A stretch of 64,000 nt of DNA, from positions 1 through 64,000 of the forward strand of contig NZ_JAGHFX010000049.1 in assembly GCF_017888565.1 (NCBI RefSeq). The letters are read 5' to 3'. This document shows, one piece after another, positions 1 to 64,000 of this stretch. The notes below the pieces were generated by a model, which saw only the letters and a program-made list of their open reading frames with translations, ran no database searches and was not told the origin of the DNA. A program made the translations under genes and the position numbers. Position 1 is the first letter of the stretch; each line of letters starts with the position of its first letter. The stretch is from Clostridium sp. (GTDB lineage: Bacteria > Bacillota > Clostridia > Clostridiales > Clostridiaceae).

Positions 1-975
1 GATTATACTCCAACTAAGGCTGGAAGATATACATTTACAGTGCATGTAAAACATAAGAGCAGCAATAGTAGTGTAGAAGATGATTATAGATCAGTAGATG
101 TAGATGTAACAAAACCTACGTCTAAGGTATCATCACTTACAGTAACAGGAAATAAAACTGTTGGTAGCAAGTTGACAATGTCAGCAAATGGAACACCTGA
201 AGCAGATACATTATATAAGCTATGGATAGGCGATAGACAAACTGGAACATGGACAGTACTAAGCGATTGGAGTACTAAGAAGACAATAGATTATACTCCA
301 AGTAAGCCTGGAAACTATACATTTACAGTGCATGTAAAACATAAGAATAGTAATAGCAATGTAGAAGATGATTATAGATCAGTAGATGTAAAAGTTGATA
401 CAGGTAAATCTTCTGTAGCTAGTATTAATGTAGAAGGAGATATGTTTTTAGGAAGTACGCTTAAGCTTAAAGCAGAGGCTAATCCATCTGATAGTACCTT
501 GTATAAGCTATGGATATGTGATAGAAGCACAAATACTTGGACTGTACTAAGCGATTGGAGTACAACAAAGGCTATTAATTATACTCCTAATAAAATTGGT
601 AAGTATACATTTACTGTACATGTAAAACATAACTCTAATACTGGAAACGTAGAAGATGACTATAAATCTGTAGATTTTTATGTTACAAAAAAGAATGAAT
701 CTATGGCTATTGATCTAAATATAACTGGAGAAGTTAAAAAGGGCAGCACACTTACAATTAGTGCTACAGCTGCACCTGAAGCAGATACTTTATATAAGTT
801 ATGGGTATGTGATAGACAAACTGGAGTGTGGACAGTGTTAAGTGATTGGAGCTCTAAAAGAACAGCCACATATAAGATACCGGATGAAGGTAACTATACA
901 TTTACGGTTCATGTTAAACATAAAAATAGTGCAAATGTAAATGAAGATGATTATTTATCTAAGGATATATTTGTA
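1..975 (+). repeat. In-frame tandem ~288-bp repeats in the amidase gene
   Basis: The motif acatttacagtgcatgt and its variants recur near bases 31, 319, 607 and 898, a period of about 288 bp (96 codons). The first two visible copies are nearly identical at DNA level, while the later ones have diverged. This suggests recent duplication or gene conversion, and the copy number may vary between strains. Confidence 0.85.
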
Positions 976-1578
976 AAAGATAAAATTACTATAGTTATAG
1001 ATCCAGGTCATAATCATGGTGGTGATTATGGAGCTGTGTCTAATATAAATGGCAAAAAATATGAGGAAACAGAACTAAATATGCAAGTAGCTGAATTACT
1101 TAGAAAAGAACTTGTTACTAGAGGATATAATGTTGTTATGACTAGAGAAGTTGGGGACAAGCTATACGATGAGTTAAGGCCTAGCTTAAAAAAGAGAGTA
1201 GACTTAGCAAATTCACTAAAAGCAGATTTATTTGTAAGTATTCATCATAATACTGCAGGTGATTCAAGAGCAAATGGTGTTGAAGTTTATTATTCAGATG
1301 AAAAACCGGAGTCAGGAACAGCAAACTCAAACAAGGTTTCAGTAAGTAAAAAGCTTTCTGAAGTTATGGTTAATAATTTATCAAAAGCTGTTGGTCAAAC
1401 TAACAGAGGGTCAAAGAATGATGCATTTTATGTAGTAAAGAATACATTGATGCCTTCTGTATTAGTTGAAACTGGGTTTATTACTAATCCTGATGAAATA
1501 AATAAGATTTCCAAACCAGAAACTCAAAAAGTAATAGCAACTCAATTAGCTAATTCAATAGATTCTGTATTGAAATAG
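1..1578 (+). CDS. N-acetylmuramoyl-L-alanine amidase (Amidase_3) with tandem N-terminal repeats, 5' partial
   Basis: The reading frame is open from base 1, so the gene starts upstream; the track start at 40 is only an internal GTG. The visible 525 residues carry about three and a half copies of a ~96-residue module (YTFTVHVKH, then EDDY, then LYKLW...TWTVLSDWS), probably extracellular Y_Y_Y-like wall- or sugar-binding repeats. The last ~190 residues are an Amidase_3 zinc hydrolase: DPGHNHG (first zinc His), a YEETELN glutamate, SIHHN (second zinc His) and VLVETGF (catalytic Glu). The family cleaves the MurNAc-L-Ala bond in peptidoglycan. The protein should be secreted, although the signal peptide lies outside the window. 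A strong terminator follows. It sits just before the polysaccharide locus but is probably transcribed separately. The family call is secure; the role in autolysis, sporulation or adhesion cannot be told. Confidence 0.92.
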   Translation, partial: DYTPTKAGRYTFTVHVKHKSSNSSVEDDYRSVDVDVTKPTSKVSSLTVTGNKTVGSKLTMSANGTPEADTLYKLWIGDRQTGTWTVLSDWSTKKTIDYTPSKPGNYTFTVHVKHKNSNSNVEDDYRSVDVKVDTGKSSVASINVEGDMFLGSTLKLKAEANPSDSTLYKLWICDRSTNTWTVLSDWSTTKAINYTPNKIGKYTFTVHVKHNSNTGNVEDDYKSVDFYVTKKNESMAIDLNITGEVKKGSTLTISATAAPEADTLYKLWVCDRQTGVWTVLSDWSSKRTATYKIPDEGNYTFTVHVKHKNSANVNEDDYLSKDIFVKDKITIVIDPGHNHGGDYGAVSNINGKKYEETELNMQVAELLRKELVTRGYNVVMTREVGDKLYDELRPSLKKRVDLANSLKADLFVSIHHNTAGDSRANGVEVYYSDEKPESGTANSNKVSVSKKLSEVMVNNLSKAVGQTNRGSKNDAFYVVKNTLMPSVLVETGFITNPDEINKISKPETQKVIATQLANSIDSVLK

Positions 1579-1588
1579 TAAGGATAGG

Positions 1589-1625
1589 AAAAGTGGAACT
1601 GAGTAAACATCAGTTCCACTTTTTC
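1589..1625 (+). terminator. Rho-independent terminator after the amidase gene
   Basis: A 14-bp perfect stem, aaaagtggaactga / tcagttccactttt, with a 7-base loop runs into a T stretch. It ends the amidase transcript. Confidence 0.9.
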
Positions 1626-1639
1626 GTATAGTAGATTAT

Positions 1640-1668
1640 TTGATATTTATGATATAATGATATAAAAT
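1640..1668 (+). promoter_or_regulatory. Likely sigma-A promoter of the polysaccharide locus
   Basis: TTGATA, a 17-bp spacer and TAAAAT lie between the amidase terminator and the first Gfo/Idh gene. It is the only good promoter match in this gap. An overlapping TATAAT at 1653 is an alternative -10. Confidence 0.55.
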
Positions 1669-1701
1669 AAAAAAAGAATATGATTTTATGAGGTGTGCGA
1701 T

Positions 1702-2685
1702 ATGAAAATTGTAGTAATTGGACTTGGATCAATGGGAAAAAGAAGGCTTAAGTTATTAAAAGATGAGTATAAAGATATTGATATAATAGGGGTAGATTTA
1801 GATAGTAATAGAAGGAATTTTGTTGAAGTGAATTTTGGAATTAATACATATGATGACTTAGAGTTAGCAGTAAAGGAAGAAAGACCTGATGCAGCAGTTA
1901 TAAGTACATCACCACTATCTCATAGTAACATCATTTTAAAATGTCTTGATTTAGGGTTGCACGTTTTTACTGAAATTAATTTAGTTAAAGATAAATATGA
2001 AGAAATAATTAATAAAGCAAAAGAAAGGAAATTAGAGATATTCTTATCATCAACTCAATTATATAGAGAAGAAATCAAGGAAATAGAAAGTAGGGTTTCT
2101 GATTGTACTAAAAGAGTTAACTATATTTATCATATAGGTCAATATCTACCGGATTGGCATCCTTGGGAAAGTTATAAGGAGTTCTTTGTAAGCGATAAAA
2201 GAACAAATGGCTGTAGAGAGTTATTTGCAATAGAACTACCATGGATATTTAAGATATTTGGAAAGTTGAAAGATATAACAGTTAAGAAAGATAAAATATC
2301 AAAGTTAGATTTAGACTATAATGATTCTTATTTATGCATTTTAGAACATGAAAATGGCAATAAGGGGATAGTTTGCGTTGATGTTGTATCAAGAAAAGCT
2401 ATAAGCAACCTTGAAGTGTATGGAGAAGAAATTTACTTAACTTGGGAAGGAACTCCTGATTCATTAAAGGTAATGAATTTAGAATCTAAAATGATTGAAA
2501 ATATTAATACCTATAATGATGTAAAGAAAGATAATAAATACGCTGAAAATATTATAGAGAATCCTTATTTAGAAGAATTAAAAACTTATATAAATAAGAT
2601 AAACGGAATTAATAATGTGAGATATACATTTGAAGATGATTTATATACTTTGAGTATAGTTGATAAAATTGAGGAGGAAGCTTAA
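1702..2685 (+). CDS. Gfo/Idh/MocA family oxidoreductase, atypical active-site motif
   Basis: This is a 327-residue protein with an N-terminal Rossmann motif (VIGLGSMGKRR) and the typical two-domain Gfo/Idh/MocA layout. These enzymes oxidise or reduce sugars with NAD(P). The usual EKP signature that carries the catalytic Lys reads TEINL here, so the Lys is missing and the protein may be a non-catalytic partner or use different chemistry. The ATG at 1702 is preferred over the upstream GTG at 1693 because GAGGTG lies 6 bases before it. The stop overlaps the start of the next Gfo/Idh gene by one base, so the two are translationally coupled and may form a complex. It opens the nonulosonate module, so a sugar substrate of that pathway is likely; this is inference. 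Confidence 0.8.
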   Translation: MKIVVIGLGSMGKRRLKLLKDEYKDIDIIGVDLDSNRRNFVEVNFGINTYDDLELAVKEERPDAAVISTSPLSHSNIILKCLDLGLHVFTEINLVKDKYEEIINKAKERKLEIFLSSTQLYREEIKEIESRVSDCTKRVNYIYHIGQYLPDWHPWESYKEFFVSDKRTNGCRELFAIELPWIFKIFGKLKDITVKKDKISKLDLDYNDSYLCILEHENGNKGIVCVDVVSRKAISNLEVYGEEIYLTWEGTPDSLKVMNLESKMIENINTYNDVKKDNKYAENIIENPYLEELKTYINKINGINNVRYTFEDDLYTLSIVDKIEEEA

Positions 2686-3614
2686 TGAAAGTATGTTTTG
2701 TAGGGTTAGGCTCAATAGGAAAGAGACATATTAAGAATTTAAAATTTATATGTGAAAAGAATAGTGTTGATTTAGAGGTTCATGCATTAAGAAAAACAAA
2801 TAGGAAACTAGAGGAGGATATAAGTTCTATTATATCAAGATCAGAAACTAGTATTAATGCTTTGGATAATGATTATGATATTACTTTTATAACCAATCCT
2901 ACGTCTTTACATTATAAAACTATTGAAGAGTTTAAAGATAAGTCGAAAAATATGTTTATTGAGAAACCATTATTTCATAGTACAGATTGTAATTTAGATA
3001 ATTTAAACTTAAACAAAGAAGGTGTTTACTATATTGCTGCGCCTATGAGATATACTAATGTTATTATGGAATTAAAAAACATAATCAAAAATGAAAAAAT
3101 ATATTCTGTTAGAAATATATGTTCAACTTATTTACCAGAATGGAGAAAAGGCGTAGATTATAGAGATGTTTATAGTGCAAAAAAAGAGCTTGGTGGAGGA
3201 ATTAGTCTTGATTGCATTCACGAATGGGATTATTTAGTGTATTTATTTGGATTTCCAAAGGAAGTAATAAATATTCAGGGTAAATATTCTGATTTAGAAA
3301 TAAATAGTGATGATATATCTATATATATTGCAAGATATAAAGATAAATTAGTAGAGTTACATCTTGACTATATTGGAAGAGAATCAAGAAGAGAAATTGA
3401 ATTGTTTACAGATAAAGGGTTAATAACAGCAGATTTTATAAAGAATGAAATAAGATTTTCTTACAAAGAAACGATTAAGTTTGAAAATGATGATGATGAA
3501 ATTTACATTAGAGAATTACAAGAATTTTTTGATATGATTCAATTAAAAAAGAAAAATACTAATGATTTAGAGCATGCATATAAAGTTTTAGAAATTGCAA
3601 AAGGAGAAAGTTAA
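2685..3614 (+). CDS. Gfo/Idh/MocA family oxidoreductase
   Basis: This 309-residue NAD(P)-dependent oxidoreductase has FVGLGSIGKRHIKN at its N-terminus and an intact EKP motif (FIEKPLF) near residue 97. A conserved GGGISLDCIHEWDYL segment matches the substrate-binding Asp/His region of the family. A strong GAGGAGG ribosome site lies inside the end of the previous gene. It shares YLPEW with the YLPDWHPW of its neighbour, so the two look like diverged paralogues. Gfo/Idh enzymes often accompany CMP-sugar synthetases in legionaminate or derivatised sialate clusters. The exact substrate is unknown. Confidence 0.82.
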   Translation: MKVCFVGLGSIGKRHIKNLKFICEKNSVDLEVHALRKTNRKLEEDISSIISRSETSINALDNDYDITFITNPTSLHYKTIEEFKDKSKNMFIEKPLFHSTDCNLDNLNLNKEGVYYIAAPMRYTNVIMELKNIIKNEKIYSVRNICSTYLPEWRKGVDYRDVYSAKKELGGGISLDCIHEWDYLVYLFGFPKEVINIQGKYSDLEINSDDISIYIARYKDKLVELHLDYIGRESRREIELFTDKGLITADFIKNEIRFSYKETIKFENDDDEIYIRELQEFFDMIQLKKKNTNDLEHAYKVLEIAKGES

Positions 3615-3615
3615 A

Positions 3616-4389
3616 ATGAATATTTTATTTACTGTATGTGGTAGAGCTGGTTCTAAGGGGTGTAAAAATAAAAATATTAAAGAATTTTTAGGTAACTCTT
3701 TAATGTATTATACATTATCTTCAATAGATTTATTTATAAAGAGAAATAAAAACAATTATAATAATATTGATATATGCATAAATAGTGATAGTGATGAATT
3801 ATTAGATCTAGCAAAAAAAAGTAACTTAAAGTTAAATATTGTTAAGAGAAATATAGAGTTAGCTGGTGATAATACACCTAAAACTGATGTTATAAAATCA
3901 TCAGCTGAAATATGTGAAAATAATAATAAAATAAAATATGATATAGTAGTTGATTTAGATATAACTTCACCACTAAGAAAAGTTTCTGATATAGAGGCTG
4001 CTATAAAAAATAAAATTGATAATAGGGAAAATAAGGTAGTTTTTTCAGTAGTAGAAGCTAGAAGAAATCCATATTTTAATATGGTTATTAACGATAACAA
4101 TAACTATAAACTAGTTATTGAATCTACTTATGTAACTAGACAAGAGGCTCCTTCAGTATATGATATGAATGCGTCAATATATGCTTATGAAAGAGTTTGC
4201 TTAGTAGATGGAGAAACTGAAAAAATATTTGATGGCCCATGTGGAATTATTGAAATGAATGATACTGGTGTCTTAGATATAGATTCTGAAAGGGACTTTG
4301 AAATTATGCAAGTTATTGCAAAGTACTTTTTTGAAAAAGATAATGAACTAGCTGAAGTTAAAGATAATATTGAAAATGTATTAATATAA
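3616..4389 (+). CDS. CMP-nonulosonate cytidylyltransferase (NeuA/LegF type)
   Basis: This 257-residue protein has the nucleotidyltransferase signature TVCGRAGSKGCKNKN at its N-terminus, matching the (A/C)xRxGSKG(I/C)xxKN motif of acylneuraminate cytidylyltransferases. Further motifs are VDLDITSPLR (LxxTSPLR) and VTRQEAPSVYDMNASIYAY, which fits the (R)RQ...Y..NGAIY sugar-binding region. The family activates sialic, legionaminic or related 9-carbon acids with CTP to CMP-sugars, the donors for glycosyltransferases. ATG 3616 with AAGGAG 7 bases upstream is used instead of the TTG at 3595. It lies between the two Gfo/Idh genes and the epimerase/synthase pair. Confidence 0.85.
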   Translation: MNILFTVCGRAGSKGCKNKNIKEFLGNSLMYYTLSSIDLFIKRNKNNYNNIDICINSDSDELLDLAKKSNLKLNIVKRNIELAGDNTPKTDVIKSSAEICENNNKIKYDIVVDLDITSPLRKVSDIEAAIKNKIDNRENKVVFSVVEARRNPYFNMVINDNNNYKLVIESTYVTRQEAPSVYDMNASIYAYERVCLVDGETEKIFDGPCGIIEMNDTGVLDIDSERDFEIMQVIAKYFFEKDNELAEVKDNIENVLI

Positions 4390-4471
4390 TTTTACGTGGA
4401 GATTATCCATGATACGTTTAATATTCAGTTTTTTTATTTGAGCATCATAATTTATAAAGAGGTGTAGTTAA

Positions 4472-5626
4472 ATGAGGAAAATAGCTGTAGTAACAGGAAC
4501 AAGGGCGGAGTATGGGCTTCTTAAGAATATTATGAAGGCAATAGATAATGAAGAAGAACTTTCTCTCCAAATAGTAGTTACAGGAATGCATTTGTCTCCA
4601 AAGTTTGGAATGACCAAGGATGATATTGAAAAAGATGGATTTAAAATAGATGAGGAGTGTCCTATATTATTAGATTATTCAGGTAGAGATAAGAATGCAA
4701 GAGAAATATCTTGTGCTATTTCTGAATTCGTTGGTGTGTTTAATAGACTTAAACCAGATATAGTTATGATATTAGGAGATAGATATGAAGCTTTTGCTGC
4801 TGCCACTACTGCTATGGCTATGAATATACCAATAGCACATATTTCAGGTGGAGAAATTACAGAAGGTGCTATAGATGAACAAATAAGGCATGCTATAACA
4901 AAGATGGCACATATTCATTTTCCAGGTGTTGAGTGTTATGCTGAAAATATTAGAAAAATGGGAGAGGAACCTTGGAGAGTTTTTAATGTTGGAGATTCGG
5001 GAATAGAAAATATAAAACTTACTAAATTAATGAGTTCTGAAGAATTGACAGAAAGTTTAGGAATAATTGTTGATGAAAATACGCTTTTAGTTACATATCA
5101 TCCTGTTACTTTAGAAATAGATGATGTTGAGAATCAAATTAAGAATGTAATAGAAGCTTTAGATAAAATAGATAAACCTATGATAATAACTTATCCGAAT
5201 TCAGATAATGGCGGAGATAAGATTATAAAAGCTTTAGATGACTTTGCAAATAAGAATAAAAATGTTCACTTGTTTCAAAGTTTAGGTAGCATAAGATATT
5301 TAAGTGCTATGAAGTTATGTGGAGCTATAGTTGGAAACTCTTCAAGTGCTTTAATTGAGGCACCTTTTTTAAAAAAGCCTGTTGTTAATATTGGAAATAG
5401 ACAAAAAGGAAGATTAATGGCTGAAAATATTATTTCAACAGACTATTGTAGGGAAAATATCTATAATTCCATAAAAAGAGCTTTATCAAAAGATTTCAAG
5501 GAAAAAGTTAAGAATGTTGAAAGTTTATATGGTGAAGGGAATACTAGTGAGGAAATTGTAAAAGTTTTAAAAACAATAGAACTAGGTGAAAAATTATTAA
5601 AGAAAAAATTAGTATGGAGTGATTAG
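4472..5626 (+). CDS. Hydrolysing UDP-GlcNAc-type 2-epimerase (NeuC/LegG)
   Basis: This is a 384-residue GT-B-fold epimerase. It begins VVTGTRAEYGLLKNIM, the NeuC/LegG hallmark, and continues with VTGMHLSPKFG, LGDRYE, HISGGE, TEGAIDEQIRHA and NSSSALIEAP near the C-terminus. The family releases UDP while inverting C2, giving ManNAc (NeuC, sialic acid route) or 2,4-diacetamido-2,4,6-trideoxymannose (LegG, legionaminate route). The gene starts at an ATG after AGAGGTG and ends one base before neuB. A 4,6-dehydratase lies in the locus but no LegC aminotransferase or LegH acetyltransferase is seen, so either route remains possible. Confidence 0.88.
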   Translation: MRKIAVVTGTRAEYGLLKNIMKAIDNEEELSLQIVVTGMHLSPKFGMTKDDIEKDGFKIDEECPILLDYSGRDKNAREISCAISEFVGVFNRLKPDIVMILGDRYEAFAAATTAMAMNIPIAHISGGEITEGAIDEQIRHAITKMAHIHFPGVECYAENIRKMGEEPWRVFNVGDSGIENIKLTKLMSSEELTESLGIIVDENTLLVTYHPVTLEIDDVENQIKNVIEALDKIDKPMIITYPNSDNGGDKIIKALDDFANKNKNVHLFQSLGSIRYLSAMKLCGAIVGNSSSALIEAPFLKKPVVNIGNRQKGRLMAENIISTDYCRENIYNSIKRALSKDFKEKVKNVESLYGEGNTSEEIVKVLKTIELGEKLLKKKLVWSD

Positions 5627-5627
5627 T

Positions 5628-6635
5628 ATGTCAGTGTATATAATAGCTGAAGCAGGAGTAAACCATAATGGAAGTTTAGAGCTTGCAAAAAAATTAGTTG
5701 ATATGGCAGCGGACTGTGGCGCTGATGCCATAAAGTTTCAGACTTTTAAAGCAGAAGAAAGCACAGGAGCTTACGCTGAAAAGGCAAAGTATCAAATGGA
5801 AAATATGCCAGTTCAAGAGTCGCAGTTAGATATGATTAGAAAGTTAGAACTTCCTTTTGAAGAGTTTAGAATTTTACAATCCTATTGCAGAGAAAAAAAT
5901 ATAGATTTTATTTCTACGCCTGATGGAACAGAAAGTCTTAATTTTTTAGTAGGTCTAAATGTACCTTTAATTAAAATTGGTTCAACAGAAGTATCAAATA
6001 TTGAGTATCTAAAAGAGATAGGTAATACTGGAAAAGAGATAATAATATCTACTGGAATGAGTACATTAGGTGAAGTTGAGAAAGCTGTTAATATTTTAAT
6101 GGAAACAGGTAATAAAAATATTAAGATTATGCAATGTACAACTGATTATCCAACAGCAGTAGAAGATGTTAATTTAAGAGCTATGGTTACTATGAGAGAA
6201 GCTTTTAAAGTTCCTACTGGTCTTTCAGATCATACCTTAGGCAATGAAGCAGCAGTAGCAGCAGTAGCTTTAGGTGCTGAATTTATTGAAAAGCATATAA
6301 CATTAGACAAGGATATGGAAGGTCCGGATCATAAAGCTTCCATGTCACCAGTGGAATTTAAATCATACGTGAAGGCTATAAGAGATACAGAAAAATTATT
6401 AGGTGATGGTATTAAAAGGCCTACGAAAAGAGAAGTGTTAATAATGAAGGATGTTAGACGTAGCATAGTAGCAAAAGAAGAGCTAAAGGAAGGGACAGTT
6501 ATTTCAAAAGATATGCTTATGTATAAAAGACCAGGATATGGAATAAAGCCTGAACTTTCTGATGCTATAGTAGGAAGAAAATTAAAGAGAGATTTAAGAA
6601 AAGATGAACTTATTCTTTGGGAGGATTTAGTATAG
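5628..6635 (+). CDS. neuB: Nonulosonic acid synthase (NeuB/LegI/SpsE family)
   Basis: This 335-residue protein condenses phosphoenolpyruvate with an N-acyl-mannosamine-type sugar to make a 9-carbon 2-keto acid. The TIM-barrel NeuB domain begins IIAEAGVNHNG, with KFQTF, STPDG, KIGSTE, ISTGMST, QCTTDYP, GLSDHT and EKHITLDK in order. The last ~60 residues (VRRSIVAKEELKEG...YKRPGYG) form the SAF antifreeze-like domain, so the protein is full length. ATG 5628, preceded by GGAG, is chosen over GTG 5619. It lies immediately downstream of the epimerase that makes its substrate. Motifs alone do not separate a Neu5Ac from a legionaminate synthase. Confidence 0.9.
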   Translation: MSVYIIAEAGVNHNGSLELAKKLVDMAADCGADAIKFQTFKAEESTGAYAEKAKYQMENMPVQESQLDMIRKLELPFEEFRILQSYCREKNIDFISTPDGTESLNFLVGLNVPLIKIGSTEVSNIEYLKEIGNTGKEIIISTGMSTLGEVEKAVNILMETGNKNIKIMQCTTDYPTAVEDVNLRAMVTMREAFKVPTGLSDHTLGNEAAVAAVALGAEFIEKHITLDKDMEGPDHKASMSPVEFKSYVKAIRDTEKLLGDGIKRPTKREVLIMKDVRRSIVAKEELKEGTVISKDMLMYKRPGYGIKPELSDAIVGRKLKRDLRKDELILWEDLV

Positions 6636-6636
6636 C

Positions 6637-7845
6637 ATGAGAGAACTATATTTGAAAGAAGATTATAAGCTATTAGATACCCCTTGTTATATTTTAGATG
6701 AAAGTAAATTATGTAATAATTATGATAATTTAGAAAAAGCATTCAAGAAAAGATGGAGAAATTTTAAAATAGGATATTCTTACAAAACTAATTCATTACC
6801 ATGGATATTAAATTTTATGAAGAAAAAAGGGGCTTATGCAGAAGTAGTTTCTGAGCCAGAATATAGGTTAGCACTAAAATTAGGTTACAAGCCATCGGAG
6901 GTTATAATTAATGGGCCTTATAAAGGTTATGAGGCTATAAGAGAAATTCTAGAAGGTGGAGGGATTGTAAATCTTGATTCCTTCCATGAAATAGAGTGGC
7001 TTAAAGAAAATAAACCTAAGATGAAAAAAAAATGGGAAGTTGGAATTAGAATAAACTTTGATTTAGAAAAAAAGTGTCCTAATGAAACTATTATGGGAAA
7101 AGAACCAGGAAGATTTGGATTTAATATTGAAAATGGATCCTTTAAGAAGGCTTTAGATATTTTAGATAAATTAGACTATGTAAAGGTTGTTGGAATTCAT
7201 GGACATCATAGTACTAAAACTAAGAGTTTAAGCATATTTAAGGCAATAACTGAAGAAATGATGAATGTTTCAAGAGAAATATTAAATGACATAAAATATA
7301 TTGATATTGGTGGATGCATTTTTGGAGATAAACCTGGTGCTCCTACATTTGAAGAATATGCAGAGGCTATTTGTAGTAATCTTGAGAAAGTTTTTGATAA
7401 AAATAAAGTATCATTAATTTTAGAGCCAGGAGCAGCATTAGTAGCATCTCCATTTAAGTATTTATGTAAAGTTATTGATAAAAAAGATGTAGCAGAGAAA
7501 AGAATAGTTTCTACGGATGGGAGTTTAATACATATAGATCCTCAGATGCATGGGATAAATTTTTATTATGAAATTCATTCTTTAAGTAATAGAATGATTT
7601 CAAATCAAATAATTTCTGGATTTACTTGCATTGAGAAGGATAGAATGGCGTTTTGTGAAAATGGAAAAGAATTAAACATTGGCGATTATGTAATGTTCTA
7701 TAATACAGGTGCTTATTCAATGGCACTTAGTCCTTTATTTATACAATACTATCCAGCCGTTTATGTAGAGCGTGAAGATGAAATAATAATAGCAAGAAAA
7801 CCTTGGAGTGTAGAGGAATACATTGCAAATTCAATATTAGAATAG
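6637..7845 (+). CDS. Fold-type III PLP enzyme, diaminopimelate/ornithine decarboxylase-like
   Basis: This 402-residue protein resembles the alanine racemase/DapDC barrel. IGYSYKTN carries the PLP Lys (YAVKAN in DapDC), GIHGHHST and DIGGCIFG are phosphate-binding loops, EPGAALV matches the EPGR loop and FTCIEKD retains the Cys of the decarboxylase CES motif. YNTGAYSMA supplies the C-terminal Tyr. The family decarboxylates D-centred diamino acids or racemises amino acids. The gene starts 1 base after neuB and is followed closely by an ATP-grasp gene. This implies it makes an amine or amino acid that is attached to the sugar, which is inference. Lysine biosynthesis is unlikely, since no dap genes are near. 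Confidence 0.78.
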   Translation: MRELYLKEDYKLLDTPCYILDESKLCNNYDNLEKAFKKRWRNFKIGYSYKTNSLPWILNFMKKKGAYAEVVSEPEYRLALKLGYKPSEVIINGPYKGYEAIREILEGGGIVNLDSFHEIEWLKENKPKMKKKWEVGIRINFDLEKKCPNETIMGKEPGRFGFNIENGSFKKALDILDKLDYVKVVGIHGHHSTKTKSLSIFKAITEEMMNVSREILNDIKYIDIGGCIFGDKPGAPTFEEYAEAICSNLEKVFDKNKVSLILEPGAALVASPFKYLCKVIDKKDVAEKRIVSTDGSLIHIDPQMHGINFYYEIHSLSNRMISNQIISGFTCIEKDRMAFCENGKELNIGDYVMFYNTGAYSMALSPLFIQYYPAVYVEREDEIIIARKPWSVEEYIANSILE

Positions 7846-7864
7846 TATTTATGAGGTGTTGTTA

Positions 7865-8851
7865 ATGAATATAATGATATTAAGTCCTGGAAGAAGGGTT
7901 GATATTGTACAGTATTTTAAAGCTGAGATACATAAGGAAGGCGGAAAAGTATTTACAGTAGATATGAGTCCTTATGCACCAGGTTTATATGAAGGTGATG
8001 AATCTTTTGTTGTAAAAAAAGATTTCAATGACTTGGATAAATATATCGATTCAGTAATAGAAATATGTAAAGATAATTCAATAAAGGCAATAATAACTTT
8101 AATTGATCCAGAATTAGTTTTACTTGCAAAGAATAAAGATAAATTTATCAATAATGGTATATTACCAATACTTTCAAATTATGAAGAAATTATATTTACT
8201 TTCGATAAATATAATTTTGCTGAAACACTAAAAGAAAGGCTTCCTGTAATAAAAACTTATAATGGATATAATGATATTAGGCTAGCTTTGGAGAATAATA
8301 ATGTGAAGTTTCCTTTATTTGCAAAGGAAAGAGAAGGAAGTGGCAGTGTAGGTATAGGGAGAATATCTAATTATGAAGATTTATTAACTTATAAAGAGAA
8401 AGAAAATTATATATTCCAACCTTATGTTAAAGAAAGAGAATTTGGAGTTGACGTTTATTTTGATTTTATAGACGGTAAAATTAAATCTTTATTTATTAAA
8501 GAAAAGCTTAATATGAGAGCTGGAGAAACAGATAAATCAGTATCAGTTTATAGAGAAGACATTGTAGACTTAATACTTAAATTGCAAGAATTAAAATTTA
8601 AGGGGCCTATAGATGTAGATATTTTTGAAGATAAAAATGGTGAATTATACATAAATGAAATTAATCCTAGGTTTGGTGGAGGATATCCCCATGCTTATAA
8701 TTCTGGAGTTAATTTTATAAAAATGATAATTGAGAATATAAAGGGTAATAGCTGCGAGGAATGCGTAGGTAATTACGAAGAAGGAATTATTATGATGAAA
8801 TATAACGGTATAAAGATAATAAAAGAGAAAGATTTGAGAGTATCTCAATAA
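7865..8851 (+). CDS. ATP-grasp domain ligase
   Basis: This 328-residue protein has an N-terminal pre-ATP-grasp Rossmann region (ILSPGRRVDIVQYF) and an ATP-grasp core (FPLFAKEREGSGSVGI, then YIFQPYVKEREFGVDVYFD). The Mg-binding INEINPRFGGGYPHAY motif follows, as in short CarB-like ligases found in polysaccharide loci. Such enzymes make acyl-phosphate intermediates and form amide or peptide bonds. ATG 7865 after AGGTG is preferred to GTG 7856. The preceding PLP enzyme could supply its amine substrate and the nonulosonate or another sugar acid its carboxylate. No experimentally known counterpart was recognised. Confidence 0.8.
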   Translation: MNIMILSPGRRVDIVQYFKAEIHKEGGKVFTVDMSPYAPGLYEGDESFVVKKDFNDLDKYIDSVIEICKDNSIKAIITLIDPELVLLAKNKDKFINNGILPILSNYEEIIFTFDKYNFAETLKERLPVIKTYNGYNDIRLALENNNVKFPLFAKEREGSGSVGIGRISNYEDLLTYKEKENYIFQPYVKEREFGVDVYFDFIDGKIKSLFIKEKLNMRAGETDKSVSVYREDIVDLILKLQELKFKGPIDVDIFEDKNGELYINEINPRFGGGYPHAYNSGVNFIKMIIENIKGNSCEECVGNYEEGIIMMKYNGIKIIKEKDLRVSQ

Positions 8852-8861
8852 AGGTAATAAT

Positions 8862-10313
8862 ATGTCAAGTAGTAAGAGGCTTTTAAAAAACTCAGGTATT
8901 TATGCAATAGTTCAAGTACTACAAAAATGTATAGGATTTATATTAATACCAGTTTACATGACTGTACTAACTCCTACTGAAAACGGAATAGTTACTTCAG
9001 TTACAGCAGTAGTATCTTTCCTTGGAATACTATATACATTATCTTTAAATTCAGCTATTGTTAGATTTTATATAGATTATAAAGAGGATGAAGATAAACT
9101 TAAAGAGTTTTGGGGGACGTGTATTACTTTTATAATATTAAATAGCTTAGCGCTAACAATAATCTTTTTTCTTTTAAGGAATGTATTATTAGTTCCTATT
9201 CTTAAGGGAATATCATTTTTCCCTTATATGGCAATAGGAATGGTTTCCATTGCTTTAAATCCAATATACACTGTATTTCAAAGCACTCTACAGGCAAAAG
9301 AAGAAAGTAAAAGATATGGAGCTAACAATTTCACATATTTTTTAACTAATTTGACCTTAACAATACTTTTTGTAGTTGTATTCAGATTTGGTGCATTAGG
9401 TATAATATCAGCTTTAGCATTAACTGATTTTATATTTTTTATTTATACAATTTATAAATTTATACCTACAATTAAGGTCACTATAAAAAAATACTATTTA
9501 AAAAAGGCGTTAAAATATTCATTGCCATTACTTCCACATAGTTTATCTGGATGGGCAATTTCTATGATAGATAGGCTATTTTTAAATAATCAAGTTGGAA
9601 CAGATGTAGCAGGAGTTTATGGACTAGGGTCTCAGTTTGCAAATATTATTAATGTTCTTGCAGCTGCTGTTAATCAGGCATATGTTCCTTGGTTTTTCGA
9701 AAGAATGAAAGATAAAGAAAAAAATGAAGCTGAAATAGTTAAAATGTCAGAAGTTATAACTATTTTTTATTGTATCTTAGCAATGGGAATGTCGCTTTTT
9801 GGACCAGAAGTTATAAGGATATTACCTAAAAATGGATATGATGAGGCTTGGAAAGCCATACCATTATTGAGTTTTGCATTTGTATTTAATGGAATATACT
9901 ATTTCTTTGTTAATCCACTTTTTTATAATAAAAAGGGAGTTAAGTATATAGCTATTGGAACTTTTACATCAGCAATACTTAATTCTATTTTAAATATGTA
10001 TTTTATTCCTAAGTATAGTATAGTAGGTGCTGGATTAGCTAGTATGCTATCTATGATAGTGGCTTGTATTTTAATATACTTTATATCACAAAAAATAGAA
10101 CCTATAAAGTTTAATATAATAAAGCTATTTTCTATGTCATTTTTCTTTTTAGGGGTAGGATTATTATCATTTGTTTTACAAGGAAATTCATTTATTTTTA
10201 ATGTGATAATTAAATGTATTATAGTTTTAGTAGTATTTATTTTGATATTCTTAAGATATAAAGATGAAATATTAAGTATTATTAAAAATGTGAAAAATAT
10301 CAAAAAAAGTTAG
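8862..10313 (+). CDS. Wzx-type oligosaccharide flippase (MOP superfamily)
   Basis: This 483-residue, very hydrophobic protein has about 14 predicted membrane helices and the PST/Wzx start SSSKRLLKNSGIYAIVQVLQK. Charged cytoplasmic loops such as FERMKDKEKNEAEIVKM separate the bundles. MOP flippases move undecaprenyl-diphosphate-linked repeat units across the membrane. It starts 10 bases after the ATP-grasp gene with a weak AAGG site, so it is probably in the same transcript. With the Wzy-like protein downstream it indicates a Wzx/Wzy-dependent polysaccharide or linked glycan. Confidence 0.88.
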   Translation: MSSSKRLLKNSGIYAIVQVLQKCIGFILIPVYMTVLTPTENGIVTSVTAVVSFLGILYTLSLNSAIVRFYIDYKEDEDKLKEFWGTCITFIILNSLALTIIFFLLRNVLLVPILKGISFFPYMAIGMVSIALNPIYTVFQSTLQAKEESKRYGANNFTYFLTNLTLTILFVVVFRFGALGIISALALTDFIFFIYTIYKFIPTIKVTIKKYYLKKALKYSLPLLPHSLSGWAISMIDRLFLNNQVGTDVAGVYGLGSQFANIINVLAAAVNQAYVPWFFERMKDKEKNEAEIVKMSEVITIFYCILAMGMSLFGPEVIRILPKNGYDEAWKAIPLLSFAFVFNGIYYFFVNPLFYNKKGVKYIAIGTFTSAILNSILNMYFIPKYSIVGAGLASMLSMIVACILIYFISQKIEPIKFNIIKLFSMSFFFLGVGLLSFVLQGNSFIFNVIIKCIIVLVVFILIFLRYKDEILSIIKNVKNIKKS

Positions 10314-10318
10314 GTATA

Positions 10319-10347
10319 TAGACAGCTTAAGTGGAAAGTAGTATAAT
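10319..10347 (+). promoter_or_regulatory. Strong internal promoter before the 4,6-dehydratase gene
   Basis: TAGACA, a 17-bp spacer and TATAAT form a near-consensus sigma-A promoter. The start point would fall about 45 bases before the dehydratase ATG. It could give a second transcript for the downstream half of the locus. Confidence 0.6.
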
Positions 10348-10366
10348 CAACTGTAGATTATAGTGC

Positions 10367-10382
10367 TTTAGAAATTTCTAAA
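10367..10382 (+). promoter_or_regulatory. 16-bp perfect palindrome between promoter and RBS
   Basis: TTTAGAAATTTCTAAA is a perfect palindrome just downstream of the expected +1 and directly upstream of the GGAGGA ribosome site. It could be an operator or a small 5' hairpin. A/T-rich palindromes of this length can also arise by chance here. Confidence 0.35.
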
Positions 10383-10395
10383 TTGGAGGACTAAT

Positions 10396-12243
10396 ATGAG
10401 GCGAATAAGAACAGTTTTATTAATAATTGCAGATATATTTTTAGTGAATATGGCGCATTTATTAGCTATAAATATTACATTTCCAGACAAATTTACTCAT
10501 ATAACTACTATATATCAACATGATTTTATGGTTGTTAGCTTAGTATATATTATAGCTTTTTTGGCTGCTAAAATGTATCACTCATTATGGGATCAAACAG
10601 GTACAGATGAATTTTTACTTGGTGTATCAGGAGGAACTATAGCAGGTATTGTTGTAGTTATATATACTAGGTTTATTGGTGCTACTATTCCTATAAACGT
10701 TTGTGTCCTAGGAACAGTGTTTAGTATAGTATTTGTACTAGGGCTAAGAATATTATATAGAGTATATAGAAGAGCATTACTTTATATGCCATATAAATAT
10801 TCAGCAGATCAAAGAAGAGTAATGATTGTTGGGGCAGGATCAGCAGGAACTATGATAATAAATGAAATGTTTTCAAAAAGAGAACTAAAATATAATCCCG
10901 TTGTGTTAATTGATGATGATAGATATAAAAGAGGTAAGAGAATATCTGGTGTAAAAATTGAAGGTAATAGATATGATATACCACATATAGCTAAGGAAAA
11001 GGAAATTGACCTAATAGTAATAGCAATTCCAACACTGGATACTAAGAATAAAAATGAAATTATTGAAATTTGTACGAAGGCACGTTGCAAGATACAAATT
11101 ATACCTGGTATTTATGAAATATTAACTGGTGAAGCTTCTGTTAGTAGAATCAAGGATGTAGAACTTGAGGATCTTTTAGGTAGAGAACAAGTTAGCCTTG
11201 ATGGTGAATGTATTAAGAATTATATAAACAACAATAATATTATTGTTACTGGTGGCGGAGGGTCAATTGGTTCAGAATTATGTAGACAAATTGCAATATA
11301 TAATCCTAAGAGTCTAATTATTTTTGATATTTACGAAAATAATGCATATGATATTCAAAATGAATTAAAATATAAATATCCAAAGCTTCATATAGAAACA
11401 CTTATAGGAAGTATTAGAGATGAGAAAAGATTAGAAGAAGTCTTTAGTAAATACGATATAGATGTAGTATTTCATGCTGCAGCGCATAAACATGTACCAT
11501 TAATGGAGGATAGTCCAAAAGAAGCAATAAAAAATAATGTGTTTGGAACATATAAATTATCTAAAGTAGCTGATAAATACAATGTTAAAAAGTTTGTATT
11601 AATATCAACTGATAAGGCTGTAAATCCAACTAATATAATGGGGGCAACTAAGAGATTATGTGAAATGATTATTCAAGCAATGAATAATGAGAGTGAAACA
11701 GATTTTGTTGCTGTAAGATTTGGTAATGTATTAGGAAGTAATGGTTCAGTTATACCATTGTTTAAAAAGCAAATAGCTAATGGTGGGCCAGTAACTGTTA
11801 CTCATAAAAATATTACAAGATTTTTTATGCTTATACCTGAAGCAGCACAGCTTGTATTGCAAGCTGGTGCTCTTGCAAAAGGTGGAGAAGTATTTGTTTT
11901 AGATATGGGGAAACCAGTAAAAATATATGACTTAGCTTGTGATTTAATAAGATTATCAGGATTAGAACCTAATAAAGACATTAAAATTGAAGTTACTGGC
12001 TTAAGACCAGGAGAAAAATTATATGAAGAATTACTTATGAGTGAAGAAGGATTAACAGATACTACTCATAATAAAATTTATATAGGTAAACCTACATTTA
12101 CTAGTTATAATAAGTTGAAAGATAAGCTTGAGCAATTAGAAAGCTTGTTAGAAGAAAATGATAATGATGTAATCAAAAATAAAATGGCAGAAATTGTACC
12201 AACTTATAAAAGACCAGTTCAAGATGAAGTAGCGGTTGAGTAA
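10396..12243 (+). CDS. Membrane-anchored UDP-GlcNAc 4,6-dehydratase (FlaA1/PglF/CapD family)
   Basis: This 615-residue protein has four N-terminal membrane helices (~10-120), a first nucleotide-binding domain (VMIVGAGSAGTMII, ~140) and a C-terminal extended-SDR domain beginning VTGGGGSIGSEL (~285). The active-site segment STDKAVNPTNIMGATKR has Met in place of the usual Tyr, typical of the long WbpM/PglF/CapD group. These enzymes convert UDP-GlcNAc to UDP-4-keto-6-deoxy-GlcNAc, the first step to bacillosamine, QuiNAc, FucNAc or legionaminate. No aminotransferase or acetyltransferase partner is seen in the window, so the final sugar is uncertain. The ORF matches the full family length. Confidence 0.9.
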   Translation: MRRIRTVLLIIADIFLVNMAHLLAINITFPDKFTHITTIYQHDFMVVSLVYIIAFLAAKMYHSLWDQTGTDEFLLGVSGGTIAGIVVVIYTRFIGATIPINVCVLGTVFSIVFVLGLRILYRVYRRALLYMPYKYSADQRRVMIVGAGSAGTMIINEMFSKRELKYNPVVLIDDDRYKRGKRISGVKIEGNRYDIPHIAKEKEIDLIVIAIPTLDTKNKNEIIEICTKARCKIQIIPGIYEILTGEASVSRIKDVELEDLLGREQVSLDGECIKNYINNNNIIVTGGGGSIGSELCRQIAIYNPKSLIIFDIYENNAYDIQNELKYKYPKLHIETLIGSIRDEKRLEEVFSKYDIDVVFHAAAHKHVPLMEDSPKEAIKNNVFGTYKLSKVADKYNVKKFVLISTDKAVNPTNIMGATKRLCEMIIQAMNNESETDFVAVRFGNVLGSNGSVIPLFKKQIANGGPVTVTHKNITRFFMLIPEAAQLVLQAGALAKGGEVFVLDMGKPVKIYDLACDLIRLSGLEPNKDIKIEVTGLRPGEKLYEELLMSEEGLTDTTHNKIYIGKPTFTSYNKLKDKLEQLESLLEENDNDVIKNKMAEIVPTYKRPVQDEVAVE

Positions 12244-12270
12244 GTTTTTTAAATAAAGATATAATTTTAA

Positions 12271-12304
12271 TAACTGTTAACAGTTAAATGTTAGCAGTTA
12301 TTTT
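12271..12304 (+). terminator. Weak terminator or attenuator between dehydratase and glycosyltransferase genes
   Basis: Taactgttaac pairs with gttagcagtta (11 bp with one G-U) and TTTT follows. The first arm with its neighbours also forms the 16-bp palindrome taactgttaacagtta. The low GC stem suggests partial read-through or mRNA processing rather than a firm stop. Confidence 0.5.
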
Positions 12305-12324
12305 AAAATAGAGGGTGAAAGACT

Positions 12325-14043
12325 ATGATTGATGTTTTCTTATTAACGGATATGAGAAAAATTATTTATGAGAATGGTAATGAAGTAGAGATAGATAGTA
12401 TAATTACAAATATAGATATTGATTTTGAATGCAAAAAATTTCTAAAATATATAGAAAATCAAAAAATCAATAATATGAAAATTAAAGATATGTATCTATG
12501 GGAAAATATAGAGATTTATAATTTTTTTAGAGCTTCATATGCAGATACTCTTAAAGATATAATAGGCAATGTTATATTAGGGGAAAGTATTTTAAAAGAG
12601 TTAGAGGAAAAAGAGTTCTTAGTAAAAACAGATTCCTCACTTATAGTAGATATATTTCGAAACGTATTAAAAATAAAAAATGTAGAGTATGTAGAGAATA
12701 TAAAACAAATAACAGATTCTTATAAATCAAATTATTATAAAATCGCTAGACGTTTAATAAAGGGTATATTTAAGTTGTTTAAATATAAACTAGAAAAATC
12801 TAAAAAAGATAATATGCTAATTTTTACGCAAGTTGGATCAATAAATTCTTTGAAAATAGGAGAAGATAATATTCAGTATGACTCTTTATATGGAATAATA
12901 AGAGATCAGCTAATTGAAAAATCAAATTTGTGTGAAGTACAATTTTTAAATAGTAGAAATATGATAAGTAAATCTGAATTGTTAGGATCTAATTTCATTC
13001 CTTTTGAAATAATTCAAATTTTCAAGAAAATTGAGCAGAGAATTAGTAAATTGACAATAAAAAATGAATTAAGATATATAGATGAATTTGATTATGTTTA
13101 TAAAAATTATAATTTAAATAATATAATAAAAGAAAAGTTAATAAATATATTACCAGATACCTATAATAGTTATATTTTAGAGATTAAGGTATGGGAAAGA
13201 CTTCTTAAGTTCTTAAAAATAAAGAAAGTTGTAACTGTAGATGAAGCAGATAGGCCGAGATGCTTAATAGTTGCAGCAAATAGATTAGATGTAAAATCCT
13301 TTGCTATTCAACATGGATTAATCAATGAAACATCATCAGCATATTTGATACCAAGTAAAGAGGAAATACTTGTACCAAATACAACATTTTTATGGGGAAA
13401 TAGCTTTAAGGAGTTATTAATACAAAATACTAATGTATACAAAGATAAAAATTTACAAATTATTGGGCAGCCAAGAACTGATTATCTACATAAAAAAATA
13501 AAAGACAAGCAATTTGATAAAGATAACAAAAAGAAAATTCTTTTTGTAACACAGCCAATAGAAGATTTGGCACAAGGAGCTATTAATATGCTTTGTGAAT
13601 CTTTAACAGATTTAGAGGACTACAAATTAATTATAAAATTACATCCAGCTGATACATTTCAAAAAATGTATGAATCATGTTGTATCAAAAATGGGATTAC
13701 AAATTATGAAATTACTAAAGAACTAGATATTTATGATGCTTTGATTTGGTGTGATTTAATAATTAGTGTTCATTCAACAGTAGTTTTGGAAGGAGCAATA
13801 CTAAATAAACCATCAATTTGTATATTATTACCTAAGTATAATGATGAAGGAAATTTTGTGAAAAGTGGTTTATCTATGGGCGCTAGTTCCTCAAATGAGC
13901 TGTATAATTTACTAAATAATAGTGAAGTATTAAATGAAATAAATTATGAACCATTTATAAAAGATAATTTTTATAATATAGATGGCCAAGTTTACAAAAG
14001 AGCAATAGATAGAATTTTAGAAGGAGAAAGTATGGATGTTTAA
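12325..14043 (+). CDS. GT-B-like glycosyltransferase with HP and ST motifs, candidate nonulosonate transferase
   Basis: This is a 572-residue protein. The N-terminal ~270 residues match nothing I recognise. The C-terminal half shows features shared by bacterial sialyl/polysialyltransferases and CDP-glycerol phosphotransferase-like GT-B enzymes: FAIQHGLINE, IIGQPRTDYL, a strand-helix ILFVTQPIEDLAQG, LIIKLHPADT (HP motif) and LIISVHSTVVLEGAI (ST motif). The HP and S/T motifs contact the CMP moiety in polysialyltransferases. Because this locus makes a CMP-nonulosonate and no other gene looks like a sialyltransferase, this is the best candidate transferase; that is inference. A good GAGGGTGA ribosome site precedes the ATG, and the gene overlaps the next by 8 bases. 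Confidence 0.65.
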   Translation: MIDVFLLTDMRKIIYENGNEVEIDSIITNIDIDFECKKFLKYIENQKINNMKIKDMYLWENIEIYNFFRASYADTLKDIIGNVILGESILKELEEKEFLVKTDSSLIVDIFRNVLKIKNVEYVENIKQITDSYKSNYYKIARRLIKGIFKLFKYKLEKSKKDNMLIFTQVGSINSLKIGEDNIQYDSLYGIIRDQLIEKSNLCEVQFLNSRNMISKSELLGSNFIPFEIIQIFKKIEQRISKLTIKNELRYIDEFDYVYKNYNLNNIIKEKLINILPDTYNSYILEIKVWERLLKFLKIKKVVTVDEADRPRCLIVAANRLDVKSFAIQHGLINETSSAYLIPSKEEILVPNTTFLWGNSFKELLIQNTNVYKDKNLQIIGQPRTDYLHKKIKDKQFDKDNKKKILFVTQPIEDLAQGAINMLCESLTDLEDYKLIIKLHPADTFQKMYESCCIKNGITNYEITKELDIYDALIWCDLIISVHSTVVLEGAILNKPSICILLPKYNDEGNFVKSGLSMGASSSNELYNLLNNSEVLNEINYEPFIKDNFYNIDGQVYKRAIDRILEGESMDV

Positions 14044-15493
14044 TAAGATAGATAAGAAGCAATTAATAATTTATTTGATTACATTAGTTTTATTAGAAGG
14101 GATTCTTATAGGTTTATTATGGGGAAGTGAAGCAAAGTTAACTCTAATGCTAGGAATGCTATCTATTCCATTTGCAGAATTATTAGTGTTTTTTATGTTT
14201 TCATCACTTGAAAGATGTATTATGGCAATTTCATTTTCTATTCCTTTATTACCACTGAGTGGATATGTTTTATTAAGAATAGGCTTATTAGATTATCAAT
14301 GGTTTTTTTATACATTATTTTATATCATTTCTTTAATAGCACTTATAAAAAATCAAGTACATAAATCAATTAATTTTAGAAATCTTATAATTAAAAATAA
14401 AATCCTAAGGTTAACTTTATTTATATTACTTATAGTAAGTAGTTGTTTTGCATATGATAAGCAGTTAAGCTTTATGATTGTATTGTTATCTTTTATACCT
14501 TTTTCAATATTTTTTATATTGATTAAGGCTTTAGATGTAAAAAATAAAAAGAAATTATTAAATAATGTATTCTTATCAATTGCAATAGGGTGTATAGTTT
14601 CATCAATACCTGATATTTTATACTTCATACTTCTTTGGGTTTCTGGAAATAAAGCATCAAGAATATATGGACCTTTAGGATCAAATTTTATACTTATATA
14701 TGATTTAATAATATATTCAGTGTTACTTGCTAAGTGGCTAAAAGAAAGAAGTTTAAAAAATGTTTTGACTCTTCTAGTTATAGCTATGAGTCTGATTATT
14801 TCAATGCAACTTTCAAGAGGCGCATTAATTAGTTTTTTTGCAATATTAATTATTTTCTTTATATTCGATATTAAAAGTTATAAGAGGATTGTGCCTATAA
14901 TACTTATATTTGGAACTATTTTGACTTATAACGTTATGGGGAGAGCAGATGTAGCACAAGATGCAACCATACAAGAGGCACACGAGATCATTTCTGGTAA
15001 TAAGAATCAAGAGCTTGAGATGAATATTGGAAGTACTGGGAATTTAATAGTAAAGATTATTAAAAGTCAAAGCAAAACTAGACAAATTTTGTGGGAAACA
15101 GGAATAAGAATATCTATGGATTATCCATATACAGGAGTTGGTATAGGTAATTATAAGAATTTCTATCAAGAGTATTCAGGAAGTAACAGACCATATTCGG
15201 ATGCACATAATATTTTATTAAATATGAGCTCAGAAATTGGAATGCCATTTATGGTAGTTTCGATCTTACTTATATTAATAATAGGTTTTGGAGCATTAGT
15301 TAATTATTTTAATACAGAGAAAAAAGATGTAAAGAAAAATAATATAGCTATTATGGCAGTTATAGTAGTCATACTTTTATATGGGAATCTAACGGGGATT
15401 GCATTCCAAACAACTAATGAGATTTATAGTTTTACCCCAACATTTATTATTATATTTATGTTATTTTATAGAGATTACATTAATGAATTTTAG
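14036..15493 (+). CDS. Wzy-like polysaccharide polymerase / O-antigen ligase family membrane protein
   Basis: This 485-residue protein has about 11-12 membrane helices. A large extracytoplasmic loop (~295-375) contains TRQILWETGIRISMDYPYTGVGIGNYKNFY, the Wzy_C/O-antigen ligase pattern (hxhxhhxxxPhhGhGxGNF). YSDAHNILL supplies the conserved His. Such proteins polymerise or transfer lipid-linked glycans outside the membrane. It overlaps the previous gene by 8 bases, with AAGGAG inside that gene, so translation is coupled. Having the flippase in the same locus supports a polymerase role, but ligase activity cannot be excluded. Confidence 0.82.
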   Translation: MFNKIDKKQLIIYLITLVLLEGILIGLLWGSEAKLTLMLGMLSIPFAELLVFFMFSSLERCIMAISFSIPLLPLSGYVLLRIGLLDYQWFFYTLFYIISLIALIKNQVHKSINFRNLIIKNKILRLTLFILLIVSSCFAYDKQLSFMIVLLSFIPFSIFFILIKALDVKNKKKLLNNVFLSIAIGCIVSSIPDILYFILLWVSGNKASRIYGPLGSNFILIYDLIIYSVLLAKWLKERSLKNVLTLLVIAMSLIISMQLSRGALISFFAILIIFFIFDIKSYKRIVPIILIFGTILTYNVMGRADVAQDATIQEAHEIISGNKNQELEMNIGSTGNLIVKIIKSQSKTRQILWETGIRISMDYPYTGVGIGNYKNFYQEYSGSNRPYSDAHNILLNMSSEIGMPFMVVSILLILIIGFGALVNYFNTEKKDVKKNNIAIMAVIVVILLYGNLTGIAFQTTNEIYSFTPTFIIIFMLFYRDYINEF

Positions 15494-15512
15494 TTCAATA
15501 AGAGGTGTTTAA

Positions 15513-16583
15513 ATGAAAATTTGTTTTCTAGGAGATGCAGCAAGTATCCATATAAGAAGATGGTGTGAATTTTTTAGAGATAAGGGTGATGATGTTAGCA
15601 TCATATCTTTTAATAATGCTGAAATACCAGGGATAAAGGTTTATTTTGTTGGTGATAAACTTAACATAAATGGTGATGGTGGAAATATAGCTTATTTAAA
15701 AAAAGTAAGAGTAATTAAGAAGCTACTGAAAAAAGTGAAGCCGGACATAGTAAATGCACATTATTTAACTAGCTATGGGCTTATAGGCACATTAATAAAT
15801 TGTAAGCCTTTTATTGTATCAACCTGGGGAAGCGATGTTCTTGTGACTCCTAAAAAAAATATAGTATACAATGCTTTAACTAGATTTGTAATAAGTAAGG
15901 CATCATTGATTACATCAGATTCAAACTTTATGTCAAAGGAAATAATTTCATTGGGGGGGAAAATCGAAAAAGTTATAACAGCTCCAATGGGAATAAATAA
16001 TATTGAATTTAATAATAAAGATGAAAATAGAAAAGAAAAAACTTTTTTAAGTATGAGAACATTATGCGATAATTCAAATGTTGATTGTATATTGAGAGCA
16101 TTTAAAATGGTTTTAGCGGTATATAGAGATGCAAAATTAATAATTACAAATTCTGGAGAGAAAAAAGATGATATTATAAATTTAATAAAGGAATTAGATT
16201 TACAAAATAATGTAGAATATTTAGGATTTATAAATAGAGAAACTGTTAAGGAACTATTAAAAACTTCAAGTATATATATATCTATTCCTACTTCAGACTC
16301 TACATCTGTTACTTTGTTAGAGGGAATGGCAAGTGGAATTTTTCCTATAGTTTCTAATTTGCCAGCTAATAAAGAGTGGATAACTCATAATAAAAATGGA
16401 TATATACTAAAAAATATAGATGAAAAGGAACTTTCAAAACTTATGATTAGTTCTCTAGAGAATGAAGAAATAAAAAATTATGCAAAAGATATAAATGAAA
16501 AAATTATAAATGAAAGAGCTATATGGGAAGACAATATGACATTTATAAGGGAAAAATATATAAAAGTGTTGATGGATAAATAA
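15513..16583 (+). CDS. GT4 family glycosyltransferase
   Basis: This 356-residue GT-B retaining transferase starts CFLGDAASIHIRRWCEFF, typical of the GT4 'glycosyltransferase family 4-like' N-domain. It also shows NAHYLTSYG, STWGSDVL and APMGINN. In the C-domain the donor region reads SIPTSDSTSVTLLEGMASG, the E-x7-E area in which the first acidic residue is replaced by Asp. The Shine-Dalgarno is AGAGGTG, 20 bases after the polymerase gene. It acts in the cytosol adding a sugar to the lipid-linked repeat unit; donor and acceptor are not determinable. Confidence 0.83.
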   Translation: MKICFLGDAASIHIRRWCEFFRDKGDDVSIISFNNAEIPGIKVYFVGDKLNINGDGGNIAYLKKVRVIKKLLKKVKPDIVNAHYLTSYGLIGTLINCKPFIVSTWGSDVLVTPKKNIVYNALTRFVISKASLITSDSNFMSKEIISLGGKIEKVITAPMGINNIEFNNKDENRKEKTFLSMRTLCDNSNVDCILRAFKMVLAVYRDAKLIITNSGEKKDDIINLIKELDLQNNVEYLGFINRETVKELLKTSSIYISIPTSDSTSVTLLEGMASGIFPIVSNLPANKEWITHNKNGYILKNIDEKELSKLMISSLENEEIKNYAKDINEKIINERAIWEDNMTFIREKYIKVLMDK

Positions 16584-16638
16584 TTTATTAGACAATACAA
16601 AGGAGAATACTACAATAAAGATTAAAATTAAATGTCAA

Positions 16639-16668
16639 TAGACAAATATAATTATGTGATGTTATAAT
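16639..16668 (+). promoter_or_regulatory. Candidate promoter before the phosphoglycosyl transferase gene
   Basis: TAGACA, an 18-bp spacer and TATAAT lie in the 130-bp gap between the GT4 and phosphoglycosyl transferase genes. It resembles the promoter at 10319 in using TAGACA. Confidence 0.45.
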
Positions 16669-16713
16669 TATAAGGAATTTTATAATTTGTAAATAAGTTT
16701 AGAGGAATAGTAT

Positions 16714-17319
16714 ATGAAAAGTTTAAATAGAATTTGTAAGCGGTTATTTGATATAGTAGCATCTTTTATGGGGATAATAATAATAAGTCCAGTTCTTTTA
16801 ATTATAGCTATTTTTATTAAATTAGGTTCAAATGGACCAATATTTTTTAAACAAGAGCGAGTAGGACTTAAAGGAAAACACTTTTTTATATTAAAATTTA
16901 GAACAATGATTATTAATGCGGAGAAATATGGAAAGCAGATAACTGTTGGGAAAGATAATAGAATAACTTCAGTAGGTAAATTTTTAAGAAAATATAAGTT
17001 AGATGAATTACCACAATTAATAAATGTTTTAAAAGGAGATATGAGTCTAGTGGGACCAAGGCCAGAGGTTCCGAGATACGTAAAGTTATATTCTAATGAA
17101 CAACGTAAAGTCTTAGAAGTTAGACCAGGAATTACAGACTTAGCATCTTTAAGATATAGCGATGAAAATGACCTTTTAGGAACAGTAGAGAATCCGGAAG
17201 AATACTACATAAATGTAATTATGAAGGATAAGTTAAATTTGAATTTAGAGTACATTGATAAAAGCAATGTATTTTATGATATTGTAATTATTTTGAAAAC
17301 AATAGCAAAATGTATTTAA
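16714..17319 (+). CDS. Initiating phosphoglycosyl transferase (PglC/WcaJ C-domain, monotopic)
   Basis: This 201-residue protein starts with a membrane re-entrant helix (FDIVASFMGIIIISPVLLII), followed by FKQERVGLKGKHFFILKFRTM and YKLDELPQLINVLKGDMSLV with the catalytic Asp97-Glu98 dyad, then GPRPE. The size matches the minimal monotopic PGT core. The enzyme moves a sugar-1-phosphate from a UDP-sugar to undecaprenyl phosphate, starting the repeat unit. UDP-diNAcBac, UDP-GlcNAc-4-ulose products or UDP-hexoses are possible donors. It is the only initiating enzyme in the locus. Confidence 0.9.
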   Translation: MKSLNRICKRLFDIVASFMGIIIISPVLLIIAIFIKLGSNGPIFFKQERVGLKGKHFFILKFRTMIINAEKYGKQITVGKDNRITSVGKFLRKYKLDELPQLINVLKGDMSLVGPRPEVPRYVKLYSNEQRKVLEVRPGITDLASLRYSDENDLLGTVENPEEYYINVIMKDKLNLNLEYIDKSNVFYDIVIILKTIAKCI

Positions 17320-17334
17320 GAAGGTGGTTAAATT

Positions 17335-18423
17335 ATGAGAAGAATGAAATTTGCCATAATAGGTTGTGGAAGAATATCATACAAACATGTTGAAGCTATA
17401 ATTGAAAATTCTGATACATCAGAATTAGTAGCAACTTGCGATGTAAAATTAGACTTAGCAATAGCAAAAAAAAATGAATATATTGGAAATTTAAAAACTA
17501 GAGAAGCTAAAGTTTCTGTATATGAGAATTATAAAGAGATGTTAGAAAATGAAGATATAGATATAGTTACAATTGCAACAGAAAGTGGATATCATGCTGA
17601 AATAGCAATTTACTGTATGAATAAAGGTAAGCATGTAATAGTTGAAAAGCCAATGGCTATGTCAATAGATGATGCAAATGAAATGATTGAAGTTGCAAAG
17701 AAAAATAAGGTTAAGTTATCTGTAGCTCATCAAAATAGATTTAACAAGCCGATTCAAAAATTAAGAGAAGCAGTTGAAGAAGATAAGCTTGGTAGGATAA
17801 TGAATGGTACTGCAAGAATTCTTTGGAGAAGAGATAATAACTATTATAAGCAAGCACCATGGAGAGGTACATATGAATTAGATGGTGGTACTCTTATGAA
17901 TCAATGTATTCATAATATAGATTTACTTCAATGGATGATAGGGTCAGAAGTAGAAAGAGTTTATGCTGAAACAGAAACTTTTAGAAATCCTATAGAAGCA
18001 GAAGACTTTGGAGCTATAATAGTAAGATTCAAAAATGGAGCTATTGGCATTATAGAAGGAAGCGCAGTAGTGTATCCAAAAAATTTAGAAGAAACATTAA
18101 GTATTTTTGGAACAGAAGGTACAGTAGTTATTGGTGGATTAGCTGTTAACGAATTAAAAACTTGGAGATTTAAAAACGAAGATGAGGAAGCTATAAAGAA
18201 GGATTTACAAGTTCAAATAGATAGTGTTTATGGAAAAGGGCATACTCCTTTATTTAAAGATGTAGTAGAGTCTATAAAAGAAGATAGAAAGCCATATGTA
18301 AGTGGTGAGGACGCAATTGTACCTTTATCAATAATATTAGCTGCATATAAATCTAAAAAAACAGGTTTACCAGTTAATTTTCCATTTACAGATTTTTCAA
18401 CTTTGGATATGATAAATAAATAA
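17335..18423 (+). CDS. Gfo/Idh/MocA oxidoreductase, WbpB/WlbA-like
   Basis: This 362-residue NAD-dependent oxidoreductase has FAIIGCGRISYKHVEAI, the EKP motif VIVEKPMAM, and AHQNRFNKPIQKLREAV. APWRGTYELDGGTLMNQCIHNIDLL closely follows the WRGTW...GGG.LMNQ.IH..D pattern of WlbA/WbpB, which oxidises C3 of UDP-GlcNAc uronic acid. In known pathways the partners are WbpA, WbpE (aminotransferase) and WbpD (acetyltransferase), and none is seen here. The product is therefore inferred only. The gene lies 15 bases after the phosphoglycosyl transferase gene with AAGGTGG before ATG, and a stem-loop follows. Confidence 0.82.
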   Translation: MRRMKFAIIGCGRISYKHVEAIIENSDTSELVATCDVKLDLAIAKKNEYIGNLKTREAKVSVYENYKEMLENEDIDIVTIATESGYHAEIAIYCMNKGKHVIVEKPMAMSIDDANEMIEVAKKNKVKLSVAHQNRFNKPIQKLREAVEEDKLGRIMNGTARILWRRDNNYYKQAPWRGTYELDGGTLMNQCIHNIDLLQWMIGSEVERVYAETETFRNPIEAEDFGAIIVRFKNGAIGIIEGSAVVYPKNLEETLSIFGTEGTVVIGGLAVNELKTWRFKNEDEEAIKKDLQVQIDSVYGKGHTPLFKDVVESIKEDRKPYVSGEDAIVPLSIILAAYKSKKTGLPVNFPFTDFSTLDMINK

Positions 18424-18440
18424 TAATTTAGCTTAATAAA

Positions 18441-18485
18441 TGGGGAAGGGTTAAAGCTTATAAAGCTTTTGAAACTTCCCCAATT
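18441..18485 (+). terminator. Stem-loop terminator after the WbpB-like gene
   Basis: Tggggaag pairs with cttcccca, and an inner AAAGCTT/AAGCTTT hairpin stacks on it. Only a short AATTTG tail follows, so termination may be incomplete. Confidence 0.6.
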
Positions 18486-18540
18486 TGTGTATAATTGATT
18501 ATTATAACAGTTATTAAAGTATATATTTTGAGGTGAGTTA

Positions 18541-19563
18541 ATGAATAAAAGTGTTGCTGTAATTATACCTTGTAGAAATGAAGAGGACTATATTGGCAAA
18601 TGTATAGAATCATTTTTAAAACAAAGCTATCCAAGGGAATTGCTTAAGATAGTTATTTCAGATGGTTTTTCAGATGATAATACTAGAAGTATTATTAAAG
18701 ACTATATGAAAAATAATGAAAATCTAATACTGATAGATAATGAAGGATTAACTGCTCCTAAAGGGATGAATAAAGGAATAAAAGAAACTGATACAGATAT
18801 AATAATTATATTTGGTGCTCATGCTTATGCAGATAAAGATTTTGTTTTAGAAAATGTTAAAGCATTAGAAAATAATGATGTTGGATGTGTAGGAGGAGTT
18901 CTTAAAACTATAAATAGTACAGCAAAAGGTGAAGCAATAGCACAATCTATGATGTGTCCTTTTGGTGTAGGAAATGCTACATTTAGATATGCAGAAAAAG
19001 AATGTTATGTAGATACAGTTGCTTTTGGAGCATACAAAAGAGAAGTTCTTGATAATGTTGGAATTTTTGATGATGAATTAGTAAGAAATCAGGATGATGA
19101 ACTTAACTTTAGAGTAATAAATAATGGGTATAAAATATTATTATCACCCAAAATAAAATCTACTTATTATGGAAGATCCTCTTTTTCTAAGTTGTGGAAA
19201 CAATATTATCAATATGGATTTTGGAAAGTTAGAGTTATTCAAAAACATAATAAGCCAGCTTCTATTAGACATTTGATACCAATGTTATTTGTTTTATATT
19301 TATTATTTGGTGGAATAGTTAGTTTATTCTTAAAAAGTATAAGATATGTTTTTCTTATAATTTTAGCTTTGTATGTTTTATTAGATTTGCTATTTTCTAT
19401 AAAACTTTCACGTAAGAGTAAACTACAATATTTAGGATACATTGCAGTATGTTTTCCAATTTTACATCTTTCATATGGAGTAGGATTTTTATTTGGCATA
19501 TTAAATTTTTATATCCTTAAAAGTGATGAAGTAATTAAGAAGAACTCGAATTTATCAAGATAA
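18541..19563 (+). CDS. GT2 family glycosyltransferase with C-terminal membrane helices
   Basis: This 340-residue GT-A-fold enzyme starts VAVIIPCRNEEDYIGKCI and has SDGFSDDNT in the position of the first nucleotide-binding aspartates. FGAHAYADK is in the DXD area and NQDDELNFRV is the ED acceptor motif. Three to four hydrophobic helices follow ~240-325 (LIPMLFVLYLLFGGIV and after), so it is membrane bound like succinoglycan ExoA-type transferases. GAGGTGAG lies 6 bases before ATG. It adds a sugar to the lipid-linked unit; specificity is unknown. Confidence 0.83.
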   Translation: MNKSVAVIIPCRNEEDYIGKCIESFLKQSYPRELLKIVISDGFSDDNTRSIIKDYMKNNENLILIDNEGLTAPKGMNKGIKETDTDIIIIFGAHAYADKDFVLENVKALENNDVGCVGGVLKTINSTAKGEAIAQSMMCPFGVGNATFRYAEKECYVDTVAFGAYKREVLDNVGIFDDELVRNQDDELNFRVINNGYKILLSPKIKSTYYGRSSFSKLWKQYYQYGFWKVRVIQKHNKPASIRHLIPMLFVLYLLFGGIVSLFLKSIRYVFLIILALYVLLDLLFSIKLSRKSKLQYLGYIAVCFPILHLSYGVGFLFGILNFYILKSDEVIKKNSNLSR

Positions 19564-19650
19564 TGATTAGAATTTATAATATTATAAGTTTAGTAGAATA
19601 TAAAAATATGAATAGTATTAGTTTAACTGATTTATAGGAGAAAAGTAAAT

Positions 19651-21018
19651 ATGAAAAAAAATATATTATATATAGCTTATTATTTTCCGCCTTTAGCTGG
19701 TAGTGGAGTTCAGAGGACGCTAAAGTTTATTAAGTATTTACCTAGGTATAATAAGAAACCGATAGTAGTGACTGTTAAAAAGGGACATAACTTTGCGTAT
19801 GATGAGGAGCTAATAAAGGAAGTTCCAGACATAGTAAAAATCTACCGTTCAAATTCAGGAGAAAATCTTTGGATAAGAAAGCAAATAGAAGGAATGAATA
19901 AGATTATAATATTAATTAAAAAAATGCTTAATTTGAAAAAGATAAAGAAAATAAATGAAGTAAAAAATATTAATGTTCAAATAGAAGATTTAACAAATAA
20001 TATTACAATAAAGGATAAAATTTTTAAATACTTAGAGTACAATTACTATGTTCCAGATACAAAAATTAGATGGTATAAGAATGCTATAAAAGATGTATTG
20101 GGAAGAGTTTTAAAAAGTGAAGAAATAGATTTGATTTTTTCTACATCAGCACCTTATACAGATCATCTTATCGCGCTTGAAATAAAGAAAAGAACTAATA
20201 AACCGTGGGTTGTAGATCTAAGAGATCCATGGGTAGGAAATAAGTTTATATTTGAAAGATATAATGAAAAAAGAAAAGAAAAAGAAATAAAATTAGAAGC
20301 AGAAGTTATTAGATATGCGGATAAGGTTATCAATGTTACAGAAGAAATAACTAATATGTATATCGCAAGATACCCAGAATATAAGGAGAAGTTTATTACA
20401 ATTACGAATGGTTTTGATATATCAGATAAAGTAGAAGAAAAAATTGAAAGTGAAAAGTTTATAATAAATTATTCAGGAATAGTAGTTGATGGACAAAATC
20501 CCGAAGTGTTTTTAAAAGCAATAGAAGAATTAATTAAGAAGGATACTAAATTTAAAAAAGATGTATTGATTAATTTTACAGGTACAATTGTAGATAAATA
20601 TAAATATATGTTTGATAATGAGTATATTAAAAATAATATACAAATTAATGGATATAAGCCACATAATATTGTACTTAAAGAAATGAAAAAGGCATCTATA
20701 AATCTTCTTATATTACCAGACACTGAAGAAAGTAAAGGTATCTATACTGGAAAAATCTTTGATTATATATTAAGTGAAAAACCAATACTAGGAATAATGC
20801 CATTAGGTGGTGTGGCGTCAGAACTAATTAACTCTAAAAATATAGGTATTGCAGTTTCATGTAATGATTTAGAAGGAATAAGGGATTTTATTGAAAAGAC
20901 TTATATATCATGGAAAAATGGCGTTGATTTAAATACTTCGGCAATTAGTATTTGTAATGAATTTGATAGAAGAAGTTTAACTAAAAGGCTTTCGGATGTT
21001 TTTGATGAGTTAATATAA
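19651..21018 (+). CDS. GT4-like glycosyltransferase
   Basis: This 455-residue protein starts ILYIAYYFPPLAGSGVQRTLKF, the N-domain of GT4-like transferases with a glycine-rich acceptor loop. An Asn/Lys-rich insertion occupies ~85-120. Later come WVVDLRDPWVGN and the C-domain segments INYSGIVVDG and LLILPDTEESKGIYTGKIFDYI, with the donor-binding acidic residues. It is the last gene of the polysaccharide locus. GGAG lies upstream of ATG 19651. The family is clear and the donor unknown. Confidence 0.8.
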   Translation: MKKNILYIAYYFPPLAGSGVQRTLKFIKYLPRYNKKPIVVTVKKGHNFAYDEELIKEVPDIVKIYRSNSGENLWIRKQIEGMNKIIILIKKMLNLKKIKKINEVKNINVQIEDLTNNITIKDKIFKYLEYNYYVPDTKIRWYKNAIKDVLGRVLKSEEIDLIFSTSAPYTDHLIALEIKKRTNKPWVVDLRDPWVGNKFIFERYNEKRKEKEIKLEAEVIRYADKVINVTEEITNMYIARYPEYKEKFITITNGFDISDKVEEKIESEKFIINYSGIVVDGQNPEVFLKAIEELIKKDTKFKKDVLINFTGTIVDKYKYMFDNEYIKNNIQINGYKPHNIVLKEMKKASINLLILPDTEESKGIYTGKIFDYILSEKPILGIMPLGGVASELINSKNIGIAVSCNDLEGIRDFIEKTYISWKNGVDLNTSAISICNEFDRRSLTKRLSDVFDELI

Positions 21019-21087
21019 TAAAATGAATATCGAAAATATTATTAAGAAAACCTTAAGATTAATACTCACATATTAAGAAAATATTAA

Positions 21088-21116
21088 TTGTTAAAATAAA
21101 TCATATTCCATATAAT
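21088..21116 (+). promoter_or_regulatory. Promoter of the YtrA-type operon
   Basis: TTGTTA, a 17-bp spacer and a perfect TATAAT lie directly before the YtrA-like operator. Transcription would start near 21123, inside the operator. The distance to the first ATG is about 110 bases. Confidence 0.6.
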
Positions 21117-21156
21117 ACTAAGTGTACTATGTAAAGTAATACACTTAGTATTTTTT
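21114..21156 (+). promoter_or_regulatory. Candidate YtrA operator; also terminator-like hairpin
   Basis: The inverted repeat aatactaagtgt / acacttagtatt contains AGTGTA, exactly 13 bases, then TACACT. As I recall, this is the operator form of B. subtilis YtrA. It overlaps the expected +1 and a YtrA-type GntR gene is in this operon, so autorepression fits. The second arm runs into TTTTTTATTTT, so the same sequence could terminate transcription arriving from the upstream glycosyltransferase gene. Confidence 0.6.
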
Positions 21157-21169
21157 ATTTTAGTGAAAT

Positions 21170-21200
21170 TAGTAGTTACTATATATATAGGTAACTACTA
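21170..21200 (+). repeat. 10-bp inverted repeat in the operon leader
   Basis: TAGTAGTTAC and GTAACTACTA are separated by 11 A/T bases just upstream of the first gene. The half-site GTAGTTAC/GTAACTAC recurs in the repeats near 36.3 kb. It could be a second operator or an mRNA hairpin. Confidence 0.5.
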
Positions 21201-21233
21201 TATGATTTATTGATAAATAGAGGGGGATTTTAT

Positions 21234-21839
21234 ATGAAAAAATCTACACTTTTAGCCTTCAGTGGGCTTATTATAGTTTTTTTTATAATTACATCATTAG
21301 GTAACAGAACAAATGTATATGAAAAGCAAATAAGATATAATACTCCAGAAGAAGCAATAGTAAATTTTATTGGTTATATTAATAGTTATGAAGAAGTAAA
21401 AACTAAAAATGGATATTATACTATAACTCCAAATGAATTTTATGAAAGTATATCTAAGAGATATAGATTATATTTGGGAGAAGGTAATGCTAATAGGTAT
21501 ATAGTTGATCAAGTACCTGTAGTTCATAGCTATGAGTTAGAAGAAGTAAGTTTAAATGATTTAAGAAATTTAAAAATGAATTATGAGGATTCTTTTAAAG
21601 GAATGATGAACTATAGAAGTCCGAGTGAAGTTAGAGTATATAAGTTAGATGCAGTAGTTTCATACAATTATGCTGTAGATAAAAATTCTGTAAAGGAAGA
21701 TGGAACTGTAGATAAAGCTGAGTATATGAAAGAAACTAAAGTTAATGATATTGAAGAAACTCAAGTGGAAATATATTTAGTAGTGGTTGATGAAGGGGAA
21801 GGATATGTTGTTGATTACTACAACACAATATATAAATAG
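21234..21839 (+). CDS. Hypothetical membrane-anchored or secreted protein
   Basis: This 201-residue protein has one N-terminal hydrophobic helix (TLLAFSGLIIVFFIITSLG), which can be a signal anchor; no lipobox Cys is present. The rest is a soluble, charged alpha/beta domain with NTPEEAIVNFIGYINSYEE and a C-terminal QVEIYLVVVDEGEGYVVDYY, resembling small NTF2-like or DUF-type extracytoplasmic domains. I do not recognise the family. ATG 21234 after GAGGGGGA is better than the ATG at 21210. It is the first gene of the operon with a GntR regulator and ABC transporter, so an envelope-stress accessory role is possible. Confidence 0.7.
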   Translation: MKKSTLLAFSGLIIVFFIITSLGNRTNVYEKQIRYNTPEEAIVNFIGYINSYEEVKTKNGYYTITPNEFYESISKRYRLYLGEGNANRYIVDQVPVVHSYELEEVSLNDLRNLKMNYEDSFKGMMNYRSPSEVRVYKLDAVVSYNYAVDKNSVKEDGTVDKAEYMKETKVNDIEETQVEIYLVVVDEGEGYVVDYYNTIYK

Positions 21840-21860
21840 TCTTTTAGAAGAGGTGAGATT

Positions 21861-22244
21861 ATGATAATAATTGACTCAAGAAGTAGTACACCTATTTATG
21901 AACAAATTATAATGGGAATTAAAGATCTAATATTAAAAAATGCAATAAAATCAGGAGATAAACTACCTTCAGTAAGGGAGCTATCTAATATTTTAACTAT
22001 AAATCCAAATACAGTAAGTAAGGCTTATACAGAGCTTGAGAAGCAAAATATCGTAGAAACTATAAAGGGAAAAGGAACCTTTATATCTAGTAACTATGGA
22101 AAAATGGTGCCAGAAGAAAAGATAAGTAAATTAATTTTAGATTTTAAAAGATTAATATTAGAAGCAAATTATTTAGGGCTTGAGGAAAATGATTTAATTT
22201 TATTATTAGATGAAGGCTTTAAGGAAGTAAGGGGAGGAATATGA
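21861..22244 (+). CDS. GntR family transcriptional regulator, YtrA subfamily
   Basis: This 127-residue protein has an N-terminal winged helix: PIYEQIIMGIKDLI, KSGDKLPSVRELSNILTINPNTVSKAYTELEKQNIV, then TIKGKGTF (wing). A short C-terminal dimerisation helix pair follows, as in the YtrA subfamily; there is no large ligand domain. YtrA repressors control adjacent ABC transporters and respond to cell-wall antibiotics in Bacillus. GAGGTGAG precedes the ATG and the ABC ATPase gene starts 2 bases after its stop. It probably binds the AGTGTA-N13-TACACT site at 21121. Confidence 0.9.
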   Translation: MIIIDSRSSTPIYEQIIMGIKDLILKNAIKSGDKLPSVRELSNILTINPNTVSKAYTELEKQNIVETIKGKGTFISSNYGKMVPEEKISKLILDFKRLILEANYLGLEENDLILLLDEGFKEVRGGI

Positions 22245-22245
22245 A

Positions 22246-23142
22246 ATGATAGAATTAAAGGACTATTCCTTAAACTATGGAGAAAGCATGATATTAGATA
22301 ATATAAGTTTTTCCTTAGATAGAGGAAAGATATTAGGTATTGTTGGACCTAGTGGAGTAGGGAAAACATCTCTAATTAGAGGATTGGTTGGAATTTATAA
22401 AGGAACATCAGGGAAGTTACTTTTTGATGGAGAAGAAGTTTATGATAATCCAGATGTAAAGAAAAAAATAGCTTTTGTTCCTGATGAGCATAGTAGTTTT
22501 TATTTAATAACTTTAAAAGAAATAGTAAATTATTATAAAAGTATATATCATAATTTTGATGAAGATAAATTTTATAAAATTAATAAGTTTTTTAAGATTC
22601 CTCTAAATAAAAGATTTTTACAATTATCTAAAGGAATGAAAATGAGAGTGAATTTAATGATAGCATTTTCATTAAATTGTGAATTACTGGTGCTAGATGA
22701 GCCAACATCAGGGTTAGATCCTATACTAAAGGAAAGAGTTTTAAAGATAATAATGAATGAAGTATATAGTAAGGAAAAGTCAGTTATAATAAGTTCACAT
22801 AATTTAGGAGAGCTTGAAAGAATATGTGATGAAATACTTATACTTAATGATGGAAAAATAGAATATCATAATTCTTTAGAAAATATAAAGCGTAATATAA
22901 AAAAGATACAAGTTGCATTTGACATGCCTGTGTATGAAGAGGATTTAAAAATAGAAGGTATATTTAGTATTTCTCAAGTTGGAAGAGTATTTACTATTAT
23001 AACAGAAAGTTATGATGATGATTTTAAAGAAAATTTAAATAAATTTAAGCCTTTATTTATAGAAGAAATAGATTTAAGCCTTGAAGAAGTATTTATACAT
23101 AGGTTAGGAGGGAAGTGTGAGTATGAAGAGATATTTGAATAA
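22246..23142 (+). CDS. ABC transporter ATP-binding protein
   Basis: This 298-residue ATPase has Walker A GPSGVGKTS (~34), signature LSKGMKMR, Walker B LLVLDEPTSGLDP and switch His in ISSHNLGELE. Degenerate Walker and signature residues resemble the YtrB/EcsA-type exporters controlled by YtrA regulators. It pairs with the membrane protein whose ATG lies 20 bases inside its 3' end. It probably powers export or sensing of a lipid or peptide; the substrate is not evident. Confidence 0.9.
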   Translation: MIELKDYSLNYGESMILDNISFSLDRGKILGIVGPSGVGKTSLIRGLVGIYKGTSGKLLFDGEEVYDNPDVKKKIAFVPDEHSSFYLITLKEIVNYYKSIYHNFDEDKFYKINKFFKIPLNKRFLQLSKGMKMRVNLMIAFSLNCELLVLDEPTSGLDPILKERVLKIIMNEVYSKEKSVIISSHNLGELERICDEILILNDGKIEYHNSLENIKRNIKKIQVAFDMPVYEEDLKIEGIFSISQVGRVFTIITESYDDDFKENLNKFKPLFIEEIDLSLEEVFIHRLGGKCEYEEIFE

Positions 23143-24148
23143 AAGTTTATTCTATCAAGGAGATTCAAAAATAATACTTCCATTAATTATAGCTTATATA
23201 GGAGTAATTCTATTTAATAAAATAAGTTTCAGTGAATATTTTGATTGGCAAATAAAACAAACACTTTATAGTAAATATAAAAGTAGTTTTATTTTTTCTA
23301 TAGATGGAATAGTGATATTACTATTATATCTAATAATAGTATATATATTAGCTGTAGGAATTTTTAAACGAAAAAAGTGGTCTACATTATTGGCAGGTCC
23401 TTTTTCAAGAATGGATATAAGGTCTAGAGAATTTATAATAGTAGTTATGGCTGTATTTTTTTATTTATTAAGTTATTTAATCATAGTTGGACAAGAAGCT
23501 ATGCAAAATAGTGAGATTATATATTATATGGGGAATTTTAAAGAAATTATAATTATTGACTTAATTAGAATAGTAAGTATATCGACAATTACAATAGGAG
23601 GATTAGCTTTACTAGATTCTATTTTTGCAAATTTATATTATTTATTTGGATCATTAATATTTATAATTATATATATGATTTCTTTATTAATTAATTTTGA
23701 TTTAAGCCGTTATATTTATTTATACAATGATGATAGAAGAATTAGGTATATATATAATGGTATAATGGAATATTTGGGGGGATATTCTATTGGAAATGAA
23801 ATAAGTAAATTACAAATTGCTTGTATATCAGCATTTTTTATAGTAATAGGAATAATATTAATAATTATATCTAAAAAGCTAACTAATAAAATGCTTGTAG
23901 AGAATATGAATGATGGCATAATATTTGATTTTCCTAAAAAGATCGCTAAATTTATGATAATAACATTTATTGGAATTATATTAGCTCCTACTTTAAGTAG
24001 CTTAATTAATGAACTTTATTTTCATTATACATTAAGCGGATTATATTTAATGATTATAAGGTTAGGAATAATAATAGTAATAGCATTTTTCAGTAATCTA
24101 GCGTTAAATAAATTTAAAAAAATAAAAAAAGATAAATATTATTTGTAA
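23123..24148 (+). CDS. ABC transporter permease (YtrC/D-like membrane protein)
   Basis: This 341-residue protein has about 8 hydrophobic helices, starting with IILPLIIAYIGVILF and ending with ILAPTLSSLI and LYLMIIRLGIIIVIAFFSN. It lacks an EAA loop, as expected for ABC-2-type exporters. ATG 23123 after AGGAGGGA fits better than GTG 23117. The overlap with the ATPase gene implies coupled translation and a complex. The bidirectional terminator at 24332 ends the operon. Confidence 0.78.
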   Translation: MKRYLNKSLFYQGDSKIILPLIIAYIGVILFNKISFSEYFDWQIKQTLYSKYKSSFIFSIDGIVILLLYLIIVYILAVGIFKRKKWSTLLAGPFSRMDIRSREFIIVVMAVFFYLLSYLIIVGQEAMQNSEIIYYMGNFKEIIIIDLIRIVSISTITIGGLALLDSIFANLYYLFGSLIFIIIYMISLLINFDLSRYIYLYNDDRRIRYIYNGIMEYLGGYSIGNEISKLQIACISAFFIVIGIILIIISKKLTNKMLVENMNDGIIFDFPKKIAKFMIITFIGIILAPTLSSLINELYFHYTLSGLYLMIIRLGIIIVIAFFSNLALNKFKKIKKDKYYL

Positions 24149-24448
24149 AATAAAATAAATTTTATTACATTTTAATTATAAAAATATAGGCATTGTTTTA
24201 CAATTAAGTATATGATATAAAGGTCACTTTACTAGAAGAAATAATTAATACTATTAGATTAAATAAAAAAGATAATAAGTTGAAGAGATATGTTGATAAT
24301 AAGAAAATTTAATTATTACTAAATTAAATATAAAAATGGAGCTGTAATATAATTTTATTTACAGCTCCATTTTTATGGAATTAAATTGCTATTTATTAAA
24401 TATTGCAAACTTTATTATATAGTCTAAAACTATATTTATATTAAATTA
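24149..24448. other. Intergenic stretch between convergent ABC permease and brnQ genes
   Basis: Apart from the hairpin at 24332-24374 there is no gene. A 34-codon open stretch ending near 24312 (reading ...KVTLLEEIINTI...) has no start codon and could be a chance opening or an old remnant. Confidence 0.5.
24332..24376 (+). terminator. Bidirectional terminator
   Basis: A 15-bp perfect stem, aaaaatggagctgta / tacagctccattttt, with A- and T-tracts on both sides lies between the convergent ABC permease and brnQ genes and can stop both. Confidence 0.9.
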
Positions 24449-25720
24449 TTAATCTAATTGAGCAACTTTACTAACCTTAGGATTAAATATAATATATCCT
24501 ACTATGATTGAAATTATTGTTGGGATAACCCATCCAAATCCAATATTTGATAGAGGAATAAAGCTTAAGTTTAATCCTGGAATTGCAAATATAATTCCAA
24601 AAACTAGTGAAGTATAAACTCCAAGTCTTACAGCATTTAAATTTTTCAGTACTTTAGATAAAAGAGTCGTTACAATTAATGTAATTGAAACTGGATATAA
24701 AACATTAAGAATTGGCACAGATAAAACTACTATATTATCAACTCCTAAAGTAGCAAGACCTAAGCTAACTATTGATAAAACTATTGCATTAACTTTAAAT
24801 GGTAGTTTTCCATTTGATATTTTTTCAAAGAAATTAGCTCCTGCAGTTAATAAACCAATAGAAGTTGTTAAACAAGCAAGTCCCATAGCAAGTCCAATTA
24901 TTACAGGTCCAATATTACCTAAAACACTTTTTGATATTAATATTAAAAGTCCAGTTTTTCCAATATCAGTTGGTGCTAAGTTAACTGTTTGAGCACCTAT
25001 GTATGTTAAACCACCATATATAAAAGCAAGTCCTATCACGGCAATTGTGCTTGATTTTAAAATCATACTTGGCATATCTTTTGAGTTATATCCTTTATCC
25101 CTTAAAGAGGTAGTTATAATCCCAGCAAATAAAAGTGCAGCTATAGCATCCATAGTTTGATATCCTTCTAATAATGAGGATGAAAATACATTTATTGAAT
25201 TAGTTTCTACTATAGAGCCTATAGGACTTATAAATCCTTTTAGAATAAGGAATACAAGAAGCAACATTAACGCTGGAGTCAAATACTTACCAATTGCATC
25301 TATTATTGATGTACTACTTAAAACAAAAAATAAATTAATAATAAAATATACAGCCATAGCTATAAAAGGAGATATATTAGGGAAAAATGGATTTATTGTA
25401 AGCTCAAAGGTTGTAGCAGCTGTTCTAGGAATAGCAAGCATTGGACCTATTGCTATAAAAAGAATAGCTGTAAAAATTACTGAAAATTTAACTCCTATTC
25501 TGCTTGAAAGAGTTTTAAAAGTTCCATCTCCTTTAGAACAAGCTAAGATTGCTAAAAGTGGTAAACCTACTCCTGTGCATATAAAACCAATAATTCCAAC
25601 TAGAAACTCACTTCCTATTTGATTTCCAAGAAAAGCTGGAAATATTAAGTTGCCGGCTCCAAAAAACATTGAAAATAGAGCGAAACCAACAACAATAGAA
25701 TCTTTTGTACTTTTTTTCAT
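24449..25720 (-). CDS. brnQ: Branched-chain amino acid:cation symporter
   Basis: This 423-residue, 12-helix LIVCS family transporter has the N-terminal SIVVGFALFSMFFGAGNLIFPAFLG signature followed by PLLAILACSKGDG and the proline-rich GPMLAIPRTAATTFE. The family imports leucine, isoleucine and valine with Na+ or H+. The ATG at 25720 has GGAGG 10 bases before it; the track's ATG 42 bases upstream lacks a ribosome site. It is monocistronic, with the shared terminator at 24332. No T-box or other leader riboswitch was seen upstream. Confidence 0.93.
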   Translation of the reverse strand: MKKSTKDSIVVGFALFSMFFGAGNLIFPAFLGNQIGSEFLVGIIGFICTGVGLPLLAILACSKGDGTFKTLSSRIGVKFSVIFTAILFIAIGPMLAIPRTAATTFELTINPFFPNISPFIAMAVYFIINLFFVLSSTSIIDAIGKYLTPALMLLLVFLILKGFISPIGSIVETNSINVFSSSLLEGYQTMDAIAALLFAGIITTSLRDKGYNSKDMPSMILKSSTIAVIGLAFIYGGLTYIGAQTVNLAPTDIGKTGLLILISKSVLGNIGPVIIGLAMGLACLTTSIGLLTAGANFFEKISNGKLPFKVNAIVLSIVSLGLATLGVDNIVVLSVPILNVLYPVSITLIVTTLLSKVLKNLNAVRLGVYTSLVFGIIFAIPGLNLSFIPLSNIGFGWVIPTIISIIVGYIIFNPKVSKVAQLD

Positions 25721-26123
25721 TATTTTATTTCCTCCGTTAAAAGTATAGTATAAATGCTTCAATATACTAATTCTTATTTATTCGCTAATATTATAAATAA
25801 TAAAAGTTAATAAATTTATTTAAGCATAGTGATAAATTTGAAAACATATAATGTTTAATTTTTAAATAAACTTTCATAAATATTAATATATTATTTCCTT
25901 TATTGAAATATAATCTCATAAAATATAACAAAAGGTTAACAAATTAATAAAGAAAGAGTTGTTTTATTGAATAAACGCTAAATATGCATGTCTTATATTA
26001 ACATAATACGACAAAATATTCAATGAATTATTAAATTAAAACATAAGAGAAAAAATGGTATAATATATATAATATTTATAGTTGAAGCTATTATTAAATT
26101 AGTAAAGCCTAGGAGGAAATCGA
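25721..26123. other. Divergent intergenic region between brnQ and the hexapeptide acyltransferase gene
   Basis: Four hundred A/T-rich bases without an ORF. ATTATA at 25790 (minus-strand TATAAT) and TATAAT at 26059 on the plus strand are plausible -10 boxes for the two genes. Neither has a good -35. No CodY-box claim is made and no stable hairpin was found. Confidence 0.4.
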
Positions 26124-27014
26124 ATGTTATTAAGTGAAATTATAGAATTTAAAGAGGATTTAGAGCTTCTTAAAGATGGAGAATTTACATCTTTGGGGTT
26201 AGCAATTTCTGTATGTGAGGAAAAATTACTTTCTTTTATTGAAAATGAAAAATATATAGATGCTTTAAGTGATAGGATAACTTGTTTAATTACAACAAAA
26301 GATATAGGAGAAAAGCTTAAAAATAAATATGGAATTATAGTTTCAGCTAATCCTAGGATGGATTATTTTAAGTTACATAATAAATTATCTGATTTAAAGG
26401 ACTATAAAAGAAAAGAGTTTGATACAATTATAGGAGAAAATTGTGATATAAGTCCTTTATCATCTATAAGTAAAAAGAATGTTATTATAGGAAATAATGT
26501 GAAAATTGAAGAATTTGTTGTTATAAGAGAAAATACTGTGATTGATGATAATAGTATTATAAGAGCAGGGGTTATAATAGGTGGTGAAGGATATGAATAT
26601 AAAAGAGTAGACGGAATAATAATGAATGTTAATCATTGCGGTGGAGTAATTATAGGAAATAATGTAGAGATACAATATAATTCATGTATAGATAAAGCGC
26701 TTTATACATGGGATAATACAGTTATAGGAGATTATTCAAAGTTAGATGATTTAGTTCATATAGAGCATGGAGTGAAAATAGGAAGTAGATGTCTGATTGC
26801 ATCAAGAGCAACATTTGGTGGCCGAACTATACTTGGAGATGATTCATGGGTTGGTTTAGGAGCTATTATATCAAATGGTCTAACTCTTGGTAATAAAGTA
26901 AGTATAAGCCTGGGATCTGTAGTAACTAAAAATTTAAAAGATGAAGAAAAAGTTTCAGGTAACTTTGCAATTAATCATAATAAATATATAGATTTTATTA
27001 AAAGCATCAGATAA
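26124..27014 (+). CDS. Left-handed beta-helix (hexapeptide) acyltransferase, LpxD/DapH-like
   Basis: This 296-residue protein has an alpha/beta N-terminal ~95 residues, then hexapeptide repeats from about 100 (IGENCDISPLSSI, VIIGNNVKIEEFVVI, and later HIEHGVKIGSRCLIAS). The LVHIEHGVKIG segment carries the catalytic His of LpxD-type acyltransferases. Clostridia lack lipid A, so an acyl group transfer to a nucleotide sugar of a surface glycan is more likely than LpxD proper. AGGAGG lies before ATG. It is probably monocistronic, between brnQ and galU. Confidence 0.78.
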   Translation: MLLSEIIEFKEDLELLKDGEFTSLGLAISVCEEKLLSFIENEKYIDALSDRITCLITTKDIGEKLKNKYGIIVSANPRMDYFKLHNKLSDLKDYKRKEFDTIIGENCDISPLSSISKKNVIIGNNVKIEEFVVIRENTVIDDNSIIRAGVIIGGEGYEYKRVDGIIMNVNHCGGVIIGNNVEIQYNSCIDKALYTWDNTVIGDYSKLDDLVHIEHGVKIGSRCLIASRATFGGRTILGDDSWVGLGAIISNGLTLGNKVSISLGSVVTKNLKDEEKVSGNFAINHNKYIDFIKSIR

Positions 27015-27158
27015 TTATAATATAAACAGTTCTAAATAAAAATCTAACATATAAGTGCAATATTTTTCATATTAAATTTATTTAGTTTACAGTAATAGCT
27101 TTTTATATTATAGTTATTAACATAATTGTTAAATAGTTCAAAATATATAAGTCATAAA

Positions 27159-27187
27159 TTGAACTGCTTATATTAATATGGTAAAAT
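27159..27187 (+). promoter_or_regulatory. galU promoter
   Basis: TTGAAC, a 17-bp spacer and TAAAAT lie 48 bases before the galU ATG. A flanking repeat AGTTCAA...TTGAACT spans the -35. Confidence 0.5.
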
Positions 27188-27234
27188 TGTAATTGATTAT
27201 ATTATGTAAAGATATGTGAATGAGAGGGATAAAG

Positions 27235-28104
27235 ATGAAAGTAAGAAAAGCCATTATACCAGCAGCTGGTCTTGGAACTAGATTTTTGCCAGCTACTAAG
27301 GCACAACCTAAGGAAATGCTTCCAATAGTTGATAAGCCAACAATACAATATATTATTGAAGAAGCTGTAGCTTCAGGGATTGAAGAAATACTTATAATTA
27401 CTGGAAGAAATAAAAAGTGTATAGAAGATCATTTTGATAAATCTGTAGAATTAGAAATGGAACTTGAAAAAAATCATAAAGAAGATCTTTTAGAACTCGT
27501 TAGGGGAATATCTGATATGGTTGATATTCATTACATAAGACAAAAAGAACCTAAAGGATTAGGGCACGCCATATTATGTGCAAGAGCATTTGTTGGAAAT
27601 GAGCCTTTTGCAGTATTATTAGGTGATGATGTAGTTGATTCAGAAGTACCTTGTTTAAAACAATTGATGGATTGTTATAAGGAATATAAGACATCTATAT
27701 TAGGAGTTCAAACTGTAGCCCATGAAGATGTAAATAAATATGGTATAGTAGATGGGATTCATATTGAAGATAGAGTTTATAAAGTTAAGAAGTTAGTTGA
27801 AAAACCAGCTATAGATGAGGCACCAAGTAATGTTGCTATATTAGGAAGATATATAATAACTCCTCAAATATTCGATGTACTACAAAATACAGAACCAGGT
27901 AAGGGTGGAGAAATTCAACTTACAGATGCTCTACAAACTTTAATAGGAAATGAAGCTATGTATGCATATAATTTTGAAGGAAGAAGATATGATGTAGGAG
28001 ATAAGCTTGGATTCTTACAAGCTACTGTTGAATATGCATTAAAAAGAGATGAACTTAGGGAACCATTTATTCAATATTTGACAAGTAGGGAATGGAATAA
28101 ATAA
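27235..28104 (+). CDS. galU: UTP-glucose-1-phosphate uridylyltransferase
   Basis: This 289-residue enzyme makes UDP-glucose from UTP and glucose-1-phosphate, feeding surface polysaccharides and glycolipids. It shows [27 protein letters not shown] (nucleotide-binding and pyrophosphorylase motif), [10 protein letters not shown] (metal Asp), [18 protein letters not shown] and the C-terminal [21 protein letters not shown] 27235 has AGAGGG 6 bases upstream; the track start at 27220 overlaps this site. It is the cytosolic precursor supplier nearest to the polysaccharide locus, although in a separate transcript. Confidence 0.95.
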
Positions 28105-28142
28105 TTTAAGTATATTTATTTAGAAATAATAAGATTATAAAT

Positions 28143-28185
28143 AAAGCTAAACAATTAAGATAAATTTAATCGTTTAGCTTTTTAT
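28143..28185. terminator. Bidirectional terminator between galU and the convergent membrane-protein gene
   Basis: Aaagctaaac pairs with gtttagcttt across a 19-base loop with its own ATTAA/TTAAT pairing; T- and A-tracts flank it. Confidence 0.75.
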
Positions 28186-28186
28186 A

Positions 28187-29407
28187 TTAAATTAATTTTT
28201 TATTTACATTATTACAATAACTTGCAATTGATAATATAATAAACATTGTAATAATTATTTTTAATGAATTATAGTAGCAATCCAATAAATTCATAAATTG
28301 AAAGCTAATAAATGAAATTGTTACTCCAATTAATACAGCTTTATTTTTGGTGTTATTACAACTATTTATATATGAGAAAAGTGATAATAGTGTTAAGGTC
28401 AGAAATAGTATAAAGAATATACTGCCTAGAACCCCTAATTCAACTTGAATCTTTAAAAATATATTGTGTGGATGCAGTGCCTTATAACTGCCATGAATCA
28501 TTAATTCTTGATTATGATAAATATAGTTAGGATATGCTGATGAAAAGTTTTCATATCCAAGACCAAATAATGGATTATCTCTTATCATTAGTTCAGCAGA
28601 CTTCCAAATTTTAAATCTGCTGCTATTTTGATCTAAACTAAAAATATCTAATATTCTAATTCTGCTTTGAGGAATTAGAAATAATACTATAGGAAGAATT
28701 ATAGAAGCTATTATAAAGCGTTTATCATAAACTATTGCTATTAAAACTGATCCAAATAACAATGCTAATAAAGCATTACGGGATTGAGACAATATTATAT
28801 TTGAAATAAGTAAAATTGAAATTATAAAAAAAGATATCTTCTCATATCTTTTTTTGCTATTTAAAAGTAATAGTAAAACTATAAATAAGGATAATATTGT
28901 ATATGCTCCTAGATTATTTGAATTCTCTAAAAAAGAAGTAATTCTATGTTCTTCATCTAATGAAATATTTGAGAATATTTGTTTAAATAATTGAAAAATA
29001 CTCACTAAACTAGATAATATAGCAACACCTAAAAATGAATTTAGTAGTATACGAAAGATATTTCTACCATTTAATTTATAAGAAATTGAATAATATATAA
29101 ATATATACATAGAGAATCGTATACTATTTACAATTGTAACCTTTTTATCCATAGCAATAATTGTAGATGCATACATAATTATGTTTAATAATGATAAGGA
29201 GATGAAAATTTTATCTTTCAACAATAAGGATATATTCTTAAGCACAGTTTGTCTTTCTTTCTTTATAACAATAAATCCAAGAAGTTGTACTAAGAATAGT
29301 GAATATAAAATTAAGTCAGAATTTATAGCTCCATAACTTGGTAAAATTGGGTATAGAACTATAAATAATATTATTAAAATATTTAAAACATTTTTATATA
29401 ATTTCAT
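28187..29407 (-). CDS. O-antigen ligase/polymerase-like membrane protein
   Basis: This 406-residue protein has 10-12 membrane helices and a Wzy_C-type loop with SRFKIWKSAELMIRDNPLFGLGYENF followed by ALHPHNIFLKIQVELG, the P-hhGhGxxNF and H-N-x-hL signature. It is the second such protein in the window (the other is at 14036). It lies 70 bases downstream of trpS on the same strand, far from other glycan genes on that strand. ATG 29407 has GAGG upstream; in-frame ATGs at 29422 and 29464 are alternatives. A teichoic/lipoglycan ligase or S-layer glycan ligase role is possible; this is inference. Confidence 0.78.
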   Translation of the reverse strand: MKLYKNVLNILIILFIVLYPILPSYGAINSDLILYSLFLVQLLGFIVIKKERQTVLKNISLLLKDKIFISLSLLNIIMYASTIIAMDKKVTIVNSIRFSMYIFIYYSISYKLNGRNIFRILLNSFLGVAILSSLVSIFQLFKQIFSNISLDEEHRITSFLENSNNLGAYTILSLFIVLLLLLNSKKRYEKISFFIISILLISNIILSQSRNALLALLFGSVLIAIVYDKRFIIASIILPIVLFLIPQSRIRILDIFSLDQNSSRFKIWKSAELMIRDNPLFGLGYENFSSAYPNYIYHNQELMIHGSYKALHPHNIFLKIQVELGVLGSIFFILFLTLTLLSLFSYINSCNNTKNKAVLIGVTISFISFQFMNLLDCYYNSLKIIITMFIILSIASYCNNVNKKLI

Positions 29408-29477
29408 AGATATAAACCTCATTTTCTTAAAGTATATAAATAAAGAGCCCCTATTAAGGAGCATCTATTTATTTTTA

Positions 29478-30488
29478 TTATCCCCTAGGAATAAATCCAA
29501 TTTTCTTCTGCATTTTTCTAAGTGTCTTCATTGAAGCATAGTTTGCTTTTTCAGCTCCTAGTTTGTAGATATCTTCTAATGCTTTTTTATCTTTAAGGAT
29601 ATCTTTAACCTTATTTTGAATTGGTTCTAATTCGCTAACTATAGCATCAGCTACATCCTTCTTTAAATCAGCATAGCCTTTATCCTTATAGTATTCTACA
29701 AGTTCTTCTGCTGTTGAACCATTAATTGCGATTAGAAGATCAAGTAAGTTTTTAACACCTGGTTGTTCATCAGAATAATTTATAACTCCAAGGCTATCAG
29801 TAACAGCTCTAGATATTTTCTTTCTTATTACTTCAGGTGGGTCCATTATTAAGATGTAAGCATTTGGATTATCATCTGACTTAGACATCTTTTTAGTTGG
29901 CTCTTGAAGACTCATAACTTTAGCACCAACCTTTGGAATGTAAGGGTCTGGAATCTTAAATGTTGGGCTATAAGTATTATTAAATCTGCTAGCTATATCT
30001 CTAGCTATTTCTAAATGTTGTTTTTGATCTTGACCAACAGGTACTAAATCTGTGTTATATAAAAGAATATCAGCAGCCATTAAAACTGGATAAGTAAATA
30101 GCCCTGCCCCTATTGAATCACCGTATCTTTGTGATTTATCTTTATATTGAGTCATTCTGCTAAGCTCGCCCATATAAGTATTACATGTTAAAAGCCATGC
30201 ACATTCGCTATGAGCAGGAACATGTGACTGAATAAATAAAGTATTCTTTTCAGGAACTATACCTGCAGCTATATATATTGCAAGGACTTCAAGAGTTCTT
30301 TGTCTTAAATCCTTAGGTTCTTGTCTAACGGTTATTGCATGTAGATCAACTACACAAAAATAACAATCAAATTCATCTTGAAGAGCAACCCAATTTTTTA
30401 TTGCCCCTAAATAATTTCCTAAAGTTAATTGTCCTGAAGGTTGAATTCCACTAAAAATAACCTTCTTTTGTTCTGTATTATTTTCCAA
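29478..30488 (-). CDS. trpS: Tryptophanyl-tRNA synthetase
   Basis: This 336-residue class Ic synthetase charges tRNA-Trp. FSGIQPSGQLTLGNYLGAI holds the HIGH-equivalent (TLGN), the ADILLYNTDLVPVGQDQKQHLE region binds tryptophan, and the KMSKS loop is intact. The length matches bacterial TrpS. The start codon is TTG at 30488, eight bases after AAGGAG. A consensus promoter lies 80 bases upstream. No T-box leader is present: the leader is only ~50 bases. Confidence 0.95.
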   Translation of the reverse strand: MENNTEQKKVIFSGIQPSGQLTLGNYLGAIKNWVALQDEFDCYFCVVDLHAITVRQEPKDLRQRTLEVLAIYIAAGIVPEKNTLFIQSHVPAHSECAWLLTCNTYMGELSRMTQYKDKSQRYGDSIGAGLFTYPVLMAADILLYNTDLVPVGQDQKQHLEIARDIASRFNNTYSPTFKIPDPYIPKVGAKVMSLQEPTKKMSKSDDNPNAYILIMDPPEVIRKKISRAVTDSLGVINYSDEQPGVKNLLDLLIAINGSTAEELVEYYKDKGYADLKKDVADAIVSELEPIQNKVKDILKDKKALEDIYKLGAEKANYASMKTLRKMQKKIGFIPRG

Positions 30489-30543
30489 TTAAAGCACTCC
30501 TTTCATTTGTGCATGTTACATATAACGTTTAACTATATCATTA

Positions 30544-30572
30544 ATTATAGATTTGGAAAATTACCATGTCAA
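30544..30572 (-). promoter_or_regulatory. Perfect-consensus sigma-A promoter of trpS
   Basis: Reading on the minus strand: TTGACA (30572-30567), exactly 17 bases, then TATAAT (30549-30544). Both hexamers match consensus fully, implying high constitutive expression. Confidence 0.85.
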
Positions 30573-30875
30573 CAAAGAATGATTTAATATTAGACTTAAT
30601 AAACTTTAAGTCTTCAAAATATAGGGATAGAATTAAATATTAACAACTTATATACGTTAATTTTCTAATTAAATCTTGATACTGATGAATTTAAAATTAA
30701 TAAACTTGAAATTGATGAATTTAGAATAGATGAATTATATTTCATTTTAATCATGTGGGCTTTGGATTTTTCTACTGGTAAATTTAAAATTAATATACAC
30801 GAAAAGTTTATAAATATATTTATCTAATCAAATTTTAATTAGATAATATTATTATAAGAAAATATTGTTATTAAT

Positions 30876-30904
30876 TTGACAAATGCGCTTTTAAAAGTTA
30901 AAAT
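30876..30904 (+). promoter_or_regulatory. Promoter of the ABC transporter/UbiA operon
   Basis: TTGACA, 17 bases, TAAAAT lie about 50 bases upstream of the ABC ATPase gene's ribosome site. Confidence 0.7.
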
Positions 30905-30955
30905 TATATAGGTTTTTTACGAATTTTATATAATTATGTTGTGGAGGTGATTTAT

Positions 30956-32185
30956 ATTAGCTATATAGAGTTTAATAATTTATCAAAAAAATACAAAAAT
31001 AGCAAAAAATATGCAATTAAAGATATAAATTTCACAATTAAAAAAGGTGAGTTTGTAGTTATTGTTGGACCTAGTGGTAGTGGTAAATCAACTCTTTTAG
31101 ACTTAATTTGTGGTTTTGAAGATATTACTGAAGGAAATATAAAAATAGATAATGAGATAATTAATGACATAGAGCCAAAAGATAGAGATGTTTCTATGGT
31201 ATTTCAAAACTATGCTTTATATCCTCATTTAACAGCATATGAAAATATTGCTTTTGGAATGAAGATAAGAAAAGTAAATAAGAATGAAATAAATGAAAAG
31301 GTAATGTGGGCAGCTAAGATATTACATCTTGAAGATTGCTTAAAATCAAAGCCCAAAAATTTATCTGGTGGGCAAAGGCAAAGAATAGCACTTGCAAGAG
31401 CAATGGTAAGAAATCCTAAGGTGTTTTTAATGGACGAGCCTTTATCTAATTTAGATGTAAAGCTTAGAAATTCAACTTCAAATGAAATAACTAATTTGCA
31501 CAAGGAGTTGAATGCAACTACTATATATGTTACACATGATCAAGTAGAAGCTTTAACAATGGCAGATAAAATAGTTATATTAAACGAAGGAGAAATTCAG
31601 CAAATAGGAACTCCGCTTGATATTTATACAAATCCTAGCAACGTTTTTGTAGCTACATTTATTGGAAGACCTGAAATGAATTTATTTAATTTATCTATAG
31701 AGGAAGAGTATATATCGTTAGACAATTCAATTAGAATTATTAAACCTGAAGAACTTAATTATTTAGAAAAAGGTGAATATATACTTGGGTTAAGAGCTGA
31801 AGATATTAAAAATATAAATAATATAGGTGAAAATATCAAAAATAAATATAACTTAGGCAATTCAGATAACGTGGAGAAGAATAAGATAAATAAAAATAAT
31901 ATAACCGAGAAGAATGTAAGTTATAGCCATAAATATAACAAAGAAAATATAAATAAAGATTTTATAGATGCTACCATAGAAAAAATTGAGTATTTAGGAA
32001 GCGAAACTATTTATCATCTTTTATATGAAGAAATAAAATTTACATGGAAAGCTTATAATATTAATAATTTGAAGATAGGTGAAAAAGTTCATATTAGTTT
32101 TAACTTTACTAAAGCTAATATTTTTAATAAATTAACACAAGAAAATATAAGGAGTAAGCAAAATGAAGGCAAAGAAAATAATTAG
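30956..32185 (+). CDS. Sugar-type (MalK/UgpC) ABC transporter ATP-binding protein, probable AUU start
   Basis: This ~409-residue ATPase has Walker A GPSGSGKST, Q-loop FQNYALYPHLTAYEN, signature LSGGQRQR, Walker B VFLMDEPLSNLD and the H-loop TIYVTHDQVEAL. A C-terminal TOBE domain is interrupted by an Asn/Lys-rich insert of about 50 residues (~280-335). No ATG, GTG or TTG lies in the right place: the perfect GGAGGTGA at 30942-30949 sits 6 bases before ATT-AGC-TAT. The family start MSYIEF suggests ATT at 30956 replaces the ATG. GTGs at 30941 and 30947 fall within or before the ribosome site. It energises the two permeases downstream. Confidence 0.88.
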   Translation: MSYIEFNNLSKKYKNSKKYAIKDINFTIKKGEFVVIVGPSGSGKSTLLDLICGFEDITEGNIKIDNEIINDIEPKDRDVSMVFQNYALYPHLTAYENIAFGMKIRKVNKNEINEKVMWAAKILHLEDCLKSKPKNLSGGQRQRIALARAMVRNPKVFLMDEPLSNLDVKLRNSTSNEITNLHKELNATTIYVTHDQVEALTMADKIVILNEGEIQQIGTPLDIYTNPSNVFVATFIGRPEMNLFNLSIEEEYISLDNSIRIIKPEELNYLEKGEYILGLRAEDIKNINNIGENIKNKYNLGNSDNVEKNKINKNNITEKNVSYSHKYNKENINKDFIDATIEKIEYLGSETIYHLLYEEIKFTWKAYNINNLKIGEKVHISFNFTKANIFNKLTQENIRSKQNEGKENN

Positions 32186-33437
32186 TACTTTATTAATGTT
32201 ACCTATACTTATGGTTGGATGTTCTAAGGCTGAAGATAAGAAAAGTGATGAAATAGGTGGAACTATAAAGGTAGTTACATCTAGAACAGATGCAGACAAG
32301 CTATTTGAAAAAATAGAAGAGGATTTTAAAAAGCTATATCCAAGTGTTGAGGATATAATATGGGAATCAGCTGCAGATTATGACAATTACATAATGACTA
32401 GAATGAATACTAAAGATTATGGAGATGTTTTATTTCTTCCATTTACTATGAATGGTACTCCAGAAGAATATGAAAACTATTTTGAACCATTAGGAAAAGT
32501 AGATGAATTAGAAGAAAAATACATAGATGTTACAGAAGCTGATTATGATGGAATAGCATATGGATTACCAGCAGCAGTAAATTCATTAGGTATTATATAT
32601 AATGAAGAAGTTCTTAAAAAGGCAGGGATAGAATCTATGCCAACATCAACAGAAGAAATGGTAGAAGCTGCGAAGAAAGTAAAAGAAAATACAGAGGCTA
32701 TACCTTTCTATACAAATTATAATAAAACATTAGGTACTTGGGGTGGAACTTTAACTTCTTATGGTGGAGAGCAATATAGATCAGAAATGTTAAAGGCAGG
32801 TACTGCATTTAAAGAAGGTCAACCAATACGTGAAGTAATGGATTTATTTTATGAATTATCATCAAATGGACTTATAGAAGAGGATCCAGTTACAGGAGAT
32901 TTTGCAAAATCGCTACAAATGCTTGCAGATGGTAAAGTTGCAATGATAATGAAGGGTTCCCAAGATGCAAAGATGATCCAAGATTTAAGTACAAATGGCA
33001 GCAAAATAAATATAGCTCCATTACCAGTAAAGTTTAATGGACAAACAAGTATTGCATTTGGAGCACCATCAGTAATAGGAATAAATAGAAATAGTGAAAA
33101 TAAAGCAACAGCTAAAGCATTTTTAGAATTCTTTATTTCAGCTAAAAGTGGATATGCAGATGATTTAGGTGGAATGTCACCAAGCAAAGAAGATTTAACT
33201 GACGAACAAAAAGAAACCTTTGAAAAGAATAATATTATATTAACTGTACCAACTGAAACACCAGAAGTTGATGCAAAATATACTACAATAGCTAATGAAG
33301 TAGGTGTTGCTAGATTAACAGATGTACTTCAAAAGGTTATTAATATAGGAATGTATCCAAATCAAAATGAAAGTTATAGTGATTATATCAATTCATTAGA
33401 AGCTAAATGGGAAGCGGCAGCACAGGCAAATGAATAA
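32163..33437 (+). CDS. Extracellular solute-binding lipoprotein (family 1) of the ABC importer
   Basis: This 424-residue lipoprotein has the signal MKAKKIISTLLMLPILMVGC with lipobox LMVGC; the mature N-terminal Cys would be lipidated. The body is a type-2 periplasmic-binding fold typical of oligosaccharide binders (MalE/UgpB): IKVVTSRTDADK, YDGIAYGLPAAVNSLGIIYNEE, and a C-terminal TDVLQKVINIGMYPNQN. The gene starts inside the end of the ATPase gene (23-base overlap) with AAGGAGTAAGC upstream. The ligand is probably a sugar or glycerol-phosphate derivative; it cannot be assigned from sequence alone. Confidence 0.88.
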   Translation: MKAKKIISTLLMLPILMVGCSKAEDKKSDEIGGTIKVVTSRTDADKLFEKIEEDFKKLYPSVEDIIWESAADYDNYIMTRMNTKDYGDVLFLPFTMNGTPEEYENYFEPLGKVDELEEKYIDVTEADYDGIAYGLPAAVNSLGIIYNEEVLKKAGIESMPTSTEEMVEAAKKVKENTEAIPFYTNYNKTLGTWGGTLTSYGGEQYRSEMLKAGTAFKEGQPIREVMDLFYELSSNGLIEEDPVTGDFAKSLQMLADGKVAMIMKGSQDAKMIQDLSTNGSKINIAPLPVKFNGQTSIAFGAPSVIGINRNSENKATAKAFLEFFISAKSGYADDLGGMSPSKEDLTDEQKETFEKNNIILTVPTETPEVDAKYTTIANEVGVARLTDVLQKVINIGMYPNQNESYSDYINSLEAKWEAAAQANE

Positions 33438-34311
33438 TATGAACTTAAGAAAAAAAGAAAGAAAAATTATTTTTCTCTTTCTTTTTTTTCCACTTTTATT
33501 ATTATTTTTATTTGGATTTTTACCTATAATAGAGTTGTTTATATATAGTTTTACTTCATGGAATGGTATATCAAAGAATAAGGAGTTCGTTGGTTTTGAC
33601 AATTATATAAGGGTTTTAACAGATCCATCTTATTTTCAGGTATTTAAAAATAGTTTATATTACTTTTTATCTGGAATACTTCAAATAATAGTAGCAATGT
33701 TTTTTGCTATAATGCTGTCTTTCAAAGTTAAATTTAAAGGTTTCTTTAAGGCTACATTTGTATTTCCAACTCTTATAAGCGGAGTTGCTATTTCGATGAT
33801 ATTTAGAATATTCTTTGAACCAGGAGGAACTTTTGATGCAGCATTAGGTGCTTTAGGTCTTGGAGAGTTTATACACTATTGGCTTGGAGATCCTAGGTTT
33901 GTTAATTATACACTAGCTAGTATATCTCTTTGGAGGTTTACAGGTAGAAGCTTTATTATGTACTTTGGAGCAATTCAATCTATACCAAAGGAATATATAA
34001 AAGCAGCTGAAATAGAAGGTGCCTCTGTAATGCAAAAGGTAAGATATGTGATACTACCTAATATACATACAATAGTTAAGATTAATTTTATTTTGTTGAT
34101 TATAGGTGCAATTTCTGTTTTTGAAATACCTATGATAATGACTAATGGTTCTAATGGGACTAGTACATTTTTATTACAAACTATGAAAACTGCATTTGAA
34201 CAAAAGAAAATAGGACTTGCAGCTAGTATGGCAGTAATAATTACAATAATAATTGTAATTGCAACTCTTATTCAAAAGAAGGTGTATAGTAATGATGAAG
34301 ATGAATATTAA
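33430..34311 (+). CDS. ABC sugar-type permease (MalF-like)
   Basis: This 293-residue membrane protein has six helices and the binding-protein-dependent EAA loop EYIKAAEIEGASVMQKVRYVILP (~185). The first helix, FLFLFFPLLLLFLFGFLPIIELF, and the adjoining SFTSWNG are typical of the MalF/UgpA group. ATG 33430 overlaps the binding-protein gene by 8 bases; ATG 33439 is an alternative. It forms the translocation channel with the next gene product. Confidence 0.9.
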   Translation: MNNMNLRKKERKIIFLFLFFPLLLLFLFGFLPIIELFIYSFTSWNGISKNKEFVGFDNYIRVLTDPSYFQVFKNSLYYFLSGILQIIVAMFFAIMLSFKVKFKGFFKATFVFPTLISGVAISMIFRIFFEPGGTFDAALGALGLGEFIHYWLGDPRFVNYTLASISLWRFTGRSFIMYFGAIQSIPKEYIKAAEIEGASVMQKVRYVILPNIHTIVKINFILLIIGAISVFEIPMIMTNGSNGTSTFLLQTMKTAFEQKKIGLAASMAVIITIIIVIATLIQKKVYSNDEDEY

Positions 34312-35131
34312 ATCTATATTATTAAAAGTGCTAAAATACACTGTTTTAATACTTTGGACTATAGCAATATTTTTACCGATAATTACTGTTGTTTTTGGTT
34401 CTTTTAAAACCTATGATGAATTTACAAGGACTAGTGGGATTACTATGCCAAATAGTTTTAGTTATTTTGAGAATTACATAAGAGCATTTGTAGATGGAAA
34501 AATGTTAATTGGTTTTATTAATACATTCATTTTAATATTTTTTGGAGCAATAGGAAGTGTAATATTAGGATCTATGGTGGCTTTTGTTGTAAGCAGGTTT
34601 GATTTCAAACTAAAAAAACTAATATTATTTATGTATTTATTTGTATCAATAGTACCAATGGAAATGTCTCAAGTTGCAACTTTTAAAATTGTTGATGCTG
34701 TAGGAATATACAATACTAGGCTTGCACCTATAATTATATATTTAGGAGCAGATGTTTTAATGGTTTATATCTATATGCAAGCTTTAGAAAAGATTCCTAG
34801 AGATTTAGATAAAGCTGCAATGCTTGAAGGTGCAGGATATTTTAAAATATACAGAAAGATTATATTTCCATTGTTAAAACCAGCAACTGCAACAGCAATT
34901 ATGCTTAAGATAATTACCATATATAATGATTTTTATGTCCCATATTTATATATGCCAGGGGAAGGGTTAAACACTGTATCAACAACATTATTCAAATTTA
35001 TAGGGCCAGCATCAACAGAATGGCAAGTAATATGTGCAGCTATTGTAATAAGCATGATACCAATGATATTATTTTTCATATTTTTGCAAAAGCATATTTA
35101 CGAAGGAATAACTTCAGGGAGTATTAAATAA
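34292..35131 (+). CDS. ABC sugar-type permease (MalG-like)
   Basis: This 279-residue protein has six membrane helices, N-terminal LWTIAIFLPIITVVFGSFKTYDEF (MalG/UgpE start) and the EAA loop RDLDKAAMLEGAGYFKIYRKIIFPLL (~170). ATG 34292 lies 8 bases after AAGGTG and within the end of the MalF-like gene, which fits coupled translation; the track's TTG at 34259 is unlikely. Directly repeated ATGs (34292, 34295, 34301) leave a small uncertainty. The UbiA gene starts at the base after its stop. Confidence 0.9.
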   Translation: MMKMNIKSILLKVLKYTVLILWTIAIFLPIITVVFGSFKTYDEFTRTSGITMPNSFSYFENYIRAFVDGKMLIGFINTFILIFFGAIGSVILGSMVAFVVSRFDFKLKKLILFMYLFVSIVPMEMSQVATFKIVDAVGIYNTRLAPIIIYLGADVLMVYIYMQALEKIPRDLDKAAMLEGAGYFKIYRKIIFPLLKPATATAIMLKIITIYNDFYVPYLYMPGEGLNTVSTTLFKFIGPASTEWQVICAAIVISMIPMILFFIFLQKHIYEGITSGSIK

Positions 35132-36061
35132 ATGAAGAAGAATAATTTTTTAAAACGAATTTATACAGTAATGGAACTAAGAACAGGATTTGCAACTGGA
35201 CTTCCAGCACTTAGTGGTGGATTATTTGGAGCATACTTAGAAAAGGATATTAAAGTTTTACCACTAGTTTTAATGTTTATTGCTGGATTTAGCTTGAATA
35301 TAGTAGCAAATATAGCAAATGAAATAAGGGCATTTTTAAAGAATGAAGAAAATGAAGATACATTTACAGGCCATTTAGGTAGTGAAGGGTTAGTTAGAGG
35401 AGATGCAAAGTTTTTAGATGCAGTAATAGCTTTGCTTTTCATGTTAGCTTTAGGCGGAGGAAGCGGACTTATAGTAGTTTTTATAACCAAGAATATAAAT
35501 ATATTAATTATAGGAATAGTAAGTGCCGTTGCAGCATTAACTTATTCTTTAGGGCCAAAGCCATATATAATTTATCCTGTTGGTGAATTAGTATCAGGGA
35601 TATTTGCTGGAGGAATAAGTAGCTTTGTATCTGCTTATATACAGCAAGGAAATATGAGTATAGAAATATTTTTATATTCCTTTATAGCTATGATAATGAC
35701 TGTATTTCTAATGTCTACAAATAATACTTCAGATTATGAAAAAGATAAAGGTGTTAGAGTAACATTACCACATGTTATTGGATTTAGAAATTCCATTAAG
35801 ATAATAATACCAGAAGCAATAATAATGGTTATATCATGGACAATATTATTATTGCTATCAAAGATAAGTTTACTAATATTTACATCAGGTATATTTATAT
35901 TTTACTATTACGGGTATGTAAAGTGGTATAGAGATTATTATAAAATACAAAAAGTATATAAAGAAATGGGAAGAGAGTGGGGACCAAGACCACTACTTCT
36001 TATATATAGTTTTCATTTTATAATGTCAGTAGAATTTTTAATTTATATCATGGCAAAGTAA
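35132..36061 (+). CDS. UbiA-family prenyltransferase
   Basis: This 309-residue protein has about 8-9 membrane helices. Motif 1 is degenerate, NIANEIRAFLKNEENED in place of NDxxDxxxD, and motif 2, DYEKDKGVRVTLPHVIG, fits the DxxxD..G..TL pattern of MenA/UbiA enzymes. The family joins isoprenyl diphosphates to aromatic or other acceptors. It begins at the base after the MalG-like stop, so it is part of the ABC operon. That pairing is unusual for a sugar importer. No other menaquinone gene is near, so MenA itself is unlikely. Loss of the first Asp of motif 1 may change metal binding. Confidence 0.75.
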   Translation: MKKNNFLKRIYTVMELRTGFATGLPALSGGLFGAYLEKDIKVLPLVLMFIAGFSLNIVANIANEIRAFLKNEENEDTFTGHLGSEGLVRGDAKFLDAVIALLFMLALGGGSGLIVVFITKNINILIIGIVSAVAALTYSLGPKPYIIYPVGELVSGIFAGGISSFVSAYIQQGNMSIEIFLYSFIAMIMTVFLMSTNNTSDYEKDKGVRVTLPHVIGFRNSIKIIIPEAIIMVISWTILLLLSKISLLIFTSGIFIFYYYGYVKWYRDYYKIQKVYKEMGREWGPRPLLLIYSFHFIMSVEFLIYIMAK

Positions 36062-36573
36062 ATTAGACTTTAAATTAATACTTAAAGATATAATTTTTAA
36101 ATTATTAAAGGACTACTCATAAGTATAATTAAAGTATTTAAAGAGAATGTAACTACGAACATAGTCATATAATACCTAAAGGATAAGGTATCCATAAAAA
36201 GGTCGTTATTATAGTTAAAAGATAAAGTGCTACATAGGTTAATTTACTATAATTTAATGTTAAAGTAATTAAAAATGTGTTTGTTACACTTAAAAATAAG
36301 GTAACTTAAAAATGTAGTTACTATAGTTAAATATAAAGTAACTACATAGATGAAATTGTTATAGTTAAATTACAAAGTAGTTATATTAATGTAGTTACTA
36401 TGTTAAATAATTAAGTACCTACATTTATAGTTTAAATTATTTAAATAAGTTGGTCTATTAAATCTTAAGAAGATATTTACTATATATAAGTAGATATAGT
36501 AATAGTATTTTAGAAACAGTAAGTCTACATTTTTAGGTATTTAATGCAAGTGAAAATAAAGGGAGATAGAGAC
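36062..36573. other. Non-coding stretch with degenerate palindromic repeats
   Basis: No ORF of coding character was found. Most of 36145-36430 is made of diverged copies of a ~36-bp palindrome (see repeat entry). No clear promoter or terminator was found, though TATATAAG near 36481 could be a -10. Confidence 0.6.
36201..36427. repeat. Degenerate GTAGTTAC...GTAACTAC palindromic repeats
   Basis: The best copy has arms atgtagttac (36312-36321) and gtaactacat (36338-36347), 10 of 10 paired, around tatagttaaatataaa. A second copy at 36389-36424 pairs 9 of 10. Diverged copies lie at 36201-36238 and 36356-36388. They may be hairpin elements or clustered regulator sites. Confidence 0.6.
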
Positions 36574-37404
36574 ATGGTAAAAATAAACTTAAATCTAATA
36601 AAGAATAATCCATTAAGTTTAACAGCAATATTAGCAGATAAGCAAAGAATATTTAAAAAACATGGCATAGACATGAATTTATATTTAGATGAAGATTTTT
36701 TCTTTAAGGGAAATGTTGAGTTTTTAGAAGGCAGATCAGATGCTATGATGGGAGATACAACATTTTTCTTTTATATGCTTGAAAAAGGGAAAAAGGCAGT
36801 CATAACTTCAAATTTAACAAGAACTATTAATTTAGTTGGAAAGAAAGAAGTTAAGAAAGATTTAGAAGGCATAAGAGTAGGAGTTAACAGAGCTGGATTG
36901 TTTAGATTGTTTTTAGAAAATGATTTAAAAGATATAATAAAAAATCCTAAAATAGTTTGGATTAATAATACATATGATAGAATTAAAGCGCTTCAAAAAG
37001 GAGAAATAGATGCTTTAGTAGCAATTGAGCCTTTTGTTTCAAAGATAGTAAATGAAGGTGGAGAGGTAATTTGGAATTCAAGAAATAGTGATAAGAATTT
37101 AGTCATGTGGTGTTTTGATGAAGAGTTTTATAATAATAATTCAGAAGGAGTTAAAAAGTTTCATAAAGCATTAAATGAAGCAGCTAGAATATTCAACAAT
37201 TCTTCCGAGGAAGATAAAGTTAATTATTTTATGGAGTTTTGTGGATATTCAGAAGAAGTAGCACAGGGATTTAAAGATTTCACATTTGAAATCAGCAATA
37301 ATTACCAAAAAGATGATTTTGATTTATGCCAAGAATGGATGTATAGAGAGGGAGAAATTAAAAAAGTATATAATTCAAATATTTTAATTAAAAATATAAT
37401 ATAA
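36574..37404 (+). CDS. Cytosolic NMT1/THI5-like binding-fold protein
   Basis: This 276-residue protein has no signal peptide. It shows the type-2 periplasmic-binding fold seen in NMT1/THI5 and SsuA-like proteins: NPLSLTAILADKQRIFKKHGIDMNLY, a GRSDAMMGD segment, EGIRVGVNRAGLFRLF and QKGEIDALVAIEPFV. Binding proteins of ABC importers need a signal or lipobox, so this is either a soluble enzyme or ligand sensor, or a protein that lost its export signal. ATG 36574 after GGGAG is preferred over ATG 36544, which adds a charged extension. It follows the UbiA gene across the repeat region, on the same strand. Confidence 0.7.
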   Translation: MVKINLNLIKNNPLSLTAILADKQRIFKKHGIDMNLYLDEDFFFKGNVEFLEGRSDAMMGDTTFFFYMLEKGKKAVITSNLTRTINLVGKKEVKKDLEGIRVGVNRAGLFRLFLENDLKDIIKNPKIVWINNTYDRIKALQKGEIDALVAIEPFVSKIVNEGGEVIWNSRNSDKNLVMWCFDEEFYNNNSEGVKKFHKALNEAARIFNNSSEEDKVNYFMEFCGYSEEVAQGFKDFTFEISNNYQKDDFDLCQEWMYREGEIKKVYNSNILIKNII

Positions 37405-37423
37405 AATCAATTTATAACCATTC

Positions 37424-37570
37424 TTAAGCCTTAACATAAAAAATATCTACTAATAATAGTAAAATTGCTGAAATTAATATCACATCTATAGCCCAAAATG
37501 AAAATTTAAATATTAAAGATACTAAAACTAGTAAAATTAATATTGTGAAAAATATTTTTAATGATTTCAT
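37424..37570 (-). CDS. 48-aa two-helix membrane protein (not in ORF track)
   Basis: The minus strand has a short ORF, MKSLKIFFTILILLVLVSLI..., ending VDIFYVKA. AGGAGGG lies 9 bases before the ATG at 37570. It has two hydrophobic stretches (~5-21 and ~26-44) with a Lys/Phe break, so a small hairpin membrane protein is predicted. Family unknown. It lies upstream of nothing on its own strand and converges with the NMT1-like gene. The ribosome site and amino-acid pattern argue that it is real. Confidence 0.6.
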   Translation of the reverse strand: MKSLKIFFTILILLVLVSLIFKFSFWAIDVILISAILLLLVDIFYVKA

Positions 37571-37670
37571 TACACATGCCCTCCTATTAAGTAAATCATT
37601 GTATAGATTATTAGTTTATACAAAATTAATAAAAAAATACTTATTATATAAATAAACTTTATAAATAAAG

Positions 37671-37702
37671 AAAGACTAACCATTAATTGGTTAGTCTTTA
37701 AA
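37671..37702 (-). terminator. Terminator after the zinc-ribbon gene
   Basis: A 12-bp perfect stem, aaagactaacca / tggttagtcttt, with a 5-base loop lies just 3' of the minus-strand zinc-ribbon gene; on the minus strand it runs into a short T-rich stretch. Confidence 0.8.
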
Positions 37703-37709
37703 ACAGAAA

Positions 37710-37865
37710 TTATCTTCTGTTATTTTGAGCTTTTCTAGCTTTTCTACATTCAGGACATCTTACAGGATCATTATCAAATCCCTTTTCTTTGTAGAATTCT
37801 TGTTCTCCAACTGTGAAAACAAATTCATTTCCACAATCTTTACAAGTTAGTTTCTTATCTTCCAT
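37710..37865 (-). CDS. Small zinc-ribbon protein
   Basis: This 51-residue protein has LTCKDCGNEFVFTVGEQEFYKEKGF followed by VRCPECRKARK. Two CxxC pairs about 30 residues apart form a zinc ribbon of the zf-trcl type common in clostridia. AAGGAGGA lies 7 bases before ATG 37865; the track's longer version begins upstream at a non-supported start. The function is unknown, and a nucleic-acid or ribosome association has been suggested only by fold. It is monocistronic with its own terminator. Confidence 0.85.
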   Translation of the reverse strand: MEDKKLTCKDCGNEFVFTVGEQEFYKEKGFDNDPVRCPECRKARKAQNNRR

Positions 37866-38034
37866 TTTAAAATCCTCCTTAAAATTCATAGGGATAAACT
37901 TGATAGATTTCTTCACTTAAGTATATTGAACTTTAAGGAGAGAACTTATCGAGATTAGCCTAATCATTTAAATTTTCAAAATAATTATACCATAAAAATA
38001 AATAAATTCAATACCTATATTAAGAAAATTTGGA

Positions 38035-39129
38035 TTATTTAGAATCTTTCAATAATTTTTCTTTAGCCTTAAATTTAAAGTAGTAAGTAGAAAATACTAT
38101 AAGTGGTATTAAAACAAAACTAAATAAATTAATTATTTGTAAATACTTTAATACATCATAAAGTATATAGTTATTCATTCCTAAAAAGCTTGATAAAACA
38201 AATACTATAAAAGTATAGATGCCTATAAAAAGACGTTTATTCTTAATATACTTTCCTAGAATCAATAATATACTATAAGTGGCTAATACATACTTTATAA
38301 AGAAGCCTAAAACTGTTTGAATTATGAAAAATAATTCACCAAATTCTAAAAATCCTGCTACTTCAATTCTTTGCCCTAATATAAATTCAGGATAAAAAAT
38401 ATTTGCAGCTCTTAGCGGACCAAAAGCTGTAATTACTCCAATTATTGAAACAACAACAAATGCAGAAGTTATAACTCCAGCATAAAGGGTATGTTTTCTT
38501 ATATGTTCAAATTCATTTATATACTTTAAAAATGGTATTGTAATCATAAATGAGGAAAACCCACCTAAAATTAGGAGTAGAGAAACGGTAAAGCCTAAAG
38601 ATATGCCGCTTCCAAGTACAGGTAATAAATTATTTATATCCTTATAACTTTGAGTTAATGCAAAAAAGACTATTCCATTTATTATAATTATAAAAACACT
38701 TACTAAAACAAATATTAATATAGTACGTAACCTTTTATTAAAAATAAAAAGTGATGGAAGTATAAAAAATATTAATGCATACCAAACTGGAGTTTCAAGA
38801 AATAATGTAGAGTGCAATACATTAGCCTCAACAGCAGCTGCTTCAATAGCATTTATAAATAAAGTAAGTACAAATATAAGCATAAAAATAATGCTTATAA
38901 CCTTTGGCATAGAACGCTCAAAAATATCATTTATGTCAAAAGTTTTAGTAGAAACACAAATATTAATTATATACATTAAAAATATAACAAATATAATTGA
39001 TGCTATAAGAGAAGCAAGCCAAGTATCTCTTCCCCCTATATCTATGAATATAGATGGATATGTTTTAACAGATATAAATGCCACCCCAATTATAAATAAT
39101 ATAAAATGCTTACTAGAAATTTTATTCAT
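38035..39129 (-). CDS. gerKB: Spore germination receptor subunit B (GerAB/GerKB family permease)
   Basis: This 364-residue protein has 10 membrane helices and belongs to the spore germination subset of the APC superfamily. It starts ISSKHFILFIIGVAFIS and contains GGRDTWLASLIA, the GerAB pattern. B subunits bind the germinant in the spore inner membrane. The gene is divergent from the A and C subunit genes, an arrangement known for gerKB in C. perfringens. GGGTGG lies ~7 bases upstream of the ATG. Expression should be in the forespore (sigma-G); I did not identify a sigma-G box with confidence. Confidence 0.88.
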   Translation of the reverse strand: MNKISSKHFILFIIGVAFISVKTYPSIFIDIGGRDTWLASLIASIIFVIFLMYIINICVSTKTFDINDIFERSMPKVISIIFMLIFVLTLFINAIEAAAVEANVLHSTLFLETPVWYALIFFILPSLFIFNKRLRTILIFVLVSVFIIIINGIVFFALTQSYKDINNLLPVLGSGISLGFTVSLLLILGGFSSFMITIPFLKYINEFEHIRKHTLYAGVITSAFVVVSIIGVITAFGPLRAANIFYPEFILGQRIEVAGFLEFGELFFIIQTVLGFFIKYVLATYSILLILGKYIKNKRLFIGIYTFIVFVLSSFLGMNNYILYDVLKYLQIINLFSFVLIPLIVFSTYYFKFKAKEKLLKDSK

Positions 39130-39349
39130 TATTAACCACCCTTCTTATGTTAATGGATAATGGACAATTAATGAAATAATTTAGCTTAGCTAAATTAGAA
39201 AAATATAAAAAGAAACTCTGGAAGAGTTTGAACCTCAATTATCCACTATGAATTATCAATTATCCAATTGTTTTTCATTCTTTCATAGTATTAGCAAAAA
39301 AATGAATATTAAACAGTTTTTCAACAAATAATATGATCAGGTGATGTAT
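39130..39349. other. gerKB/gerKA divergent spacer with nested hairpins
   Basis: This spacer holds TTAGC-TTA-GCTAA (39181-39193) and AAACTCT-GGA-AGAGTTT (39213-39229), flanked by ggataatggacaatta and, further on, two inverted versions of ggataattga. The outer arms are only partly matched. Promoters for both ger genes must lie here. Confidence 0.5.
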
Positions 39350-40765
39350 ATGAATAATTTAGAATATGTAAAAGAGAAATTAAAAAACTCTTTTGATGTT
39401 AAGTATAGGCCAGTCCAAACAGTTTTGGGAAGGGCAACAGTAGTATTTATTGATGATTTATGTAATGTAAATATGATAAGTGAATATGTGCTTTTACCTT
39501 TAAGAGGTTTTGGTAAGATAAAGCCAACTACCGGAAGTATTACTTCAGTAAAAGAAGTAATAGAAAATGTTTTAGATATAGGGGCTACAGATATTGCGAA
39601 GGATGTAGATGATGCAATAATGCATATATTATCTGGAGATCCAGCTGTAATTTTTGATGATTATGAAGAAATTATATTTGTAGAAACTAAGGGATTTCCA
39701 GTTAGAGGTGTTGGAACGCCTGAAACAGAATCAGTATTAAAAGGTCCAAGAGAAGGATTTAATGAATTAATAGTAAATAATGTTGCTTTAATAAGAAGAA
39801 GAATTAAAAATCCAAATTTAAAATTTGAAGCTGTAGTTGTTGGAGAAAAATCACAAACTGCAGTTGCTATATGTTATCTAGATGGTGTTGCTCCAAAAGA
39901 ATTAGTTGAAAATGTTAGAGAAAAAGTAAATAGTTTAGACTTAAGATTTATTTTAGATACGAATTACATTGAAGATGCTCTAAAGAATCAAAAAAGCTTT
40001 TTTGATACAGTAGGATACACTGAAAAGCCAGATGAAGTAAGTGCAAAATTATTAGAAGGAAGAATTGGGGTAATAGTTGATGGAACGCCATTTGTTATTA
40101 CTGTACCATATTTCTTTTTAGAAAATTTCCAAATGCCAGATGATTATTATTTAAATAAATACTATACAAATTTTAATCGTATATTAAGATGGTTTGCATT
40201 TTTTATAGCAACATTAGTACCTGCTTTATATGTAGCAATAATAACGTATCATTTTTCTATGATACCATCATTATTTATGTTTAGGCTAGCAGTATCAAGG
40301 GCGGGGGTTCCATTCCCTACGTTTATAGAAGTAATACTAATGATGCTTGCATTTCAATTTATAAAAGAAGCAGGTCTTAGGCTTCCACAACCAATAGGTG
40401 GTGCAATGAGTATAGTATCAGCTTTAATCTTAGGAGATGCAGCAGTTGGAGCTGGAATTGCATCAAGGATAACAATAATAGTAGTGGCATTAAGTACATT
40501 ATCATATTTCTTAATTCCAAAACTTTATGGAGCATTATCATTTTGGGCATTAGTCTTGGTTGGATTTTCTGCTGCATTTGGTATACCAGGATTTTTATGT
40601 GGAGCATTATTATTACTAATACAATTAGCTGAGTTAGATTCAATCGGATATCAATTTTTATTTCCAATTGGAAGTATCAATGAATATAGATTTAAAGATG
40701 TTGTACTTAGAGGAAGTTTAGGTAAAATTTCAAAAGGTTTTATAAAAAAGGGGGATGAAAAATGA
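39350..40765 (+). CDS. gerKA: Spore germination receptor subunit A (GerAA/GerKA family)
   Basis: This 471-residue protein has a soluble N-terminal part (~1-260, with AVAICYLDGVAPKELVENVREKV and FPVRGVGTPETESVLKGPREGF) and about five C-terminal helices. VSRAGVPFPTFIEVILMMLAFQFIKEAGLRLP, then PIGGAMSIVSALILGDAAVGAGI, are core GerA signatures. ATG 39350 follows AGGTG by 6 bases, so the GTG at 39341 is not used. A subunits form part of the inner-membrane germinant receptor. Its stop overlaps the C subunit start by four bases, so the two are coupled. Confidence 0.93.
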   Translation: MNNLEYVKEKLKNSFDVKYRPVQTVLGRATVVFIDDLCNVNMISEYVLLPLRGFGKIKPTTGSITSVKEVIENVLDIGATDIAKDVDDAIMHILSGDPAVIFDDYEEIIFVETKGFPVRGVGTPETESVLKGPREGFNELIVNNVALIRRRIKNPNLKFEAVVVGEKSQTAVAICYLDGVAPKELVENVREKVNSLDLRFILDTNYIEDALKNQKSFFDTVGYTEKPDEVSAKLLEGRIGVIVDGTPFVITVPYFFLENFQMPDDYYLNKYYTNFNRILRWFAFFIATLVPALYVAIITYHFSMIPSLFMFRLAVSRAGVPFPTFIEVILMMLAFQFIKEAGLRLPQPIGGAMSIVSALILGDAAVGAGIASRITIIVVALSTLSYFLIPKLYGALSFWALVLVGFSAAFGIPGFLCGALLLLIQLAELDSIGYQFLFPIGSINEYRFKDVVLRGSLGKISKGFIKKGDEK

Positions 40766-41880
40766 AATTCAAAAGAGTAAGTAAGATATTAGCAGTATTT
40801 TTTATTCCTTTCTTCCTAGTTGGGTGTTTTAATTATAGAGATATAAATAAAGTTAGTTTTGCAACTAGTGTAATTTTTGATACAGATGATTTTGGAAGAG
40901 CAGTAGTTTATGTTGACTGCGTTAAACCTTATAGAAGTACTAATGAAAGTTCAGATAAGGGAAAGAGAATAATATATAAAGGTATAGGAAAGACAGCATT
41001 AGAAGCTTTAAGAGATGTAAATTTAGCTTCAAGCTATGAATTAAATTACTCGCAAAATAGAGCATATATATTTACAGAAAAGGCAGCAAGAGATGGAATA
41101 AAGAGATATATTGATTTAATAAATAATAATCAAGAGTTTCAAATTAAACCTGATATGTTTGTATATTTTGGAGAAGTTGATGAATTGCTAAAAATTACTT
41201 CCAATGATGAAGAATATTTAGGATTATATTTAGAAGAATTAGTTCATAAAAATAAAAGAAATCCAAGAGCTATGAGAGCAAACATAAATGATTATTTAAG
41301 TAATTCTATAACAGCCAGTGACACATATATTGTTGGTGCAATTGAAATAAGAGAGGATGCACTAGATAAAAAAATAGAAATTGGTGGCGGGGCAATAATC
41401 AAGGACAATACATTAGTCGAGAAAATAGATTCTAAAGATGCTATGAGCTATAATTTATTTATGAATAATATTAGAAGAGGAACACTTGAAATGTCTAATC
41501 CACAATCACAGAAAGGATTTATTACATTAGATATTTTAGATAATAGTACAGAAAGTAAACTTAAGTATGATGGAGAAAGTATTACTTTAGTTAAAAATTT
41601 AGAAATGAAAGTGTCAGTTGCAGAAATACAAGGTAGGCTTATAGTTGATAATGAACTTTTGAAATATATAAAAGATGTCAAAGAAGAAGAAATAGAAAGT
41701 TATCTTAAAGATATATTTAATAAATATAAAGAAAAGCAAATAGATGTTTTTGATATTGAAAGACTTTTAGATATATACTATCCTAAAGCAGCAGTATATA
41801 ATCCAATTGCAAATACAAACTTAGAAGTAAATGTCAACTTAATAGTTGAAGGAACTGGATTAATCAAGGATAGTCTATAA
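40762..41880 (+). CDS. gerKC: Spore germination receptor subunit C lipoprotein (GerAC/GerKC family)
   Basis: This 372-residue lipoprotein has signal LAVFFIPFFLVGC with lipobox FLVGC. It has GerAC features: NYRDINKVSFATSVIFD after the Cys, ALRDVNLASSYELNYSQNRAYIFTEKAA, and a C-terminal repeat domain. C subunits are diacylglycerol-anchored on the outer face of the spore inner membrane and are needed for receptor assembly. GGGGGATG lies upstream of the ATG. It is the last gene of gerKA-gerKC. Confidence 0.92.
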   Translation: MKFKRVSKILAVFFIPFFLVGCFNYRDINKVSFATSVIFDTDDFGRAVVYVDCVKPYRSTNESSDKGKRIIYKGIGKTALEALRDVNLASSYELNYSQNRAYIFTEKAARDGIKRYIDLINNNQEFQIKPDMFVYFGEVDELLKITSNDEEYLGLYLEELVHKNKRNPRAMRANINDYLSNSITASDTYIVGAIEIREDALDKKIEIGGGAIIKDNTLVEKIDSKDAMSYNLFMNNIRRGTLEMSNPQSQKGFITLDILDNSTESKLKYDGESITLVKNLEMKVSVAEIQGRLIVDNELLKYIKDVKEEEIESYLKDIFNKYKEKQIDVFDIERLLDIYYPKAAVYNPIANTNLEVNVNLIVEGTGLIKDSL

Positions 41881-42007
41881 TAAATACTACAATGAAAATG
41901 ATTTAGAGGGTAAAAAGCTATTGATATTAAAAGGGAAATAAAGTAATATTAAGTTATAGATTATCTGAATTCGATTCATACTATATGAGATGAGATGGGG
42001 AGGGAGT

Positions 42008-43093
42008 ATGGACGATTATAAAGCAATGTATCACCAACTTAAGTCGGAGTACGAAAGATATCAGAAAATCACTGAAGAAAAAATACAAGAATTAAGTTCT
42101 GTAAATGTCCAGCATGAGAAAAATCTCGATATGCTTTCGAATGTAATATTAATCAGTAACTATATCAATTCAAATTTAAGTAGTAAAAATATAATACCTA
42201 TGATAAATGATATGATAATAGGAATTATAGGTGTAACTCAATCTACAATATATTTGTTAGAAGACTCTAAATTTGTTATAAAGGCTACTAATGGCACACA
42301 AGATAGTATATCTCTTACAGAAGAATGTATAAATTACATAAGTAAAAATAAGACATTTATTTTAAATTCACAAGAACCAATTGTAAAAGATGAATTAAAT
42401 AATATATATATTCACTCAAGGATGGGAGTACCAATAAAAGTTGCTGAAAAATTTATAGGATATATTGTAGCTGACCATACCCATTATAATTTTTTATCAG
42501 AGTTTCATGAAATATTCCTAAGTTCAATAGCAAGTCAAATTGCAATAGCTTTAGAAAATTCTATTCTATATAAAAAGATAGAAAGAGCAGCTAAATATGA
42601 TGCATTGATAGGTATCTACAATAGAAAGACTTTTTATGAAATTATAGAAGAAAGGTTATCTAATGGAGGCATAGATAAATATGCTATAGTAATGATTGAT
42701 TTAGATAACTTTAAAAGAGTAAATGATACTTTAGGGCATCAATTTGGTGATAAAGTTTTAATAGAAACTGCAAATTTAATTAGAAGTATGTTAAAGCCAA
42801 AAGATATAATTGCAAGATATGGTGGGGAAGAAATAATACTATATATAGATTGTAATAGTGATAATGAAGATATATATATAAGAATAGATAAAATAAGAAA
42901 TTCAGTATCAAGTAATTTGGTTTCAAATGAAAAGAATGAAAGAAGCATTACGGCAAGTTTTGGAGTAGGCTTTTATCCTAATGATGGGGATACCCTTGAA
43001 ACTGTTATTAATTGTGCAGATAGATTCCTTTACAAGGCAAAGCACGCAGGAAAAAATAAAGTTATGAGTTCACATTTTTTAGATAAAAGATAG
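42008..43093 (+). CDS. GAF-GGDEF diguanylate cyclase
   Basis: This 361-residue cytosolic protein has an N-terminal coiled coil (~1-40), a GAF domain (~45-190) and a GGDEF domain (~200-355). The latter begins DALIGIYNRKTFYEII with the metal Asp in MIDLDNFKRVND, and its signature loop is ARYGGEEI, the GGEEF-type variant that keeps activity. The family makes c-di-GMP from two GTP. No EAL domain or upstream c-di-GMP riboswitch was seen. GGGAGGGAG lies very close to ATG 42008 (4-base spacing), so ATG 41990 stays possible. A terminator overlaps its stop codon. Confidence 0.87.
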   Translation: MDDYKAMYHQLKSEYERYQKITEEKIQELSSVNVQHEKNLDMLSNVILISNYINSNLSSKNIIPMINDMIIGIIGVTQSTIYLLEDSKFVIKATNGTQDSISLTEECINYISKNKTFILNSQEPIVKDELNNIYIHSRMGVPIKVAEKFIGYIVADHTHYNFLSEFHEIFLSSIASQIAIALENSILYKKIERAAKYDALIGIYNRKTFYEIIEERLSNGGIDKYAIVMIDLDNFKRVNDTLGHQFGDKVLIETANLIRSMLKPKDIIARYGGEEIILYIDCNSDNEDIYIRIDKIRNSVSSNLVSNEKNERSITASFGVGFYPNDGDTLETVINCADRFLYKAKHAGKNKVMSSHFLDKR

Positions 43094-43122
43094 AGATTAA
43101 TGTATTTTCTCTATCTTTTATT
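43085..43122 (+). terminator. Terminator overlapping the GGDEF gene stop codon
   Basis: A 12-bp perfect stem, aaaagatagaga / tctctatctttt, and a T-rich tail; the stop codon TAG lies within the left arm. Confidence 0.8.
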
Positions 43123-43211
43123 ATTTTTTATATTATATTGTAAATATTTTCAAAGGTGTAGAATATATATAAATTAAGAGAATAAAAATTCTATAAAAGG
43201 AGTGGATTCCA

Positions 43212-43625
43212 ATGATTCAAGTTTTTTGCGCAAAGAGAGGGGCAGGTAAAACTAAAAGATTAATAGAACTTGCAAATGAACATTTAAGCAAAGCAAAAGG
43301 GGATTCAGTTTATATTGACGATGATGCTAGACGCATGATGCAACTTAAAGGTAAGATAAGATTTATAAATACTAATGAGCTTGGTGTAATGGATTGTGAT
43401 AGCTTTTATGGATTACTTTGTGGAGTTATATCTCAAAATTATGATGTTGAAAATATATATATAGATGCTTTATCAAGTATAGTTACTAAAAATATGTCTG
43501 AATCAACTAAACTGTTTGGAAAGTTAAAGGAATTCTCTCAAAGATTTAATTTAAATTTGTATATAAATTTAAATTGTGAATGTAATGATGAGCTACCAGA
43601 TTTGATAAGGGAATATGTGGCTTAG
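43212..43625 (+). CDS. Small P-loop protein of unknown function
   Basis: This 137-residue protein starts IQVFCAKRGAGKTKRLIELAN, a Walker A motif (RGAGKTK), and has NIYIDALSS as a probable Walker B strand. Such small clostridial proteins are sometimes labelled PilT-like without support. No membrane segment is present. AAGGAGTGG lies upstream of the ATG. It is short for a complete AAA+ ATPase, so it may be a nucleotide-binding regulator. Confidence 0.65.
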   Translation: MIQVFCAKRGAGKTKRLIELANEHLSKAKGDSVYIDDDARRMMQLKGKIRFINTNELGVMDCDSFYGLLCGVISQNYDVENIYIDALSSIVTKNMSESTKLFGKLKEFSQRFNLNLYINLNCECNDELPDLIREYVA

Positions 43626-43951
43626 AGGAATAGGAAAAGTTAAAGAATTATGGAAATAACTCATGCAAGCTGAGTTATTAAAAATGAGAAATGAAAAAGA
43701 AAAGTAAGGGGAATAATGGGGGATGGTTCGGAAATTCTGAGTGGTTGAGAATTTAGAGAGTAGAAGTATAAATGGATAAAGATTGGTCTGGGAGTCTGGA
43801 TTATGTGAATTACAAAGTTGTATGAATGAATATTATTTAAAATTTAAATTTACATTTTAAGTTCGAATTTTGAATAATGAATAAGAGAATTTTAGTTATA
43901 ATTTGGATTAACAGAATTAATAATAATTAATTGTCGCAGATTTAGTAATGA

Positions 43952-43988
43952 GGGGTGATTCTAGTATATTGAATTACTCCTTTTTTAT
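43952..43988 (+). terminator. Strong terminator upstream of the tyrS promoter
   Basis: GGGGTGATTC pairs with GAATTACTCC (10 bp, with two G-U pairs), 9-base loop, then TTTTTT. It ends the transcript from the P-loop gene or a non-coding RNA. Confidence 0.8.
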
Positions 43989-44029
43989 ATTCTCAAAACA
44001 TAACAATAGTATCATTAGTTGTTTTATTG

Positions 44030-44058
44030 TTGATAATATTTTAATAAAAAGATATACT
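44030..44058 (+). promoter_or_regulatory. tyrS promoter
   Basis: TTGATA, 17 bases, TATACT, located between the terminator at 43952 and the ribosome site AGGAGGT. Confidence 0.65.
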
Positions 44059-44091
44059 ATAATAAGTAAAATAAATAGGAGGTTACGTAGA

Positions 44092-45312
44092 ATGGCTAAT
44101 GTTTTAGACGAGTTATTAGATCGTGGATACATAAAGCAATTTACTCATGAGGATGAAACTAGAGAATTGCTAGAAAAGGAGAAAATAACTTTTTATATAG
44201 GCTTTGATCCAACAGCAGATAGTTTACATGTTGGACATTTCATTGCGTTAATGTTCATGGCACATATGCAAAAAGCAGGACATAGACCAATAGCACTTCT
44301 TGGTGGTGGAACAGCAATGGTAGGAGATCCATCAGGAAAAACTGATATGAGAACAATGCTTACAAAAGAGCAAATTCAACATAATGTTGATTCAATAAAA
44401 AAGCAAATGGAGAGATTTATAGATTTCTCTGATGATAAAGCAATATTAGTTAATAATGCAGATTGGCTATTAAACTTAAATTATGTAGATTTCTTAAGAG
44501 AAGTTGGAGTTCATTTTTCTGTAAATAGAATGCTTACAGCTGAATGCTTTAAACAAAGGTTAGAAAAGGGACTTTCTTTCTTAGAGTTTAATTATATGTT
44601 AATGCAAGGATATGACTTCTACGTATTAAATCAAAAGTATGGTTGCAAAATGCAATTAGGCGGAGATGACCAATGGTCAAATATGATTGCTGGTGTTGAA
44701 TTAGTTAGAAGAAAGGCTCAAGGTCAATCAATGGCAATGACTTGTTCTTTATTAACTAATAGCCAAGGACAAAAGATGGGAAAAACAGTAGGGGGAGCTT
44801 TATGGCTTGATCCAGAAAAAACTTCACCATTTGACTTTTATCAATACTGGAGAAATGTAGACGATGCAGATGTAGAAAAATGTTTATCATTATTAACATT
44901 TGTTCCAATGGATGAAGTTAGAGCAATATGTTCTGTAGAAGGAGCAGCTATAAATGAAGCTAAAAAGCGTCTTGCTTTTGAAGTTACAAAGCTAGTTCAT
45001 GGAGAAGAAGAAGCAACTAAAGCTAAAAGTGCAGCAGAAGCTTTATTCTCAGGTGGAGTTGATATGAGTAATGTTCCTACAGTAACTATAAGTAAGGAAA
45101 AGTTAGGATCAACTATTTTAGATATAATGGCTGAAAATAAAATAGTTCCATCTAAAGCAGAAGGAAGAAGATTAATTCAACAAGGTGGCTTATCTTTAAA
45201 TGGAGAAAAAGTAACTGAAGTTACTAGAACTTTAGAGGAATCAGATTTAGAAGATGGTTCAGCATTACTTAAAAGAGGAAAGAAAAACTATAATAAAATA
45301 GTTGTAGAATAG
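44092..45312 (+). CDS. tyrS: Tyrosyl-tRNA synthetase
   Basis: This 406-residue class Ic synthetase has [19 protein letters not shown] (HIGH equivalent HVGH), the [14 protein letters not shown] tyrosine pocket and the KMSKS-like loop [11 protein letters not shown]-terminal S4 RNA-binding domain ([21 protein letters not shown]) follows. KMGKT places it in the TyrS rather than TyrZ group. ATG 44092 follows AGGAGGT by 9 bases; the track's 144-base extension starts inside a terminator and is not coding. A terminator follows the gene. Confidence 0.96.
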
Positions 45313-45361
45313 AAATTCAACAGTTGTAGAATAAATTTTAGAAATTTATAATGAAAATAAA

Positions 45362-45402
45362 AAAAAAGAAATTCAGAGATTTTATCTGAATTTCTTTTTT
45401 AC
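45362..45402 (+). terminator. Bidirectional terminator after tyrS
   Basis: A 16-bp perfect stem, aaaaaagaaattcaga / tctgaatttctttttt, lies between the convergent tyrS and histidine kinase genes. Confidence 0.88.
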
Positions 45403-45473
45403 TATGTTTCTAATTTGGAATTATATAATCATAGATAGAGTTTATTTGAAAATTAAGCATTACTTATACTAGC

Positions 45474-46916
45474 TTAACTTTTATTGTCTAATGGTAAAGT
45501 AATATTTACTTTTATTTCATTACCATTAACTATGCTGATTGAACCATTATGATCTTTAATGATTTCGTTACATAGATACAATCCTAAGCCTGTACTATAT
45601 TCATCATCAGAAAACTTTGACTTTGTAAATGGTTCAAAAATATGATTGTAAACATCTTCTGGTATGGGATTTTCAACGATGTTAGTAATCTCTATATTAT
45701 ATTTATCACCAGAAGTATAGGAGCTTACAGTAATTATAGAATCTTTGCTAGAATATTTTATTGCATTATCTAATACATTAATTAAAACTTCTTTTATTTT
45801 ATTTGGTTTAAAGTGTACTGTTTCTTTTGATATGGTTGAGTTTATTTTTAAAGTATATTTTTCAGCTTTAATACTTAAATCAGTAATTGTTTGATTAATA
45901 ATCTCAGAAATTTCTATATCTTCATAAGTATCTTTTATAGAGGATAATCCTTTTGAAATTTTTATTATTTCAAGTACTAATGTATTTAATCTTTCACTTT
46001 CTGAGTGTATTCTATCAATAGCTCGATATTTAAATTCTTCATCATCTACAACATTTTCTAAAATCATTTCTGAATATCCAATAATTGAAGTCAAAGGTGT
46101 TTTAAGTTCATGAGTAACAGTATCAAAAAATATTTTCCTGCTTAAAGCTAATTTTTCAACCTTTTCTTTTTCTTTTTCAATATCTAAAATTTGATCTTGA
46201 ATTTTAGATTTCATATTAATAAACTCTCTAGATAATATAGATATTTCATCATTTTCTTTTGCATTGACATCTATATTTATATCATAATTTCCTACACTTA
46301 ATTCTTTTGAGGCTGAAGTTAATTTTTCTATGGGATTAACTATTTTATTTGTTAATCTATAAGAAATAGCAAATATAAAAATAATAAGTGATATTTCAAT
46401 TAGAGTTAATATGCTTGTAGCTTTCATATAATCTGAATAAAGATAAGTATAGTCTTTAGTTAAATTGATTATTCCAATATAAGATTCATTAATTATTATT
46501 GGATAAGAAAGCATTCCAATAAGAGTGTTATTATTATATTTTATATCAACAATAGTTTTACCAGATTTAATATTAGAAAGATTTTCAGTAAATTCAATAT
46601 TAGCTTTTTCTAAATTAGAAGCAAGTACATTACCATCTATATCGCATATTTGAAGCTTGCTATCATAGTTAATAGAAATATATTCTATCAAATATTTACT
46701 TTCTTGAGATAAGGCTTTATCTTTATAGAGATAATTTCTTACTGACAATGTATATTTAACAGATTCACGAGTACTTTTCATTATTTCTTTTAAAGAAGAA
46801 GTAACTGTGCTTTCCATATTGTTTTTTAATATTTTTCGAACAGATATATTTAATGAAATACCTAATAAAACAATTGTCAGAGTAATAATTAAAGTGAATT
46901 TAAATTTAATTTTCAT
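45474..46916 (-). CDS. Sensor histidine kinase (HAMP-HisKA-HATPase)
   Basis: This 480-residue kinase has TM1 (~7-25), an extracellular sensor (~28-163), TM2 (~166-187) and a HAMP domain (~188-240). The dimerisation/phosphoacceptor helix reads FFDTVTHELKTPLTSIIGYSE, with His259. ATP-binding motifs follow: N box VLDNAIKYS, G1/F box EPFTKSKF and GLGLYLCNEI. It phosphorylates the response regulator encoded 2 bases upstream. The extracytoplasmic domain resembles sCache/PAS-like sensors of cell-envelope kinases; no ligand can be assigned. Confidence 0.93.
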   Translation of the reverse strand: MKIKFKFTLIITLTIVLLGISLNISVRKILKNNMESTVTSSLKEIMKSTRESVKYTLSVRNYLYKDKALSQESKYLIEYISINYDSKLQICDIDGNVLASNLEKANIEFTENLSNIKSGKTIVDIKYNNNTLIGMLSYPIIINESYIGIINLTKDYTYLYSDYMKATSILTLIEISLIIFIFAISYRLTNKIVNPIEKLTSASKELSVGNYDINIDVNAKENDEISILSREFINMKSKIQDQILDIEKEKEKVEKLALSRKIFFDTVTHELKTPLTSIIGYSEMILENVVDDEEFKYRAIDRIHSESERLNTLVLEIIKISKGLSSIKDTYEDIEISEIINQTITDLSIKAEKYTLKINSTISKETVHFKPNKIKEVLINVLDNAIKYSSKDSIITVSSYTSGDKYNIEITNIVENPIPEDVYNHIFEPFTKSKFSDDEYSTGLGLYLCNEIIKDHNGSISIVNGNEIKVNITLPLDNKS

Positions 46917-46918
46917 AT

Positions 46919-47602
46919 TTACCTCATCATATATCCAACACCAAAGACTGTTTCAATTACTGATGGTTGTCCATTCGTATCAAGTTTGCTTCTAATCCTT
47001 CTTATATGAATATCTATAGTTCTTATGTCACCATCATAAGAAAGCTCCCAAATATTATCTATAAGTTGTTCTCTAGAAAAAACTTTATTTCTGTTTTGAA
47101 CAAAGAATTCAAGAAGCTCATATTCTTTCGGTTTCAATTGAATAACTTCATCATTTTTTAAAACAGTTCTGTTATTAAAATTAATCTTTATATTTGAATT
47201 TATCTTAATGAAATTTTTATTATCTTTAGAAGAAGACTTTTCAATACGTCTAAATACAGCCTTTATTCTGCTTGTAACTTCTTTTATATGGAATGGTTTA
47301 GTAATATAATCATCAGCTCCAAGTTCAAGGCCAAGAACTTTATCAAATACATCATTTTTAGCAGTAAGAATTATAATAGGAATAGTATATTTAGAGTTTA
47401 TATCTTTACAAAAGTCAAAACCACTTCCATCAGGCAAGTTTAAATCTAATAAAATTAAATCTGGTAAAGTGGTATTTAAAAAATCATTAGCCTCTTTTAG
47501 AGAAAAAACACTATGAGGTAAATAGCTTTCAGCTTTCAAAGTATGGAATAGTATATCATTTATAGATTTATCATCTTCAATAATAAGCACTTGAGCATTC
47601 AT
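46919..47602 (-). CDS. OmpR/PhoB-family response regulator
   Basis: This 227-residue regulator has a receiver domain with acidic pocket IIEDDKS, phosphoacceptor Asp53 in LILLDLNLPDG, and Lys in TKPFHIKE. A C-terminal winged helix follows (VIQLKPKEYELLEFFVQNRNKVFSREQLIDNIW, then RTIDIHIRRIRSKL). GGAGAAT lies before the ATG. It forms an operon with the kinase gene. Candidate targets include the two lipoprotein genes upstream on the same strand; this is inference from proximity only. Confidence 0.94.
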   Translation of the reverse strand: MNAQVLIIEDDKSINDILFHTLKAESYLPHSVFSLKEANDFLNTTLPDLILLDLNLPDGSGFDFCKDINSKYTIPIIILTAKNDVFDKVLGLELGADDYITKPFHIKEVTSRIKAVFRRIEKSSSKDNKNFIKINSNIKINFNNRTVLKNDEVIQLKPKEYELLEFFVQNRNKVFSREQLIDNIWELSYDGDIRTIDIHIRRIRSKLDTNGQPSVIETVFGVGYMMR

Positions 47603-47690
47603 TACATATTCTCCTTAATATGGATATTATAATTTAATTATATTAAATATATTTTAAATAATAAATAGAAGTATAAAACTATTAGTTGTA

Positions 47691-47860
47691 AATTGCGAAG
47701 CAATTTATTAATGAAAGAATGAAAGAATTAAGGGTGTTTTGCTACGCAAAACTTAAACTATAGGTGCCAAGCACTTTCTATTCAAAAATCCTGTAAGGTT
47801 TTTACCTTAATTTTTCATTCCTTCATTTTTTCATTTTTTAATTATTTTGCTTCGCAAAAT
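47691..47860. repeat. Inverted-repeat, hairpin-rich intergenic element
   Basis: The left arm (47691-47732) contains AATTGC-GAA-GCAATT then aatgaaagaatgaaagaattaag. The right arm (47806-47860) is its rough complement, ending ATTTTGC-TTC-GCAAAAT. The centre holds a third hairpin GTTTTGC-TAC-GCAAAAC (47736-47752). The element abuts the stop codon of the lipoprotein gene. It looks like a MITE or REP-type unit. Confidence 0.6.
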
Positions 47861-47864
47861 ATAA

Positions 47865-48944
47865 CTAAGGTGTATATTGTCTGTAGATTGAGTAAGCAAC
47901 TCCATTTTTTAGTTCTATCCAACATAGGGTTTCTCTATGAGTTATAGGTTTTCCATCACTTATATCTAAATCTCCTATATCCATAGGATTTCTTAAATCA
48001 ATATAATTTATAAAATCATTAAATGAAGCTTTTTCATTTATAGAAGAATTTTCTGGTGGAGGCACATTATATCCTAAAGCTAGAAAATCGTGATTTAATA
48101 ATTGGAAGCTGCAATTACTTGATATCTCATAGGTGGTTAATTTACTATTATTATTTCTTATATAATAACCATCTGGAACATAAGGCTCTCCATTTTCTTG
48201 ATAAGCAATTTTTTCGTTATCTTTTAATGCTTCTCTTAAAGCAATTTCATTTCCAAAGTAAAATTCAACTAAGTCAACATCTATATAGGTTTTTCCATCA
48301 ATAGTATAGATATTATTGATACATCCAATTTGTTTATCATAAACATTTTCTAAAACTGTTAAAGTAAATTCTACTTGTCTTCCATACTCTTCGTTAATAC
48401 CATAATAAGTGAAAGTGCCAGCAGTAGTAGTATCAACATTTGATACGTTCCATGTTAAAGGAAGTAAAAGTGAAATTCCATTTATATCAGTAGTTACACT
48501 TCCAGGAAGATTATATTCTGACTCTTGGTAAACAGAATCTGTAAGCTTAATTATTTCAAATTTAGATGATATTTCTTTAGCTATTGTTTTCATGTTTTCA
48601 GTATCAACATTATTAGCTAAAGCAGATTTTATTATAAAGTAAGCATCATCAAGTTTATTTGAATCAATATAAATATCTTTAATTTCTAAATATAAATCTT
48701 TATTAGATTTATCTAAAGAAATTGCTTTATTAAAATAAGCTTTTGCTTCATCATATTTATTATCAGCAAGAAGTTTTTTAGCATTAGTAATAGCTTCATC
48801 AACTTCATTTTCTTCTACTAAAATTTCACTTTGAGTATCATTAGAAACTGTTACCTTTTTTGTTGTGTCTGTACAAGAAAAGAGTGAAGTGCTTAGCATT
48901 AAAAAAATTGGGATAATAGCTAGTTTTATAAATCTTTTATTCAC
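47865..48944 (-). CDS. TPR lipoprotein with a Big_4-like domain (paralogue 1)
   Basis: This 359-residue protein has the lipobox STSLFSC after MNKRFIKLAIIPIFLM. A TPR-like helix pair (~45-110: YDEAKAYFNKAISLDKSNKDLYLEIKDIY) follows. A Big_4-like bacterial Ig fold (~145-205) reads YNLPGSVTTDINGISLLLPLTWN, then TTAGTFTYYG. The C-terminal domain has NNIYTIDGKTYIDVDLVEF and GYYIRNNNSKLTTYEIS; I know no function for it. The start is GTG, with AAGGAGA 7 bases upstream. It is a close paralogue of the next gene, presumably by tandem duplication. Confidence 0.8.
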   Translation of the reverse strand: MNKRFIKLAIIPIFLMLSTSLFSCTDTTKKVTVSNDTQSEILVEENEVDEAITNAKKLLADNKYDEAKAYFNKAISLDKSNKDLYLEIKDIYIDSNKLDDAYFIIKSALANNVDTENMKTIAKEISSKFEIIKLTDSVYQESEYNLPGSVTTDINGISLLLPLTWNVSNVDTTTAGTFTYYGINEEYGRQVEFTLTVLENVYDKQIGCINNIYTIDGKTYIDVDLVEFYFGNEIALREALKDNEKIAYQENGEPYVPDGYYIRNNNSKLTTYEISSNCSFQLLNHDFLALGYNVPPPENSSINEKASFNDFINYIDLRNPMDIGDLDISDGKPITHRETLCWIELKNGVAYSIYRQYTP

Positions 48945-48965
48945 TGTAAAGTCTCCTTTTTAAAT

Positions 48966-50036
48966 TTATAAATATTTTCTAGATATAGAGTATACATTGT
49001 TATTTTTGCTTTCAATCCAACATAAAGTTGTTCTATGAGTTGTTATTTTCTCACCCAATTTTTGATTATTATCTAGGTACATCTTATTCATCATATCAAT
49101 ATAATTTTTGAAGGTTTCATAAGGAACTGTATTGAGTTCAGGAAGCTTTGACTCACTGTCATAACCCAAGGCAAATAAATCGATAAAATATAGCTGGAAT
49201 ATACAATCTTTTGAAACTTCGTAAGTAGTTATAGTGCTATTATTATTTCTTATATAATAACCAAATGGAAGAAAGTATTCTCCTTTTTCTTCATCATATG
49301 CTGCCATATTATCTTTTTTAGATTCAGTCAAAGATTCGTCCAAACCTTCATATAATTCAACTAAATCAACATCGATATAAGTCTTTCCATCAATAGTATA
49401 TATATTATTAATAGACCCAATTTGCTTATCATAAACATTTTCCATAACTGTAATTTCCATATTTACTTTTCTACCATAATCCTCATTAAAGCCTTCATAA
49501 ATAAATGTCCCTGCAGTTGATGAATCAACTACTTGATTATCCCAAGTTACAGGAAGCGATATAGATTCACCTGAAATTACAGCTTTGACTTCATTTGGTA
49601 AGGTATAACTAGTATCTTGATATATGGATAGGTTCATGTTAATAGATTCAAATTTAGATGAAATATCCTTTAAAATTAATTTCATATTTTCAATATCTAT
49701 ATTATTTGTTAAAGCTGTTTTTATAATGAAATAGGCATCATCAAATCTATTAAAAGACAAATATATGTCCTTAATTTTTAAATAAATATCTTTATTACTT
49801 TTGTCTAATGATAAGGCCTTATTAAAGTATTCCTTAGCTTCATTAAAATTATTTTCAGTAAGATATTTCTCACCAGTTTTTATTGCCTCATTTATTTCAT
49901 TTTCTTCAGAAGAAATTTCATTTTTAGTATCTTCCGAGATAGTTATTTTCTTTGAAGTGTTTTGGCAAGATACAAATGTTGATGATACAGTAATAATGGA
50001 TATAATAATTATCTTTGAAAAAAGTTTTTTATTCAT
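48966..50036 (-). CDS. TPR lipoprotein with a Big_4-like domain (paralogue 2)
   Basis: This 356-residue protein has lipobox SSTFVSC after MNKKLFSKIIIISIITV and the same order of domains as its neighbour: TPR-like helices (NFNEAKEYFNKALSLDKSNK), Big_4-like fold (LPNEVKAVISGESISLPVTWD...SSTAGTFIYEG) and the unknown C-terminal domain (IYTIDGKTYIDVDLVELYEG). The two differ most in the signal and the C-terminal third. GGAGGTT lies before the ATG. The pair is probably co-transcribed toward the two-component genes. A surface sensing or anchoring role is possible; this is inference. Confidence 0.8.
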   Translation of the reverse strand: MNKKLFSKIIIISIITVSSTFVSCQNTSKKITISEDTKNEISSEENEINEAIKTGEKYLTENNFNEAKEYFNKALSLDKSNKDIYLKIKDIYLSFNRFDDAYFIIKTALTNNIDIENMKLILKDISSKFESINMNLSIYQDTSYTLPNEVKAVISGESISLPVTWDNQVVDSSTAGTFIYEGFNEDYGRKVNMEITVMENVYDKQIGSINNIYTIDGKTYIDVDLVELYEGLDESLTESKKDNMAAYDEEKGEYFLPFGYYIRNNNSTITTYEVSKDCIFQLYFIDLFALGYDSESKLPELNTVPYETFKNYIDMMNKMYLDNNQKLGEKITTHRTTLCWIESKNNNVYSISRKYL

Positions 50037-50064
50037 TTTTAACCTCCAGTTAAATTCTATATTT

Positions 50065-50247
50065 ATATCATATAAGGAAGAAATTTCTAAAGATTATATA
50101 GTTATTTCTAAAATATTTCCAAATGAAAATTATTTTGATAATAGAGTTTCTAAAGTTATATATGCTAAGGTGTTAGATAAAGTATTCGACATTATAAATA
50201 ATATAGATGTATATGAGGTGAAGATATGCCAGGAGTTTTTAATGTAG
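50065..50247 (+). pseudogene. 5'-truncated remnant of a small gene upstream of ylqG
   Basis: An open frame with coding-like composition reads ISYKEEISKDYIVISKIFPN... and ends CQEFLM-stop at 50247, inside the start of the FliK-like gene. It has no ATG, GTG or TTG before YKEE, and the frame enters the promoter side of the divergent lipoprotein gene. The gene's 5' end seems to have been lost when the lipoprotein pair was inserted. Chance openness over ~60 codons in this DNA is possible but not likely. Confidence 0.4.
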
Positions 50248-52262
50248 GTAATTCATATAATACAAATAATAAAAGAATATCTAGTAAGTTAACTTTTGAT
50301 TCTGGTGAGAAGTTTTCAGGTAAAATAATTAAAAAAGATGATAAAAATGAAGTTACTATAAAGCTAATAGATGGTTGGGAATTTTCTGCACAAATAGATG
50401 GAGATGTAGAAGGATTAGAAAGTGGATTACAAAGATTTCAAGTTGAAGGCTTTATTGATGGAAAACTAAAGTTAAAAGTTATTGCTAAGAATATCAAAGG
50501 TGATGAGTTAGCTCAAGGTGAGTTTAATGATATAATTTCTAGTTCAGGGCTAGGTAAAGAGGATGTTACTTTATTAAAATCAATGTTAAAGTTTGATATT
50601 CCTCTTACTAAGGAAAATATAAGAGAAATTAAGGGATTAATTCAATTTTTAGATAAAATACAAGCAAATCCAAAGGAAATAGATGAATTTATATCTAAGT
50701 ATTTAATGGGGAAAGGAATATCTCAAAATAGCAAAGAAGGAATAAAAATTAATAATGTATTAAAAGAGTTTTTTGTAGAGTTTAAAACTTTATCTCATGA
50801 GGATATTTTATTGTTTATTGAAAATGATATGGAGTTTAATAAGGAAAATATAAAAGGATATAATAATTTATTTAAAGGAAAAGAAAATATATTAAAAGTA
50901 CTTGATAACATTTCTAATTCAATACCTGAACTTAATGAATTTTCAAAGGATAATATGATAAAAAGTAATTTAAAGCAAGGTATTGAAGGATTAGATACTA
51001 GTACTATAAGTCCTAAATCTATAGATGTAGATGGACAAAATATACAAGAACAAAGAATTACAAAAACACCACAATATATTAATGGGCAAGAGGCAAGTGT
51101 AAATAATAAATTAGCTAATGATGTTTATCAAAAAAGTGATATGGGAAATGCTAAAGTTAGTATTTTATCTATTCTTAAATCTATATCAGGACAAAGTGAA
51201 GAGTTACTTAATACATCCTTAAAAGATATAATAAGCAATAGAAGAATGGAATTCACAAGTAGTGAATTTGATAGGGTTTTCAATTTAATAAATACTATAA
51301 AACCAGAAGAATTAATAAATAAGCTTAAAGAAACTATATTTGAATTTAATGAAATTGGTGCCAAAAACATAATAGATGATTTTAGTGATTATTTAAATAA
51401 AGCTAATAATGAAACTTTAGGTGTAAAAGAGGCGTTAGATTTTAGCAAAGGACAATTAGAAAAGGTACTTTCAAGTGTTATTGGAAATGATGTAACATTA
51501 ACAGAAGAGGAATTTTTAAAATTAAAAGATGTTATTAATTTAAAGAATCAAGAAATTATAGATAGTGATACTAAACAAGGTCAAAAGGTAAATGATTTAG
51601 CAAAAGATATATTAACTAAAGATAATATTATTGGAATTAATAGTAGTAATATTGATAAAGTAAATATAAATGAAAATAATATAATAAGCAAAAATCTAAC
51701 TACAAGTATTCCTAAGAAAGAATTAGTAGAAGCTTCATTAAATAAAGTAGCTGAAGGTAATAAAGAAATAATTAAAGATTTAATATCTAATTTAAAAAGC
51801 GAATCAGTAATATCAGAGAAAATTTTAGATATTATAAAAAATAACATTAGTGATATAAAAGTATTTAATAAAATAAGCTCAGAATATTATTATGCAGATA
51901 TTCCAATTAATATAAAGGAAAGAGAATATCCTTGCAAGATAATAGTAAAGGATAATAGAAAAGAAGGTAAAAAGATAGATAGTACAAATGTTAAGATGGT
52001 AGTTACTGTTGAAACTAAGAATTTAGGTATAATAGATGGTTATATGCAAGTATTAGATAAAAAAATAAATATAGAATTAAAATGTGAAGAAAGATTTGTT
52101 AAAATAATTGATATGACAAAGATAAAGTTAGTTAATAATATAGAAAACATGGGTTTTTTAGTTAATGTGAAAGTATCTAAGAAAGAAAATGAAGTTTCCT
52201 TAACAACATGTAGAGATTTCTTCAGTTCAAATGCTGGAATATCCCTTGATAGGAGAGTATAA
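50226..52262 (+). CDS. ylqG: FliK-like protein (YlqG family)
   Basis: This 678-residue protein has an N-terminal beta domain (~1-110, SGEKFSGKIIKKDDKNEVTIKLIDGWEFSAQ) and a long helical, Asn/Lys-rich middle (~110-540). The C-terminal domain resembles the hook-length control domain of FliK: YYADIPINIKEREYPCKIIVKDN, then NLGIIDGYMQVLDKKINIELKCE. No other flagellar gene is present. In Bacillus such a gene (ylqG) is paired with ylqH, exactly as here, and is not part of the flagellar operon. GAGGTG precedes the ATG by 5 bases. The role is unknown. Confidence 0.7.
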   Translation: MPGVFNVGNSYNTNNKRISSKLTFDSGEKFSGKIIKKDDKNEVTIKLIDGWEFSAQIDGDVEGLESGLQRFQVEGFIDGKLKLKVIAKNIKGDELAQGEFNDIISSSGLGKEDVTLLKSMLKFDIPLTKENIREIKGLIQFLDKIQANPKEIDEFISKYLMGKGISQNSKEGIKINNVLKEFFVEFKTLSHEDILLFIENDMEFNKENIKGYNNLFKGKENILKVLDNISNSIPELNEFSKDNMIKSNLKQGIEGLDTSTISPKSIDVDGQNIQEQRITKTPQYINGQEASVNNKLANDVYQKSDMGNAKVSILSILKSISGQSEELLNTSLKDIISNRRMEFTSSEFDRVFNLINTIKPEELINKLKETIFEFNEIGAKNIIDDFSDYLNKANNETLGVKEALDFSKGQLEKVLSSVIGNDVTLTEEEFLKLKDVINLKNQEIIDSDTKQGQKVNDLAKDILTKDNIIGINSSNIDKVNINENNIISKNLTTSIPKKELVEASLNKVAEGNKEIIKDLISNLKSESVISEKILDIIKNNISDIKVFNKISSEYYYADIPINIKEREYPCKIIVKDNRKEGKKIDSTNVKMVVTVETKNLGIIDGYMQVLDKKINIELKCEERFVKIIDMTKIKLVNNIENMGFLVNVKVSKKENEVSLTTCRDFFSSNAGISLDRRV

Positions 52263-52284
52263 ACTAAATATCTTAGGAGGAGAA

Positions 52285-52539
52285 ATGAAATATAGAAAAA
52301 AAGCAGCAGCTTTAAAATATGAAGAAAATTTAATGGCTCCAACTGTTACTGCAAGTGGTATGGGACATATTGCAGATAAAATACTTGAAAAAGCAGAGGA
52401 AAATGACGTTCCTATAGTGTATAATAAGGAATTGACAGATCTGCTTTGTAATGTAGATATAGGTGAGTATATACCATCTGATCTTTATGAAGCGGTAGCT
52501 CATATAATTGCATATGTGACAGACTTAGATAGTTTTTAG
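52285..52539 (+). CDS. ylqH: FlhB C-terminal-like protein (YlqH family)
   Basis: This 84-residue protein resembles the cytoplasmic domain of FlhB/YscU: KKAAALKYEENLMAPTVTASGMGHIADKILEKAEENDVPIVYNKELTDLLCNVDIGEYIP. It lacks the membrane part and the NPTH autocleavage motif. In full FlhB this domain interacts with FliK to switch substrates, so the linked FliK-like gene is telling. ATG 52285 with AGGAGG upstream is used; the track's start at 52231 is inside the previous gene. It ends the two-gene operon. Confidence 0.85.
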   Translation: MKYRKKAAALKYEENLMAPTVTASGMGHIADKILEKAEENDVPIVYNKELTDLLCNVDIGEYIPSDLYEAVAHIIAYVTDLDSF

Positions 52540-52671
52540 ATGGATAAAAGTAAATAAATACTTAATATGCTTTTGAAATATGGGCTTTCATATTAGTTTA
52601 ATAAATAATATTATATAGGTAACCTAATATATAATGTTAAGAAATTTATGTCAGAAAGGTGAGTAGATTAA

Positions 52672-53358
52672 ATGGCTTTATATGCTATTTCAGATCTTCA
52701 TCTTGCTTTTACAACAGACAAACCAATGGACATATTTGGAGCAAAGTGGCTTAAGCATGATGAAAAGATAAAAGAAAATTGGATAAAAAAAATTACAGAT
52801 GAAGATACAGTGCTTATAGCTGGAGATATATCCTGGTCAATGAGATCAGATGAAAGTAAAGTTGATTTAGATTGGATAGATGCGTTACCAGGAAAGAAGA
52901 TAATTTCTAAGGGAAACCATGATTATTGGTGGGGTGGAATATCAAAGCTTAATAGAATGTATGAAAATACGAAATTTCTTCAAAATAATTTTTATACTTA
53001 CGAGGATTATGCTATTTGTGGATCTAGAGGTTGGATTTTAGAAGGTAGTGATAGATTTACTGAAAAGGATAAAAAAATATTTGATAGAGAAATTATAAGA
53101 TTAAGGCTTTCATTAGATAAGGCAAAAGAAGCAGGATATGAAAATATAGTAGTTATGATACACTATCCCCCAATGAATGAGAAAAGAGAAAGTTCAGCAT
53201 TTACTGATTTATTTAAAGAGTATGGAGTAAAAAAAGTAATATATGGACATTTACATGGACCTTCATTAGCAAATGTTCTTAATGGAGAACATGAAGGAAT
53301 TGAATATTTAATGACAGCATGTGATTTTTTAAATTTCGATCCAAAAAAAATATTATAA
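52672..53358 (+). CDS. Calcineurin-like metallophosphoesterase
   Basis: This 228-residue cytosolic enzyme has metal motifs in order: ISDLHLA, IAGDISWSM, SKGNHDYWWG, MIHYPP and IYGHLHG. It corresponds to the YkuE-like/hypothetical phosphoesterase group in clostridia that acts on phosphoesters of unknown identity. AGAAAGGTGAG lies before the ATG. It is monocistronic with a strong terminator. Confidence 0.88.
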   Translation: MALYAISDLHLAFTTDKPMDIFGAKWLKHDEKIKENWIKKITDEDTVLIAGDISWSMRSDESKVDLDWIDALPGKKIISKGNHDYWWGGISKLNRMYENTKFLQNNFYTYEDYAICGSRGWILEGSDRFTEKDKKIFDREIIRLRLSLDKAKEAGYENIVVMIHYPPMNEKRESSAFTDLFKEYGVKKVIYGHLHGPSLANVLNGEHEGIEYLMTACDFLNFDPKKIL

Positions 53359-53360
53359 AA

Positions 53361-53410
53361 AATAAACTATAAAGTATATTATTAAATTTACTTTATAGTT
53401 TATTTTTTAT
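53361..53410 (+). terminator. Terminator after the metallophosphoesterase gene
   Basis: A 16-bp stem, aataaactataaagta / tactttatagtttatt, followed by TTTTT. Confidence 0.85.
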
Positions 53411-53465
53411 ATACCCTTTTTAAAGATGAAAATTTAAGGAATTACGAAAATTGTGAAAATTAGGA

Positions 53466-53495
53466 TTGACATTATCAACCGAATTAAGGTAAAAT
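53466..53495 (+). promoter_or_regulatory. Promoter of the GH89 gene
   Basis: TTGACA, 18 bases, TAAAAT. Transcription would start near 53502, giving an 85-base leader before the terminator at 53551-53588. Confidence 0.7.
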
Positions 53496-53522
53496 TTTCT
53501 ATGTAAATGAATACAAATCAAA

Positions 53523-53556
53523 TTAGCGTGTAACTATCAGAATAGGCATTAGCTAA
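53523..53556 (+). promoter_or_regulatory. RAT-like antiterminator hairpin in the GH89 leader
   Basis: Lower stem TTAGC/GCTAA, upper stem CTAT-CAGA-ATAG, with conserved GTaAC and AGGCA elements in the internal loop. This matches the layout of ribonucleic antiterminators (RAT) bound by BglG/LicT-type proteins. Its 3' arm shares bases with the 5' arm of the following terminator, so only one can form at a time. Confidence 0.45.
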
Positions 53557-53590
53557 AAAGAGAAGACTCTCTTTTTAGCTTTTTTTTTAT
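53551..53590 (+). terminator. Leader terminator upstream of the GH89 start
   Basis: A 12-bp perfect stem, agctaaaaagag / ctctttttagct, followed by eight T. It lies between the GH89 promoter and its ATG, so transcription would stop unless antitermination occurs. Confidence 0.88.
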
Positions 53591-53651
53591 TACTTTAAGA
53601 TTTGTATATTCGTTTAAAAAATAATTTAAACCCTTAAGGAGGAAATTATTA

Positions 53652-56600
53652 ATGAAAAACGTTAAAAAGCATATAGCTAAAGCCCTAGCTATAACCATTA
53701 CTTCAAGTATGCTTACTTCTATACCATTTGAAGTACAAGCTTCTGTAGGTAATAAAATAAGTGCTGATAATATAAAGATATCAGCGAAAAGCAATACTTC
53801 TGGCCATGATGTAGAGCTTGCTGTTGATGGTGATCCAAATACTTATTGGGAATCATCAAATCATTATAGATGGGTAGAATTAGATTTAGATGGAACATAT
53901 GATTTATCAGGAATTAAGTTAGTTAATAAAACCAATGGATATTATAATTATAATATTTATGTGACAACTGATGGAGAAAATTATACAAAAGTTGCATATA
54001 AAGATAACGAAGAAAAGGCAACAGTTGAAGGTGATTTATATAATTTAAATAATGTTAAGGCATCTAAGATAAGAATAGATGTAACATTCAGTTCAGAGAA
54101 TAATGATTCAAATATAGCTGAAGTTGAACTATATGGTGAAAAAGTTTCAGATGTAAAGCCAGAAGAAAAAGCTATAAGTGTAGAGAACTTTAGTGAAACA
54201 AAATGGGCAGAAGAATATAATAAATTTGAAAATAATCAAGATTATGCATCTCAAAAGACAATAAAAGAAATGCATGATATGGTAGGAAGAGTTATTGGAG
54301 ATGAATACAAAGATAAGTTCCAATTTGAGTTAATAAGCCAAACTTCATCAGGAACAGATGTTTTTGAAGTTGAGGATGGGGCTGATGGAAAGGTAGTAGT
54401 TAGAGGAAATGATGGTGTATCACTTGCATCAGGATTCAATTATTATTTAAAAAATTATGCAAAGGTTATGTACAACCCTATAATGGGATCAAATTTAAAT
54501 ATGCCAGAAGTTTTACCTAGTGTTGGAGAAAAGGTTGTGATAGATACACCATATGAACAAAGATATTCTTTAAACTTTTGTACTTATTCATATACAATGG
54601 CATTTTGGGATTGGAATGAGTATGAAGCATTTTTAGATTGGTCAGCAATGAATGGATACAACTTAATTTTAGATATTGTTGGACAAGAGGAAGTTTTAAG
54701 AAGAACTTTAAATAAATTTGGATATTCAGATGAAGAAATAAAAGAATATATATCAGGTCCAGGTTATTTTGCATGGTTCTATATGCAAAACATGACAAGC
54801 TTTGGAGGACCATTACCAAATAGTTGGTTTGAAGATAGAACAGAGCTTGGAAGAAAAATGCATGATAGAATGCAAACTCTAGGTATAACACCAGTACTTC
54901 AAGGATATTCAGGTGGTGTTCCTTTAGATTTTACTGAGAAAAATCCAGATGCTCAAGTTATTAAACAAGGTGAGTGGTGTGGTTTCGATAGACCTGACAT
55001 GCTTAGAACCTATGTGGCAGAAGGCGAAGAGGATTACTTTGCAAAAGTTGCAGATGCATTTTATGAAGCACAAAAAGAAGTTTTTGGTGAAGTAAGCGAT
55101 TACTATGCTGTTGATCCATTTCATGAAGGTGGAAATACTGGAGGATTAGATAATGGCACAATTTATTCAACAGTTCAAAATAAAATGTTAGAGCATGACG
55201 AAGATGCAATATGGGTAATTCAGCACTGGCAAGGAAATCCGGATAATGCAAAGCTTTCAGGTCTTAATAAAGAGCACTCATTAATATTAGATCTTAATTC
55301 AGACTTAAATCCAGACTGGCAAAGGTTTGACAACCAAGATTTACCTTGGGTATGGAATATGCTTCATAACTTTGGTGGAAGAATGGGATTAGATGGGCAG
55401 CCGGAAATATTAGCGAATAATATCCCAAGTGCCTATGCAAATTCAGAAAACATGAAGGGGATAGGTATTACTCCAGAAGCAATAAATAATAGTCCAATAG
55501 TTTATGAGTTAATTGGAGATATGATTTGGACAAGAGATGCTATAGATTTTAGACAATGGACTATGGATTATATTGAAAGAAGATATGGTAAGGAAAATGC
55601 TGATATTCAAGAAGCATGGAGAATATTATTAGAAACTGCATATAAAAAGACAAATGATTACTATCAAGGAGCAGCAGAATCAGTAATAAATGCAAGACCA
55701 GATAAGCAAATCAATAGTGCTTCAACATGGGGACATAGTAAAATACCTTATGATAAGGCAGAGTTAGAAAAAGCTTTAGAACTATTTATAAATGCATATG
55801 AGGATTTAAAAGGTAGTGAAGCATTTATATATGATTTCCTAGATGTAACAAAGCAAGTTTTAGCGAACTCCGCACAAGAATATCATAAAGAAATGGTTGC
55901 TGCTTATGATAACGGAGACATAAATAACTTCAAAAAGATTTCTACTCATTTCCTAGAGTTAATAAAGCTTCAAGAAAATGTTTTATCTACTAGTCCAGAA
56001 TTCTTAGTAGGAACATGGATAGAGCAGGCTAGAACTATGCTTGAAGGTGCAGATGATTGGACTATGGATTTATTTGAATTCAATGCAAGAGCCTTAATAA
56101 CTACATGGGGGGATTATAAAAATGGTTCTTTAAAGGATTATTCAAATAGACAATGGGCTGGTTTAACTAATGATTTATATTATAAGAGATGGGAAATGTG
56201 GGTTAATAACGTAACAAATGAATTAGAAGGAAAACCTACTCAAAATATAAATTGGCATAAAGTTGAATATAAGTGGGCTAATGAAAAAACTACTGAAAAT
56301 AATAAATATGCAACAACAGGTTCAGGAGAAGATTTAGGAGCTCTTGCAAAAGAAGCTATGGATAAATTCTCTGTAACTAATATGGAAGCATTCTTAGAAG
56401 GTGGATCAAGTGCAGTAGAGAAGGCTAATATTGCACTAGGTAAAAACGTAATAATAGAAGGCGTTGAAACAGCTTCAGGATTCCCGGCATCTAATTTAAC
56501 TGATGGAACTACAGGAAGTGCGTGGATGGCATCAGAAGCTAAATGGCCTGTTACAATGACAATAGATTTAGAAGAGGAAAAGAATCTTAACGGGATAGCT

Positions 56601-59600
56601 TTTGCTCCAAATCAAGCAGCAGGTGGATTCCCAATAACTTATAAAGTAGAAGTTAGAAACGGAGATAATTGGAGTACTGTTGCAGAAACTATTGATGGTA
56701 CTATTACAGGAACCATATCAATAGATTACAAAGGAACTGCTAATGCTGTTAGATTTACTTTTAATAGTACAGATTCAACTCTAGTGCCAGAAATGAGAGA
56801 ATTAATGGTATATGAAAGTGCAGAACAAAAAGTAGAATACGATAATATTGCTCTTAATAAAGCAGTAGATGTAAAAAATGTAGGTACAGATAGACCAGCA
56901 TCAAATATAACAGATGGAGACGATAATACATTCTGGTCTGCAACAAGTGAAGGAATAGGTGCTGAGATAACTGTAGATTTAGAAAAGAATGAAATGGTTG
57001 ATTTAGTAGAGCTTGTTTTCGAAAAAGCAAAATTACCATTCCAATTTGAAGTGAGAGCAATTGAAGTGGACGGAACTGAAACAACTATTCTGGACAAAAA
57101 ATCAGAAGTTAATGCACTTGAAAGAAGATATCAAATTCCTGTAGGAAGGGAAATAAAAGGTATTAAATATATATTAACAGGTAAAAGTGGTGCTGGTGAC
57201 TTTCCGGGGGCATGGGCAGCTTTAGCTGAAATTAAGGCTTTAAGAGAAAAAGAAGTTGTAGTTGAAGCAGTAAATGTAGCTTTAGACAAACCTGTAACAG
57301 GAAGTGAAGCACAAAGCGGAAAACCTCTTTCAAATATAACAGATGGAAAAGAGGATACATTATGGATATCAAATGGTGGAGTAATACCAGCAAATGCTCA
57401 AATTGATTTAATTAACTCGTATTTCGTTGAAAATATTGAGTTAACCTTTGAAAAGGAAGGGCTACCATTCCAATTCTATGTTGATGTAATTGACTCAAAT
57501 GATGTAGTTCATACAGTATTAGATATGAGAGAAAATGATACAGTCATAGATCGTAAATACACAATACCTGTAGGAAAGAATATTAAATCTATAGATGTTA
57601 AAATAACTGGTAATAATGGACAAGGAAATGCTTATTTAGCATGGCCAGCCATAGCAGAAGTTAAGGCTTACTCAAAGCCAGAAAATGTAGCTTTAAATGC
57701 AATAGTAAATCCAGATACAGGAGCAGCATTAGTAGATGGAAATGAAACAAGTGGAATTGCAATAGAAGCAGAAGACGCTAAAGAATATGTTATAGACTTT
57801 GGTAAGATAGTGGATATTAACACAATTGAAACAATAGGTAAAGCAGATGGTGGATTAAAATACACAGTTGAGTATAGAAGTATGGAAGATGAAAATGAGT
57901 GGATAAGCTTCTTAGATAAGAGCGCTAACACTAATGCCTCAGAAAAATTATTAACTGCATTAAAGAATCCAGTTACTACAAATGCAGTGAAAGTTAAGTT
58001 TATTAATGAGTCATTTATTATAAGTGAGTTTAAAGCTTATAAGGCAGATACAACAGGTAAGCTATTAACTTATATAGGTGAATTAGAAAAAACTTATAAT
58101 AGTGCTATTGTTGGAGAGCTTTCAGGACAATATCCACAAGAAGCTAAAGATGCATTATTATTAGCAATAAATGATGCAAAGGCTGCTTCAACCAAAGGAA
58201 TTAATTCTATAGAAGTAGATCAAGAAATAGCTAAACTTAAGACTGCGTTAAATAGTTTCTATTCACAAGTTGTTACAATTAATAGAAGACCTCTATTAAC
58301 AGCAGTTAGCGATGCTAATATAGTATTAAATGCTTTAAAAGATACTTTAAATACAGATGAGAAATTAGAAAGTAAAGCTATAATAGATGATAGAATAGCT
58401 AAATTAGAAGCAGGAATAGCAGAAGCAAATGGAGTTTATGAAACTAAGTCTGTAACTCAAGGACAATTAAATGAAGCTGAAGCTAAGTTAAGAATATTAA
58501 TTGAGGAAGGCTATGCAGAATTAGATGCTCATAATAAATATAAGGTAGAGTTATCTATAGCAGAAGATCGAGTAAATAATGCAGTTGCTGGTGAAGGAAA
58601 CGGACAGTATTTACAATCAGATATTGATGTCTTAAAAGCAAGTATTATAAAGTTAAAAGCAGATTATGAAATAGCTAAAACTGTGGAAGAAGTAAATTCT
58701 ATTACAGAATCACTAAAAAAAGCTGTAAAGGATTTTGAAGCAAAAGTTATAGAAGTTAATAAGGAATCATTAGCTAATGCAATATCAGATGCTGAAGAAG
58801 TTGTTAATAATGCAGAAGGAAAATATTATTCCTCAGCAATCGAAGTATTTATAAATGAAATTAATAGTGCTAAGGCTATTTTTGATGATGCAAATGCTAG
58901 TCAATCATCAGTAAATAATGCAGTTAAATCTTTATTAGATGCACAAGCTAAGCTATTAGAAGCAATTCTTCCAGATAAAACTGAATTAAAGAATTTAGTT
59001 AATGATGCAAATACTTTAGTTAAGAAATTTCAAGGATATAATAGCTTAAAAGATTTAAAAGAAGAGTTAGAAGATGCAATTAAAAATGCTAATATTGTTA
59101 TTGAAAATGAAAATGCAACAGCAGAGCAAATTTCAGAAGTAACTAATGTGTTAAAGAATAGTATTAGAAAATCAAATGATAGCATTAAAGAATTCGAATC
59201 AGTTTCAAAATCTGAGCTTCAAGATACTATAGATAAAGCTGAAGCCTTAAATAAAAAGGATTATACAAAGAATAGTTATTCTGTGTTAGAAGAAGCTATT
59301 AAAGAAGCTAAAAAACTTATAAATAAAAAAGAGGTTACTCAAAGTGAGGTTGATGCAGCTACTGCAAGAATTAATAATGCTATAAAAAATCTTGTTAAGA
59401 TTAATCAAGATAATAATGGCGGAAATAATAACGGTGGAAGCAACAATAGCGGAAGTAATAACAGTGGAAACAATAATGGTTCAATCAATAATGGAAGCAA
59501 TAACAGCGGTAACAACAATAACGAAAATAGTAATTTACCACAAACAGGAGGTGCTTCACCTATAGTAACCTTAGTTTTAGGTAGTGCGGTTGCAGCAGCT

Positions 59601-59636
59601 GGTGGACTATTCTTAAAAAAGAAAAAAGAAGATTAA
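53652..59636 (+). CDS. Sortase-anchored GH89 alpha-N-acetylglucosaminidase with CBM32 and FIVAR modules
   Basis: This 1994-residue exoenzyme resembles C. perfringens CpGH89. Signal peptide (~1-31, KALAITITSSMLTSIPFEVQA), CBM32 (~37-165), NAGLU N-domain and barrel (~180-650) and a C-domain to ~900. In DPFHEGGNTGG, Glu492 is the probable acid; in GITPEAIN, Glu609 is the nucleophile. Their spacing (117) is close to the 118 recalled for CpGH89. Four more CBM32-like domains (~925, 1065, 1207, 1344), then FIVAR-type helical repeats (~1460-1910), an Asn/Gly/Ser-rich linker and LPQTG (1962-1966) with hydrophobic tail and KKKK. The family removes alpha-1,4-linked GlcNAc from mucin glycans or heparan sulfate. 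AAGGAGG precedes the ATG. The leader points to regulated expression. Confidence 0.95.
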   Translation: MKNVKKHIAKALAITITSSMLTSIPFEVQASVGNKISADNIKISAKSNTSGHDVELAVDGDPNTYWESSNHYRWVELDLDGTYDLSGIKLVNKTNGYYNYNIYVTTDGENYTKVAYKDNEEKATVEGDLYNLNNVKASKIRIDVTFSSENNDSNIAEVELYGEKVSDVKPEEKAISVENFSETKWAEEYNKFENNQDYASQKTIKEMHDMVGRVIGDEYKDKFQFELISQTSSGTDVFEVEDGADGKVVVRGNDGVSLASGFNYYLKNYAKVMYNPIMGSNLNMPEVLPSVGEKVVIDTPYEQRYSLNFCTYSYTMAFWDWNEYEAFLDWSAMNGYNLILDIVGQEEVLRRTLNKFGYSDEEIKEYISGPGYFAWFYMQNMTSFGGPLPNSWFEDRTELGRKMHDRMQTLGITPVLQGYSGGVPLDFTEKNPDAQVIKQGEWCGFDRPDMLRTYVAEGEEDYFAKVADAFYEAQKEVFGEVSDYYAVDPFHEGGNTGGLDNGTIYSTVQNKMLEHDEDAIWVIQHWQGNPDNAKLSGLNKEHSLILDLNSDLNPDWQRFDNQDLPWVWNMLHNFGGRMGLDGQPEILANNIPSAYANSENMKGIGITPEAINNSPIVYELIGDMIWTRDAIDFRQWTMDYIERRYGKENADIQEAWRILLETAYKKTNDYYQGAAESVINARPDKQINSASTWGHSKIPYDKAELEKALELFINAYEDLKGSEAFIYDFLDVTKQVLANSAQEYHKEMVAAYDNGDINNFKKISTHFLELIKLQENVLSTSPEFLVGTWIEQARTMLEGADDWTMDLFEFNARALITTWGDYKNGSLKDYSNRQWAGLTNDLYYKRWEMWVNNVTNELEGKPTQNINWHKVEYKWANEKTTENNKYATTGSGEDLGALAKEAMDKFSVTNMEAFLEGGSSAVEKANIALGKNVIIEGVETASGFPASNLTDGTTGSAWMASEAKWPVTMTIDLEEEKNLNGIAFAPNQAAGGFPITYKVEVRNGDNWSTVAETIDGTITGTISIDYKGTANAVRFTFNSTDSTLVPEMRELMVYESAEQKVEYDNIALNKAVDVKNVGTDRPASNITDGDDNTFWSATSEGIGAEITVDLEKNEMVDLVELVFEKAKLPFQFEVRAIEVDGTETTILDKKSEVNALERRYQIPVGREIKGIKYILTGKSGAGDFPGAWAALAEIKALREKEVVVEAVNVALDKPVTGSEAQSGKPLSNITDGKEDTLWISNGGVIPANAQIDLINSYFVENIELTFEKEGLPFQFYVDVIDSNDVVHTVLDMRENDTVIDRKYTIPVGKNIKSIDVKITGNNGQGNAYLAWPAIAEVKAYSKPENVALNAIVNPDTGAALVDGNETSGIAIEAEDAKEYVIDFGKIVDINTIETIGKADGGLKYTVEYRSMEDENEWISFLDKSANTNASEKLLTALKNPVTTNAVKVKFINESFIISEFKAYKADTTGKLLTYIGELEKTYNSAIVGELSGQYPQEAKDALLLAINDAKAASTKGINSIEVDQEIAKLKTALNSFYSQVVTINRRPLLTAVSDANIVLNALKDTLNTDEKLESKAIIDDRIAKLEAGIAEANGVYETKSVTQGQLNEAEAKLRILIEEGYAELDAHNKYKVELSIAEDRVNNAVAGEGNGQYLQSDIDVLKASIIKLKADYEIAKTVEEVNSITESLKKAVKDFEAKVIEVNKESLANAISDAEEVVNNAEGKYYSSAIEVFINEINSAKAIFDDANASQSSVNNAVKSLLDAQAKLLEAILPDKTELKNLVNDANTLVKKFQGYNSLKDLKEELEDAIKNANIVIENENATAEQISEVTNVLKNSIRKSNDSIKEFESVSKSELQDTIDKAEALNKKDYTKNSYSVLEEAIKEAKKLINKKEVTQSEVDAATARINNAIKNLVKINQDNNGGNNNGGSNNSGSNNSGNNNGSINNGSNNSGNNNNENSNLPQTGGASPIVTLVLGSAVAAAGGLFLKKKKED
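59404..59532 (+). repeat. Asn/Gly/Ser-rich low-complexity linker in the GH89 gene
   Basis: Degenerate tandem GGAAGCAATAACAGC-type units encode a flexible wall-spanning linker just before the sortase signal. Length is likely to vary between strains. Confidence 0.8.
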
Positions 59637-59650
59637 TATAAAGTAAATTT

Positions 59651-59689
59651 ATCTACATCTTAGTGATAACTAGGATGTAGATTTTTTTA
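59651..59689 (+). terminator. Terminator after the GH89 gene
   Basis: Atctacatc(t)ta pairs with ta(g)gatgtagat, then ATTTTTTTATT. Confidence 0.82.
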
Positions 59690-59802
59690 TTAAAAAATTA
59701 CATTTAATTAGAGTGGCTTACTAGATATTTATATAAAAATACTATTATATGTTAAAAAACTAACAAAATTTTATAAATAATTGATATAATGGGTCAAGAG
59801 TT

Positions 59803-59831
59803 ATTGACATTCAATATCAATTGATTATAAT
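59803..59831 (+). promoter_or_regulatory. feoAB promoter with Fur-box-like palindrome
   Basis: TTGACA (59804-59809), 16 bases, TATAAT (59826-59831). The -35 and spacer carry ATTGACA-N5-TATCAAT (59803-59821), the same half-site spacing as the box at 62226. Fur with Fe2+ would occlude the promoter. Confidence 0.65.
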
Positions 59832-59866
59832 TATAAATATAGAAAATAATGTAAGGGGGAGATTGC

Positions 59867-60088
59867 ATGACTATTTACAACATGAAAGTAGGTCAAACTG
59901 GTACAGTTAGGGATATAGTAGGGGATCCAAGGCTAGCGAAGAGGTTAAAAGCTTTAGGTTGTGTAAAGGGGACACAAGTAAAGATTAAGTTAATTGCACC
60001 ACTTGGAGATCCAATATTAATATCTTTTAGGGGATTTGACTTAGCTATTAGAAAGAATGATGCAAAAAATATATATTTAAATGTTTAA
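59867..60088 (+). CDS. feoA: Ferrous iron transport protein A
   Basis: This 73-residue SH3-like protein is the cytosolic accessory of FeoB: VGQTGTVRDIVGDPRLAKRLKALGCVKGTQVKIKLIAPLGDP, then GFDLAIRKNDAKNIYL. It fits the FeoA family exactly in length and motifs. AAGGGGGA lies 8 bases before the ATG. It is the first gene of the feoAB operon, with an upstream Fur-like box. Confidence 0.95.
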   Translation: MTIYNMKVGQTGTVRDIVGDPRLAKRLKALGCVKGTQVKIKLIAPLGDPILISFRGFDLAIRKNDAKNIYLNV

Positions 60089-60100
60089 GGAGATGGGGAA

Positions 60101-61981
60101 ATGATAAATGTAGCATTAGTAGGTAATCCAAACACAGGAAAAACTACAGTATTTAATGCTTTAACAGGATCAAAACAATATGTAGGTAACTGGCCTGGAG
60201 TAACTATCGATAAAAAATATGGATTTATAAATAAAGATATGAAGTTAGTTGATTTACCAGGTATATATGCTATGGATACCTATTCTAATGAGGAAAAAAT
60301 AGCAAGAGCTTTTTTAGAGTATGAAGATGTCGATGTTATAATTAACGTAGTAGACTCAACAAATTTAGAAAGAAATTTATATCTTACAACTCAATTAATG
60401 CAATTCAATAAGCCTATAGTAGTTCTTCTAAATATGATTGATATAGCAAAAAAGAGGGGAATTAATATTGATCATAATAAATTAGCTAAAGAATTAGGCG
60501 TTACTATACTACCTATATCTGCAAAGACAAAAGAAGGTCTAGATAATATAGAAAAGACAATAGTCGAATCTAAAGAAATTATTCCAAGTTATAATATGAA
60601 TTTTAAAACAGAAAAAGAGACATATACTTATATAGATAAAATTATTAATAAAAGTTCAAAAGAAAAAGGTAATTCAAAGTACATAGGGGAAAAAATCGAT
60701 AAAATAGTACTTAATCCAGTACTTGCATATCCAATGTTTTTATTGGCACTATTTATAATTTTTAAATTTACTTTCAGTTGGTTTGGACAACCTTTAGCAG
60801 ATGGATTAGATGCTTTTGTTGCTGATACTTTTACACCTTTTGTAGAGGGCCTAGTTGGAAATTCTTCTGGATGGTTTCAATCATTAATAGTTGATGGTAT
60901 TGTAGCGGGAGTTGGTGGAGTAATAGTATTCTTTCCAATAGTATTTGCACTTTTTCTTGGAATATCATTCCTAGAAGATAGTGGATATATGTCGAGAGTT
61001 GCATTTCTTATGGATAAAATAATGAGAAAAATAGGTTTATCAGGAAAGGCATTTATTCCAATAATAATGGGATTTGGATGTTCGGCACCAGCTATTATGG
61101 CAACTAGAACATTAGAAAGTGAAAAGGATAGAAAAATGACTGCATTACTAGCTCCATTAGTATCTTGTGGAGCACGATTACCAGTATATGCACTATTTGC
61201 ATCTATATTCTTTAGTAGTAATCAAGAGTTAGTTGTAATGGGGATTTATCTTTTAGGAATAGTTGTAGCAATTTTAGTTGGATTACTATTTAAAAACACA
61301 TTATTCAAAAAGGACGAGCAACCATTTATCTTAGAATTACCTGAATATAAACTTCCAAGTTTAAAAAGCATTATATTAAATGCATGGGATAAATCAAAAG
61401 GATTTATAGTTAGAGCTGGTACATTAATTTTTGCAGTATCAATAGTTGTATGGTTCTTAACTTATTTTAATATGAATGGATTTACAGATGAAATAAGCAC
61501 AAGTTTCTTTGCTACTCTTGGTGGTTTTGTTGCTCCAATATTTGAACCGTTAGGTTTTGGAACATGGGAAGCTGGAGTATCAATATTAACTGGACTTGCA
61601 GCTAAAGAGGTCATAATAGGGACTATGGAAATAGTATATGGTGATTTAGCAGTTATCTTACCAATGATGTTTACTACTATAACAGCATTAACATTTTTAA
61701 TATTTGTTTCATTATATACACCATGCTTTGCAGTTATAGGTGTTATGAGAAAAGAATATGGAAATAAGATGATGTTTTTATCAGTAGTATATCAATTTGT
61801 TTTAGCATGGATAGTTGCATATTTATTTAAATTTGTAGCTACTTTAGTAACCAGTGGAGTAACACTAAGCTATACTATACAATTTTTAATATTCCTAGCA
61901 ATAGTAATTTTAGGAATTGGGATGTTAGTTAAGTATTTCAATAAAGAAACAGTAGGAAAAACAGCGCATTTAGCAGAATAA
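60101..61981 (+). CDS. feoB: Ferrous iron transporter B
   Basis: This 626-residue membrane GTPase imports Fe2+. The N-terminal G domain has G1 GNPNTGKTT, G2 region NWPGVTID, G3 DLPG, G4 NMID and G5 SAKTKEG. Membrane part: gate motifs IPIIMGFGCSAPAIMATRT and LVSCGARLPVYALFASIFF, and SLYTPCFAVIGVMRKEYG. The length is shorter than the 770-residue E. coli type but normal for Firmicutes. It starts 12 bases after feoA with AGGAGATGGGG. A terminator follows. Confidence 0.96.
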   Translation: MINVALVGNPNTGKTTVFNALTGSKQYVGNWPGVTIDKKYGFINKDMKLVDLPGIYAMDTYSNEEKIARAFLEYEDVDVIINVVDSTNLERNLYLTTQLMQFNKPIVVLLNMIDIAKKRGINIDHNKLAKELGVTILPISAKTKEGLDNIEKTIVESKEIIPSYNMNFKTEKETYTYIDKIINKSSKEKGNSKYIGEKIDKIVLNPVLAYPMFLLALFIIFKFTFSWFGQPLADGLDAFVADTFTPFVEGLVGNSSGWFQSLIVDGIVAGVGGVIVFFPIVFALFLGISFLEDSGYMSRVAFLMDKIMRKIGLSGKAFIPIIMGFGCSAPAIMATRTLESEKDRKMTALLAPLVSCGARLPVYALFASIFFSSNQELVVMGIYLLGIVVAILVGLLFKNTLFKKDEQPFILELPEYKLPSLKSIILNAWDKSKGFIVRAGTLIFAVSIVVWFLTYFNMNGFTDEISTSFFATLGGFVAPIFEPLGFGTWEAGVSILTGLAAKEVIIGTMEIVYGDLAVILPMMFTTITALTFLIFVSLYTPCFAVIGVMRKEYGNKMMFLSVVYQFVLAWIVAYLFKFVATLVTSGVTLSYTIQFLIFLAIVILGIGMLVKYFNKETVGKTAHLAE

Positions 61982-61991
61982 CAGATAAGTT

Positions 61992-62032
61992 AAATAGGTT
62001 ATACAAATGAAAAAAGTATAACCTATTTTTTT
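61992..62032 (+). terminator. Terminator after feoB
   Basis: A 13-bp stem, aaataggttatac / gtataacctattt, then TTTTT. Confidence 0.88.
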
Positions 62033-62193
62033 ATGTATAATTCTAATCTAAATTCCTAAAAATATAAATAAGGCATTACAATATAATATATATTTCGATT
62101 TTACTATACTTTTTAAATAAGAATAATAACTAATTATTATTCTATTATAAAAATTAGGCAGATTATAATTGAAACATATATATTAAGTAAATA

Positions 62194-62250
62194 TTGACAA
62201 AGGTAATATAATATTATAACATTTAATTGATAATGAATATCAATATTAAT
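62194..62250 (+). promoter_or_regulatory. Promoter and Fur-box-like palindrome before the DUF3793 gene
   Basis: TTGACA at 62194 with a -10 (TATAAC or TAACAT) near 62215-62222. ATTGATA-N5-TATCAAT (62226-62244) follows; GATAATGAATATCAATATT shares about 15 of 19 bases with the Fur consensus. Iron-dependent repression is likely. Confidence 0.7.
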
Positions 62251-62284
62251 TGAAACAAAGTATTTGGAATAGGTGGTGTTATGC

Positions 62285-62923
62285 ATGGAGAAAGTTGAAT
62301 TTTATAAAGATTTATTTAATATGGAGGATAGAGAATCTATAAAGAAGTTTTTACTATATAACAGTTCTTTAGTTATAGCAGGAGTTAAGCCTTCAGTAAC
62401 TGTGACTATTAATAAAAAATTAAAAAAAGTATATGAAAACTGGATTGAATATGGAGTAGATTTTTTAGAATCTATAAATTTAAACTTTATTAATTTAAGA
62501 GAAGATGACAATGCCTTAATAATATTAATTTATAATAATGATATTCTAAAAAGACATATATTTAAAGATGAAAATATAGAGTTTTTAAGAAAACTTGGAT
62601 ATGAAGTTAATAATGATATTTCCTACTATGTTGAATATTTAAAGGAAAGGTATGAAGAATTCAAATGTCCACATGAGCTTGGTATATTTTTAGGAATTCC
62701 AATTAGTGATGTAAAAAGCTTTATGGAATGTAGTTATAAAAATTGTCTAGGATGTGGATATTGGAAAGTTTATAGCAATTATGAAAAAGCATTAGAAATA
62801 TTCAATATATATGATGATGTAAGAGAAAAAACAATGGATAAAATTGTAGAAGGAGAATCCATTGATTCGATAGTAAACAATATAATTTTTAGCAATTACG
62901 ATAAGATTAAGTTTTGCATATAA
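62285..62923 (+). CDS. DUF3793 family protein
   Basis: This 212-residue cytosolic protein has CPHELGIFLGIPISDVKSFME, then NCLGCGYWKVYSNYEKALEIFNIYDDVREK, which match the DUF3793 pattern. Cys in GCGYWKVY and in CPHELG could bind metal or a cluster. The biochemical function is unknown. It is often found near iron/heme or DUF2325 genes in clostridia. ATG 62285 after AGGTGG is preferred to GTG 62273. Iron control is inferred from the Fur-like box just upstream. Confidence 0.82.
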   Translation: MEKVEFYKDLFNMEDRESIKKFLLYNSSLVIAGVKPSVTVTINKKLKKVYENWIEYGVDFLESINLNFINLREDDNALIILIYNNDILKRHIFKDENIEFLRKLGYEVNNDISYYVEYLKERYEEFKCPHELGIFLGIPISDVKSFMECSYKNCLGCGYWKVYSNYEKALEIFNIYDDVREKTMDKIVEGESIDSIVNNIIFSNYDKIKFCI

Positions 62924-62925
62924 GC

Positions 62926-63174
62926 AAAATTTTATAAATTGAGAATTAAACTTAATGATATGTATTAACTTTCCGATTTTTATATAATATCGAATACAAT
63001 TCTAAATTTAAGATATCTAATATGACTAAATTTTTATAACTCACTGCGCTCAAACAATAAAAATTCTTAACGCCATCTTAGATATCTTAAATAAGAATTG
63101 TAGTTTCTCATTATAATAAAATCTCCAATTTAATACATATCATTAATGAGGCTAATTCTTTATTTAATAAATTT
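62926..63174. repeat. Large (~250 bp) inverted-repeat, MITE-like element
   Basis: The left arm (about 62926-63025) and right arm (about 63072-63174) are near-complementary: aatgatatgtatta matches taatacatatcatt, and acaattct...ttaagatatct matches agatatctta...agaattgt. Roughly 80% of arm positions pair. The ~45-base centre contains AAATTTTTAT / ATAAAAATT. No ORF is present. It lies between DUF3793 and DUF2325 genes. Confidence 0.75.
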
Positions 63175-63180
63175 AAGTGG

Positions 63181-63329
63181 CAAAATATAAGTTGGCGAAG
63201 ATAAATAGACGGTGGAATAAGCATATAGCGAGCACTTCTTTGCACAGCTATTTAGCTTATGGAACATATCTAGTTATCGTAGCCTTATATTCGCATTATA
63301 AACAATTGAAAAGAAAGAGGGTATCTTAA
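63181..63329 (+). other. Structured leader upstream of the DUF2325 gene
   Basis: This stretch has a higher GC content than its surroundings. It contains the nested hairpin ATAAGC (63217-63222), TAGC (63226-63229), GCA-CTTCTT-TGC, GCTA (63247-63250), GCTTAT (63255-63260). I could not match it to a known riboswitch. It ends at the ribosome site AAAGAAAGAGGG. Confidence 0.4.
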
Positions 63330-63608
63330 ATGAGTATAGTTGTAATTGGTGGTCATGATAGAATGAGTAGAGGTTATTTAGATGTATGTAAAAAATATAA
63401 ATGTAAGGCTAAAATATTTACTCAAATGAAAGCAGGGTTAAATGATAAGATAGGTAGTCCAGATGTAATAATATTATTTACAAATATAGTTTCACATAAG
63501 ATGGCTATAAAGGCAAAAAAGGAAGCTGAAAGAAAAAATATTAGAATAATTAATAATCATAATAGTACTATCAATTCTTTAGAGGAAATTATAAAAAATA
63601 TAATATAA
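63330..63608 (+). CDS. DUF2325 family protein
   Basis: This 92-residue protein has VIGGHDRMSRGYLDVCKKY, VIILFTNIVSHKMAIKAKKEAER and IIN-NHNST, matching DUF2325. The Gly-Gly-His-Asp motif and NHN may bind a nucleotide or metal. The function is unknown. It lies between the DUF3793 gene and an ABC exporter in the iron cluster. The RBS AAAGAGGG is 9 bases before the ATG. Confidence 0.85.
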   Translation: MSIVVIGGHDRMSRGYLDVCKKYKCKAKIFTQMKAGLNDKIGSPDVIILFTNIVSHKMAIKAKKEAERKNIRIINNHNSTINSLEEIIKNII

Positions 63609-63645
63609 CGTTGTTCATAAAAAATTAATAATAAAAATATGATAT

Positions 63646-63675
63646 ATTATTGAAAATGAATATCATTTAAAGTAT
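63646..63675 (+). promoter_or_regulatory. Fur-box-like palindrome before the ABC exporter gene
   Basis: AAATGA-ATA-TCATTT (63654-63668) is a perfect palindrome in TTGAAAATGAATATCATTTAAAG. It is the third Fur-like site in this cluster and shares ATGAATATCA with the box at 62229. Confidence 0.6.
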
Positions 63676-63734
63676 AATTTTGTATTATATTTATCAAATG
63701 AAATTTAATATCAATGAAACGGGGGATTTATAAT

Positions 63735-64000
63735 ATGATGATCAATAAAAGGCTTATAAACCTTTGTAGTGATTCTAAAAAGTATATTGGGCTCACAATA
63801 TTTGTGAATTGGCTTGCTATTATATGCAATATTATAATAATACTACTTATAGGACAGTTCGTAAATAATATCTATTCTGGCGAAATAACTAGCATATCAG
63901 ATAAATCTATTTTCATATCTGGAGCAATAATAATTTTACTATTATGTATAAGATTTATCTGTAATATTTTATATGCTAAGTTTTCAAATCTAGCTTCATC
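63735..64000 (+). CDS. ABC exporter, N-terminal transmembrane part (CydD/MsbA-like), 3' partial
   Basis: The first 88 codons are present; the gene runs off the window. The sequence reads MMINKRLINLCSDSKKYIG, then two membrane helices (LTIFVNWLAIICNIIIILLIG and IFISGAIIILLLCIRFICNIL). This is how half-size type IV ABC exporters such as CydD/CydC or thiol/siderophore exporters begin. GGGGGA lies 10 bases upstream of the ATG. A Fur-like palindrome precedes it, so a role in iron or heme handling is likely. The ATPase part is outside the window. Confidence 0.75.
   Translation, partial: MMINKRLINLCSDSKKYIGLTIFVNWLAIICNIIIILLIGQFVNNIYSGEITSISDKSIFISGAIIILLLCIRFICNILYAKFSNLAS

Follow-up and report, generated by a model that had tools for sequence, protein, structure and literature searches.

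The control of secreted carbohydrate-acting enzymes by a ribonucleic antiterminator (RAT) and a terminator is well established, as exemplified by the LicT–bglS and SacY–sacB systems of Bacillus subtilis. In the same species, GlcT responds to glucose and is inactivated by phosphorylation of its PRDs when the sugar is absent (PMC12445079). In Enterococcus faecalis, NagY is a GlcNAc-responsive antiterminator of both nagY–nagE and hylA, which encodes a hyaluronate lyase (PMC9981650, PMC12502629).

We analyzed 64,000 nucleotides of Clostridium sp. DNA (GCF_017888565.1, contig NZ_JAGHFX010000049.1, positions 1–64,000, forward strand; hereafter, the window), which contains a gene for a GH89 alpha-N-acetylglucosaminidase of 1994 amino acids (53652–59636, forward strand, as are all features of the window given below; Pfam NAGLU, E = 6.5e-111) with F5/8-C and FIVAR domains and an LPXTG anchor (Gram_pos_anchor). 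A ribosome binding site, AAGGAGG, lies at 53636–53642. An earlier reading of the letters alone (the sequence-only reading) had proposed an antitermination switch of the LicT/BglG type ahead of this gene, and its observation was confirmed. A predicted sigma-70-type promoter (53466–53495), with TTGACA at 53466–53471 and TAAAAT at 53490–53495 separated by an 18-nt spacer, scored 11/12 against the consensus and was the best match within 52600–54000. Between this promoter and the start codon lies a RAT hairpin (53523–53556), in which a lower stem pairing TTAGC (53523–53527) with GCTAA (53552–53556) and an upper stem pairing CTAT (53534–53537) with ATAG (53542–53545) across a CAGA loop are separated by a conserved internal loop, GUGUAA on the 5′ side (53528–53533) and GCAUUA on the 3′ side (53546–53551). 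RNAfold returned these stems as a three-stem hairpin of −7.4 kcal/mol (z = −2.6; 3 of 200 shuffles folded equally well).

The perfect terminator that had been placed just before the gene was also there, with a stem of 13 bp rather than the 12 bp claimed. Its arms, AGCTAAAAAGAGA-agac-TCTCTTTTTAGCT, span 53551–53580 around an AGAC tetraloop (−16.4 kcal/mol) and are followed by a T tract (53581–53588); the scan detected no other terminator, with 0.2 expected from shuffles. As the sequence-only reading had noticed, the 3′ arm of the RAT and the 5′ arm of the terminator overlap, sharing the 6 nt at 53551–53556, such that the two hairpins are mutually exclusive. When both were folded together the terminator prevailed (−19.1 kcal/mol overall), which is what one would expect if the RAT hairpin has to be stabilized by a protein for the switch to work. 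The assignment to the LicT class had to be given up. The loop sequence is that of the GlcT class (GUGUNA / GCAUNA), and the lower internal loop of the LicT/BglG class, of the GGAUUGUUAC / GGCAANACC type, does not occur in this leader.

To search for related leaders we used R1, a covariance model trained on eight hairpins, of which the window's genome supplied five. Scanned over that genome, it gave eight matches (E = 8e-7 to 0.09), each preceding a gene for the release or import of GlcNAc. The GH89 leader scored highest (42.6 bits, E = 8e-7 for the whole genome), followed by leaders of a GH84 gene (C89:44216, E = 1.1e-6), a GlcNAc-specific EIIBC gene and an EIIA gene on contig C77 (E = 1.7e-6 and 2.9e-6), a GH84 gene at C10:89186 (E = 4.8e-6), a GH20 gene (C96:15131, E = 2.2e-5), and two further GH84 genes at C89:146141 (E = 1.5e-3) and C89:150090 (E = 0.09). 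The matches at C10:89186, C89:146141 and C89:150090 were outside the training set and are therefore independent predictions, all three before GH84 genes. Four of the five GH84 genes of this genome have a RAT leader, and the fifth (G000:C107:55406–56293, L133) has none. By folding, the terminators of the GH20 gene and of one GH84 gene are imperfect, and they were missed by the perfect-stem scan.

We propose, with a probability of about 0.82, that 53466–53590 is a GlcT-type switch through which import of GlcNAc by the phosphotransferase system (PTS) induces GH89 and its co-targets. We hold the RAT–terminator switch and its link to GlcT with high confidence, and the identification of GlcNAc as its signal with moderate confidence. 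The anatomy of RAT and terminator, their conservation and covariation, the common set of targets and the presence of a glcT can be read from the sequences; protein binding, the direction of control and the signal are all three things that we infer. Transcription would begin at the predicted promoter, and by default the 13-bp terminator would fold and halt it before GH89. When the PTS imports its sugar, most likely GlcNAc through a NagE-type EIIBC, phosphorylation of the PRDs would no longer inhibit GlcT, and the freed protein would bind the RAT hairpin, block the terminator and allow GH89 to be produced. One GlcT would serve at least seven more leaders, those of the nagE-type EIIBC, the EIIA, four GH84 genes and one GH20 gene, so that GlcNAc import would call up both the transporter and surface enzymes freeing GlcNAc from mucin or other host glycans. 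Because the same switch precedes seven other genes for GlcNAc release or import, these enzymes are probably made only while GlcNAc is being imported.

The signal is where another reading fares best. The same switch might respond to glucose, or to glucose and GlcNAc jointly, as does GlcT–ptsG of B. subtilis. The regulator is a GlcT equivalog, and in B. subtilis it is the glucose EII that controls GlcT (PMC12445079), yet we consider this reading unlikely. The EIIBC beside glcT is GlcNAc-specific (TIGR01998, 629.7 bits against a cut-off of 553.2), and the RAT-bearing EIIBCs that we tested, from the window's genome and three other GH-rich species (K13, G016 and G035), were all GlcNAc-specific, above the TIGR01998 cut-off. 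In the window's genome the glucose-specific EIIBC (contig C4; TIGR02002, 762 bits) instead lies behind a different antiterminator gene that has a LicT-class RAT, and the hydrolases among the targets come from families known to release GlcNAc or related N-acetylhexosamines. With GlcNAc-specific EIIBCs led by RATs and a separate antiterminator for glucose, GlcNAc appears to be the likelier signal. The LicT-like antiterminator gene before the glucose EIIBC (G000:C4:53073–53891, L001) has one in-frame TAG, so the gene may be broken or the assembly wrong at this point.

The sequence-only reading had suggested a PTS antiterminator of the BglG family and called for a search for its gene. Such a regulator fits the GH89 leader, and its likely gene is a glcT that lies beyond the window, on contig C77. 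Seven genes with a CAT_RBD domain are present in the genome, of which one is a true glcT (G000:C77:12644–13504), encoding a CAT_RBD domain and two PRD stretches and scoring 324.8 bits against the cut-off of 320 of the GlcT equivalog NF047357, which places it with GlcT and not LicT. The PRD histidines are kept at the motifs expected for the family (DHL, LHIH, THIR and MHIE). This glcT adjoins the RAT-led EIIA and EIIBC genes and has no RAT of its own. A gene for lacto-N-biose phosphorylase (L038:24–944) shares the contig with glcT and the GlcNAc PTS genes.

It is nevertheless conceivable that one of the other BglG-family antiterminators of the genome, rather than GlcT, reads the RAT, given the seven CAT_RBD genes and the six genomes of the genus, among them G036 with its GH84 target, that have RAT matches although no glcT in them exceeds 280 bits. 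Two lines of evidence make this decidedly improbable. Several of the other antiterminators have LicT-class RATs of their own, which differ from the RAT of the window and were absent from the matches of the R1 genome scan. In addition, glcT neighbors RAT-led genes and tracks the presence of RATs across the genus, where a gap in score divides true glcT genes (at least 283 bits) from LicT-like ones (at most 258 bits): of 39 genomes with glcT, 36 had a RAT, versus 6 of 21 without (Fisher p = 5.5e-7, uncorrected for kinship). Moreover, GH89 is immediately preceded by a glcT in C. celatum, K13 and D53t1, encoding a protein of 288–290 amino acids that scores 313–315 bits with NF047357 (just below the cut-off of 320) and 203–207 bits as LicT, and this GlcT-like neighbor pointed us to the cognate regulator. 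K13 and D53t1 (G032 and G057) each carry two copies of glcT, one beside GH89 and the other beside the GlcNAc PTS genes, a possible case of specialization.

That GlcT reads a functional switch, as we propose, is further supported by the leaders of the genus as a whole. At a threshold of E ≤ 0.01, R1 found matches in 42 of 60 genus genomes, and for 104 leaders, including those of the window's genome, we examined the first downstream gene, assigning classes by BLAST against proteins of the same genome and using Pfam for a sample of the remainder. A gene for an EIIA, an EIIBC or a GH84, GH89, GH20 or GH3 enzyme followed 91 of the 104: 37 EIIA, 24 EIIBC (a class that, because of the BLAST procedure, takes in some more distant members of the glucose/GlcNAc EIIBC family), 19 GH84, 6 GH89, 3 GH20 and 2 GH3. 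The rest preceded a mannose-PTS EIIAB gene (6), a chemotaxis receptor gene (1), a contig end (4) or no sensible gene (2). An overlapping terminator like that of GH89 was found in 89 of 104 leaders, compared with 12.9% when the downstream sequence was shuffled, and a terminator stem of at least 10 bp in 83 of 104, compared with 1.5%. The strict scan, which misses imperfect stems, detected the overlap in 6/6 GH89, 24/24 EIIBC, 36/37 EIIA and 16/19 GH84 leaders. A promoter matching at least 10 of 12 consensus positions lay upstream of the RAT in 87 of 104 leaders versus 12 of 104 after shuffling.

Covariation, which the sequence-only reading had named as a check, was far above both shuffles and slid controls. 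In 105 aligned hairpins (85 distinct), the helices contained 189 double-change cells compared with 72 in shuffles, for a covariation score of 0.693 versus 0.367, a value that none of 500 shuffles reached. Standard pairs made up 88.2% of pair cells, with changes on both sides at all eight pairs. The alignment had itself been fitted to the model, but aligning the first eight hairpins with MAFFT led to the same result. The internal loop is shared by nearly all of the hairpins, with GUGYNA on the 5′ side (positions 1–3 and 6 invariant or nearly so) and GCAUNA on the 3′ side. A constitutive leader whose terminator derives from a decayed element, or a hairpin formed by chance, would suit the modest z-score of the RAT hairpin taken alone, but is very improbable in light of the genome-wide E value of the GH89 leader, the compensatory changes, the conserved geometry of the overlap and the coherence of the targets. 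Promoter, leader and terminator are also the anatomy of T-boxes, metabolite riboswitches and leader-peptide attenuators, but such an RNA is scarcely credible here, where no Rfam family reached its gathering score in the window (the leader had only chance-level matches at relaxed thresholds) and the single short reading frame upstream of the terminator (53507–53533, 8 codons) lacks an evident ribosome site.

Several leaders in the survey depart from the common pattern. Those before mannose-PTS EIIAB genes (L052, L068, L112, L113, L122 and L123) have GlcT-class RAT-like hairpins with no overlapping terminator in the strict scan, and possibly reflect another mode of control. One chemotaxis receptor gene (dCache, MCP; L083, G041:C282:18343) follows a RAT with an overlapping terminator, and the two RAT-led GH3 genes (L106 and L114, in G014 and G016) encode apparently secreted enzymes. 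Sites resembling the cre of catabolite control (TGAAANCGNTNNCA) lie upstream of several RAT leaders (L038:6325–6338; L048, L050, L051, L086, L087 and L108), which suggests a second layer of control.

Turning to GH89 itself, we found the same leader before five further close orthologues (74–76% identical), with the same anatomy but different sequence in C. celatum DSM 1785, Clostridium sp. K13, Clostridium sp. D53t1 and C. sardiniense DSM 2632. The sequence-only reading would have fallen had related leaders lacked the paired elements; all six GH89 genes in glcT-bearing genomes of the genus carry them. The seventh GH89 gene of the genus (G025) has no RAT and lies in an incomplete genome in which neither glcT nor a RAT was detected. 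Outside the genus, GH89 genes of 33–65% identity have no RAT, including one in the wider family (G199, 65%), and two of those genomes have RATs elsewhere. GH89 therefore probably acquired the switch within a single clade. The G199 gene, the RAT-less fifth GH84 gene of the window's genome and the six genomes with RATs but no clear glcT count against our proposal. The GH89 of G016 matches solved GH89 chains, presumably from C. perfringens, well, but the score says that it is a different protein, and we dropped the idea that G016 is C. perfringens.

More broadly, we think there is a good chance that in this clade of gut Clostridium GlcT acts as a GlcNAc-sensing master switch for dispersed secreted hexosaminidases (GH89, GH84, GH20 and GH3) together with the GlcNAc PTS, each gene having gained its RAT leader separately, and that some species have placed a second glcT beside GH89. 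If so, foraging on mucin and host glycans by gut clostridia would come down to one testable control circuit, in which GlcNAc import switches on surface enzymes that free more GlcNAc, and proteins annotated as glucose antiterminator GlcT would have a probable role in the response to GlcNAc. The RAT model, which has no Rfam counterpart, also offers a way to find co-regulated glycan-degrading genes.

How does this circuit compare with those already described? Our searches of an open-licence library turned up no paper on antitermination control of any GH89, but with the precedents of E. faecalis NagY and of sacB and bglS the mechanism is not new. LicT–bglS and SacY–sacB differ from the Clostridium system in the lower internal loop of the RAT and in their sugars. 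NagY, the closest precedent, is likewise a BglG-family protein acting on RAT–terminator leaders, those of a GlcNAc PTS and of an enzyme secreted to act on host glycans, but its RAT (UUUCAUGUGACUAG...CUAGGCAUGGAA) differs from that of the window, its target is a hyaluronate lyase rather than a GH89, and nagY controls its own operon whereas the Clostridium glcT lacks a RAT. Membership of the NagY regulon was rejected, as its consensus ends in GCRUGGA (PMC9981650) and the window reads GGCAUUAGC. The GlcT–ptsG system of B. subtilis (RAT gswA) shares the GlcT equivalog (NF047357) and a RAT overlapping the terminator. We take its ptsG RAT to read ACGUGUUACUG...CAGGCAUGAGU, which would match that of the window. 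Unlike B. subtilis, Clostridium has a GlcNAc-specific EIIBC and a separate RAT-led EIIA, and most of its targets are secreted glycosidases scattered across the genome. What appears to be new is thus a GlcT-class regulon of multiple hexosaminidases in Clostridium, GH89 included.
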